From: Nitrospirota bacterium
GTDB taxonomy: Bacteria; Nitrospirota; Thermodesulfovibrionia; Thermodesulfovibrionales; JdFR-88
Length of the DNA stretch: 42,629 nucleotides
Assembly: GCA_021813405.1 (NCBI GenBank)
Contig: JAKAKS010000038.1
Location: forward strand, 1 to 42,629
Direction: 5' to 3'
The notes beneath the pieces were generated by a model. The model saw nothing but the letters and a program-made list of their open reading frames with translations. It searched no databases and was not told the DNA's origin. Position numbers and translations under genes: made by a program. Within the stretch, counting starts at the first letter, position 1. Every line of letters begins with the position of its first letter. This document shows positions 1-42,629 of the stretch, piece after piece.

Positions 1-1
1 G

Positions 2-409
2 AAGGACGACGCGGACAGGAAATGGTACGTCATAGACGCCTCCGGCAAGGTGTTGGGCAAGCTTGCGGTGAGGGTTGCTGATTACCTGAGGGGCAAGCAC
101 AAGCCGGTGTTCACCCCTAACAGCGACACGGGCGATTTCGTGGTTATTGTAAACGCTGAAAAAGTGAAGCTCACCGGCAAGAAGCTTGACCAGAAGATGT
201 ATTACAGGCATTCGGGATACCCGGGAGGGCTCAGGGCCGATTCCGCCAGGGGCCTTATGGCAAAAAAGCCGGAGCACATCGTCTCTGAGGCGGTCTGGGG
301 GATGCTTCCCAAAAACAGGCTGGGCCGGCAGATGCTTAGAAAACTGAAGGTTTACAAAGGCGCGGAACATCCGCACGCCGCTCAGCGGCCGGAAGACCTT
401 TCTTTATAA
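2..409 (+). CDS. rplM: 50S ribosomal protein L13 (5' truncated by window edge)
   Basis: Large-subunit ribosomal protein L13, an early assembly protein that binds 23S rRNA. The reading frame is open from base 2, so the first dozen or so residues lie outside the window. The family core is visible: a WYVIDA segment near the edge, RGKHKP, DTGDFV, the [19 protein letters not shown] block, GMLPKN and the C-terminal EHPHAAQ-P motif. A GTG codon at 50 could be mistaken for a start, but conserved L13 sequence lies upstream of it. It is followed after 22 bases by rpsI, the usual L13-S9 operon. Identification is secure. Confidence 0.96.
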
Positions 410-431
410 ACGCAAGGAGAATATCCGATAA

Positions 432-824
432 ATGGCTGAGACAAGATATAAGGCAACGGGAAGACGCAAGAGTTCGGTTGCAAGGGTGGCTATGTCCTCG
501 GGATCTGGCCAGATAACCGTGAACGGCAAGAACGACGACAAATTTTTCCATCGCGAAACACTGCGGATGATGATAAGGCAGCCACTGGACATTTGCGGAA
601 TGTCCGGCAAACTTGATATCAGCGCACAGGTAAACGGCGGCGGCGAAACCGGCCAGGCCGGCGCGGTGAGGCACGGCATATCCAGGGCACTTACGTTCAT
701 GGACGCCGACAACAGGCCCAAGCTCAAAAAAGAGGGGTTCCTTACAAGAGACCCCAGGATAAAAGAGAGAAAGAAATACGGCCAGAAAGCCGCCAGGAAG
801 AGATTCCAGTTCTCCAAGCGGTAA
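432..824 (+). CDS. rpsI: 30S ribosomal protein S9
   Basis: Small-subunit protein S9; its C-terminal tail reaches toward the P-site tRNA. The 130-residue length is normal. Diagnostic segments are [14 protein letters not shown] at the N terminus, [19 protein letters not shown] in the middle, [14 protein letters not shown] and the basic C-terminal end RFQFSKR with its conserved final Lys-Arg. The ATG follows an AAGGAG Shine-Dalgarno at 414-419. It is cotranscribed with rplM and ends only 7 bases before argC, so the ribosomal operon probably reads on into arginine biosynthesis. Confidence 0.97.
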
Positions 825-831
825 GCGCGCT

Positions 832-1881
832 GTGGCTGCCAAACTGAAAGCTGCAATCTGCGGCGCAAGCGGATACGCCGGCGCCGAGCTCCTGAGAATA
901 CTGTATGCACATCCGATGGTGGAGGTAACGGCCGCCACCTCGGAGAGGTCCGCCGGGATGTCCGTCCCGGAAGTATTTCCCCATCTTCCAGGCTATGCCG
1001 GGATTACCCTTGAGCAGCTGGACGCGGAGAGTCTTGCCGGGAAAGCGGACGTGTTTTTCATGGCCCTGCCGCATAAAACATCACAGCCTGCCGTGGCTGA
1101 ACTGTTCAAGAAAGGCAAGCTTGTAATAGACCTTTCCGCGGACTTCAGGCTGCGGGACAAAAAAACATACGAACTCTGGTATAAAACCCCTCATACCCAC
1201 CCGCAGGCCCTCAGCAAGGCGGTTTACGGCCTTCCGGAGCTTTACCGCGGCAAGATTAAAAAAGCCAGGCTGGTGGCAAACCCCGGCTGTTATCCCACCG
1301 GGGCAATTTTGGGCACATACCCGGCGCTCAAAAGCGGGATTGCCGTTTCAAAAGGCATTGTGGTGGACTCAAAAAGCGGCGCTTCAGGCGCTGGCAGGCA
1401 GGCGGACCCCAGATACGGCTTCTGCGAGATAAACGAGGATTTTACCCCATATGCCGTGGCCTCCCACCGGCATACTCCGGAAATAGAGCAGGAGTTGTCG
1501 GTTGCTGCCGGCCAGAAGGTGATAATAGATTTCACGCCGCACCTGCTGCCTGTAAACAGGGGGATAATAAGCACTATTTACCTGAGGCTTGCGGAAAAGA
1601 TTGATACCGCCAGGGCCCTTTCCATTTACAGGAAATTCTATAAGGCGGAACCTTTCGTGAGGGTGCTTGGCGAAGGGCAAATCCCGTCTTTGAAGAATGT
1701 AAAAGGCACAAACCGCTGCGACATTGGGCTTAAGGCCAATCCGCGGACCGGCTCTCTCATAGTGGTTACCGCCATAGACAACCTGGTGAAGGGGGCGGCC
1801 GGCCAGGCGGTGCAGAATTTGAACCTGATGGCGGGGTTCCCCGAAGACATGGCGCTTGCCATGCCCGCCCTGCATCCATGA
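832..1881 (+). CDS. argC: N-acetyl-gamma-glutamyl-phosphate reductase
   Basis: Cytoplasmic NADPH-dependent reductase for the third step of arginine synthesis, converting N-acetylglutamyl 5-phosphate to the semialdehyde. The 349 residues have the N-terminal nucleotide-binding motif GASGYAGAELLR (residues 11-22), the catalytic cysteine in NPGCYPTGA (Cys153) and the SHRHTPEIEQEL region expected to hold the active-site histidine. The start is a GTG at 832, 7 bases after the rpsI stop, with no strong Shine-Dalgarno; reinitiation after rpsI is likely. Its last four bases overlap the argJ start (ATGA at 1878-1881), implying translational coupling. Confidence 0.96.
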   Translation: MAAKLKAAICGASGYAGAELLRILYAHPMVEVTAATSERSAGMSVPEVFPHLPGYAGITLEQLDAESLAGKADVFFMALPHKTSQPAVAELFKKGKLVIDLSADFRLRDKKTYELWYKTPHTHPQALSKAVYGLPELYRGKIKKARLVANPGCYPTGAILGTYPALKSGIAVSKGIVVDSKSGASGAGRQADPRYGFCEINEDFTPYAVASHRHTPEIEQELSVAAGQKVIIDFTPHLLPVNRGIISTIYLRLAEKIDTARALSIYRKFYKAEPFVRVLGEGQIPSLKNVKGTNRCDIGLKANPRTGSLIVVTAIDNLVKGAAGQAVQNLNLMAGFPEDMALAMPALHP

Positions 1882-3065
1882 AACATCAGCTCCCAAAGGG
1901 TTTTCTGGTATCCACCGGTTCCGCGGGGATAAAGCGGCCGGGGCGCGCCGATATCGCTCTGATATATTCAGAGACTGATGCGGCCTGCGCCGGGGTGTTC
2001 ACGCAGAACAGGCTGAAGGGGAACCCGGTAAAGCTGGATATCGAGAGGGTCCGCTCCGGCAAGGGCAGGGCCATAGTGGCCAACAGCGGCAACGCCAACG
2101 TGGCCAACGGGCCGCGCGGGCTGGCCGACGCAAAGGAGATGGCACGCATACCGGCCAAAATACTGGGCGTGCCCGAAGAGCTGGTTTACGTGTGCTCCAC
2201 CGGGGTGATAGGCGCTGCCATGCCCATGGAAAAGATAAGGCCGGAGTTGAAATCTGTTGCCCTAAGGCCGGGGTCGGCCACGCTGGAAGACGCGGCGCAG
2301 GCCATCATGACCACGGACAAATTCCCGAAGATGAGTTCCAGGGTCATCACGGTGGGCGGAAAAAGGGCGCGCCTCACGGCAATAGCCAAGGGGGCCGGGA
2401 TGATACATCCAAACATGGCCACCATGCTCTGTTTCATAATAAGTGATATCAATATAGGCAGCGACCTGCTGGACACCGCCCTCAGGTCCGCCGCCGGGAA
2501 ATCTTTTAACAGGCTTACTGTGGACGGGGACACCTCCACAAGCGATACAATTCTGATAATGGCAAACGGACTGTGTGGCAACCCCGCCCTGAAAGCAGGT
2601 TCCCGCGAGTTTGAAATGTTCAGCGCCGCGCTGGACGCGATTACTCTGGAGCTGGCCAGGATGATAGCTTCGGACGGCGAAGGGGCCTCCAGGCTGATCG
2701 AGGTGGTGATAAAGGGCGCGGCTTCTGAGAAAGACGCCCTTACCGCAGCCTACGCCGTGGCTAAATCCCCCCTGGTGAAAACGGCGGTTTACGGCAACGA
2801 CGCCAACTGGGGCAGGATCATGGCCGCCATCGGGTATTCCGGGGCGCAGATGGAAGAAGACAAAGTTGATATCTGGATAGAGCGGCTCAAGATTGTAGGC
2901 AGAGGTGTTTCAAAAGGCAAGGACAAGGAGGCGGCCGCACTGATGCGCACCCAGAAGGCGATAACCATAACGGCGGACCTGCACCTGGGGGATGCCTCAG
3001 AAAGGGTGCTTACCTGCGACCTTACCGAGGAATACGTAAAGATAAACGCAGAGTACCGGACGTAA
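1878..3065 (+). CDS. argJ: Glutamate N-acetyltransferase / N-acetylglutamate synthase
   Basis: Bifunctional ornithine acetyltransferase that recycles the acetyl group from N-acetylornithine to glutamate. The 395-residue precursor is expected to self-cleave at the conserved KGAGMIHPNMATML motif, where Thr182 becomes the nucleophile of the beta subunit. Other family segments are the N-terminal GF-ST-G-AG-K region, IVANSGNANV, the STGVIG oxyanion-hole motif and the C-terminal GNDANWGRI block. It overlaps argC by four bases. Whether it is mono- or bifunctional cannot be told from sequence, and no argA is visible nearby. Confidence 0.96.
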   Translation: MKHQLPKGFLVSTGSAGIKRPGRADIALIYSETDAACAGVFTQNRLKGNPVKLDIERVRSGKGRAIVANSGNANVANGPRGLADAKEMARIPAKILGVPEELVYVCSTGVIGAAMPMEKIRPELKSVALRPGSATLEDAAQAIMTTDKFPKMSSRVITVGGKRARLTAIAKGAGMIHPNMATMLCFIISDINIGSDLLDTALRSAAGKSFNRLTVDGDTSTSDTILIMANGLCGNPALKAGSREFEMFSAALDAITLELARMIASDGEGASRLIEVVIKGAASEKDALTAAYAVAKSPLVKTAVYGNDANWGRIMAAIGYSGAQMEEDKVDIWIERLKIVGRGVSKGKDKEAAALMRTQKAITITADLHLGDASERVLTCDLTEEYVKINAEYRT

Positions 3066-3102
3066 TTCTCCGCATAGCCCTGAGCTCCTGAATGTTGATT
3101 GA

Positions 3103-3465
3103 ATGAGATACAGCTATTCGCGCACCAGCAGATACCGCATTCTCACATGCCCGTTTTGCGGCAGGGAGCCGGAAGCGCCCCATGCGTTAAAGATGAACTT
3201 CGGCGAGGCGCAGGGCGGAAGATGCGAGTGCGGGGCCATATACGTTTACGACGAGACGGGCAGGTCGCTTGGCGATGCCTTTATGGACGCTCTTGCACTT
3301 CTTTTTGACCAGGACTATGATGCCGCGCTGTCTGCCACCGAGGACGACTACGAGGAAGAGACCATTACCTTTGACAGGCGGATGGGCCGTTTTGTGGCGG
3401 ACTCCAAGCAGATGTCACACGTAAGCAAGTATTTGTTTTTGAGGAAGAAGGAAAAACCGGCCTGA
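3103..3465 (+). CDS. Small zinc-ribbon protein of unknown function
   Basis: A 120-residue acidic protein I cannot name. It carries CPFC at residues 16-19 and CEC at 41-43, a CxxC/CxC pair consistent with one zinc ribbon, followed by an acidic stretch (DDYEEE, about residues 81-87) and a basic end. It lies 37 bases after argJ on the same strand with no obvious Shine-Dalgarno, so it may be the last gene of the argCJ unit or have its own start. A longer overlapping frame from 3099 does not preserve the paired cysteines. No function is proposed. Confidence 0.7.
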   Translation: MRYSYSRTSRYRILTCPFCGREPEAPHALKMNFGEAQGGRCECGAIYVYDETGRSLGDAFMDALALLFDQDYDAALSATEDDYEEETITFDRRMGRFVADSKQMSHVSKYLFLRKKEKPA

Positions 3466-3477
3466 ACGCCAGCCGGT
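3451..3477 (-). terminator. Intrinsic terminator of the PAS histidine kinase (minus strand)
   Basis: Read on the minus strand, a 6-bp stem ACCGGC/GCCGGT (3472-3477 with 3456-3461, 10-nt loop) is followed by a run of five T (complement of 3451-3455). It sits about 50 bases past the kinase stop and overlaps the 3' end of the convergent zinc-ribbon gene. A second hairpin, GGCC-CCTT pairing with AAGG-GGCC, lies between it and the kinase stop. Confidence 0.5.
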
Positions 3478-3524
3478 AAAAGAGGCCCCTTTCATACGCA
3501 AGGAGGCCTGAAGAACCATTATTT

Positions 3525-5462
3525 TTAACCGGCGCCGGCCGGCAATACGAGATTTACCAGGGTCCCACGGCCCTCTTCGCTTAAAATCTCCACATCGCCT
3601 TTCATCTTCGCCATCATCTTTTTGACGATTACAAGCCCGAGGCCGGTCCCTTTTTGCTTTGTAGTTTGAAATGGCGTGAAGATTTTTCCAATCTGCCGCC
3701 GGGATATGCCCCGGCCGTTGTCTTCCATCATCAGAAGAATATTCTCTTTCAGCCTGAATGCGTGCAGGGTTATCCTGGGGGCCTTTACGCCTTCAAGCGC
3801 GTCGGCCGCGTTTGTAAACAGGTTTAAAAGCACCTGTTCCAGCGCGCGCTCGTCGCCAATTGCGCAGTCCGCGCCGGGGGCTATGTCCGCGGTTATTTTT
3901 ATGTTCCTGTCCTTGAAATCCTTCTCCATAAGTGCGATGGTCTTTTCGATATATGCGGGTAGGTGGATACTGTTTGCTTCCACATCCTCAAACATATTGA
4001 AGTTCTTAAAGGCCCCAAGCAGGAATTCTATCCTTGATATCTGGTTGATGGCCATATCCACGTACTCCTGCGCTTTTTTGGCCCCGCAGTCCGGCAATCT
4101 TTTCTTCAGGACGCCCAGGGCCAGTTTGGCGGTGTTCACGGGGTTGCTGATTTCGTGCCTGATGCCGCTGAATACATATCCGATATTGTCCATGAGATTG
4201 GCTGCCTGGGCGATCGATTCCAGCCGTTTTTTTTCGGTTACGTCCCTTGCTATGTGGATAAGGCCAGTTATCTTGTTCTGGCCGTCGTACCTGGGAACGG
4301 CCGAAATCTCCAGGAACCTGTTCAGATGCGGCTCGTAAATTTCCGAAACCCGCGGCTCTCCAGTTTCCAGGCAGGCGCAACTGGGGCAATCTCCTGGCGG
4401 GCATTTGCTGCCGTGAAAATATTTGTAGCATTTGGCCACGGATTTTCCCAAAACAGGAAGGCCCAGTATTTTACCGGCTGCCTTGTTTGCCCGTACTATA
4501 TTGAAATCAGTGTCGTGGATTGTGACCATGTCCGTTAGCTGGTTTATCGTGCTTTCCCAATCCTGTTCGGCCTGTGAAACACGCTCTTCCATTTCAACCC
4601 TGGCCGTAATGTCTTCCAGCATGCAGACCATTGCCGAAATATTTCCGGTTTCATCCTTCAGCGCAGAAACGGCAAGGTTCAAAACGGCCTCTGAGCCGTC
4701 TTTTTTCCTTTTCTTTACTCTCATCCCCGTTATATTCCCGCCGCCGGAAACCTTGGCCCGCATGGCTTCGAACTCTTCTTTTCCGGCGATAAGCGGGCAA
4801 CGCTTGCCCGTTACTTCATTTTCCCTCCATCCGAATATGCGTTCCGCCGACGGGTTCCACAGGCTTACTATTCCGTCCAGGTTAATTGCTATTATGGCCA
4901 GCGGGGATTCCGCCACAATGGAGCGGAGCGTCCCGGCGGTTTTCCTGAATGCCTCTTTTAATTTCCGCTGCTCCGTCACGTCTCTGGCCACTTCAATGCC
5001 GGCGATAATCCCGCCGGAAGAATCCCTTAAAGGAGATGCGGTAATCTCCAGATATCTTTTCTTCCCGGCCGCATTTACCTCTCTTTCTATCTGGTGGATG
5101 CCGCCGTCTTCGAAGGCCATCTCCAATTGGCAGCTTTCGCACACCCTGGGGCTATTTTCATATGCTTTGTAGCAGTGTTCTCCGGTATGCGCTCCAACGG
5201 AATCTATAGATGCCTGGTTCTGATAGATAATTTTATAACCGGTATCCTGGATGGTAACCTGGTTGCCAATGGCCTCAAGTATGGCCTCGAAATTTGCCCG
5301 CTCTCCCCCGGCTTGCCTCATGGCCTCTTTCAGCGCGGTTTTGTTTTTACCGGCAGGTGTAATTTTATTTGCGGTTTTTACAGGCTTTTTTACAGGCATA
5401 AGTTGATGTTCAGGCGGGAACAACCCTCCGGCTTCTGGATGATACAGTATAACAATGTCCAT
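3525..5462 (-). CDS. PAS-domain sensor histidine kinase, soluble
   Basis: A 645-residue kinase with no membrane span, so it probably senses a cytoplasmic signal. Three PAS domains occupy about residues 55-165, 175-290 and 300-412. A kinase core follows: phosphoacceptor His436 in the SGIRHEISNP motif, the N box around residues 547-555 (LFTNAADAL), the G1 box DNGRGI near 581-586 and G2 box GTGLGL near 605-610. PAS1 and PAS3 carry cysteine clusters (Cys97/108/111 and Cys345/354/359/362/364) that could bind metal or an Fe-S centre. The start is uncertain: the annotated ATG at 5462 has no clear ribosome-binding site and Met22 (5399) is an alternative. No response regulator is adjacent, so it is an orphan. 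It diverges from def. Confidence 0.9.
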   Translation of the reverse strand: MDIVILYHPEAGGLFPPEHQLMPVKKPVKTANKITPAGKNKTALKEAMRQAGGERANFEAILEAIGNQVTIQDTGYKIIYQNQASIDSVGAHTGEHCYKAYENSPRVCESCQLEMAFEDGGIHQIEREVNAAGKKRYLEITASPLRDSSGGIIAGIEVARDVTEQRKLKEAFRKTAGTLRSIVAESPLAIIAINLDGIVSLWNPSAERIFGWRENEVTGKRCPLIAGKEEFEAMRAKVSGGGNITGMRVKKRKKDGSEAVLNLAVSALKDETGNISAMVCMLEDITARVEMEERVSQAEQDWESTINQLTDMVTIHDTDFNIVRANKAAGKILGLPVLGKSVAKCYKYFHGSKCPPGDCPSCACLETGEPRVSEIYEPHLNRFLEISAVPRYDGQNKITGLIHIARDVTEKKRLESIAQAANLMDNIGYVFSGIRHEISNPVNTAKLALGVLKKRLPDCGAKKAQEYVDMAINQISRIEFLLGAFKNFNMFEDVEANSIHLPAYIEKTIALMEKDFKDRNIKITADIAPGADCAIGDERALEQVLLNLFTNAADALEGVKAPRITLHAFRLKENILLMMEDNGRGISRRQIGKIFTPFQTTKQKGTGLGLVIVKKMMAKMKGDVEILSEEGRGTLVNLVLPAGAG

Positions 5463-5519
5463 CTTTTTATTTCAATGAAAACAGGTACTTACCTTTTGGG
5501 CTGCCGCAGGCAATCAGGA

Positions 5520-5572
5520 TTGGGGATTAGATTTGGCCGGTATTATAATAGTGAAGGTATTATAATAGTAGA
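5520..5572 (+). promoter_or_regulatory. Tandem-repeat promoter of def with two TATAAT boxes
   Basis: A 14-bp direct repeat GGTATTATAATAGT occurs at 5539-5552 and 5556-5569, a 17-bp period. Each copy contains a perfect -10 hexamer TATAAT (5544-5549 and 5561-5566). A TTGGGG at 5520-5525 is a possible -35 for the first box with an 18-bp spacer. The second box ends 6 bases before the def ATG, so a transcript from it would begin at or beside the start codon. Confidence 0.55.
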
Positions 5573-6082
5573 ATGGCTTTAATAGATATAAGGACCTATC
5601 CGGACAAGGTGCTTGGCAGGAAAGCGGCTGGGGTGGAACACATAGACGCCAGGCTCCAGCGGGTGATCGAGGACATGTTCGAGACGATGTACGCGGCCCC
5701 AGGCATCGGGCTTGCCGCCCCGCAGATAGGGCTGTCCAAAAGGCTCCTTGTGATAGACATAAATTCCAGGGGCGATGGCAAGGAAAAATACCCTCCGCTG
5801 GTCCTTATAAACCCGGAGATAGCCGCCTTGGAGGGCGAGACTGAAAGCGAAGAGGGTTGCCTGAGCCTGCCGGATTTCACGGCCAAGGTGAACAGGGGCA
5901 CCCGCCTGTTTGTTAAAGGGGTGGACCGCGAAGGAAAGCCCCTTGAACTGGACGCAACCGGCCTGCTGGCCATAGCGCTTCAGCACGAGATAGACCATCT
6001 TGAAGGCACGCTGATACTGGACAAGGCAAGCTCAATAAAAAGGCACTTCTACAAGAAGAAGCTGGCGAAGAAATCCAGATAA
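5573..6082 (+). CDS. def: Peptide deformylase
   Basis: Metalloenzyme that removes the formyl group from the N-terminal methionine of new proteins. All three family motifs are present in 169 residues: GIGLAAPQ (44-51), EGCLSLP with metal-ligand Cys96, and QHEIDHLEG giving His138, catalytic Glu139 and His142. The C-terminal tail is short and lysine-rich. It leads the def-fmt unit, with a single base between its stop and the fmt ATG, pairing the deformylase with the enzyme that adds the formyl group. No ribosome-binding site sits at normal distance; only a distant AAGG at 5554-5557 is seen. Confidence 0.97.
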   Translation: MALIDIRTYPDKVLGRKAAGVEHIDARLQRVIEDMFETMYAAPGIGLAAPQIGLSKRLLVIDINSRGDGKEKYPPLVLINPEIAALEGETESEEGCLSLPDFTAKVNRGTRLFVKGVDREGKPLELDATGLLAIALQHEIDHLEGTLILDKASSIKRHFYKKKLAKKSR

Positions 6083-6083
6083 T

Positions 6084-7007
6084 ATGGCCATCGTATTTTT
6101 CGGGACCCCGCAGTTTGCAATCCCGTCGCTGAAGGCGCTCATCGCTTCCGGCGAGGACATTGCCGCCGTGGTCACCAGGAGGGACGCGGCCAAAGGGCGC
6201 GGGAAAAAGATTTTACCCCCGCCCGTAAAGGAGCTTGCCGTTTCGCACGGGCTAAACGTGCTGCAGCCCGCCTCCATGAAGGACCCGGCATTTCTTTCCG
6301 CCCTGAAGGCGACAGGCCCGGAGTTCATTGTGGTGGTTGCGTATGGCCGGATACTTACGGATGAGATACTTGCGGCCCCGTCAATCGCCCCTGTAAACGT
6401 GCATGCGTCTTTGCTGCCGGAATACCGTGGCGCCTCGCCGATAGCATGGGCGATATTGAACGGCGGGAAAATGACCGGCGTCACCACAATGATAATGGCG
6501 CGGGAACTGGATGCCGGCGATATCCTTCTTCAGGAGGCTACGCCAATAAACGATGAGGACACCACGGAGACCCTCTCCGGCAGGCTTTCAGAAATGGGCG
6601 CTGCCCTGCTTGTGAAAACCCTTAAAGGCATGAGGGAAGGCACAATAAAGCGTGTGCCGCAAACCGGGCAGTCCAGTTACGCCCCGCCGCTTAAAAAAGA
6701 CGACGGCCTTATAAACTGGGACCGCCCGGCAAAGGAACTGCATAATTTTGTGCGGGGGATGAGCCCATGGCCAGGGGCCTTCACCTTTTTGGAAGGCGAA
6801 AGGCTCATTATAACCAGGGCCGCAGCCATTAGCGGGCAAGGCAGGCCTGGCGTGATAGAAAAGACAAGGGATGAACTGCTGGCAGGTACAAAAGAGGGTT
6901 TTCTGAAAATACTGGAAGTCCAGCCCGGGGGGAAAAAACCAATGAACACGAAGGCTTTTCTGGCGGGCAGGCATATAAAAACCGGAGGTTCGTTTGCCAA
7001 TGCGTAG
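6084..7007 (+). CDS. fmt: Methionyl-tRNA formyltransferase
   Basis: Transfers a formyl group from 10-formyl-THF to Met-tRNA for translation initiation. The 307 residues match the family: VFFGTPQFA at the N terminus, and the catalytic triad region NVHASLLPEYRGA (Asn105, His107) with Asp144 in ELDAGDILL, the same spacing as in E. coli Fmt. The C-terminal domain begins near residue 205 (APPLKKDDG). It directly follows def, and its 3' end overlaps the DUF116 gene. Confident identification. Confidence 0.97.
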   Translation: MAIVFFGTPQFAIPSLKALIASGEDIAAVVTRRDAAKGRGKKILPPPVKELAVSHGLNVLQPASMKDPAFLSALKATGPEFIVVVAYGRILTDEILAAPSIAPVNVHASLLPEYRGASPIAWAILNGGKMTGVTTMIMARELDAGDILLQEATPINDEDTTETLSGRLSEMGAALLVKTLKGMREGTIKRVPQTGQSSYAPPLKKDDGLINWDRPAKELHNFVRGMSPWPGAFTFLEGERLIITRAAAISGQGRPGVIEKTRDELLAGTKEGFLKILEVQPGGKKPMNTKAFLAGRHIKTGGSFANA

Positions 7008-7527
7008 GCCGTTGCGCGGTGCGCTCTTAAAGGTGATATATCCGCTTTTAATGCTTGCCGGCGGATTTTCCAAAAATTTCAAGGAAAGGCTTCAGGCGCT
7101 TACGATAAGCATGAACAACAGGCTTGTGATGAATGAGGGCCTGAAGGTAAAAAAACTGCTTATACTGCTGCCTCATTGCCTCCAGCGGGACGAATGCAAG
7201 ATAAGGATAACCACGGACATTTATAACTGCGCCCGCTGCGGCAAATGCGAGATAAGGGACATAATAGACATATCGGAGAAGTTCGGGATAAAGCTTTCCG
7301 TTGCAACGGGTGGAAACCTGGCCAGAAGGATTGTGAGCGATCTCCGGCCGGACGCCATTGTGGCGGTGGCCTGCGAGCGGGACCTCTCAAGCGGCATTGC
7401 CGACAGTTTCCCGCTTCCGGTGCTGGGCATCTGCAATGAAAGGCCCTTTGGCCCGTGCAGGAATACCCGCGTGGACCTGGGGCGGGTTAAATGGGCAATA
7501 GAATCGCTGGCCGGAAAAGGCAAATGA
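7000..7527 (+). CDS. DUF116 family protein
   Basis: A 175-residue protein matching DUF116, often found beside def and fmt in Desulfobacterota and Nitrospirota. An N-terminal hydrophobic stretch (roughly residues 6-25) may anchor it. The body carries many conserved cysteines: LPHCLQRDEC, the CARCGKC cluster, AVACERD and the CNERPFGPC end, suggesting a bound metal or Fe-S centre. I chose ATG 7000, 10 bases after GGAGGT at 6984-6989; a TTG at 6994 is too close to that site. It overlaps the end of fmt by 8 bases, and its stop overlaps the next start (ATGA 7524-7527). Biochemical function is unknown to me. Confidence 0.85.
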   Translation: MRRPLRGALLKVIYPLLMLAGGFSKNFKERLQALTISMNNRLVMNEGLKVKKLLILLPHCLQRDECKIRITTDIYNCARCGKCEIRDIIDISEKFGIKLSVATGGNLARRIVSDLRPDAIVAVACERDLSSGIADSFPLPVLGICNERPFGPCRNTRVDLGRVKWAIESLAGKGK

Positions 7528-8273
7528 AACCTTATATAAAGGCGCTTGTCTTCGGTCTCTTTCTGCTTCTGCCCGCCGCATCCGGGGCCGTGGTGGTGAT
7601 AGACCCGGGCCATGGCGGATACGACAACGGACTGGTGCACATAACATCCACCGGCAAGGAGATCAAGGAAAAAGACGTTGCGCTGCAAATCTCGCTGGAC
7701 CTTTTAACGGACCTCAGGGCAAGGGGCGGGCATGGACGGCTTACAAGGGAAGTGGACCGCAACATGTCCATATCCGAAAGGATAGCCGCCGTGGGCAGCA
7801 AGCCCGTAACGGCCTTTTTAAGCTTACACCTCTCCGATAATGGCTCTTTTAATATTTACATCTGGAACAAGCCTGCCCAAAGCGGGGATTTAAAGAGCAT
7901 GTATCTTCTATCCAATATACAGGCCCTACATGTTGACGGCAGCGCCGTGCTTGCCCAGGCAGTTCAGCAGGCATTGAAGGGAGCGTTTCCGGACAGGCAG
8001 GTGGCCATATACCAGATGGACCTGCCGGTGCTGGGCGGTATAGACGGCCCTGCGGCCATGGTGGAGTCCCCCAGCGCCGCTGATATTAATTACGAAGACC
8101 CGGGCAATGCCGCCAGGATCGCGGGCGCGCTGGCAAACGCCGTAATGGCGGCCGCCGTCGGCCCGTCTGCGCCAAATCCATCTGTGCCGGCCCCGGGGCC
8201 ATCAGGCCCTGTAAAAAATTCTCCGGCCCCTCCCTCCGGCAGGATAATACCGAATATGCCTGAAACGCATTAG
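7524..8273 (+). CDS. Exported N-acetylmuramoyl-L-alanine amidase (Amidase_3)
   Basis: Zinc amidase that cleaves the bond between MurNAc and the stem peptide of peptidoglycan. An N-terminal signal sequence (about residues 1-22) indicates export. Amidase_3 landmarks follow: VIDPGHGGYDNG with the first zinc histidine, KEKDVALQ with the glutamate ligand, SLHLS with the third ligand and AAMVESPSAA with the likely catalytic glutamate. The C terminus is a proline-rich, probably disordered tail. The ATG at 7524 overlaps the DUF116 stop and follows a purine-rich GGAAAAGG; an earlier ATG at 7491 would add residues ahead of the signal peptide and is less likely. SLHLS replaces the usual SIHAN, a modest divergence. 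Confidence 0.87.
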   Translation: MKPYIKALVFGLFLLLPAASGAVVVIDPGHGGYDNGLVHITSTGKEIKEKDVALQISLDLLTDLRARGGHGRLTREVDRNMSISERIAAVGSKPVTAFLSLHLSDNGSFNIYIWNKPAQSGDLKSMYLLSNIQALHVDGSAVLAQAVQQALKGAFPDRQVAIYQMDLPVLGGIDGPAAMVESPSAADINYEDPGNAARIAGALANAVMAAAVGPSAPNPSVPAPGPSGPVKNSPAPPSGRIIPNMPETH

Positions 8274-8297
8274 GCCGCGGGGTATAACGGATTAACA

Positions 8298-8900
8298 ATG
8301 GACAGTTTAGAGACAAAACCTGAAAACAAAAAAAGGAAATGGGCCGTCGTGGCGGGCATCCTGGCCGTCTTCTTTGCCGCGGGCATACTGGGCGGGCTTT
8401 TGCTTTCAGGCAGGCTTCTGCCCCCGTCCCCTGCCGTTTCAAATTCCATATCTTCCGGCCCGGAGGGCAGCCCGGTTTATTTCAAGATATATTATCCCGT
8501 TAACGGGTATCTTCAGATGGAGGAACGCACAGTCTCTCCTGCGCCGGCGGGGCTGAAGGCCTCCGCGCTGGCGGTTGTGAATGAATTCCTGAAGGGCCCG
8601 GCGGGCACGCCTTTTTCCCCGGTCCCGTCCTCGGCGAGGGTGCTGGGCATCTATTTTGGCTCCGATGGTATACTTTATGTCGACCTGTCCAGCGAGTTCA
8701 GGACCAACTTTCAGGGAGATGCGCTGTCTGAATTCCTGCTTTTACGAGGGCTTTATGAGAGCGTACTCTCTAATATCCCCGGGATAAAAGACGTGAAGAT
8801 ACTCATAGACGGAAAAGAAGTGCAAAGCGTGGGCGGCCATATCCGGGCCGATATACCGCTTGGCCAGGCCACATTTGCAAACGGGGCTTCCGCGCAATGA
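8298..8900 (+). CDS. Membrane-anchored GerMN-domain protein
   Basis: A 200-residue protein with a basic N terminus, one transmembrane segment at about residues 16-38 and a C-terminal GerMN (sporulation/spore germination) domain at about 55-185, recognised by the VYFKIYYP start, the middle LKGPAGTPFSPVPSSARVL block and ILYVDLSSEF. GerMN proteins also occur in non-sporulating Gram-negatives next to an amidase, where a role in envelope or peptidoglycan work is presumed. It lies between an exported amidase and murI and overlaps murI by four bases, consistent with a cell-wall context. Precise function is unknown. Confidence 0.85.
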   Translation: MDSLETKPENKKRKWAVVAGILAVFFAAGILGGLLLSGRLLPPSPAVSNSISSGPEGSPVYFKIYYPVNGYLQMEERTVSPAPAGLKASALAVVNEFLKGPAGTPFSPVPSSARVLGIYFGSDGILYVDLSSEFRTNFQGDALSEFLLLRGLYESVLSNIPGIKDVKILIDGKEVQSVGGHIRADIPLGQATFANGASAQ

Positions 8901-9760
8901 AGCAGTCTGCAAAACGAAACGCGCCCATAGGCATATTCGATTCCGGGCTGGGCGGGCTTACGGTGCTAAGGGAGATAATCCGGCTTCTGCCCAGGGAAAA
9001 CACCATTTACCTTGGCGATACGGCGCGGGTGCCTTATGGCATACGCTCACCGGAAGTGGTCACAAGATACAGCCTGGACAACGTGAGGTTCCTGTTTTCA
9101 AAAGGTGTAAAGCTGCTTGTTGTTGCTTGCAATACGGCAAGCGCCCTGAGTTTGGAAAGTATAAAACGCGAGGTGCCGGAGGCAACCGTTATCGGGGTTA
9201 TAGAGCCCGGCGCCAGGGCGGCGCTTGGGGCAACGGCAAACGGCCGCATAGGCGTTATCGGCACGGACGCCACCATTAAAAGCGGGGCCTACTCCAGGGC
9301 CATAAAGGCCCTCAGCCCGGCGGCGCGCATATTTGCCAGGGCCTGCCCCCTTTTTGTGCCGCTTGCTGAGGAGGGGTGGACGGAAAACCAGATAGCCGCG
9401 CTTGCAGCGGGCCAGTATCTGGCTACCCTGAAGGGTGAGGGCATAGATACGCTTTTGCTGGGCTGCACCCATTATCCGCTTTTGAAAAAGACGATAGGGG
9501 GCGTGATGGGCGGGGGGGTGCGGCTTATAGATTCGGGGGAGGAGACGGCCAGGGCCATTAAAAAGGCCCTGGAAGACAGCGGCATGGCCCGCGGAGATGG
9601 CGGGCCTGCAACACGGTCTTTTTACGTGACGGATTCGCCTGAAAAATTCAAATTGCTGGCGGGCAGGTTTTTGGGTGATGTTTGTGGGGGAAACGGCGGC
9701 TGTGCCGGCGAAATAAAACTGTTGGAGGTGCTTGATGAGGCCGGATGGAAGGAAAAATGA
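8897..9760 (+). CDS. murI: Glutamate racemase
   Basis: Produces D-glutamate for peptidoglycan. In 287 residues it has the N-terminal [15 protein letters not shown] motif (Asp15), the first catalytic cysteine in VVACNTASA (Cys78) and the second in [10 protein letters not shown] (Cys190). The ATG overlaps the upstream GerMN stop (ATGA 8897-8900), and the 3' end overlaps rph by about 26 bases. Its position with an amidase and a GerMN protein gives a small cell-wall cluster. Confidence 0.97.
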
Positions 9761-10460
9761 CGAGCTTCGAAAAACGGCCGTAACGGTGGAGTTCATATCT
9801 TCCGCGCCGGGGTCCGTGCTGATAGAGATCGGCAAAACCAGGGTAATATGCGCGGCTACGATAGAGGAAAAGGTGCCGTCCTTTTTGAAGGACCAGAAAA
9901 GGGGCTGGGTTACGGCGGAGTACGCGATGCTGCCCCGCTCCACACCTGTGCGCACTTCAAGGGAATCAAGCACGGGCCGCCCCAACGGGCGCACTCAGGA
10001 GATACAGCGGCTTATAGGCAGAAGCCTTCGCGCCGTTACGGACATGGAAGCCCTTGGGGAGAGGACGGTTTGGCTGGACTGTGATGTTATAGAGGCCGAC
10101 GGCGGCACAAGGACCGCCTCCATAACAGGCGCGTTTCTGGCCTTCCGGCTTGCCGTTGGGCGCGCTATGGGGAAAGGCCTTATCCAGAAGATGCCCATTA
10201 AGGATTACCTGGCCGCGATAAGCGTGGGCATGGTAGGCGGCGATAGAAGGCTGGACCTCTGCTACGCCGAGGACTGCGGCGCCCAGGTTGACATGAATGT
10301 GGTTATGACCGGAAGCGGCAAGCTGGTGGAAATACAGTCTACCGCCGAGGAAGCCCCCTTCAGCCGGGACGACCTGAATGAAATGCTTTCCCTGGCGGAA
10401 AAGGGCATAAAAGAGCTTGTTGCCATCCAGAAGGGGATAGTTGAAGGGGAAAGACCGTAA
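9735..10460 (+). CDS. rph: Ribonuclease PH
   Basis: Phosphorolytic 3'-5' exoribonuclease that trims tRNA 3' ends. The sequence opens RPDGR with the usual [19 protein letters not shown] and contains the conserved [11 protein letters not shown] segment and [21 protein letters not shown]. Start choice: ATG 9735 lies 5 bases after GGAGGT at 9724-9729, whereas a TTG at 9732 is too close to that site. It overlaps the end of murI. The partner rdgB often found next is absent here; a regulatory region and ftsH follow. Confidence 0.96.
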
Positions 10461-10468
10461 TTTATCCG

Positions 10469-10535
10469 TTTAACATAAGCCATAACGGCGGCCGTACTGC
10501 TAAATACAAATAACTAAAAAGGCTTATGTTAAAAT
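10469..10535 (+). promoter_or_regulatory. ftsH upstream region: 13-bp perfect inverted repeat overlapping an extended -10
   Basis: TTTAACATAAGCC at 10469-10481 is exactly complementary to GGCTTATGTTAAA at 10521-10533, separated by 39 bases. The right arm overlaps a possible extended -10 promoter, TG-T-TAAAAT (TG at 10527-10528, hexamer 10530-10535), which would place transcription start near 10542, just before the GGAGG at 10543-10547. There is no T-run after the right arm, so it is not an ordinary terminator for rph. An operator, or a hairpin in a longer leader, both fit. Confidence 0.5.
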
Positions 10536-10558
10536 ACTCATTGGAGGTTTGAGGCAAG

Positions 10559-12364
10559 TTGAATATTTTTAGAGGTCTGTTAATCTGGATTTTGATCGGC
10601 GTCCTCATGATCGTCCTCTTCGATCTCCTGGATACCCAGAAGAAGACGGCGCAGGAGCTGAATTTTTCCACATTCATTTCAGAGGTGAAGGCCGGGGACG
10701 TCCAGAGCGTCACCATCCAGAACAATAACATCTCCGGAAAGCTCAAGGGCGGCAAGGATTTCAAGACCTATTCTCCCATATATCCCGGGCTTGTAAACGA
10801 CCTGATGGCCGCAAACGTGAACATTCAGGCCAAGCCGCAGGACGAAAAGACCTGGCTGAACGTGTTCTATTCCTTTGGCCCCATAGCGCTGCTGGTGATA
10901 ATATGGATATTTTTCATGCGGCAGATGCAGACCGGGGGCAACAAGGCCCTGTCCTTTGGCAAGGCGCGGATAAAACTGATGTCCGACAAGGCGGTGAAGA
11001 TAACGTTCTCCGACGTGGCAGGCATCGAGGAGGCCAAGGACGAGGTAAGCGAGATAATACAGTTTCTGAAGGACCCTCACAAGTTTTCGCGCCTTGGGGG
11101 AAAAATCCCCAAGGGCGTGCTGCTTATTGGCTCACCCGGCGCGGGCAAGACGCTTCTGGCCAAGGCCATCGCGGGCGAGGCCGCCGTGCCTTTCTTCAGT
11201 ATATCGGGCTCCGATTTTGTAGAAATGTTTGTCGGCGTGGGCGCTTCCAGGGTAAGGGACCTGTTTGACCAGGCAAAGAAGAATTCACCTTGCATCATCT
11301 TTATAGACGAGATAGACGCCGTTGGCAGGCTCCGCGGCGCGGGCCTTGGCGGCGGGCATGACGAACGCGAGCAGACGCTTAACCAGCTTCTTGTGGAGAT
11401 GGACGGCTTTGAAGGCAAGGAAGGCACCATAGTAATAGCGGCCACCAACAGGCCGGACGTGCTGGACCCGGCGCTTTTAAGGCCTGGCAGGTTCGACCGG
11501 CAGGTGGTAGTGCCACTTCCGGATGTCAAGGGCCGCGAAGCGATACTGAAGGTGCACGCTAAAAACATCCCGCTGGACGACCTTGTTAACCTTGAGAAGC
11601 TGGCCCGCGGCACACCCGGATTCTCCGGGGCGGACCTGGCCAATCTGGTAAACGAGGCCGCGCTCTTTGCCGCCAAAAGGGACAAAAACAAGGTGGAGAT
11701 GGTGGACTTCGAGCGCGCCAAGGACAAGCTGCTGATGGGCGTTGAAAGAAGGAGCATGATAATCAGCGACGACGAAAAAAAGAACACGGCCTTCCACGAG
11801 GCCGGGCATGCCCTTGTTGCCAAGCTTACGCCGGGCACGGACCCCATTCACAAGGTAAGCATAATCCCGCGCGGGCGCGCGCTTGGTGTTACCCAGCAGC
11901 TCCCGATAGACGACAGGTATACGTATGACAAAGAGTTCCTGGTAAAGACGCTCCAGGTGCTGATGGGCGGCAGGGCGGCCGAGGAGATTGCCCTGGGCCA
12001 CATGACCACCGGCGCCGGAAACGACATCGAAAAGGCCACCGAGCTGGCCAGGAAGATGGTAACGGACTGGGGCATGAGCGACCACCTTGGGCCGCTTACC
12101 TTCGGCAAGAAGGACGAGCAGATATTCCTTGGGCGCGAGATTGCCAAGCACAAGGATTACAGCGAAAAAACCGCGGAGGAGATAGATGACGAGGTAAAGA
12201 GCTTCGTTGTGTCTGCATACCATGAGGCCAAGCGCATCCTGTCAGAAAACCGCGAGTTGCTGAACAAGTTTGCGGCGGCGCTTCTGGAGCGCGAGACCAT
12301 GGATAACGACGAGATAGAGACCCTGATGAATGGCAGCGAGCCTCAGCCAGCGGTACAGGGATAA
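10559..12364 (+). CDS. ftsH: ATP-dependent zinc metalloprotease FtsH
   Basis: Membrane-anchored AAA+ protease that degrades misfolded membrane proteins and short-lived regulators. The 601 residues show TM1 at about 4-21, a periplasmic loop, TM2 at about 105-120, Walker A GSPGAGKT (191-198), Walker B IIFIDEID (247-253), the second region of homology with [11 protein letters not shown], and the zinc-protease site HEAGH (413-417). The start is TTG at 10559, preceded by GGAGG at 10543-10547 and GAGG at 10551-10554; no ATG fits the conserved N terminus. It has a strong terminator immediately downstream. Confidence 0.97.
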
Positions 12365-12386
12365 GGAAAACATATACAGAGGCTGG

Positions 12387-12417
12387 AAGGGCGAACGCAC
12401 AGCGTTCGCCCTTTTTT
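12387..12417 (+). terminator. Intrinsic terminator after ftsH
   Basis: A perfect 10-bp stem GGGCGAACGC (12389-12398) and GCGTTCGCCC (12402-12411) with a 3-base loop is followed by six T (12412-12417). Flanking AA and TT extend the stem by two pairs. It is 23 bases after the ftsH stop and separates ftsH from folP. Confidence 0.93.
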
Positions 12418-12482
12418 GTTTTTGCCGTGATAATTCAAACATACCGGAGAACGCCGGAATCCAGTGGCTTTCCCCTCCTTGC

Positions 12483-12512
12483 TTGACACCCGTACATGAA
12501 TCATATTTACTA
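12483..12512 (+). promoter_or_regulatory. Possible promoter upstream of folP
   Basis: A consensus -35 TTGACA lies at 12483-12488. The best -10 candidates 17-18 bases on are TTTACT or TTACTA (12506-12512), which are weak. A separate AT-rich TATTAAAAT sits directly before the folP ATG (12566-12574) and could instead be the -10. This is the only region after the ftsH terminator that could drive folP. Confidence 0.35.
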
Positions 12513-12520
12513 ATACAAAT

Positions 12521-12546
12521 ACAGGTTGGGTCAGCGTAACCCATCA
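12521..12546. repeat. Short palindromic repeat of the GGTTGGGT-n-AACCCA type
   Basis: TGGGT at 12527-12531 pairs with ACCCA at 12539-12543 around a 7-base loop, in a context (ACAGGTTGGGT ... GTAACCCATC) resembling a dispersed intergenic repeat common in many bacterial genomes. Only one copy is in the window, so the assignment rests on resemblance. About 60 bases upstream, CGGAATCCAG (12455-12464) recurs inverted at 22609-22618 in another gap. Confidence 0.4.
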
Positions 12547-12578
12547 ATTCCGAAGGAAAGCACGATATTAAAATTTAG

Positions 12579-13436
12579 ATGCTTTTGACCATTCGCCACA
12601 ACTTCACACTCGATTTCTCCACCCGAACCTATGTTATGGGCGTGCTGAACGTCACACCGGATTCTTTTTCGGACGGCGGGGTAAATTTCTCGCCGGATAA
12701 AGCCGTTCAGCGGGCGCTTAAGATGGTTGAAGATGGTGCGGACATTATAGACATCGGCGGCGAATCCACAAGGCCGGGGGCCGAGCCCCTTGCCGCCGGG
12801 GAGGAACTGGGCCGCGTTATCCCCGTAATAAAGGAAATCAGAAAGCAGTCTTCTGTCCCTATATCGATAGACACTTACAAGGCCTCTGTTGCACTGAGTG
12901 CGCTGGATGAAGGGGCGGATATTGTAAACGACATCAGCGGGCTTCGGGCGGACCCGGTAATGGCCAGGGCCGTTGCCGGCAGGGGCGCGGCGGTTGTCCT
13001 CATGCACATGAAGGGCACGCCCAAAGATATGCAGAAGGACGTCCATTATGAGGCCCTGATACCGGAGATACTGGACTGCCTGCGTGAATCCATACGCATG
13101 GCCGCGGATGCGGGGACCGCGCCGGAGAGGATAATTGTGGACCCCGGGATAGGGTTTGGAAAAAGCTATGATCAAAACCTCGAAATACTGAAAAACCTGC
13201 AGATGTTTCAGGGGCTGGGCAAGCCCGTGCTGGCGGGTGTTTCCAGGAAGGCCTTCATAGGCAGGATACTTGGCGGCGCGCCGCCCTCTGACAGGCTTGA
13301 GGGCACTCTGGCCGCCGTTGCAATATCAGTGCTGAACGGGGCAAATATTGTAAGGGTGCATGACGTAAAAGAGGCTGCGAAGGCCGTTAAGGTGGCAGAC
13401 GCGATTAAAAGGCAGAGAGTGCAGGAGATTTTTTAA
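12579..13436 (+). CDS. folP: Dihydropteroate synthase
   Basis: Condenses p-aminobenzoate with the pterin pyrophosphate in folate synthesis; the target of sulfonamides. The 285 residues contain GVLNVTPDSFSDGG (about 21-34), DIGGESTRPGA, SIDTYKASVA, IVNDISG, DPGIGFGK and PVLAGVSRKAFIG in the expected order of the TIM barrel. No Shine-Dalgarno lies at normal distance from ATG 12579; a GAAGGAAAG is about 20 bases away. It follows ftsH as in many genomes, but a terminator separates the two. The diadenylate cyclase gene often found next is missing; a non-coding patch follows. Confidence 0.96.
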   Translation: MLLTIRHNFTLDFSTRTYVMGVLNVTPDSFSDGGVNFSPDKAVQRALKMVEDGADIIDIGGESTRPGAEPLAAGEELGRVIPVIKEIRKQSSVPISIDTYKASVALSALDEGADIVNDISGLRADPVMARAVAGRGAAVVLMHMKGTPKDMQKDVHYEALIPEILDCLRESIRMAADAGTAPERIIVDPGIGFGKSYDQNLEILKNLQMFQGLGKPVLAGVSRKAFIGRILGGAPPSDRLEGTLAAVAISVLNGANIVRVHDVKEAAKAVKVADAIKRQRVQEIF

Positions 13437-13516
13437 CAGGTCCGGCTGGCATTACACAGAATACACTACAGGATTATCAGGCCGCGCTCACTAACAGCGT
13501 TATCCCATCCAAAAAC

Positions 13517-13560
13517 CATGACATGAACTTCATGACATATGTCATATGGACTATGTCATG
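13517..13560. repeat. Nested ATGACAT/ATGTCAT palindrome
   Basis: A perfect 14-bp palindrome ATGACATATGTCAT lies at 13532-13545. It is flanked by a further complementary pair, CATGACAT at 13517-13524 and ATGTCATG at 13553-13560. The same 7-mer therefore occurs four times, alternating in orientation, within 44 bases. This resembles a multi-site operator or recombination site, but no regulator is known for it. Confidence 0.7.
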
Positions 13561-13583
13561 CATTGCCGTTTTACCCTGAAGGC

Positions 13584-13641
13584 GGCCGGGGGAGCCCAGT
13601 ACTGCCCCGCACACCTCCTGGGAAGCGGACTGCCCCCGGCC
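13584..13641. repeat. GC-rich stem-loop with internal palindromes
   Basis: GGCCGGGGG (13584-13592) is complementary to CCCCCGGCC (13633-13641), a perfect 9-bp stem enclosing 40 bases. Inside, CCCAG (13595-13599) can pair with CTGGG (13618-13622), and CAGTACTG (13597-13604) is itself a palindrome. No T-run follows on either strand, so a simple terminator is unlikely. Confidence 0.6.
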
Positions 13642-13790
13642 ATGCTATTTGAAAATTGGGCGTTTGCCCGTTGGCAGGCCTGCTTGAGATTGAACAGATT
13701 TGAACAGTGGATTTCTAAAATCCATTAAAAAACGGCATCTTGCAAGTTTCCCCTTTGAACAGTAAAAAAAGGGGCGAAAGCCGGGGGAAA

Positions 13791-15056
13791 TTACCCTATC
13801 TTGTCCGCCCCGAAATAGGGGCGAAGCGCATCGGGGATGGTGACAGTGCCGTCCTTCTGCTGGTAATTTTCCAGTATGGCAACCACCGTTCTTCCAATGG
13901 CCAGCCCCGAGCCGTTTAGCGTATGCACGTACTCCGTGCCCTTCTTGCCGGTGCGCCTGAAGCGTATGTCGGCGCGCCTGGCCTGAAAATCCTCAAAGTT
14001 GGAGCAGGAGGAAATCTCCCTGTATTTGCCCTGGCCGGGAAGCCATACCTCAAGGTCATAAGTTTTAGCCGATGAGAACCCGATATCGCCAGTGCAGAGG
14101 GCCATTACCCTGTATGGCAGCTCCAGCTTTCTCAGGATGTCCTCTGCGTCGTTTGTAAGGGCCTCCAGCTCGTTGTAAGAGACTTCCGGCTTCACAAACT
14201 TAACCATCTCCACCTTGTTGAACTGGTGCTGCCGTATAAGCCCGCGTGTGTCCTTGCCGTAAGACCCCGCCTCCCGCCTGAAGCATGGAGTATAAGCCGT
14301 GTACTTGATTGGGAGCTTTTCCTCCTCCAGTATCTCCTGCCGGTGCAGGTTGGTAACCGGCACCTCGGCGGTAGGGATAAGGTAGAAAAGCGGGTCGGCC
14401 GTCTTGAACAGCTCCATCTCGAATTTTGGGAGCTGGCCCGTGCCGGTCATGCTTTCAGCGTTTACGAGTATGGGCGGGAACACTTCCGTGTAGCCTTTGG
14501 ATGTATTCAGGTCCAGCATAAAATTCATGAGGGCGCGCTCCAGCCTGGCCCCAGCCCCGCGCATCACGGCAAACCTGGCCCCTGCTATCTTTGCGGCCCT
14601 GTCGAAATCTATTATCCCAAGCACCTCGGCTATGTCCCAATGGTTGAGCGCGGGGAAATCGAACTCTCTGGGCTGTCCCCATTTGCGGACTTCCACGTTT
14701 TCCGTTTCGTCCTTGCCAACGGGGGTGGATTCGTGCGGGATGTTGGGCAGGGCCAAAAGAAATTCGCGCGCCTTCTGCTCGGTGTTTTTTTGCCTCTCTT
14801 CCAGTTCCTTTATGCGGGTGGCAACGCCCTGCATCTGCTCTATGAGCGTGGAGGCGTCCTGCTTCCGGCGCTTGAGCGCGGCGATCTCCTCGGATACTTT
14901 ATTGCGATTTTCCCTGAGTTCGTCAGACTCCCTTACAAGCGAAAGCCGCTGCTTCTCTATCTCCAGAAAAGGGCCGAAATCGAATTCCTGGTTGCGCTTT
15001 TGAAGCTCCTGTTTTATCTTTTCAGGGTTCTCCCTCACCAGCTTTGGATCGAGCAT
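13791..15056 (-). CDS. serS: Seryl-tRNA synthetase
   Basis: Class II synthetase charging tRNA-Ser, and in Sec-using bacteria also tRNA-Sec. The family N terminus [12 protein letters not shown] begins at ATG 15056, giving 421 residues; 85 further in-frame codons upstream have no serS homology and overlap a gene on the other strand. A coiled-coil arm spans about residues 28-105, followed by motif 2 ([21 protein letters not shown]) and motif 3 ([10 protein letters not shown] with a following ENYQ). No Shine-Dalgarno is present; an AT-rich -10-like box lies 7 bases before the start. It diverges from a DNA glycosylase across 18 bp. Confidence 0.96.
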
Positions 15057-15074
15057 GGTTATAATAATAGCATA
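15057..15074. promoter_or_regulatory. 18-bp divergent promoter region between serS and the DNA glycosylase
   Basis: The gap between the two start codons is 18 bases and almost all A/T. On the plus strand it holds TATAAT at 15060-15065; on the minus strand TATTAT at 15064-15069. The boxes overlap, and each lies 7-9 bases from its own start codon. Any -35 elements must be inside the opposite gene. If the glycosylase really begins at Met19 (15129) the gap would be 72 bases. Confidence 0.5.
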
Positions 15075-15743
15075 ATGAGTTCCGGCAACATAACCCGTAA
15101 CGGCAAGCACGGGCGCACATTCAAGCGCATGTACGAAACGTTGCACAAGGCCTTCGGCCCCCAGAACTGGTGGCCGGGAGAAACCCCGTTTGAGGTTGCA
15201 GTTGGTGCAATACTTACGCAGAACACCAACTGGGGCAATGTGGAGAAGGCAATAGCCAACCTGAAAAAGGCCAAAGCACTGAATCCCGGTGCCATATCGG
15301 GGATGCCGCACGATGATCTGGCGGAGCTTATCAGGCCATCAGGGTACTTCAATGTCAAGGCGCGCAGGCTCAGGCACTTTACGGATTTTTTGATCGGGCA
15401 GTACGGCGGCAGCATGAGACGGCTGGCAAAGGAAAACGCGGGTGCTCTGCGGCAAAAGCTGCTGGGGATAAACGGCATAGGCCCGGAGACGGCGGACTCC
15501 ATCCTGCTTTACGCGGCCAATAAACCCGTTTTTGTGATAGACGCTTACACGAAACGCGTGCTCTCAAGGCATGGCGTTGCGCCCGGTTTGGGTGGTTATG
15601 ACGATTACCAGGGGCTTTTCCATCACGCCCTGCCGCCGGACGAGGCCCTGTATAATGAATACCATGCCCTTTTTGTGATGCTGGGCAAGCATTACTGCAA
15701 GCCCAAACCGGCCTGCGGCGCATGCCCGCTTGGAGGCAAATGA
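15075..15743 (+). CDS. HhH-GPD DNA glycosylase, MagIII/EndoIII-like, probably monofunctional
   Basis: Base-excision repair glycosylase of 222 residues in the endonuclease III superfamily. It has the [24 protein letters not shown] block typical of the small MagIII-like family, the helix-hairpin-helix with [17 protein letters not shown] and the catalytic aspartate in VIDAYTKR. The lysine found in the hairpin of bifunctional EndoIII is replaced by Glu (GPETAD), so AP-lyase activity is unlikely. The C-terminal cysteine cluster has only three cysteines (C-x5-C-x2-C) and ends before a fourth. Start ATG 15075 is one choice; Met19 at 15129 also fits. An apparent longer frame upstream is antisense serS. 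A GGAGG near its end serves the next gene. Confidence 0.85.
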
Positions 15744-16135
15744 TGACGCGGATGTTACTTAAAATATTGGTAAACGCCGTGTCCCTTGCGGCGGCTGTTA
15801 AACTGGTAAGCGGAATAAGTTTTACCGGCGCCTGGTGGATGATGATCATCATCGCGGTGATATTCGGCTATGTGAACTCATTCATCAAGCCGTTTTTCAA
15901 ATTCTTTACATTCCCGCTGCTCATTCTTTCGCTGGGGCTGTTTACGTTTGTAATAAACGCGCTGATGCTGAAGCTGACCGCCTGGGTTTCGGGTTTTTTT
16001 GAGCTGGGTTTCCATGTGCAAGGGTTCTGGCCGGCGCTGAAAGGTGCGCTGGTGGTCAGCATTGTAAGCCTGATTCTGAATTGCGCCACAGGCACTATGG
16101 AGGCGATAAACCATAGAAACCGCCTTCAGGGATAA
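15743..16135 (+). CDS. Small membrane protein of the phage-holin-like/YvlD family
   Basis: A 130-residue integral membrane protein with four predicted spans, at about residues 5-22, 30-50, 53-75 and 90-115, resembling the family named for a mycobacteriophage-type holin (PF04020) but found on chromosomes as YvlD-like proteins of unknown function. Typical features are the FGYVNSFIKPFFKFFTFPLLILSLG loop-helix region, split here by the NSFIKP motif, and a polar C terminus. GGAGG at 15732-15736 lies 6 bases before ATG 15743; the ATG at 15740 is the alternative. The start overlaps the glycosylase stop (TGATG). Nothing nearby suggests a prophage. Confidence 0.78.
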   Translation: MTRMLLKILVNAVSLAAAVKLVSGISFTGAWWMMIIIAVIFGYVNSFIKPFFKFFTFPLLILSLGLFTFVINALMLKLTAWVSGFFELGFHVQGFWPALKGALVVSIVSLILNCATGTMEAINHRNRLQG

Positions 16136-16166
16136 GTTCGAAACAGCCTTCCCCGGCCTGGGCAAT

Positions 16167-16754
16167 ATGCCTGCCGCCCTGCTGGAGAGGTTTTACCGGA
16201 ATGCCGTCTTTAAAAAAATTCCGGCAAACGCAATCGTCTATTCCCAGGGAGACCCGTGCCGCTATATCGCCTTTATCATCTCCGGCAATATACGGGTATA
16301 CAAGACGGGCGCAAGCGGCAGGGAGATTACGCTTTACGAGATCGGAAGCGGCGAGACCTGCATTCTGAATGCCTCCTGCATACTAAGCGGCGCGGACTAT
16401 CCGGCAAACGCGGTGGCAACGGAAGGCAGCGAGGCCCTTATGCTTGCGGCGGAAGAATTCAGGCGGTTTATTTCAGAGTGCGCCGAGGTCCGGGATTTTG
16501 TTTTTGCGGCCTTAAGCGGCAGGCTTTCCGTTATGATGGCCCTGGTGGAAGAGGTGGCTTTCGGCCGGATGTTTGAACGGGTTTGGCAATACATAACGGA
16601 GCGGGCGCATAACGGCGGACTTTCCATTACGCATCAGAAGATCGCGGACGACCTTGGGAGCTCCCGCGAGGTGATAAGCCGCGTTCTGAAGGACTTTGAG
16701 AGGAGGGGGAGAATAACGCTGTCCAGGAATTTCATAAGGATAGACAATCCCTGA
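16167..16754 (+). CDS. Crp/Fnr family transcriptional regulator
   Basis: A 195-residue regulator. An N-terminal cyclic-nucleotide-binding-type beta barrel covers about residues 5-115 (YSQGDPCRYIAFIISGNIRVYK) and a C-terminal winged helix about 145-190 (ITHQKIADDLGSSREVISRVLKDFE). It lacks the N-terminal cysteine cluster of Fnr. The recognition helix SSREVISR matches the Crp/Fnr pattern, which usually reads TGTGA or TTGAT half sites; a perfect TGTGAC-n3-GTCACA lies just downstream at 16781-16795. ATG 16167 lacks a Shine-Dalgarno; an in-frame CTG at 16158 is the only other nearby option, since a stop occurs at 16107. It is likely the regulator of the DUF2892/thioredoxin reductase neighbourhood. 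Confidence 0.92.
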   Translation: MPAALLERFYRNAVFKKIPANAIVYSQGDPCRYIAFIISGNIRVYKTGASGREITLYEIGSGETCILNASCILSGADYPANAVATEGSEALMLAAEEFRRFISECAEVRDFVFAALSGRLSVMMALVEEVAFGRMFERVWQYITERAHNGGLSITHQKIADDLGSSREVISRVLKDFERRGRITLSRNFIRIDNP

Positions 16755-16780
16755 GCCATCCCTTGCCGCGTAGTTTCTTT

Positions 16781-16834
16781 TGTGACAAAGTCACATACTC
16801 CCGCAAGTTGCCCCGATAGAATAAAAATTATAAA
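16781..16834 (+). promoter_or_regulatory. Crp/Fnr-type operator and promoter for the DUF2892 gene
   Basis: TGTGAC (16781-16786), AAA, GTCACA (16790-16795) is a perfect inverted repeat of Crp-family type. A -10 candidate TAGAAT at 16817-16822 puts transcription start near 16829 and the operator centre near -41, the position used for class II activation; an alternative TATAAA sits at 16829-16834. No good -35 is visible, as expected for an activated promoter. GGAGG at 16843-16847 then serves the ATG at 16855. Confidence 0.65.
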
Positions 16835-16854
16835 CCCGCTTAGGAGGACATCCG

Positions 16855-17046
16855 ATGAAGAAGAATATAGGTGCGTTTGAGAGGGCTTTAAGGGTTCTGG
16901 CAGGCATCGCCATATTGTCGCTTGCGTTTGTGGGGCCGCACTCCGCCTGGGGATATCTGGGTATTGTGCCGCTTGCAACCGGGCTTATCGGCTGGTGCCC
17001 GCCTTATTCACTGCTGGGCATCAACACCTGCAAGAGCTGCAAATAA
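16855..17046 (+). CDS. DUF2892 (YgaP-like) inner-membrane protein
   Basis: A 63-residue protein with two hydrophobic helices at about residues 12-27 and 32-48, matching the DUF2892 pattern: MKKNIGAFERALRVLAG, a glycine-rich turn and a GLIGWCPPYSLLGINTCK end. In some bacteria this domain is fused to a rhodanese (YgaP) or sits beside sulfur and redox genes. Three cysteines (Cys48 and the C-terminal CKSC) could be redox active. It has its own Shine-Dalgarno and an upstream Crp-type operator, and lies beside a thioredoxin-reductase fusion, suggesting a thiol or sulfur-redox role. Confidence 0.86.
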   Translation: MKKNIGAFERALRVLAGIAILSLAFVGPHSAWGYLGIVPLATGLIGWCPPYSLLGINTCKSCK

Positions 17047-17060
17047 CATAGTGCGGCGGC

Positions 17061-17121
17061 GCGGCAGTAAACAGATTTAAAACAATTTCTTTGTTTTCCT
17101 GACGCGCTGACGTACTGCCGC
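17061..17121. repeat. Nested inverted repeat between convergent genes
   Basis: GCGGCAGTA (17061-17069) is perfectly complementary to TACTGCCGC (17113-17121). Inside it, AAAACAA (17079-17085) pairs with TTGTTTT (17091-17097) around a 5-base loop. Placed between the 3' ends of the DUF2892 gene and the thioredoxin reductase gene, it may act as a bidirectional terminator: the inner stem gives a T-rich tract on either strand. Confidence 0.55.
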
Positions 17122-17122
17122 T

Positions 17123-18757
17123 CTATCGCGCGGTCTTTTTAGTCAGGTCCTCGAAGGCCGTTATAGCCGCTATCGTGCCCTGGGCTACGGCTACGGTAAT
17201 CTGCTTCTCGCTGCCGGTGATGTCTCCGGCGGCGTAGACGCCAGGCATCGATGTCCTCATCCTGTCGTCCACTTTTATATAGCCTTCCAGCGTAAGGTCG
17301 ATGCCTATCTCTTTTGCAAGTGCGCTTTGCGGGGCATAGCCTACAGCTATGAAGACGCCATCCATCTTCATGTCGCGCCTGTTCTGGCCGTTTATATCTT
17401 CCACCCGCACTTTATCGAGTTTCTTTTCGCCTATGAATTCCACAACCTTTGTTTCCCATAACACGGGAAGGTTCCTTTGGAAGAGCACCTGCTTGAGCCT
17501 GTCTTCCGCCCGTACTTCCTTGCTGCGGTGTACCAGCGTTACCCTTGCCCCTATGCCGTCCAGATATAGCGCATCGGTTACGGCGGTATTGCCGCCGCCT
17601 ATAACCAGGACGTTTTTGCCGTCCTTGAACAGATAGCCGTCGCAGGTGGCGCAGTAGCTTATCCCGCGCCCGGCCAGCCTGTCTTCCCCCGGCACGCCCA
17701 GTTTCCTGTAACTTGCGCCAGTTCCGATTATGACGGCGCGGGCATGGTAGAGCCCGTCGGAGGCGATAAGCTCCAGCTTCCCATTATTGCCTTCCGCCCG
17801 GATATCGTTTACCGCCACACCCTGCTTTATCCTGGCGTACTGGGCGGCCTGGCGGAGCATCTGGTCCACAAGGGTTTTTCCCGCAATCTGCGGAAAGCCC
17901 GGATAGTTCTCCACTACCGGGGTGATGGAGACCTGCCCGCCCACATTGGCTTTTTCAAGCACAAGACTCCTCATACCGCTTCGCCCGGCATACACGGCGG
18001 CGGACAGCCCGGCAGGCCCAGCGCCGATTATTATTACATCGAACTCCCTGTTCTCTTTTTCCTGAGGGGGCTGCTCCGCCTGAATTGGACCGGCAAACGC
18101 GGCGGGCTCCCCGGCCAGAAGCGAGCTTATGAAATCATATTCCGGTTCCAGGCCGGAAGCGGTCAGCTCGCCGTTTATGTACGTTTTGGGGACAGACATG
18201 GCCGCGTGCTCCTCGGCCAGGTCCAGGTTTTCATAAATCTCGATAATCTCCGCAGAGACAACGTCCGGCCGGGCGATTGCGGCGGAGATGGCGTATATGG
18301 CCTCCTGCGGGCAGTAAGGGCACGTGGGGCTCACAAAGACCATTACGTTCCTGTGCACGCTCAGCTTTTTTATCCGGTTCCGGGATTCCTGCTCCAGGAA
18401 ATCCCGGCCGGAGCCGGCCATCAGGATGGCGGCTATGAATGAGCGGCCTTCTTCGCCAAGCGGCGCGCCGGTATAGCGGATATTGTATTTCTCCGGCGAG
18501 ATAAGCAGCGAAGGCGACCGGGTTACTTTAAACCCGGCGGCGTCCGCATCCCCGATCTGGTGATAGAAGGCCTTTATTCGCTTTTCTATCCGGGCCACAC
18601 CCTGCACCAGGTTTATAAGCACGTCATTGAACTGATCGTTGTGGCCTTTTTTGGTAAACACGTGCAGAGTGACCTCGCCCTTGAGCTCCCTGGCGAAGGT
18701 CTCCAGCAGTGTCTTTTCGACTTCCGGTGTAATGATATCTTCGGGCATATTTTTCAC
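17123..18757 (-). CDS. Thioredoxin reductase fused to an N-terminal PDO/AhpF-like double-thioredoxin domain
   Basis: A 544-residue flavoprotein. Residues 1-215 form two tandem glutaredoxin-like units as in AhpF or protein disulfide oxidoreductase: the first has lost its redox motif (FTKKGHND) and the second keeps CPYC (146-149). Residues 238-544 are a thioredoxin reductase with FAD motif GAGPAG (245-250), redox pair CATC (369-372), NADPH motif GGGNTA (387-392) and the C-terminal [11 protein letters not shown] motif. It likely passes electrons from NADPH through its own CPYC domain to an outside disulfide or peroxiredoxin. The start is GTG 18757, or ATG 18748 three codons later; neither has a Shine-Dalgarno. 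No ahpC is in the window. Confidence 0.92.
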
Positions 18758-18813
18758 TTTATACTATAATAAAAAACGGACTATTTGAAGACTGGACAAA
18801 AGAGTTCCATTCC

Positions 18814-20805
18814 ATGAGTGATTTCAAACTTTCAACAAACTTCAGCCCCCGGGGCGACCAGCCCCAGGCGATTGAAAAACTGGCCAGCGGCATAGTTAAA
18901 GGCAAGAAGAGCCAGGTGCTTCTTGGCGTGACCGGCTCCGGCAAAACTTTCACTACTGCAAACGTTATTGCCAACACCGGCAGGCCCGCCTTGGTAATAG
19001 CGCACAACAAGACCCTTGCGGCCCAGCTTTACGGCGAGTTCAAGGAACTCTTCCCAGAAAACGCGGTGGAATATTTTGTGAGCTATTATGATTACTATCA
19101 GCCTGAAGCGTACCTGCCAGCCTCGGACACTTACATAGAGAAGGACTCCGCCATAAACGACGATATAGACCGCCTGCGCCATTCCGCAACGCGCGCTGTG
19201 CTTATGAGGAAGGACGTTATCGTTGTGGCCTCGGTCTCCTGCATATACGGCATCGGCCGCCCCGAAGACTACATGGAGATGCACCTGATACTTGAAAACG
19301 GAATGCACATGCGCCGCAACGATCTGCTAAAGAGACTTGTCGAGATGCAGTACGCAAGGGCCGAAACTGAATTCAAACGGGGCACTTTCCGCGTGCGCGG
19401 GGACATGGTGGAGATATTCCCATCGTTCTCGCTGGACAAAGCTCTGCGGTTGGAGTTCTTCGGTGATGACGTGGATGCGCTTTGGGAATTCGATCCGCTT
19501 ACCGGCGCGCGAACAAGGAAGTTTGAACAGTTCGCGCTATTCCCCAACAGCCACTGGATAACCCCCAGGGACAGGATGCAGCCCGCTATCATCCGGATAG
19601 AGGACGAGCTCAGGGAGCGCATCCAATATTTCCGTAACCAGGGCAAGGTGATGGAGGCGCAAAGGATAGAGCAAAGGACGCTCTTTGATCTGGAGATGCT
19701 CAAGGAATTCGGTTTTTGCCATGGAATTGAAAATTATTCCCGCCACCTTTCGGGCAGGGCCGCGGGGGAGGCGCCCTATACGCTGATAGATTATTTCCCC
19801 GATGACTTCCTGATAGTAATAGACGAGTCCCACGCCACCGTGCCGCAGATAGGCGGCATGTACGAGGGCGACAGGTCCAGGAAGCAGACGCTGATCGATT
19901 TCGGCTTCAGGCTGCCCTCGGCCCTTGATAACAGGCCGCTTAAATTTACCGAATTCGAACAGAGGGAAAACCAGGTGATATATATCTCGGCAACGCCCGC
20001 GGCATACGAACTGAAAAAATCCGGCAGGGCCGTAGTGGAGCAGATAGTAAGGCCCACCGGGCTTCTGGACCCCGCCATAGAGCTTAGGCCGGCTGGCGGC
20101 CAGGTGGACGATCTGCTTGGCGAGATACGAAAGAGGGTTGTTAAAGGCGAGCGCGTGCTGATCACAACGCTTACCAAGAAGATGGCCGAGGACCTTACGG
20201 ATTTTTACACGGACCTCAAGATAAAGGCCAAGTATCTGCATTCGGATATAGACACGCTGGAGAGGATAGAAATTTTGCGTGACCTGAGGCTTGGGAATTT
20301 TGACGTGCTGATAGGCGTAAACCTGCTTCGCGAGGGGCTGGACCTGCCGGAGGTCTCACTTGTGGCGATAATGGACGCTGACAAGGAGGGCTTCCTGCGT
20401 TCTGAGCGCTCCCTTATCCAGACGGCGGGCAGGGCGGCAAGGAACATAAACGGCACTGTCATATTCTATGCGGACCGCATTACGGGCTCCATGCAGAAGG
20501 CCATGGACGAGACCGCCAGAAGAAGGCGCATCCAGGAAGAGTTCAACAAACGAAACGGTATAACTCCGGAGACTGTGAAATCCAATATCAAGGACATCCT
20601 TGGCAGCATCTACGAGCGGGACTACTTCACTGTGCAGGAGGAAGCCGGCACGGAGTACGTGAAACTGAACGAGGTGCCGCTTGAATCTCTGGAAAAAGAG
20701 ATGAAGGAGGCCGCCGCCAATCTTGAATTCGAGAAGGCGGCGGCCATCCGGGACCGGATCAAGGAACTTCGCTCAAAGATGCTGGAGCTTGGGATAAAGA
20801 ATTGA
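18814..20805 (+). CDS. uvrB: Excinuclease ABC subunit B
   Basis: Damage-verification helicase-like subunit of nucleotide excision repair. The 663 residues hold Walker [10 protein letters not shown], the damage-probing beta hairpin [21 protein letters not shown], the [13 protein letters not shown] motif, helicase motifs V-VI ([21 protein letters not shown]) and a C-terminal UVR domain (about 620-660) that contacts UvrC. A TATAAT at 18765-18770 may be its -10. No clear Shine-Dalgarno precedes ATG 18814. It diverges from the thioredoxin reductase and meets the alcohol dehydrogenase gene 7 bases past its stop. Confidence 0.97.
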
Positions 20806-20812
20806 CCCGGCC

Positions 20813-21829
20813 TTACGGGCGCAGCAGCGCCTTGATGGCGCGGCGCTCGTCCATAGCGCGGTAGCCCTCCGCAACCTGATCAAGTGGCAAGGTTAGATCG
20901 AATACCTTGCCGGGGTTTATCTTTCCGTTCCATACCAGTTTGATCAGTTCTGGCAGATAACGGCGCACCGGGGCCGGGCCGCCATGCAGGCGGACGTGGG
21001 TAAAGAACAACTCATCCCCTTTAAGCTGGACGCCGTGCGGGACGCCCACATAGCCTACGTATCCGCCGGGGCGGGTGGAACGGACCGCCTGCATCATTGA
21101 TTCCTGAGTGCCCACACATTCCAAAACGGAGTCCGCGCCTAAGCCACCAGTCAGTTCCTTGATCCGGGCCACTCCCTCATCGCCGCGCCCGGGCACGATA
21201 TCAGTTGCGCCGAAATCGCGGGCCAGCTTCTGCCGCGCCTCATGGCGGCTCATCGCGATTATCCGCCCTGCACCCATCTGCCTGGCGGAGAGCACACCCA
21301 GAAGGCCTACTGCGCCATCACCAACGATTACCACTGTCTTGCCCGGCTTTACATTTGCGGCATCGGCGGCAAACCACCCGGTGCCCATAACATCGGAGAG
21401 TGTCAGCAGGCTCGGAATAAGGTCATCCCTCGGGACCTCCGGGGTGGCCACAAGAGTGCCGTCCGCCAGCGGCACGCGCAACAGAGGCGCTTGCGCACCG
21501 CCTACCAATTCGCGTTGCAGGCAGGACGACTGATAACCGGCCTGGCAGTTGGGGCAGGTGTTGTCGGAGGCGAAGAAGGAACCGATGACGAACTGGCCGG
21601 GTTTCACTGCTTTGACCGCGCTTCCAACTTCCTCCACAATGCCGCAGTACTCGTGCCCCATAGAAACGGGCTGGGTAACCGGGCTGATGCCGCGATACGG
21701 CCACAGGTCTGACCCGCACACGCAGGCTGCCGTTATTTTTATTATGGCATCCGTTGGCTTGATGAGCCGGGGCGCTTCGCGCTCCTCGAAGCGCACGTCC
21801 CGCGGCCCGTATAGAACAGTTCCTTTCAT
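20813..21829 (-). CDS. Zinc-dependent alcohol dehydrogenase family protein
   Basis: A 338-residue medium-chain dehydrogenase. The catalytic zinc site is recognisable (CVCGSDLWPYRG with Cys38, GHEYCG with His and Glu). The structural-zinc lobe has three cysteines (NTCPNC...SSC) with the first position replaced, so that zinc may be altered. The Rossmann motif is VVIVGDGAVGLLG. Substrate is unknown. A good AGGAGA Shine-Dalgarno precedes the ATG. It sits 16 bases after the carboxymuconolactone-decarboxylase-like gene. Arginine codons are mainly CGN and Ile is often ATC, compared with the AGG/ATA-rich style of neighbours, suggesting acquisition. Confidence 0.9.
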   Translation of the reverse strand: MKGTVLYGPRDVRFEEREAPRLIKPTDAIIKITAACVCGSDLWPYRGISPVTQPVSMGHEYCGIVEEVGSAVKAVKPGQFVIGSFFASDNTCPNCQAGYQSSCLQRELVGGAQAPLLRVPLADGTLVATPEVPRDDLIPSLLTLSDVMGTGWFAADAANVKPGKTVVIVGDGAVGLLGVLSARQMGAGRIIAMSRHEARQKLARDFGATDIVPGRGDEGVARIKELTGGLGADSVLECVGTQESMMQAVRSTRPGGYVGYVGVPHGVQLKGDELFFTHVRLHGGPAPVRRYLPELIKLVWNGKINPGKVFDLTLPLDQVAEGYRAMDERRAIKALLRP

Positions 21830-21845
21830 GCTTTGTCTCCTTAAT

Positions 21846-22172
21846 TTATTCTTGCTGGTCTATTACCCTTTTTAAATGATTAAACCCCGATGCTGCGGTG
21901 GGCCAGCCGGCGTAAAATGCAATATGCGTAACCGCGGCCACAAGCTCTTCCCTGGTGAGGCCGTTTTCAAAAGCCTTTTTTAGATGGAATTCAACCTGCT
22001 CTGTGCGGTTCAGCGCAACTAGGCATGTAACTGTAATCAGGCTCTTGTCGCGCTGCGATAGTTCCGGACGTTTCCAGATATCACCGAATAGAAGCTCCTG
22101 TGTAAGCTTCGCAAATTCCGGGGCTACGGCCTTCAGTTCGTCCATGGTTTTTTGTTCAGCAGTAACTGTCAT
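21846..22172 (-). CDS. Carboxymuconolactone decarboxylase family protein
   Basis: A 108-residue all-helical protein of the CMD/AhpD-like superfamily: the KSLITVTCLVALNRTEQVEFHLKKAFENG block, split by conserved Leu/Thr positions, and a C-terminal EELVAAVTHIAFYAGWPTAA region match gamma-carboxymuconolactone decarboxylase relatives. It lacks the AhpD CxxC pair (only one Cys), so a peroxidase role is unlikely. A GGAGAG ribosome-binding site precedes the ATG. With the downstream alcohol dehydrogenase it forms a two-gene unit of the kind often carried together in Proteobacteria. Substrate unknown. Confidence 0.85.
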   Translation of the reverse strand: MTVTAEQKTMDELKAVAPEFAKLTQELLFGDIWKRPELSQRDKSLITVTCLVALNRTEQVEFHLKKAFENGLTREELVAAVTHIAFYAGWPTAASGFNHLKRVIDQQE

Positions 22173-22305
22173 AGGTCTCTCCTTTTTGTTTGGATTTCAA
22201 GCGCTCGTCCGCAGATTAAATTGTACCGCTGAAATAATTAAGGCGGACAGACTGGTCTTTTTGAATTGAATGGCCCTGGAATAATCTGTTATCATCAGCA
22301 AATTC

Positions 22306-22328
22306 TGGTATATTGCCGCTGGCAGGTG
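22306..22328 (+). promoter_or_regulatory. Extended -10 promoter and RBS of the small hypothetical gene
   Basis: TG-G-TATATT (TG 22306-22307, hexamer 22309-22314) is an extended -10 box, placing transcription start near 22321. AGGTG at 22324-22328 lies 6 bases before the proposed GTG start at 22335. A 6-bp inverted repeat GTCCGC/GCGGAC (22207-22212 with 22243-22248) lies further upstream between the divergent genes. Confidence 0.4.
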
Positions 22329-22334
22329 AATGGG

Positions 22335-22601
22335 GTGGCTCTCGTGAAAGAAGGCGATATTATCTACGTTCCAACGGAACTTTATGTAGGCCACGCCAGG
22401 GATGATTTCCACGGAGGCCGCGCCACTGTAAATAAAATTGGCAAGCTTGGCTCCATGGACTGGGTTGAGGTAAAGGAAAATCCCGGGACATGCTATTTCC
22501 TGTCTTACCTTTTGGAAAATCAGGAGAAATGGATGGAGGAATTTGGCAATACCGTGGCGCATCCCGTCCCTGATTTTTCACCTGAGTTCAATAAGGATTA
22601 A
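22335..22601 (+). CDS. Conserved small hypothetical protein, 88 residues
   Basis: A short soluble protein beginning MALVKEGDIIYVPTELYV and rich in beta-type segments, with GGRATVNKI, WVEVKENPG and a C-terminal LLENQEKW then HPVPDFSPEF. I recall similar short hypotheticals in other bacteria (the pattern EGD-IYVPTELYV ... VEV-E-PG ... PEFN), but no function. GTG 22335 is chosen because AGGTG lies 6 bases upstream; a GTG at 22344 also fits, and codons from the ATG at 22266 look non-coding. It diverges from the carboxymuconolactone gene. Confidence 0.72.
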   Translation: MALVKEGDIIYVPTELYVGHARDDFHGGRATVNKIGKLGSMDWVEVKENPGTCYFLSYLLENQEKWMEEFGNTVAHPVPDFSPEFNKD

Positions 22602-22694
22602 AGAATATCTGGATTCCGTGTGATGCGTGCTCCCGCCCAGTCATCCCTGGCGCCGGGCCATGAAAATTTAACGCCTCAATCATAATTCACGGCG

Positions 22695-23483
22695 CTACGG
22701 GGCTCCGCGCACCACCTGTCCTTTTGCAAACCCCTGTCCGTCCATATCGTTTGCCTTCGAGTAACTATTATGGACCTCGTAAACCTCTATCATTCCGATC
22801 CTTGTTTCATCATGGCCAAGCTGTACTCCCGTGTCCGGGTCCACCACTTCGTTGCCTTCCCGGTAAACGCCAAACGTATCGCCGATGTACACTCCGTTTT
22901 CCCGGCCCGCGCTGATAATGATCTCCGGCCCGGATACGGAGACCACATTTGCCTCAAACGGGATTTTGCTTGTGTCTTTTATAATCTTTTTAACTGCCTT
23001 GTAAAGCGCCTTCCGGGCCGCGTCTTCCGCTCCGGATGCACTACCTTCGGCTTTTATATAATCCAGTGCCTGGCCGGTAGCGGTATCCACAAGGCGGAGA
23101 CTGAGCCGCACTTTGGCCTCTTTCCCCCCGCCCCCGAAACCGAAGATGCTCGCGCCGCCGCTGCCAGAACTTGAGTTCCGGAACTCTGTGATGGTTCCTC
23201 TTATCAGTATCTGGGCTGTGTCAGGCGGGCCGGCTTGCGCTTGGTTGGATTCATAGCCCTGCTTCCCCTTCCGGCGGGATACCACCACGAATTGGCCGCT
23301 TTGTATCAGCGCAACTGTAAGTTGGTCCGCCACTCCATTTTCAATATCCCAGGATCCAGCCCATCCGGATTTGTTTTTGAAGCGCGTTACCGTGACTGTT
23401 TTTTTATGTTCGCCTGCCTGCGCGAAAGAGGAAAATGTGACCAATACGGCGGGCACAAGAAGCCACAAATAAAATTTTTTCAT
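22695..23483 (-). CDS. CsgG/FlgT-like exported protein
   Basis: A 262-residue protein with a cleavable signal peptide (about 1-23, ending FAQAG) and no lipobox cysteine. Residues 28-170 resemble the CsgG/HfaB fold: VTVTRFKNKSGW, ENGVADQLTVALIQSGQFVVVSR and an ILIRGTITEF strand. A glycine-rich insert (about 104-120) precedes VRLSLRLVDTATGQ. Residues 175-262 resemble the C-terminal beta domain of FlgT or similar proteins (GPEIIISAGRENGVYIGDTFGVYREG). Without a lipid anchor it is unlikely to be a curli secretion pore; a periplasmic adaptor role is more plausible. AAAGGAGC precedes the ATG. No curli genes are near. Confidence 0.8.
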   Translation of the reverse strand: MKKFYLWLLVPAVLVTFSSFAQAGEHKKTVTVTRFKNKSGWAGSWDIENGVADQLTVALIQSGQFVVVSRRKGKQGYESNQAQAGPPDTAQILIRGTITEFRNSSSGSGGASIFGFGGGGKEAKVRLSLRLVDTATGQALDYIKAEGSASGAEDAARKALYKAVKKIIKDTSKIPFEANVVSVSGPEIIISAGRENGVYIGDTFGVYREGNEVVDPDTGVQLGHDETRIGMIEVYEVHNSYSKANDMDGQGFAKGQVVRGAP

Positions 23484-23700
23484 TCCTTGCTCCTTTTGAA
23501 TTCCGGTTATTTCATTTTACAAGTTTTTCCAGCATTTCCGCTGCAGGATGTTGAACCGGTATTCTATGCACGATGCGCCCTGGCCGTTTTGCGATTTGAA
23601 TCACCGACATCCAAAGGGCGTTAATTTTAAAATTCTTGAACAGATTTCATGGCGCAAGCGGGTTTTTTCTTCCCGCCGGGTAAGGGAGGTATTTTCTTTT

Positions 23701-25002
23701 ATGGCCCAAAACTTGATAAAAAACAAAGCCAGGACGCTCCGGGTCTCATTTCTGGACGGCATATTTGCAAGCTGCATGGGCGGACTTGTATCGGATTATT
23801 TTACCCCTTTTCTGCTTACTATCGGGGGCGCTCTGAGCCAGGTGGGCATACTGAGCGCGGCGCCAAACCTGTTTGCCTCTGTGGCGCAGCTCAAGAGCCC
23901 GGACCTGGTTAAAAAACTTGGTTCAAGAAAATTATTGATAAATCTTTTTGTCCCTTTGCAGGCAGCTTCGCTTCTGTTCATGGCGTTAATGGCGGCATTG
24001 GGTATGGCGAGCCCGCTGGCGTTCATTGCAGCGGTTGTCATGTTTGCATCGTTTGGCGCGCTGGTAAATCCGCCCTGGAGCAGCATGATGTCCGAGATAA
24101 TAGAAGAGAAAAAATGGGGCGAGTACTTTGGCTGGAGGAACCAGGCGCTTGGGTTTGTAACCATTGCGGCCGCGCTGTCCGCTGGTTTTGTGCTGCGCAT
24201 TGCAAAGGGGCCGGCCGTCTCCGCCGGGTTTGCGTGCCTTTTTGGGGCTGCCTTTATCGCACGGATGTTTTCCTGGAATTTCCTCATGCGCATGGAGGAG
24301 CCAGCGCTCAGGCAGGAGCGGGCCGGCCCCTCATTTTTTCAATGCCTGCGCGGCGGGGGGCATTGCAGCAACTTTGCCCGTTTTGTAGTTTTTGTTGGCG
24401 CGCTGAACTTTGCAACTAACATATCAGGCCCGTTTTTCTCCGTGCTGATGCTGAAGGGCCTTCATTTTACATACCCAACATATATCGCGCTTACCGCGTC
24501 ATCTTCGGTGGCCACATACCTTTCTGTGAAAAGATGGGGCAGGCGCTCCGACAAGGCCGGCAACGTAAAGATCATGAAGCTCACTTCAAAGCTGATAGTG
24601 TTCGTGCCGGCTCTGTGGCTTATAAACAGGAACCCGGTTTATCTCGGGTTTGCCCAGGCGTTTTCCGGTTTTGTATGGGCGGGGTTCAACCTTTCGGCCT
24701 CCAATTTCGTATACGATTCCGCGGAGCCTGGTGAAAGGACCAGGTGGGTGGCGCACCTCAATGCGGCAACCGGTATCTGTCTTTGCCTTGGGGCGCTTGC
24801 CGGAGGCCTTCTGGTAACTGAACTGCCGCGGCTCTCAGGCCACAGGATATTGTCGCTTTTCCTGCTGTCTTCCCTGCTCCGGTTTGTGGTGGTTTTTTTT
24901 ATACCATTTGGCCTGAAGGAAGTAAGGCGGGTTGAGGAGATAAGCCCGCTTGGCCTGCTGACAAGCGTGGCCGGTATTTACAGTCCGCAGGCCGGAGACT
25001 AG
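23701..25002 (+). CDS. Major facilitator superfamily transporter
   Basis: A 433-residue permease with about 12 predicted membrane spans. N-terminal features are the SFLDGIFASCMGGLVSDYF first helix and a PDLVKKLGSRKLL loop in the position of MFS motif A; a short KRWGRRSDKAGN loop follows the middle of the protein. Substrate cannot be inferred. I start at ATG 23701, which has AGGGAGGT (23683-23690) ahead of it; 51 in-frame codons upstream look non-coding. The 217-base gap before it contains a small hairpin GCGGG/CCCGC (23658-23662 with 23672-23676) and nothing else I can support. Confidence 0.85.
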   Translation: MAQNLIKNKARTLRVSFLDGIFASCMGGLVSDYFTPFLLTIGGALSQVGILSAAPNLFASVAQLKSPDLVKKLGSRKLLINLFVPLQAASLLFMALMAALGMASPLAFIAAVVMFASFGALVNPPWSSMMSEIIEEKKWGEYFGWRNQALGFVTIAAALSAGFVLRIAKGPAVSAGFACLFGAAFIARMFSWNFLMRMEEPALRQERAGPSFFQCLRGGGHCSNFARFVVFVGALNFATNISGPFFSVLMLKGLHFTYPTYIALTASSSVATYLSVKRWGRRSDKAGNVKIMKLTSKLIVFVPALWLINRNPVYLGFAQAFSGFVWAGFNLSASNFVYDSAEPGERTRWVAHLNAATGICLCLGALAGGLLVTELPRLSGHRILSLFLLSSLLRFVVVFFIPFGLKEVRRVEEISPLGLLTSVAGIYSPQAGD

Positions 25003-25075
25003 CGGGCCGCCGCTGAAATATGAGACAATGCTTTAAATAGCATCTTAAAAAAGGGAGAGGGACAAGGAGGCTGCT

Positions 25076-25489
25076 ATGAAAAAGACGGCTTTTATTCTGG
25101 TTGTTTTGATGCTCATGTCTTTTGCCGCCTGCACTGAAGAAGAGGCCAGGGGCGGCACTACAGGCGGGATTATCGGAGGCATAGCCGGGATGTTCCTGGA
25201 CAGTGATAACCCATGGCGCGGAGGGGTGGTGGGCGCTACTATAGGCGCGATTGCCGGGGCCACACTAGCCGACATATCAAACCGGGGTTCGCTGCAGGTG
25301 GCCGATACCGGGAGGCCCGTGGAATACACTACTGATAACGGCAGGGGGCGTTATTATGCCGAACCCGAGGGTTACAACCCCGCGACAAAGTGCACCAAGA
25401 TCCGGGAGAGAATATGGGACAATGGGCAGCTGGTTAAAGACAGGGTCAAAGAGGTGTGCAAAAGTGAGCGGTATGAGGATAGATATTAA
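25076..25489 (+). CDS. Glycine-zipper lipoprotein
   Basis: A 137-residue lipoprotein. The signal peptide ends in a lipobox FAAC with Cys19 as the lipidated residue. A glycine-zipper membrane-associating segment follows at about residues 26-64 (GGTTGGIIGGIAGMF, then GGVVGATIGAIAGATLAD), resembling the YMGG-like/OmpA-type Gly-zipper families. The C terminus has two cysteines (Cys103 and Cys127 by count) that may form a disulfide. CAAGGAGG lies just before the ATG. It is probably anchored in the outer membrane; role unknown. It converges with the hybrid kinase. Confidence 0.85.
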   Translation: MKKTAFILVVLMLMSFAACTEEEARGGTTGGIIGGIAGMFLDSDNPWRGGVVGATIGAIAGATLADISNRGSLQVADTGRPVEYTTDNGRGRYYAEPEGYNPATKCTKIRERIWDNGQLVKDRVKEVCKSERYEDRY

Positions 25490-25512
25490 AATGTTAAACC
25501 GGGCTGCGGCTT

Positions 25513-27780
25513 CTAGCTGGTAAACGGCAGCTTACCGTCATTAAGCGCGGTTTCGACGGCCAGGGCAATCTGCTCCAGGTTGTACGGCTTCAGCAGCGCG
25601 GCCCGGAATCCGTATTGCCTGAACCCGGCTACAACGGGGTCATTGCAATATCCGCTGGACACTATCAGTTTGGCCTCCGGAAATTGTTCCAGTACCGCGG
25701 TTGCTGCTTCTTTGCCGTCTACCATTCCGGGTACGGTCAGGTCCAGTATGGCGGCGGCAAACGGCCTTCCCGCCAGGGCGGCCTCCCTGAATTTTGATAC
25801 TGCGGATTCGCCGTCGGCGGCCACTTCCACCTGATATCCCAGTCCGGAAAGCATGCTGGCTGCCGACGTCCTGATAAGCTCCTCATCGTCCATAACGAGA
25901 ATCCTGCCACTGGCCGGTCCAATTTTTTCCCCCGCGTCCTGGGCTGGTGCCGGGGCCAGTTGGCTGACAGGCAGGTATATATGAAACTCGGCCCCGCCGC
26001 CGGCCTCCGGCCCAAGGCATAGATGCCCGCCGTGCTTTTGCACTATGGACCACGAAACGGCAAGCCCCAGTCCAACCCCGCGTGGGCGGGTGGTGAAATA
26101 GGGGTCGAATATCTTTTCCCGGATTTCGGCAGGGATGCCCGGCCCCATATCGCTTACAACTATCCGGACGTAATCCCCCGGCGCAAGCCCGTAAGGGTTT
26201 GGCCGCTGAAGGTGCCTGTTTCTGCATATGACGGTGATAGTGCCCCCGTCAGGCATCGCCTGGGCGGCGTTTATCAGCAGATTGTTTAACACCTGGTTTA
26301 TCTGCCCCTCGTCAACGTCCACGGCGTTGAGGTCCTCTGGCAAATCCAGGGTGCACCTGGTAATGGACCCGCTGAGGACGAATTCCGCTGATTCGCGAAC
26401 CAGCGCCCTTATGTCAGCCGATTTTTTAAGCGGGGAGCCGCCTTTGGCGAAGGTAAGCAACTGCTGTGTTAAATCTCTTGCCCGGCCGAAAGCGGACTCG
26501 GCCTGGTCAAGCCTTTTGAATATGTCAGCGCGGTCCTTTGCCATGAATTTGGCTATGCTAATGTTTCCAAGTATTACCGTAAGGAGGTTATTGAAGTCGT
26601 GGGCTATCCCTGCGGCAAGGAGCCCCAGGGACTCTATTTTCTGCTCCATATGGGCCTGTTCCTGCACCCGGACTTTTTCGGTTATGTCGCTGAATACAAG
26701 CACTACGCCTAATATATCTCCGTCGTGGTTTCTTATCGGCGCCCCGCTGTCGGCTATTATCTTTTCTGTTGCGTCCTTGCATATAAGCGCAGTATGGTTG
26801 GCAAGCCCAACCACCTGGCCGCTGGCAAGCACCTTTTCCACAGGGTTTTCACATCTGAAGCGGGTTTTTTCGTTAATGATGTTAAATACGTCCTGGACAG
26901 GCCGCCCCGCGGCCTCGCTGCCTGTCCATCCGGTAAGGCGCTCCGCCGCCTCGTTCATGAATGTTACCCTGCCATCATTGTTGGTTGTGATCACTCCGTC
27001 GCCTATGGACTTGAGGGTAACAGAAAAACGCTCCCTTTCATCCAGCAGTTTGTCTTCCCTTTCCCTTAATGCCGCGCTCATTTTGTTGAACTCCAGGGAA
27101 AGCTCTCCTATCTCGTCATTGCAGCGGATGTGAATGGGTTCTGGGAGTTCCCCCTCCTTGTGGCTGGATACGGCCTTGTGCAGCCGCATTATTGGGTTCA
27201 CCACGAACTTTCCCATGAGGGCGTTAAGTACTATTATGGACAGGGCGGTCATTGCGGCAAGGATTAAGGCGCCCATGAGCGCGGCCCTGTTGATCTCTTT
27301 TTTCTGCGGCAGGGAGCTTAATTTAAGCCGTACATAACCGATTGTGATCGGCTTCCCGGTCTTAAGCGGGTCGTAAAAGACCGGGGCGTAAAAATCGAAG
27401 TTCACGCCCTCTTTCCTGAAAAACGTTGAAGTTGAATTTTTAAAATGGCTTACTGCCGCCGGGCTGGGCGGGTTGTTAAGGTCCTTGAAAGGCCAGGCGT
27501 CCATTGCCAGCCACATGTTGGTGAACACCTGGGCCTGCACCACGTCTTTGGTATGCACTATCTGCGCCATTTTCTTTATGAGCACCAGGTCCTCGGCGGC
27601 CATCCCGTCGCCCACTACCCTTGCCAGGGACTCCGACATTGCAATCCCCCTGGCGGTTATCTCCTTGCCTATGTATTTTTTCTCGTGACGGATAAAGACA
27701 TATGTTGCCGTAATCCCGATGACTGCGATAACCGCCACTAAGAAGAAAGCGACACGGGTCTTTAGGGATATGGCCTTCAT
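25513..27780 (-). CDS. Hybrid sensor histidine kinase with C-terminal receiver
   Basis: A 755-residue membrane kinase: TM1 about 10-30, periplasmic domain about 31-165, TM2 about 166-188, HAMP to about 240, PAS about 250-370, HisKA-type dimerisation helix with His394 in GIAHDFNNLL, ATPase domain about 485-605 (N box LLINAAQAM, G1 DMGPGIP, G2 GVGLGLAVS) and a receiver about 626-745 with Asp680 (AILDLTVPGMVDG) and Lys731. The GIAHDFNN phosphoacceptor motif is the class often found in hybrid kinases of anaerobes. The ATG overlaps the stop of the upstream PstS-like gene by four bases (27777-27780), so the two are translated together and the binding protein may feed its periplasmic sensor. Confidence 0.93.
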   Translation of the reverse strand: MKAISLKTRVAFFLVAVIAVIGITATYVFIRHEKKYIGKEITARGIAMSESLARVVGDGMAAEDLVLIKKMAQIVHTKDVVQAQVFTNMWLAMDAWPFKDLNNPPSPAAVSHFKNSTSTFFRKEGVNFDFYAPVFYDPLKTGKPITIGYVRLKLSSLPQKKEINRAALMGALILAAMTALSIIVLNALMGKFVVNPIMRLHKAVSSHKEGELPEPIHIRCNDEIGELSLEFNKMSAALREREDKLLDERERFSVTLKSIGDGVITTNNDGRVTFMNEAAERLTGWTGSEAAGRPVQDVFNIINEKTRFRCENPVEKVLASGQVVGLANHTALICKDATEKIIADSGAPIRNHDGDILGVVLVFSDITEKVRVQEQAHMEQKIESLGLLAAGIAHDFNNLLTVILGNISIAKFMAKDRADIFKRLDQAESAFGRARDLTQQLLTFAKGGSPLKKSADIRALVRESAEFVLSGSITRCTLDLPEDLNAVDVDEGQINQVLNNLLINAAQAMPDGGTITVICRNRHLQRPNPYGLAPGDYVRIVVSDMGPGIPAEIREKIFDPYFTTRPRGVGLGLAVSWSIVQKHGGHLCLGPEAGGGAEFHIYLPVSQLAPAPAQDAGEKIGPASGRILVMDDEELIRTSAASMLSGLGYQVEVAADGESAVSKFREAALAGRPFAAAILDLTVPGMVDGKEAATAVLEQFPEAKLIVSSGYCNDPVVAGFRQYGFRAALLKPYNLEQIALAVETALNDGKLPFTS

Positions 27781-28613
27781 CTGGCCCTTATTTCGTCCAG
27801 GGAAGGTATTCCGTATGCGGAAATCAGATGCTGTCCGGCCCGGCCCAGTGCGAATTGTATGAATTTTTTTACCTCAGGGGAGGGGGTGCCGGTTGTCACA
27901 AGGTACAGCGGCCTCTTAAGCGGGTACCTGCCTGACACAATGTTCTCCTTGGTGGGCGGCACGCCATTTACCAGCAGCATTTTTACGTTCCTTTTGCGTG
28001 CGCTTGCAAAGCCGGTTGAGGCGAACCCGCCTGGGGTCACCTCCACCATCTGCTCCCAAATTGCAGCGGAGGAGGCAATTATCTGGGTGTTTGCGGTTAT
28101 GATCGGCCGCTTGCCCTTAAGCACCAGCCTGCTAAGGCTCTGCCCCACGCCTCCCATCTCACCCTGGGCCATGAAAGATACAAGTTTCATATCAGGGCCG
28201 CCAAGCTGTTTCCAGTTATATATTCTGCCGGAGTAAATGCCCCGGACCTGGTGCAGGGTAATTCCGTTAACCGGGTTTGATTTGTTTACTATGAACACAA
28301 GGGCGTCCCATGCAACCTGTGTGAAATGCATGCCACTGGGGTCGTCAGCGGATTTGCCTTTGCATGACGCTGCAAAATCCACCCTGCTGGAGTTAAGGTC
28401 CGATATCCCCATCAGGCTTCCCCCGCCCCTGACAAAGACCTTTACCCCTGTAAGTTCCTGGTATTTCTGTGCAAGGTAGGTAAGGTACCCTACCGTGCTG
28501 ACGGAGCAGCCGCTGACGGTCAGCGACTCGCAGCAGGCGGGCCTGGCGGCCCAGGCAAAAGCCAGAGAAAAGATACAAAAACAGAGTACAGCGGTAACGG
28601 TTTTTCTGCCCAC
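27777..28613 (-). CDS. PstS-like periplasmic substrate-binding protein
   Basis: A 278-residue exported protein with a signal peptide ending around residue 28. It matches the phosphate-binding (PBP-like) family: LTVSGCSVSTVGYL near the N terminus, RGGGSLMGI at the ligand loop, FAASCKGKS, ALVFIVNKSNPVNGITLHQVRGIYSGRIYNWKQLGG as the hallmark middle block (given in parts) and a final PEVKKFIQFAL helix. Pst transport genes are absent; it instead overlaps a hybrid histidine kinase, so it may be a ligand sensor rather than a transport component. Ligand could be phosphate or another oxyanion; not decided by sequence. Confidence 0.85.
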   Translation of the reverse strand: MGRKTVTAVLCFCIFSLAFAWAARPACCESLTVSGCSVSTVGYLTYLAQKYQELTGVKVFVRGGGSLMGISDLNSSRVDFAASCKGKSADDPSGMHFTQVAWDALVFIVNKSNPVNGITLHQVRGIYSGRIYNWKQLGGPDMKLVSFMAQGEMGGVGQSLSRLVLKGKRPIITANTQIIASSAAIWEQMVEVTPGGFASTGFASARKRNVKMLLVNGVPPTKENIVSGRYPLKRPLYLVTTGTPSPEVKKFIQFALGRAGQHLISAYGIPSLDEIRAR

Positions 28614-28653
28614 GTTTCGCCTCCCAAGCGAAAACCCCCTCCGCGTTGCCCTT

Positions 28654-28671
28654 TATGCCTGAAAAGGCATA
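28654..28671. repeat. GAAA-tetraloop hairpin in the divergent PstS-like/methyltransferase gap
   Basis: TATGCCT (28654-28660), GAAA, AGGCATA (28665-28671) is a perfect 7-bp stem with a GNRA loop. Upstream, TTTCGC and GCGAAA form another small inverted repeat near 28615-28633. A TAGAAT box at 28675-28680 lies just after the hairpin and could be the -10 for the methyltransferase gene, making the hairpin an operator candidate rather than an RNA element. Confidence 0.5.
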
Positions 28672-28705
28672 GATTAGAATAAACCTTTTATCTGGAGGGA
28701 TTCAA

Positions 28706-29482
28706 GTGCGTCTTACGCTGGACGGGATAAGAGACATAAGGCTCTATCAGAGGGAAAAAGGGTACAGGTTTTCCCTTGACGCCCTGCTTGTGGAATCGTT
28801 TGTGCGCATGCCAGGCATGCGGCTGATTGCGGACCTTGGCGCGGGCTCAGGCATAATAGGGTTGCTGCTGGCCATGCGGTATACAGGGGCCAGGGTTTTC
28901 CTGGTTGAGATACAGAAAGGGCTCTTTGAGCTTGCCTTGCGCAATATAGAGATAAACGGGCTTTCAGGCAGGGTGGTTGCCATAAACGCCGACCTTGCCT
29001 CAATCGGGCATAAGGGCCCTGGCAAATTTCAAATCCCGGCTGGATTAAAGGACAGCCCCGTAAAAGATTTAACAGGGGCGTTCGATCTTGTTGTATCCAA
29101 TCCGCCGTTCAGGGCGCCGTCTGCGGGGCGTTTAAGCGAGGACCAGGAAAGGGCCATAGCCAGGCACGAACTTGCCGTTACGCTGCGGTCTCTGACACTG
29201 GCCGCCTCACGGCTCCTTAAAAGCGGCGGGAAGTTCTGCATGATACACCACCCGGAAAGGCTTGCAGAGATAATGGACACCCTTCAGGCAGCCGGGCTTG
29301 CGCCCAAGCGGCTGAGGTTCGTCCATGGCGGTATGGATATGGTGTCCAAAATGGTCCTTATAGAGTCGGTAAAGGGGGCCAGGGGAGGTCTTGCCGTGGA
29401 AAAACCATTAATAGTGTACCAGCCGGACGGCTCATACACCCCGGAGATAGCCGCAATGTATGAATCAGAGGCGAATGAGTAA
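28706..29482 (+). CDS. TrmN6/YfiC-like SAM-dependent N6-adenine methyltransferase
   Basis: A 258-residue class I methyltransferase. The N terminus LTLDGIRDIRLYQREKGYRFSLDALLVESFV, quoted in part as QREKGYRFSLDALL, is typical of tRNA1(Val) A37 N6-methyltransferases; the SAM loop is DLGAGSGIIGLLLA and the catalytic motif is VVSNPPF. It probably modifies a tRNA adenine. The start is GTG 28706, 6 bases after GGAGGG (28694-28699). It leads a plus-strand series including yprB- and xerD-like genes. Confidence 0.87.
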   Translation: MRLTLDGIRDIRLYQREKGYRFSLDALLVESFVRMPGMRLIADLGAGSGIIGLLLAMRYTGARVFLVEIQKGLFELALRNIEINGLSGRVVAINADLASIGHKGPGKFQIPAGLKDSPVKDLTGAFDLVVSNPPFRAPSAGRLSEDQERAIARHELAVTLRSLTLAASRLLKSGGKFCMIHHPERLAEIMDTLQAAGLAPKRLRFVHGGMDMVSKMVLIESVKGARGGLAVEKPLIVYQPDGSYTPEIAAMYESEANE

Positions 29483-29513
29483 ATTTGAAACTGCCCTGAG
29501 GTTATAATAAATT

Positions 29514-30284
29514 ATGATTGAGCACACCTTCAGCATCCTTAAAGGGGTGGGGCCGGGGCTTGAGCGCAGGCTGTGGCGCAAAGGCATCCTTAACTGGGCG
29601 GATTTCATTGCCGCCGAAGTCAGCTTCATATCTCCGGAAAGAAAAAAAATATTTGATGCCCGTCTTTCTGAAGCCACCGGGCGGCTTGCCAGCGGCGATA
29701 TGAGATACTTTGCAAGGGCGCTGCGCCGGGGTGAGCACTGGAGGCTCTTCGACCTTCTGGCTGTCAGGAAACTGGCCCCCTTGTGCCTGGACATAGAGAC
29801 GAATGGATGGGACATCGCCTCTGGCGGCTATCCGACCGTTGTAGGTGTTTATGACGGGCTGGAGTACAGGGCATATGTAAGGGGTGAGAACCTTACGCGG
29901 CAGGCCCTGGAAGAAGAGTTTGCTGGATGCGATTACCTGATAACCTTCTTCGGGTCGGGTTTCGACATGCCTTTTCTTAAAGACAGCATGGGCGTTGTGT
30001 TTGAAGGGCTTCACTTCGACCTTGCCTTTGGCGCCCGCAGGCTGGGCATGAAAGGAGGGCTGAAGAAACTTGAAGACCAGATGGGTGTGTTCAGGGACGA
30101 TTGTGTCCGGGGTATGGACGGTTACGATGCTGTAAAGCTGTGGCGCAGGGCGGGGCAGGGCGATGAAGAGGCCCGGCGTCTCCTGATCCTTTATAACAAG
30201 TACGATACTGTGAACCTTATGGAGATGGCCGGTACCCTTTATGGCATGCTGAGGAAGCGGACCGGCATCGGTGAGTTTATTTGA
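29514..30284 (+). CDS. Ribonuclease H-like (YprB-type) exonuclease-domain protein
   Basis: A 256-residue protein with a YprB-like RNase H-fold. The N-terminal 85 residues contain a helix-hairpin-like FSILKGVGPGLERRLW segment. The nuclease core starts with LCLDIETNGWD (Asp93, Glu95 as metal ligands), followed by LITFFGSGFDMPFL with a further Asp and, near the C terminus, YNKYDTVNLMEM holding the last expected acidic residue. It probably acts on nucleic acid 3' ends; substrate unknown. No Shine-Dalgarno is present; TATAAT at 29503-29508 ends 5 bases before ATG. The stop overlaps the next gene's TTG start (30281-30284). Confidence 0.85.
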   Translation: MIEHTFSILKGVGPGLERRLWRKGILNWADFIAAEVSFISPERKKIFDARLSEATGRLASGDMRYFARALRRGEHWRLFDLLAVRKLAPLCLDIETNGWDIASGGYPTVVGVYDGLEYRAYVRGENLTRQALEEEFAGCDYLITFFGSGFDMPFLKDSMGVVFEGLHFDLAFGARRLGMKGGLKKLEDQMGVFRDDCVRGMDGYDAVKLWRRAGQGDEEARRLLILYNKYDTVNLMEMAGTLYGMLRKRTGIGEFI

Positions 30285-31165
30285 ATTCGCTTGTTGATGA
30301 ATTCATTGCCTATCTTGCCGTTGAAAAGGGGCTCTCAAGAAACTCGGTGGATTCCTATGGCCGGGACATCGGCGGCCTGGCCGTCTATCTTGCAGAAAAG
30401 GGTTTGGACCTCACAAGTTTCGGCAAGGAGGACATAACCGATTATCTGGAACGGCTCAGGGACAAAGGGCTGTCGCCTGCCAGCCTGGCCCGCACGCTTT
30501 CAGGCATAAGGGGTTTCACTAAATATGCGGTGATAAGCCGCATCCGGCAAACCGACCCTGCTGAAAACCTTGAGTCCCCAAGGCTTTGGCAGCGGGTGCC
30601 AAAGGCGGTTTCAGTGGGTAAGATAAAGGACCTTCTTTCCACCGCAAGCGCCGGGACTGGTCCGGGCTTTGTGCTCAGGGACAAGGCGATGATGGAGCTG
30701 ATGTACGCCGCTGGGTTGCGGGTGAGCGAACTTGTCACCTTAAGGCTTGCGGACCTTAATATGGAGGCCGGGTTTTTAAGGGTGACAGGCAAGGGATCCA
30801 AGGAGAGGGTTGTGCCGGTGAGCAAGAGGGCATTGGCTGCGGTAAAATGCTATATTGAGGGGGCCAGGGCGGATACATGGAAAAAGACCGGCTCCGATCA
30901 TATTTTTTTAACACGCCTTGGCAAGCCCATGACCAGGCAAAGGTTCTGGCAGACACTGAAGCAGACCGCAAGGCGCGCGGGCGTAAAACTTAGCCCCCAT
31001 GTCCTCAGGCATTCCTTTGCCACACACCTGCTTGAAGGCGGCGCTGATTTGCGGTCACTGCAAAAAATGCTCGGCCATTCAGATATTGCAACTACCCAGG
31101 TGTATACGAAGGTGTCCAGGGAGAGGGCTAAAAGGGTCTACAAGGAGCACCATCCCAGGGCTTAG
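30281..31165 (+). CDS. xerD: Tyrosine recombinase, XerD-like
   Basis: Site-specific recombinase for chromosome dimer resolution at dif. The 294 residues have the N-terminal SAM-like core-binding domain (about 1-90) and the catalytic domain with all six residues: Arg147 (AAGLRVSE), Lys171, His240 and Arg243 (SPHVLRHSFATHLLEGGAD), His266 (LGHSDIATTQ) and nucleophile Tyr275. The start is TTG 30281, overlapping the previous stop. Length and lack of mobile-element context favour a housekeeping Xer rather than a phage integrase; XerC versus XerD is less sure. Confidence 0.88.
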   Translation: MNSLVDEFIAYLAVEKGLSRNSVDSYGRDIGGLAVYLAEKGLDLTSFGKEDITDYLERLRDKGLSPASLARTLSGIRGFTKYAVISRIRQTDPAENLESPRLWQRVPKAVSVGKIKDLLSTASAGTGPGFVLRDKAMMELMYAAGLRVSELVTLRLADLNMEAGFLRVTGKGSKERVVPVSKRALAAVKCYIEGARADTWKKTGSDHIFLTRLGKPMTRQRFWQTLKQTARRAGVKLSPHVLRHSFATHLLEGGADLRSLQKMLGHSDIATTQVYTKVSRERAKRVYKEHHPRA

Positions 31166-31302
31166 CCTCAGAACCGGCGGAATCTGATAATATCTTTTAA
31201 AGAAAGCCGCTTTATTGTAAAATCCCTCCGGGTCCCTTTTTGGGAAAAGAAGTGCGAAGGGGAGTTCATAAAAAAGGTGTTTTAAAAGATAAAGGAGGCG
31301 AA

Positions 31303-33759
31303 ATGGCTTTAAAACTTACGGCGGACCACGTCTTCAAATGCTGCGAACCTGGCGTCCTTAACTTTGAAACAACTGCGGAACTGGCCTCTCATTTAGGCAC
31401 CATAGGCCAGGACAGGGCAAAAAGCGCCCTGGATTTCGGGCTGAATTTCGAGGATACCGGGTTTAATCTGTTTGTTCTTGGGGAAAGCGGAACAGGTAAA
31501 TTCACAACGGTGAAGATGCTGCTGGATGATATGGCAGCAAAGGAACCTGTGCCTGCCGACTGGGTTTACGTCTACAATTTCAGGGACCCCGATGTGCCCA
31601 GGGCCATATCTTTTGAACCAGGCAGGGCGGCCGGCTTTCAAAAGGAACTGGAAGAGATTATTAAAGCGCTTAGGTCCGAGATTCCCAAGGTCTTTGAATC
31701 CAAGGAGTACGAAAAACAGAAAAGCAGCATTATGGAGGATTTTCAGAAGAAGCAGAAAGAGCGCTTTGAAACCCTGGAGGGCCTGGCCAGGGACAAGGGG
31801 TTTGCGATAAAGAGAACCATAGCCGGGCTTGTGATGGTTCCCGTGAAGAAAACCGGCGAACCGCTCACCGAGGCGGAATTCGAGGCGCTGGATGAAAAGA
31901 CCAAAAAGAAGGTGGAGGAGATCGGGAAGGACCTTCAGGAAAAGCTGGACGATGTTGTAAGAGAGGTAAGGGACGTAGAAAAATCCGTGAAGAACACGCT
32001 GGCCAGGGTGGAACGCGAGGCCGCTCTCTCCGCCATCGGCCATCTGATAGAAGACCTGAAGAGAAAATACGCGGATTTCCCGAAGGTCACTGCCTATCTG
32101 AGCGAGGTAAGCGAAGATATCCTGGACCACCTGGACGATTTCAAGACGCCCACGGAGGAGCAGCAGGCCGCGGCGGCGTTGCCTTTCATGAGAGCGCAGA
32201 AACAGGAGCCTTCATTTACACGGTATGTGGTCAACGTGCTGGTGAACAACTCCGAGGCAAAAGGAGCGCCCGTTGTCTTCGAGAGCAACCCCACATACAA
32301 CAACCTGTTTGGCAGGATAGAGCACAAATTCCAGTTCGGCGTGGCCGTTACGGATTTTTCCATGATAAAAGCCGGCGCGCTTCACAAGGCAAACGGAGGA
32401 TACCTGATAATAGAGGCCCTGGACCTGCTAAGAAACATCTTCTCCTACGAGGCCCTGAAGAGGGCCATCAAGAACAAAGAGGCCAGGATAGAGGACATCT
32501 GGGAGCAGTACAGGGCCATCTCCACGGCCATGCTTAAGCCGGAAGCCGTGCCCCTTAATGTGAAAATCGTCCTGATCGGCAATCCACAGATATATTATTT
32601 GCTTTACAACCTTGATGACGAGTACAGGGAGCTCTTCAAGGTGAAGGCGGACTTCGATTCTTTCATGGACAGGACGCCGGAGAACGTTGGCAAGTATGCC
32701 CGGTTTGTGGCCAGCAAGTGCAATGAGGAGCACCTGCTGCATTTTGACCGTTCCGGGGTGGAGCGCATAATAGAGTACTCGTCCAGGCTGGCCGGGCAGC
32801 AGGACAAGATAACAGCCAGGTTCAGGGACGTGGTGGATCTGGTTAGGGAGGCCAACTTCTGGGCGAAATCGGCCGGGAGCAATCTGGTTTCGGGGGGACA
32901 CGTGGAAAAAGCCCTGGAGCAGAAAGTATACAGGCATTCCAAGATCAGCGACCGGCTGAGGGACCTTATGATGGAAGACACGCTCATAGTGGAGACCGCC
33001 GGTGGAAAAGTGGGCCAGATAAACGGCCTGGCCGTGATGAGCATGGGCGATTACAGTTTTGGCAAGCCCTCACGTATTACCGCCCGCACTTATGCAGGCA
33101 GGGCCGGTGTCGTGAACATTGAGCGCGAGACGAAGATGAGCGGCCGGATACACGAAAAGGCCGTCCTTATCATAACGAATTACCTCTGGAGCAAATATGC
33201 TGCCAAAAAACCCATAAGCCTTTCGGCCTCGCTCACCTTTGAGCAGTTATACGAAATGATAGAGGGCGACAGCGCTTCCTGCGCGGAGCTTTATACCATT
33301 TTAAGCAGCATAGCGGGCGCTCCGATTAAGCAGTCCTTTGCGGTAACCGGCTCCATGGACCAGAACGGTGACGTTCAGCCCATCGGCGGGGTGAATGAAA
33401 AGATCGAGGGCTTCTTCGAGATATGCAAACTCCGCGGCCTTGACGGCAGCCACGGCGTGATAATACCGGGCAGGAACATCAAAAACCTGATGCTCAAGAG
33501 GGAAGTGGTGGAGGCCGTTAAAGAAGGGAAGTTCAATATATACGCCATAAACAAGGTGGAAGAAGGGATAGAGCTTTTGATGGGCATGCAGGCCGGCGAA
33601 CCTGGCCCGGACGGAAAATATCCGGAAGGCACCCTGAACTACCTGGTAAACAAGCGCCTGGATGAGATTGCGGAGGCCGTAAAGGCCAAGAAAGAGCAGG
33701 AGACGGTAGAGGCGGTGAAACATGTCGAAAAGAAGGACGGGGAAGAAGCGAAGAGTTAA
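31303..33759 (+). CDS. Lon-family AAA+ protease (LonB/LonH-like, AAA_32 type)
   Basis: An 818-residue ATP-dependent protease. Walker A GESGTGK lies at residues 60-66; a long coiled-coil insert covers about 100-250; the C-terminal Lon protease domain carries the Ser-Lys dyad, Ser657 in EGDSASCAE and Lys700 in GGVNEKIEGFF, 43 residues apart as in E. coli Lon. It lacks the N-terminal substrate domain of canonical LonA and transmembrane segments of archaeal LonB, matching the widespread bacterial group named as ATP-dependent protease or YcbZ-like. ATG 31303 is chosen for its AAAGGAGG site a few bases upstream; an in-frame TTG at 31240 is less likely. A strong terminator follows. Confidence 0.92.
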   Translation: MALKLTADHVFKCCEPGVLNFETTAELASHLGTIGQDRAKSALDFGLNFEDTGFNLFVLGESGTGKFTTVKMLLDDMAAKEPVPADWVYVYNFRDPDVPRAISFEPGRAAGFQKELEEIIKALRSEIPKVFESKEYEKQKSSIMEDFQKKQKERFETLEGLARDKGFAIKRTIAGLVMVPVKKTGEPLTEAEFEALDEKTKKKVEEIGKDLQEKLDDVVREVRDVEKSVKNTLARVEREAALSAIGHLIEDLKRKYADFPKVTAYLSEVSEDILDHLDDFKTPTEEQQAAAALPFMRAQKQEPSFTRYVVNVLVNNSEAKGAPVVFESNPTYNNLFGRIEHKFQFGVAVTDFSMIKAGALHKANGGYLIIEALDLLRNIFSYEALKRAIKNKEARIEDIWEQYRAISTAMLKPEAVPLNVKIVLIGNPQIYYLLYNLDDEYRELFKVKADFDSFMDRTPENVGKYARFVASKCNEEHLLHFDRSGVERIIEYSSRLAGQQDKITARFRDVVDLVREANFWAKSAGSNLVSGGHVEKALEQKVYRHSKISDRLRDLMMEDTLIVETAGGKVGQINGLAVMSMGDYSFGKPSRITARTYAGRAGVVNIERETKMSGRIHEKAVLIITNYLWSKYAAKKPISLSASLTFEQLYEMIEGDSASCAELYTILSSIAGAPIKQSFAVTGSMDQNGDVQPIGGVNEKIEGFFEICKLRGLDGSHGVIIPGRNIKNLMLKREVVEAVKEGKFNIYAINKVEEGIELLMGMQAGEPGPDGKYPEGTLNYLVNKRLDEIAEAVKAKKEQETVEAVKHVEKKDGEEAKS

Positions 33760-33812
33760 CAATTCCGTATATAGTAGTAAATGCTCAATATGCCGTTAAA
33801 GAATTTTATCGT

Positions 33813-33855
33813 GATGCCCGGCCCGCGCTTCAGCGGTGTCCGGGCGTCGCTTTTT
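33813..33855 (+). terminator. Intrinsic terminator after the Lon-like gene
   Basis: GATGCCCGG (33813-33821) pairs with CCGGGCGTC (33840-33848) with one G-U, and within it CCGC (33823-33826) pairs with GCGG (33833-33836) around a 6-base loop. Five T follow at 33851-33855. It lies about 55 bases after the stop and just before the acyltransferase start. Confidence 0.82.
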
Positions 33856-33860
33856 AAATA

Positions 33861-34760
33861 ATGGGAATTCCCGCGGGCAAATTTTTTGCCGGTCTGCGCG
33901 CCGCTGTTATAATAGCGGCCGGGTCAGTATTTGCCGCTCTTCCGGCGGGCATCGCCAGAAAAGCCGGCAGGTTTGCCGGGCGTTTGCTGTTTGTAGCCTG
34001 GCGGAAAAGGCGTGCCATAGCAATACATAATGTGTCTGCCGCAATGGAACGCGGGGCGGTGCCGGAATATCGCGAGGATGGAAATGCGATGGGCCCAGAG
34101 TGGGTTGCACGGGAATCCTTCATGAACCTTGGGGCCTCGTTTGCCGAGCTGATTAAGATATACTTTGGCACGGGCGGCGGCATACTGGGCCATGTGGATG
34201 TGCGTGGAGGGGAAAATTTTGAAAAAGCCCGTGAAGGCAACCGGGGGATCATATTTATCACAGCCCATATGGGCAACTGGGAACTGCTTGCCATAAAAGG
34301 GGCGCTGGCATTCGGCGGAATGGGTGTAGTGGCCAGGCCGCTTGGGAATCCGTACCTGAATGTGATGATGGAAAGGGCCAGGTCCAAATTCGGCAACAAG
34401 GTTATCTATAAAGAAGGGGCGCTTAAAAAAATGCTCCGGACATTAAGTGCGGGCGGTACGGTTGGCGTTCTGATGGACCAGGCGGTCATAAAAGAAGAGG
34501 GATACCTGGTGGATTTTCTTGGCCGCCCCGCCTGGACCACAAGAATGCCTGTTGTAATGGCTAAGAAGACCGGCGCGGCCCTTCTTCCTGCCTTTATAAA
34601 GAGGACTGCCGGCGGGCACCAGCTTACGGTACTTCCGGAGATCGATTGCTCCGGGGCCGAGCAGGACATTCTTATGAGGCTGAATGCCGCGATAGGAGAG
34701 AAGATAAAAACCAGCCCTTCGGAATGGCTTTGGATGCACAGGAGATGGAAACGGACGTAA
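33861..34760 (+). CDS. LpxL/HtrB-type lysophospholipid acyltransferase
   Basis: A 299-residue membrane-associated acyltransferase of the lipid A late-acylation family, with an N-terminal hydrophobic helix (about 12-30), the catalytic HxxxxE motif His136-Glu141 in ITAHMGNWELLA and a GTVGVLMDQ motif near residue 200. It probably adds a secondary acyl chain to lipid A, or acylates another lipid. The ATG begins 6 bases after the terminator T-run and has no Shine-Dalgarno, so the true promoter and start are unclear. mqnD follows after 11 bases. Confidence 0.88.
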   Translation: MGIPAGKFFAGLRAAVIIAAGSVFAALPAGIARKAGRFAGRLLFVAWRKRRAIAIHNVSAAMERGAVPEYREDGNAMGPEWVARESFMNLGASFAELIKIYFGTGGGILGHVDVRGGENFEKAREGNRGIIFITAHMGNWELLAIKGALAFGGMGVVARPLGNPYLNVMMERARSKFGNKVIYKEGALKKMLRTLSAGGTVGVLMDQAVIKEEGYLVDFLGRPAWTTRMPVVMAKKTGAALLPAFIKRTAGGHQLTVLPEIDCSGAEQDILMRLNAAIGEKIKTSPSEWLWMHRRWKRT

Positions 34761-34771
34761 ACTAGCCAGAT

Positions 34772-35617
34772 ATGAAAAAGCGTATAAGAGAACTAACACT
34801 GGGTTTTTCCCCGTGCCCTAACGACACGGCGATATTCCATGGGCTTGTGCATAATCTTGTGGACACAGGCGGCTTTGTTTTCAGAGAGCGGCTGGAAGAC
34901 GTGCAGACTTTGAACAAGATGGCCCTGCGCGGCGGGCTGGACGTGGTTAAGGTGTCTTTTCACGCATTTGGCCATTTGAGGAAAGATTATTTTTGCCTGG
35001 GAAGCGGCGCGGCGCTTGGCTGGGGATGCGGCCCCCTGATTGTATCCAGACAGGACGGGCCGGAATTCCCCAGAAAAATCGCAATACCGGGCGGACTCAC
35101 AACGGCCAACCTTCTTTTGCTGCTTTATAATCCGGCACTGCGGGAATCGGCAAAGATGAAGGAAATGATCTTTTCTGATATCATGCCCGCCGTTAGCGAG
35201 GGCCGGGCGGATTGGGGTGTAATAATCCATGAGGGCCGGTTCACCTATCGCAGACACGGCCTGAAGCGCGTGCAGGACCTTGGCAAGTGGTGGGAAAAGG
35301 AGACCGGGCTGCCTATACCGCTTGGGTGCATAGCGGCAAAGAGGTCGCTTGGAAAAGCGTCGGTGCTCAGGATAGAAAGGGCCTTGCGGGAGAGCGTGCT
35401 GCTGGGTTTAAGAGAGCCTGCAAAGTGCCGGGATTACATCAAAATGCACGCCCAGGAAATGGAGAGCAGCGTTATCAGGAAGCATATCGGCTTGTACGTT
35501 AACGAAGACACGATAAAGCTTTCCGGGGAAGGGGAAAAGGCCATCTCCCTTTTGATGAAAAAAGGCGAGCAGGCCGGCCTGTTTCCCCCATGCCGGGCCC
35601 GGCTGTTTGCGGAGTGA
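34772..35617 (+). CDS. mqnD: 1,4-dihydroxy-6-naphthoate synthase (futalosine pathway)
   Basis: Converts cyclic dehypoxanthine futalosine to 1,4-dihydroxy-6-naphthoate in the futalosine route to menaquinone. The 281 residues have a periplasmic-binding-like fold and the family opening LGFSPCPNDTAIFHGL (11-26), with DVVKVSFHAFGHL, CGPLIVS and the ADWGVIIHEGRFTY block. Other mqn genes are not in the window. It shares a strand and an 11-base gap with the acyltransferase gene but lacks a good Shine-Dalgarno, so coupling is probable but not shown. Confidence 0.92.
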   Translation: MKKRIRELTLGFSPCPNDTAIFHGLVHNLVDTGGFVFRERLEDVQTLNKMALRGGLDVVKVSFHAFGHLRKDYFCLGSGAALGWGCGPLIVSRQDGPEFPRKIAIPGGLTTANLLLLLYNPALRESAKMKEMIFSDIMPAVSEGRADWGVIIHEGRFTYRRHGLKRVQDLGKWWEKETGLPIPLGCIAAKRSLGKASVLRIERALRESVLLGLREPAKCRDYIKMHAQEMESSVIRKHIGLYVNEDTIKLSGEGEKAISLLMKKGEQAGLFPPCRARLFAE

Positions 35618-35671
35618 TTGCCAGCCCGGAATAAAAACCTTTGTGAAAACTGTATATTAGTAGCTTCGAAT

Positions 35672-37342
35672 ATGCCGAAGGATTTTGGCGGGGATAAGGC
35701 TAAGGGTAAAGCCGTTTTGCATGTAATTGCGCTTGCCGTAATTACGCTTGCCTGTCTTGTGCCTTTTATCAACAAGGCGTTCAATATGGACGACCCGCTT
35801 TTCCTTTGGGCCGCGCGCCACATCCAGAAAAATCCATTTGATTTTTACGGGTTCAGGGCCAACTGGGTAGGGTTTGAAACGCCTTTCTCCGCAATCCAGC
35901 TTAATCCCCCGCTAGCCTCTTATTACATAGCCATTGCCGCCTGGTTTGCCGGCTGGTCCGAAAGGGCCTTGCACACGGCCTTTCTGGTCCCGGCATTGGC
36001 AGCTGCTATCGGCTCATATTTTACTGCAAGGGAACTTTGCGGCAGGCCGCTGGCAGCGGCGCTTGCAGGCATAATCACGCCGGCTTTTTTAGTTTCTGCC
36101 ACATCAATTATGTGCGACGTGATGATGACGGCGTTCTGGGTTTGGGCGGTATTTTTATGGATAAAGGGCGTCAGGACCCGGTCTGCTTTCAATATAACCG
36201 GCGCGGCTTTTCTTGTGGCCGCGGCGAGCCTGGCGAAATATTCAGGGCTCAGCCTGATACCCCTGTTGCTTGTCTACTCGCTTATAAAAAAAGACGGCAG
36301 GCGGTGGGCCAAGTTTCTGATAATCCCGGTAGTATTTATTGCCGGGTACGAATTACTGTCTTACAGTATGTATGGCAAGGGCCTGCTGTTGAGTGCTTCT
36401 GCATACGAGTCCATGAAAGGATTGAAACCGGATGTTTCCAAAATAGCAACAGGCCTGGCATTTCTTGGAGGATGTTTTATTACTGCGCTGTTTTTCTTTC
36501 TTTTTTTATGGCGCAAGGGGTTACTTGTTGCCGGGGCGCTGATAGCCGTTGCTTTTGCCGGGCTTTTTATATACGCGCCGGGGAATTTGCCGATATCACT
36601 TAAAAACTGGCCTTTGGCCATCCAGTACTATGTTTTTTCGGTTGCGGGGCTGGCTATCCTGTTTGCGGCGGTGTCGGACATCTGGAGGTCGAAAGACGCC
36701 GGGGCCCTGCTTCTGTTCCTGTGGATAACCGGAATATTTGTCTTTGCAGCCATTGTAAATTACAACATAAATGCGCGGAGTGTTCTGCCGGTGTTTCCGG
36801 CCATAGGCATTGCCATTGCGCGCCTGGCCGGGGCAGCCAGGCCAAAAAAATCCGTATGGGCATGGGCCCTGCCCATAGTGCCGTCTCTTTTTATAGCCCT
36901 TTGGGTAGCCAGGGCCGATTACGTATGGGCTAACACGGAAAGAAATCTGGCCGGTGAAATCTGCCACTCCTATAACGGGCAGCCGGGCACTTTGTGGTTT
37001 GCCGGGCACTGGGGGTTCCAGTATTATATGCAGAAATGCGGGGGCAGGCCGGTTGATTCCAGGCGGCTGAATTTTGCGCCAGGGGACATGGTGATAATCC
37101 CGGATTATTATGTTAACGACTCGGCCATGCCGGACCCGCGGCGCGCCGGGTTTGCCAAGTTCAGCCGGATTGGCCAAACATCCATAAGGTCCGGCGGAAT
37201 ACTGTCAATTATGAACCGCAACACGGGGGCCGGTTTCTACTCGGACGACTGGGGCTCGCTTCCTTTTGTGATAGGGCCTGTTCCTTACGAGCGCTATTTC
37301 ATCGTTAATGTTACCAGGCCGGTTAATGTGGAACGGGAATAA
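35672..37342 (+). CDS. GT39/ArnT-like membrane glycosyltransferase
   Basis: A 556-residue polytopic GT-C protein. After TM1 (about 14-33) comes the AFNMDDPLFLWAARH loop, whose Asp pair is in the position of the catalytic acidic residue of GT39/PMT and ArnT enzymes. About ten to eleven more hydrophobic spans follow, and residues from about 425 form a soluble C-terminal domain. It probably moves a sugar from a polyprenyl phosphate to a lipid or protein acceptor outside the inner membrane. I start at ATG 35672; a TTG at 35618 would add unlikely residues. A TATATT at 35653-35658 is a possible -10. Confidence 0.82.
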   Translation: MPKDFGGDKAKGKAVLHVIALAVITLACLVPFINKAFNMDDPLFLWAARHIQKNPFDFYGFRANWVGFETPFSAIQLNPPLASYYIAIAAWFAGWSERALHTAFLVPALAAAIGSYFTARELCGRPLAAALAGIITPAFLVSATSIMCDVMMTAFWVWAVFLWIKGVRTRSAFNITGAAFLVAAASLAKYSGLSLIPLLLVYSLIKKDGRRWAKFLIIPVVFIAGYELLSYSMYGKGLLLSASAYESMKGLKPDVSKIATGLAFLGGCFITALFFFLFLWRKGLLVAGALIAVAFAGLFIYAPGNLPISLKNWPLAIQYYVFSVAGLAILFAAVSDIWRSKDAGALLLFLWITGIFVFAAIVNYNINARSVLPVFPAIGIAIARLAGAARPKKSVWAWALPIVPSLFIALWVARADYVWANTERNLAGEICHSYNGQPGTLWFAGHWGFQYYMQKCGGRPVDSRRLNFAPGDMVIIPDYYVNDSAMPDPRRAGFAKFSRIGQTSIRSGGILSIMNRNTGAGFYSDDWGSLPFVIGPVPYERYFIVNVTRPVNVERE

Positions 37343-37351
37343 ACAGGTTTT

Positions 37352-38005
37352 TTAACGCCCGCACCGCGGGACAATGGCTGGAACGGACCTCATGTAGTTT
37401 CTGTATTGCTCTCCAAACTGGTCCAGCATCCGTTTGTCTTCTATCCGGGCTCCCCACAGAAAATAAATGTCCGCAACAGCGGAAACTATAATCCGGTTTA
37501 TGGTGAAGAATGGGGAGAATGTGAAGACCATTATCCCGGCAAGATAAAGAGGATGGCGGACAACCGAGTACACGCCCTTAGAGATAAAAGCCTCACCACC
37601 AGGGACTTCGGCAGTTCTGCCGGAAATGTAGGCCACGGCCTGCCTTATCCCGATGAATTCCAGGAAGTCAATCTTTCTAAATGCAAGCGCGCCAAAAACT
37701 GCGCCCGCGGCCTGAATCAAAATCATTGCACCCGAAATGAACGGCCATGGAGCAGGCAATTTCCTGTCCGGCAGACTCAATATGGCGTGGGCGGCCGCAG
37801 CGGTGATTGCGACGCTTAAAACCGTGTATCCAAGCCTGTAAAGGCCTGCAAGTGCGCGCCTGCCTATGATTGTGCCTATGAAATTTTTTGTCCATCCGGC
37901 CGCAAAAAAGCTATGAATGAGGGCGAACCCGAAAAAAACGGCCATCAGCACAAATACCTGCGGCTTTGCGGGTACCGCTATTGGAGACCATTCATGTTGG
38001 AGCAT
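37352..38005 (-). CDS. NnrU/ICMT-like membrane methyltransferase
   Basis: A 217-residue protein with five or more membrane spans and the C-terminal SAM-binding signature of the isoprenylcysteine/phospholipid methyltransferase superfamily: GVYSVVRHPLYLAGIM (residues about 142-157) and a later RIEDKRMLDQFGEQYRNYM. NnrU-like proteins and the methanethiol methyltransferase MddA share this layout, so a lipid, thiol or quinone substrate is possible. It converges with the glycosyltransferase gene 9 bases away and diverges from dinB over 30 bases of AT-rich DNA. No Shine-Dalgarno; TATATT on the minus strand (38014-38019) lies 8 bases before the ATG. Confidence 0.8.
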   Translation of the reverse strand: MLQHEWSPIAVPAKPQVFVLMAVFFGFALIHSFFAAGWTKNFIGTIIGRRALAGLYRLGYTVLSVAITAAAAHAILSLPDRKLPAPWPFISGAMILIQAAGAVFGALAFRKIDFLEFIGIRQAVAYISGRTAEVPGGEAFISKGVYSVVRHPLYLAGIMVFTFSPFFTINRIIVSAVADIYFLWGARIEDKRMLDQFGEQYRNYMRSVPAIVPRCGR

Positions 38006-38035
38006 AATATATAAATATAGCCAGTTTTAATCCCG

Positions 38036-39076
38036 ATGAGAAGAATTATGCATATAGACATGGACGCCTTCTTCGCGGCGGTTGAGATTTTGCGCAGGCC
38101 GGAGCTTGCCGGAAAACCCGTTGTGGTGGGCGGCTCCGGAGACCCGTACAAGCGTGGCGTTGTCTCTACAGCCTCCTATGAGGCCAGGCGGTTTGGCGTG
38201 CATTCGGCCATGCCGCTTATAACGGCAAAAAGGCTCTGCCCGCAATGCGTCTTTCTCCCTGTGGACTACACTGAATACTCCAGAATCTCAGGGATAATAA
38301 AAACCATATTCCTCTCATTCAGCCCTTGTATGGAGGACGTTGGCATTGATGAGGCTTATCTGGACATTTCGGAGGCAAGCGGCGCTCCGCAGGACATAGC
38401 TGCGGGCATAAAAAGCAAAGTGAGGGAGGCAACAGGGCTTACCTGCTCCATAGGGATAGCGCCAAACAAACTTCTGGCCAAGATCGCTTCGGATTTGAAA
38501 AAGCCAGATGGTATCACTGTAATATCCGTGGAGGATGTGGAGAAGGTCATATGGCCACTGCCAGCAAGGAAACTGCCAGGCATAGGCCCTAAAACCGAGA
38601 CGGTGTTAAAGGCGATGGGGATAAATACGATCGGCGATGTGGCATCAAAGCCGCTGGAGTTTCTGGAAGATAACCTGGGCAAATCTTACGGCGGATACCT
38701 GTATCAGGCTTCCAGGGGGATTGACGACAGCCCGGTAATAACCGGGGGTTGGGAACCCAAATCGATAAGCAGGGAAGAGACCTTCGAGGCCGATATCTCC
38801 GACTGGCAGGCGATAGCACGCTCTCTGGCATTTCAGCTCAGGATTGTGGCCGCCTCCATGCGCGACCAGGGCTGCACCGGGAAGACCGTGACCGTGAAGA
38901 TACGGTTTGAGGACTTTCAGACCGTATCACGCGCCAAAACGCTCAAGGAGGCAACGTGCAGCCTTGAGGTCCTCCGCAAGGCTGTATTTGAATGCCTTGG
39001 CAGGATCGAGCTAAAGAAAAGGGTGCGGCTGGTGGGCGTACGTGTAAGCTCGCTTGTCCGGAATGAGGCCGGATAA
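38036..39076 (+). CDS. dinB: DNA polymerase IV
   Basis: Y-family translesion polymerase. The 346 residues have MHIDMDAFFAAVE (metal ligands Asp8 region), RGVVSTASYEAR, the second catalytic motif GIDEAYLD (Asp105, Glu106), helix-hairpin-helix LPGIGPKTETVL and a little-finger domain. There is no beta-clamp-binding QxxLF end that I can see. No LexA box is recognisable in the short gap upstream, which holds TATAAA (38010-38015) and no Shine-Dalgarno. Confidence 0.95.
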   Translation: MRRIMHIDMDAFFAAVEILRRPELAGKPVVVGGSGDPYKRGVVSTASYEARRFGVHSAMPLITAKRLCPQCVFLPVDYTEYSRISGIIKTIFLSFSPCMEDVGIDEAYLDISEASGAPQDIAAGIKSKVREATGLTCSIGIAPNKLLAKIASDLKKPDGITVISVEDVEKVIWPLPARKLPGIGPKTETVLKAMGINTIGDVASKPLEFLEDNLGKSYGGYLYQASRGIDDSPVITGGWEPKSISREETFEADISDWQAIARSLAFQLRIVAASMRDQGCTGKTVTVKIRFEDFQTVSRAKTLKEATCSLEVLRKAVFECLGRIELKKRVRLVGVRVSSLVRNEAG

Positions 39077-39085
39077 TTTTTTTCG

Positions 39086-39115
39086 TTGACATCCCGTCCG
39101 GTTTTGGTTTACCTT
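39086..39115 (+). promoter_or_regulatory. Promoter of the NRAMP operon
   Basis: A consensus -35 TTGACA lies at 39086-39091. The best -10 is TACCTT at 39110-39115 with an 18-bp spacer; TTACCT with 17 is the alternative. Transcription would start near 39122, leaving a leader of about 258 nt before the transporter ATG, long enough to hold the structured element at 39151-39264. Confidence 0.45.
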
Positions 39116-39150
39116 TTAAATGCGGTTTGTTTCAAATCGTAATTTCATTA

Positions 39151-39276
39151 GTCAGGAGGTGGAGTTAATGGACGATGGCCCCAGTAGCCATAAACCGGCG
39201 GCCCTTATAAGGCCCGGACTGTCTGGACCAATGGGAAATGTTCATCGTCCTCACCGGAACTGACCCCCCCCTGACG
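39151..39276 (+). ncRNA. M-box-like (ykoK) magnesium riboswitch candidate
   Basis: The leader folds into stacked helices: GTCAG (39151-39155) with CTGAC (39260-39264); GGTG (39158-39161) with CACC (39252-39255); GGACGATG (39170-39177) with CATCGTCC (39243-39250), a perfect 8-bp stem; CCAT (39188-39191) with ATGG (39231-39234); and an apical hairpin from CCGG..GGCC to GGCC..CGG (39195-39217). The core CCATAAAC - stem - ACCAATGGG resembles the M-box core CCCAGAAA - stem - GCCAAUGGGU. A second CTGAC at 39271-39275 could compete for GTCAG. No terminator T-run follows; ACAGAG/CTCTGT (39328-39333 with 39355-39360) forms a stem near the start codon. The M-box assignment is from recalled consensus and is not certain. 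Confidence 0.52.
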
Positions 39277-39379
39277 CTTCCTCATTGCTTCAGCCTTAAG
39301 TCTTCAGCCTTCAAACAAACGCCGGTTACAGAGCAAGCGTTGCATCGTCTAAAACTCTGTATCGAGCAGGCGGGATAAA

Positions 39380-40648
39380 ATGAATTTTTTTGTAAGGCTT
39401 TATTACAAATATCGCCAGATAATCAAGGCGATCCAGCTGTTTTTGATCATTTCGGGGCCTGGAATTATCGTGATGATAGCCGACAATGACGCGGGCGGCA
39501 TAACTACCTATGCTGCAACGGGCGCAAAATACGGCTATAACCTGAACTGGTTGATAATTATTCTGATACCAGTCTGTTATTACATCCAGGAAATGACGGT
39601 ACGGCTTGGCGCTGTAACAAAGCGCGGCCACGCTGAAGCTATTTTTGCCGGGTTCGGCTCTTTCTGGGGCTGGTTTTCGCTGATGGACCTCTTAATTGTA
39701 AACTGGCTTACCATGATTACCGAGTTCATAGGCATGACTGCGGCCCTCAAGATATTTGGCGTCCCGCCATTTCTGACCGTAATTGTTTTGTGCGTGATAA
39801 TGGGGATCATGGTCTTAAATGGCAGCTACTGGACCTGGGAGAAGATAACTCTCCTTTTCTGTGCCATGAACCTCATATACATTCCAGGGGCGTTCATGGT
39901 CCATCCGTCGGTGGCGGCCATCATCCGGCAAGGCACCATTCCCAATCTGCCGGGAGGGCTCAGCAGCGATCTTTTCTTTTTCCTCATGGCAAATATCGGT
40001 ACTACCATTGCGCCATGGATGCTGTTCTTCCAGCAAAGCTCGGTTGTGGATAAATCGCTTAAGGAAAAAGACATCCCGTGGGGCAGGGTGGATACCTTTG
40101 TAGGCTCTCTTTTGACCGGCATTGTGGCCATCTTCATTATTATTGTTACCGGCACGGTTCTTAAAGGAGTAAATGTTGATGACGCGGCACAGGCATCAGT
40201 GATGCTGATGAAGACCAACAAGTATATTGGCACGTTCATGGCAATCGGGCTCTTTGACGCAGGTTTTCTGGGCGCTATTTGCATCTCGCTTGCAAGCTCC
40301 TGGGCATTTGGAGAAGTATTTGGTTGGGCGCACTCGCTTAATTACAAAATAAAGGAGGCCCCCTGGTTCTACGGCTTCTATTTCTTCCTGCTTTTGAGCG
40401 CAGGGGCCGTAGTGCTGATACCCAAAGCCCCGCTTGTATTGATTACTCTTTTTGTACAGGTGGTTGCGGTGACCCTGCTTCCGGCGGCGCTGGTATTTCT
40501 GATTCTGCTGTTAAACAATAAAAAGACAATGGGGGAGTACACCAATACGCTCTCCCAGAATATTATTAACATTACAATCGTGGTGCTTATAATTATCATT
40601 TCCAGCGCATACGGCGTAAGCACCCTTTTTCCGAATATGTTTAAATGA
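39380..40648 (+). CDS. NRAMP-family divalent metal transporter, probably Mg2+-type (NRMT-like)
   Basis: A 422-residue transporter with about 11 spans. In helix 1 the NRAMP motif DPGN is replaced by DAGG (37-40, within ADNDAGG); in helix 6 the motif MPH is replaced by APW (211-213, within NIGTTIAPW). Loss of the helix 6 methionine, which favours transition metals, and of the helix 1 Asn is what is known for NRAMP-related magnesium transporters. The flanking SGPGII and the GAKYGYNL segment confirm the family. A weak AGGCGGG (39368-39374) precedes the ATG. It heads a three-gene unit with a 58-residue membrane protein and an MgtE_N/CBS protein. Family is secure; metal choice is inferred. Confidence 0.88.
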   Translation: MNFFVRLYYKYRQIIKAIQLFLIISGPGIIVMIADNDAGGITTYAATGAKYGYNLNWLIIILIPVCYYIQEMTVRLGAVTKRGHAEAIFAGFGSFWGWFSLMDLLIVNWLTMITEFIGMTAALKIFGVPPFLTVIVLCVIMGIMVLNGSYWTWEKITLLFCAMNLIYIPGAFMVHPSVAAIIRQGTIPNLPGGLSSDLFFFLMANIGTTIAPWMLFFQQSSVVDKSLKEKDIPWGRVDTFVGSLLTGIVAIFIIIVTGTVLKGVNVDDAAQASVMLMKTNKYIGTFMAIGLFDAGFLGAICISLASSWAFGEVFGWAHSLNYKIKEAPWFYGFYFFLLLSAGAVVLIPKAPLVLITLFVQVVAVTLLPAALVFLILLLNNKKTMGEYTNTLSQNIINITIVVLIIIISSAYGVSTLFPNMFK

Positions 40649-40660
40649 GGGAGGCGGGCC

Positions 40661-40837
40661 ATGATCAGAAATTTTCTGAGGCATAATTATGCCAAGATCC
40701 GCGAGATCAATAAAAAATATGCAACCCCTAATGTGGAGATGTCAGCCGGGGTGAAGTTCTCGCTTTTGGTGTTAAGGCTCTATCTTATTTTTTTGGTAGC
40801 CCTTTTGCTTTATAAATTCATAACCCTGGTGCGTTAA
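40661..40837 (+). CDS. 58-residue single-span membrane protein in the NRAMP operon
   Basis: A short gene. The product starts MIRNFLRHNYAKIREINKKY, a basic amphipathic N-terminal half of about 30 residues, followed by one hydrophobic span at about residues 33-51 (FSLLVLRLYLIFLVALLLY) and a KFITLVR end. The positive N terminus suggests it stays inside. GGGAGG (40649-40655 region) precedes the ATG, and another GGGAGG (40838-40843) follows the stop for the next gene, so it is bracketed by good ribosome-binding sites and is 12 bases from the transporter. It may be a small subunit linking the transporter to the cytoplasmic sensor. No family name is known to me. Confidence 0.8.
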   Translation: MIRNFLRHNYAKIREINKKYATPNVEMSAGVKFSLLVLRLYLIFLVALLLYKFITLVR

Positions 40838-40850
40838 GGGAGGCGCGGTC

Positions 40851-42128
40851 ATGCACACCACATTGGAAAAGCCCCAGGAAATTGGCGGGGCCGTTTATTT
40901 CCTGAGCGATATGATCGGCTTCAAGGTATATAACCGCGGCAAAAAGACAGGTAAACTGCGGGACCTGGCGATACGTGAGCATGAAAAGCTACCTACGGTT
41001 ACTCATTTGATTATTATGCGCCCGTTTGGTCATAAGCAGCTGCTTCTGCCATGGGACGAGGTGGCGGGAGTTGCACCTGGCAGGATAGACCTGGATCTGG
41101 ACTCACTGGAAAAATACGAAGGGGAGCCCCTGGAATCCCAAGTGCTTTTGAATGATCATATCCTGGACAAAAAGGTCCTTGATATGGACGACAATGAAAT
41201 AGATGTGGTCTATGATGTTAAGCTTGTCTTAAGAAACAGGGTTCTCTACGTTACCGATGTGGATTTCAGCCGTTACGCGCTGTTTAAAAGACTTGGGCTG
41301 AAACCGTTGATGAAGCTGATCTTCGGGGATTCCGGCCCTATGAAAAAAGAGACCCTCTCATGGTCCTACGTGCAGCCCTTGCCGGAAGACATCGGCAGGT
41401 TCAGGGGGAACGTAAAACTGAAGGTGCTTAAAGACAAGCTTCCTGAAATTCATCCCGTGGACCTGGCAGATATCCTTGAGGAACTGAACACAGAACAGCG
41501 GCTTGCCATCTTTAACGAACTTGATACGGAGCATGCCTCTGATACCCTGGAAGAAATCGAACCCCGTGTGCAGAGGGAGATCATATCCTCTATAAAGAAG
41601 GAGAGGGCCGCCGAGCTTATAAATGATATGACGCCGGCCCAGGCGGCCGACATTCTTGCCATTTTGCCTGCGGATGAGGCTGATGAGATACTGAAGCTCA
41701 TCGACAAGGAGGAAGCCCAGAAGATAGAGAACATGCTTGAAAAGCAGGAGGAAAAGATACTCAATTTTGCGACCTCCGACTTTATAAAATTGTCTCCCGA
41801 TACACAGGTGAGCCAGGTCCTTTTGCAGTTCCGCGAGATAGCAAAGGACAAAGAAGAACTCCTCTACATTTACGTGGTGGGCGAAAATGACACCCTGCTG
41901 GGCGTGGCAGGGCTGAAGGAGATATTGCAGGCCAATTTATCAAGCAGGCTGAAAGACATCATGACTACCAGCGTTATAAGCCTGAACCCCGAAAATACCC
42001 TTCTGGAGGCAGCCGGGATGTTTTCGCGCTACAGCTTCCGGTCCATACCGATAACGGGAGAGGGGGATGTAATCCTTGGCATCATCCCTTACCGGGATAT
42101 TATGAAATTGAAGCACAGGTTTGTTTAA
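40851..42128 (+). CDS. PRC-barrel / MgtE_N / CBS-pair soluble protein
   Basis: A 425-residue cytoplasmic protein. Two PRC-barrel-like units occupy about residues 14-90 and 98-150, an MgtE intracellular N domain of helical repeats about 190-305 (HPVDLADILEELNTEQRLA, PAQAADILAILPADEADEI), and two CBS motifs about 306-365 and 368-425. MgtE channels use exactly the N domain plus CBS to sense Mg2+ and close the pore, but the transmembrane domain is absent here. Sitting in an operon with an NRAMP-type carrier, it is best read as a Mg2+- or nucleotide-responsive regulatory subunit for that carrier. GGGAGG lies 7 bases before the ATG. Confidence 0.87.
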   Translation: MHTTLEKPQEIGGAVYFLSDMIGFKVYNRGKKTGKLRDLAIREHEKLPTVTHLIIMRPFGHKQLLLPWDEVAGVAPGRIDLDLDSLEKYEGEPLESQVLLNDHILDKKVLDMDDNEIDVVYDVKLVLRNRVLYVTDVDFSRYALFKRLGLKPLMKLIFGDSGPMKKETLSWSYVQPLPEDIGRFRGNVKLKVLKDKLPEIHPVDLADILEELNTEQRLAIFNELDTEHASDTLEEIEPRVQREIISSIKKERAAELINDMTPAQAADILAILPADEADEILKLIDKEEAQKIENMLEKQEEKILNFATSDFIKLSPDTQVSQVLLQFREIAKDKEELLYIYVVGENDTLLGVAGLKEILQANLSSRLKDIMTTSVISLNPENTLLEAAGMFSRYSFRSIPITGEGDVILGIIPYRDIMKLKHRFV

Positions 42129-42175
42129 AAAAGCCGGAATGCTTTATTCATGCCCGGGCTGAAGTTCATATTTCT

Positions 42176-42204
42176 TGACCTCCGCTGCAGGATAGTGTTA
42201 GATA
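42176..42204 (+). promoter_or_regulatory. Promoter of selA
   Basis: TTGACT at 42176-42181 and TAGATA at 42199-42204 are spaced by 17 bp. The -10 box ends directly before ATG 42205 and 6 bases before the second ATG at 42211, so transcription would begin at about 42211. GATAAT (42201-42206) is an overlapping alternative. No Shine-Dalgarno is visible. Confidence 0.5.
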
Positions 42205-42629
42205 ATGCGTATGCCTAAAGCCAGCAAAAACTTATTGGCGGCCCTGCCCTCCGTGGATGAGGTGTTAAGGAGCCAGCATGGCCAGGGGTGGCTTGCCCGT
42301 TACCCAAGGCGGTTCGTGCTGCAGGGGATACGCGATGAGATAGCCCGCTTAAGAGAACGTGTGAAGGCGGGGGCTGTTGAGCCGCCGGCTCCGGAAGATA
42401 CGGCTGCGGCAATGAAGGTCCGCATCTCCCGGCTTTCCTCACCATCGCTTCGCCCGGTGATAAATGCAACCGGAATAGTGTTGCATACGAATTTGGGCAG
42501 GGCGCCGCTTTCGGAATCCGCCCTGGATGCCGTTGTCAGTGTTTCCAGGGGTTATTCCAACCTGGAATATGCCCTTGAGGAAGGCAAAAGGGGCAAAAGA
42601 CACTCGCACGCAAGGCGTCTTATAAAAGA
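42205..42629 (+). CDS. selA: L-seryl-tRNA(Sec) selenium transferase, 3' truncated
   Basis: PLP enzyme that converts Ser-tRNA(Sec) to Sec-tRNA(Sec) with selenophosphate. The first 141 codons are in the window and the frame is open to the last base. Family features are the N-terminal LPSVDEVLRS (about residues 14-23), the RYPRRFVLQGIRDEIARLRE helix region, VINATGIVLHTNLGRAPLS (about 91-109) and SRGYSNLEYALEEGKRGKR. ATG 42205 and ATG 42211 (MPKASKNLLAAL) are both possible; the promoter position favours 42211 as a leaderless start. It implies that selB, selD and tRNA-Sec exist elsewhere and that selenoproteins are made. Confidence 0.93.
   Translation, partial: MRMPKASKNLLAALPSVDEVLRSQHGQGWLARYPRRFVLQGIRDEIARLRERVKAGAVEPPAPEDTAAAMKVRISRLSSPSLRPVINATGIVLHTNLGRAPLSESALDAVVSVSRGYSNLEYALEEGKRGKRHSHARRLIK

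Follow-up and report, generated by a model that had tools for sequence, protein, structure and literature searches.

Organisation of the nrmT locus

The locus examined here forms part of a 42,629-nucleotide stretch of DNA, referred to as the window, and all of its features lie on the forward strand. Three genes follow one another: nrmT (39380-40648), encoding a 422-residue Nramp-related Mg2+ transporter (NRMT) assigned by Pfam and by its match to EleNRMT; a gene for a 58-residue membrane protein, hereafter the 58-mer (40661-40837), recognised from homologous loci, a 45-sequence alignment and AlphaFold2 modelling; and a gene for a 425-residue, MgtE-like soluble partner lacking a pore domain (40851-42128), assigned by Pfam, AlphaFold2 and Foldseek. 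The intergenic gaps are exactly 12 and 13 bases, confirming the arrangement described in an earlier, sequence-only reading of this DNA.

Upstream of the operon, a terminator-like hairpin overlaps the end of a dinB-type polymerase gene whose last position is 39076, indicating that the operon probably starts at a promoter of its own. The candidate is a sigma-70-type element at 39086-39115, comprising TTGACA (39086-39091), an 18 bp spacer and TACCTT (39110-39115). The promoter had been proposed from the window alone, where it is weak and is missed by a consensus promoter scan, but it is kept as TTGACA...TATACT in relatives L006, L011, L012 and L013. Between promoter and nrmT lies a leader containing a conserved hairpin (39153-39257), a short upstream ORF (uORF; putative leader peptide MDDGPSSHKPAALIRPGLSGPMGNVHRPHRN, 39168-39263) and a C-rich, G-poor stretch resembling a rut site over the end of the uORF (39243-39320).

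Identity of the carrier

The 422-residue protein belongs to the Pfam family Nramp (E=2.6e-75), and its best match in the PDB is EleNRMT (7qia, 229.6 bits), against only 71.6 bits for the best MntH. When aligned to EleNRMT, albeit a remote homolog, the carrier shows the ion-site residues D37xxG40 and T208xxA211, which correspond to the DxxG and TxxA/T signature given for NRMT proteins by Ramanadane et al. (2022; PMC8806188). The pair of helix-6 histidines associated with proton coupling is lost, being replaced by W213 and Q218, while E115 aligns with the helix-3 glutamate and the TM10 glutamine is kept as Q360. The two proteins share DxxG/TxxA, a tryptophan in place of the first TM6 histidine, the TM3 glutamate and the TM10 glutamine. 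An MgtE N-domain-like neighbour, which is common though not universal in the NRMT family, is also present (40851-42128). These features uphold the earlier proposal of a magnesium-type Nramp carrier and argue strongly, at the level of sequence, for Mg2+ as the predicted substrate.

The complement of other Mg2+ importers in the window genome, which is marked 100% complete, was also examined. Searches returned no match to CorA or to the MgtE pore domain (PF01769), and nothing above the curated cut-off for MgtA, indicating that nrmT probably encodes the main dedicated Mg2+ importer of this organism. MgtA is present in two other genomes of the same Nitrospirota family. Besides nrmT, the window genome encodes two further Nramp paralogs, neither of which has a 58-mer at its locus.

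The MgtE-like partner

Pfam analysis of the 425-residue protein identified a PRC-barrel domain (residues 16-79; 40896-41087), an MgtE_N superhelical domain (residues 200-300; 41448-41750) and a CBS domain pair (about residues 309-420; 41775-42110), the latter two also being apparent in alignment with MgtE and the CBS pair in the AlphaFold2 model, whereas the pore domain PF01769 is absent. The C-terminal 230 residues are related in sequence to the cytosolic domains of MgtE (2yvy, E=4.6e-23), and Foldseek matches to the predicted structure are likewise to the MgtE cytosolic domain. A stand-alone, soluble MgtE-type protein, as had been proposed, is supported. Compared with the MgtE channel (2yvy, 2oux), the sequence relation and predicted fold extend over the N domain and CBS pair, but the partner has neither pore nor plug helix, carries an additional N-terminal PRC-barrel region and has several Mg2+-site residues replaced.

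Using the Mg2+-site residues of Thermus thermophilus MgtE as named in PMC5882242 for reference, the partner retains D95 and D247 and has D in place of E59, whereas D91, D226 and D250 are replaced; the plug residues E258 and D259 (Mg2/Mg3) fall past the aligned end, near the C-terminus of the partner. By site, the residues of Mg6 and Mg7 are kept (with one D for E), Mg4 is half kept and Mg5 is lost. Since several of the site residues are missing, it appears doubtful from the sequence that the partner would, as had been suggested, sense Mg2+ in the manner of MgtE.

The 58-residue membrane protein

The 58-mer comprises an amphipathic helix (residues 2-19), a linker with the motif PxxEMS and a transmembrane helix (residues 29-57), and in its AlphaFold2 model (pLDDT 91) a helix at the N-terminus is likewise joined through a linker to a single long hydrophobic helix. 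The consensus of 45 aligned sequences approximates to KIREINxKYxxPxIEMSxxVxxSLLxLRxYLxxLVxLLxYKFITLL, with five residues invariant, and homologs are 55-71 residues long except for one copy clipped by a contig end. No Pfam or NCBIfam model matches the protein, so that many genomes probably leave it without annotation or list it under a wrong name.

Conservation of the three-gene cassette

Linkage of the three genes was examined in a single scan of 84,980 species genomes, which yielded at least 550 loci coding for relatives; the analysis retained the best 80, at 69-99% identity across the matched part. All 80 of these best loci have a homolog of the 58-mer immediately after the carrier, and the gene for the PRC-MgtE_N-CBS protein comes next in all 77 that could be assessed, the remaining three being contig ends. 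The conserved co-occurrence that should accompany a functional unit is thus observed for the three genes, and the loci that carry them are drawn from many phyla. The loci are mostly from metagenome bins, and faulty binning may therefore account for unexpected phylum assignments of individual loci (CPR, archaea). In one leader-less relative (G013), a CDF-type cation efflux gene lies directly before nrmT (L036:7634-8524).

A second NRMT clade occurs in the same order (L014-L033). Its carriers are approximately 36% identical to the window type and, where visible, have a 420-residue MgtE-like gene directly upstream, and the 58-mer is absent from all 20 loci. The two carrier types are separated in a phylogenetic tree, albeit with low support for the window-type node (0.60).

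The association of an NrmT carrier with an MgtE-like protein is not new. Shin et al. (2014; PMC4072509) described NrmT together with a neighbouring protein that resembles the MgtE N domain, in many cases accompanied by an M-box, so that the earlier view of the three-part combination as undescribed does not stand for the pair; only the 58-mer and the short peptide-coding leader are absent from that account. Neither the 58-mer nor the window-type leader was found described in the literature, which was searched without most subscription journals. The published operons, including that of Clostridium acetobutylicum, resemble the window in having an Nramp-related Mg2+ carrier beside an MgtE N-domain-like gene and often a Mg2+-responsive RNA upstream. 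They differ in that the 58-mer separates the two genes in every window-type relative, in the order of carrier, 58-mer and MgtE-like gene in the window, and in having a leader of another kind than the M-box; in the tree, which covered the second NRMT type found in this order, the window carrier forms a branch of its own. Shin et al. (2014) left as questions the role of the MgtE-like fragment and the features that separate Mg2+ from Mn2+ carriers, and the constant presence of the 58-mer (80 of the best 80 of at least 550 loci) makes the former testable.

A putative peptide-coding leader upstream of nrmT

The 5' arm of the leader hairpin contains the uORF Shine-Dalgarno sequence (AGGAGGTGG, 39154-39162) and start codon, a region that pairs with sequence further downstream. 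The window peptide begins MDDGPSSH, and the N-terminus M-D-[GD]-[GD]-P-S-S-H is kept in most of the family. A covariance model (R1) built from five relatives detected exactly one copy per genome, upstream of nrmT, in all eight carrier-bearing genomes of the family, and a search with the same model for further copies that might define a regulon in these genomes returned none. A weak match (E=0.0036) was obtained in a genome of another family (L052; G016:C4:1768-1860, reverse strand). In the hairpin, 90% of pair cells are standard, versus 32-47% when the alignment is slid, and none of 500 shuffles performed as well. Single-sequence folding of the window leader, on the other hand, was no better than that of shuffled sequences (z = -0.43), so that the structured leader claimed previously is unremarkable as a single sequence but real by comparison. 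The C/G ratio of 3.2 across 39243-39320 places this stretch at the 99.98th percentile of the locus, and it may serve as a Rho loading site. Codon-position bias that would indicate translation of the uORF is weak and suggestive only, the third-position bias being modest.

The leader was also compared with known RNA families. Identity with the M-box was rejected, there being no match to RF00380 in the window or in a sensitive search of the leader, and no M-box was found in the window genome and 60 relatives; other Rfam families were similarly rejected for lack of a match. With respect to range, the leader is present in one Nitrospirota family, with a related uORF in Desulfuromonadia, and most other loci show neither. 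At L039 a 305-residue ORF (2632-3549), which resembles an outer-membrane protein but has no Pfam match, is located between leader and nrmT.

The picture is different in relatives that do have an M-box. In a search of 50 relatives' genomes, an M-box was found in six, all of which have one directly upstream of nrmT, and it is visible at this position in the Desulfuromonadia leaders that were inspected. Window-type nrmT is present in nine of 244 sampled Desulfuromonadia genomes. In these bacteria a short ORF beginning M-[DE]-S-H, with the ribosome site GGTGGTGG, comes after the M-box and the M-box terminator, and at L072 this uORF is present though the genome search found no M-box. A pattern search of 12 genomes for the Desulfuromonadia uORF elsewhere recovered only copies at nrmT, and not all of those, indicating that the search is insensitive. 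In both leader groups the ORF is overlapped or followed by a C-rich, G-poor stretch, which in most leaders is among the most extreme of its locus. No description of a uORF after an M-box was found in the literature, again searched without most subscription journals. As one transporter is preceded by conserved uORF leaders that either have or lack an M-box, Mg2+ sensing by RNA can here be set against sensing by a leader peptide.

Expression of Mg2+ genes in Salmonella is controlled by leader peptides in the case of mgtL and corL. Similar control has been described for the Salmonella gene mgtQ (PMC8092293), and a uORF (uORF2) is associated with an M-box in Mycobacterium tuberculosis (PMC12810186). 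The window leader resembles these in having a short ORF with an early acidic residue and proline, a strong Shine-Dalgarno sequence, a hairpin over the start and a C-rich stretch downstream. It differs in that the peptide sequence and the RNA are unrelated to theirs, and a response to Mg2+ in the present case would be by analogy. At L109 a reading frame of ten residues upstream of nrmT (start -374), MDDPYARYLI, contains a proline and has acidic residues near its beginning, and is reminiscent of MgtL-type peptides.

The window leader is thus interpreted, with weak to moderate confidence as to mechanism and ligand, as a Mg2+ attenuator of the leader-peptide/Rho type. It could alternatively be a new riboswitch that senses Mg2+ directly, the apparent uORF being untranslated or not needed. 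In favour of this, the hairpin arms and a GGCCC..GTAGYCAT stretch are conserved at the level of nucleotides, and the pair counts exceed those of all shuffles. Against it, the conserved portion is built around a near-perfect Shine-Dalgarno sequence and ATG, the acidic, proline and histidine residues of the uORF are kept via synonymous changes, and true M-boxes are followed by an ORF of similar M[DE]SH type, even if the third-position bias is modest; the riboswitch is regarded as somewhat unlikely.

Proposed function of the operon

It seems likely that the locus is a dedicated Mg2+ import operon comprising an NRMT carrier, a 58-mer tether, an MgtE-type gate and control by leader-peptide/Rho attenuation. 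NrmT would act as a proton-uncoupled NRMT carrier, admitting hydrated Mg2+, and probably some Mn2+, down the electrical gradient. The 58-mer, as a single-pass and fixed partner of the window-type NRMT subclade, would probably connect the carrier with the soluble PRC-MgtE_N-CBS protein, through an amphipathic helix on the cytosolic side and the conserved linker. The MgtE-like protein, in turn, is probably a detachable cytosolic gate or inhibitor that limits the carrier, and would use ligands of the CBS domains (nucleotide and/or Mg2+), as in MgtE. In the leader, the uORF Shine-Dalgarno sequence and start, held in a hairpin and followed by C-rich, G-poor RNA, would constitute an attenuator that opens the operon at low Mg2+. 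Moderate confidence is attached to the formation of a complex by the three proteins, and to gating within it. The scheme is favoured by the NRMT signature and EleNRMT match, the lack of matches to other Mg2+ importers in the window genome, the M-boxes before this carrier in relatives, the conserved leader, the constant gene linkage with no 58-mer in the second NRMT clade, and the MgtE cytosolic fold of the partner. Weighing against it are the missing MgtE Mg2+-site residues, the weak codon-position bias of the uORF, the narrow range of the leader, the metagenomic origin of most loci and the Mn2+ preference of one published NrmT, discussed next.

Two other interpretations of the proteins were considered. 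The carrier could mainly import Mn2+ (or Fe2+), with the MgtE-like protein and the 58-mer responding to that metal. The NrmT of A. capsulatum, which is linked to an MgtE fragment, indeed served mainly Mn2+, rescue with Mn2+ being far better than with Mg2+ and the adjacent fragment being of no help for Mg2+ (PMC4072509), and EleNRMT carries Mn2+ also (PMC8806188). Yet M-box riboswitches lie directly upstream of the same cassette in relatives, the window genome is without the other usual Mg2+ importers, and its two additional Nramp paralogs could serve Mn2+ or Fe2+, which together render a Mn2+ or Fe2+ importer distinctly unlikely. The 58-mer, for its part, might be an assembly or quality-control factor, or act on another membrane protein, as opposed to being a subunit of the transporter; in B. 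subtilis, the two NrmT proteins tested, from C. acetobutylicum and A. capsulatum, were functional with no MgtE partner present (PMC4072509), which is compatible with such a role. This is nevertheless considered unlikely given that the gene is located directly 3' of nrmT in every one of the 80 loci kept as the best of at least 550, and given the narrow size range (contig-clipped copy aside) and five invariant residues of the protein.

If Mg2+ import by a tethered and gated carrier is correct, the operon may, as a tentative proposal, represent a class of bacterial Mg2+ importer built of three components: the NRMT carrier, a 58-residue tether that is obligatory, and an MgtE-type gate that is detached. 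Its switch would be an undescribed family of leader peptides replacing or following the M-box, and in some lineages it would work with a co-regulated OprB-type outer-membrane porin.

Genes adjoining nrmT

An OprB-family porin gene (PF04966) adjoins nrmT in approximately ten loci from several groups, namely L073 (7790-7957 and the following ORF), L035 (6015-7445), L054, L076, L088, L089, L090, L102, L126 and L131; a search of the window genome for OprB porins gave no match. In a Geobacteraceae bin the OprB gene has an M-box of its own, and is thus a candidate Mg2+-regulated outer-membrane porin.
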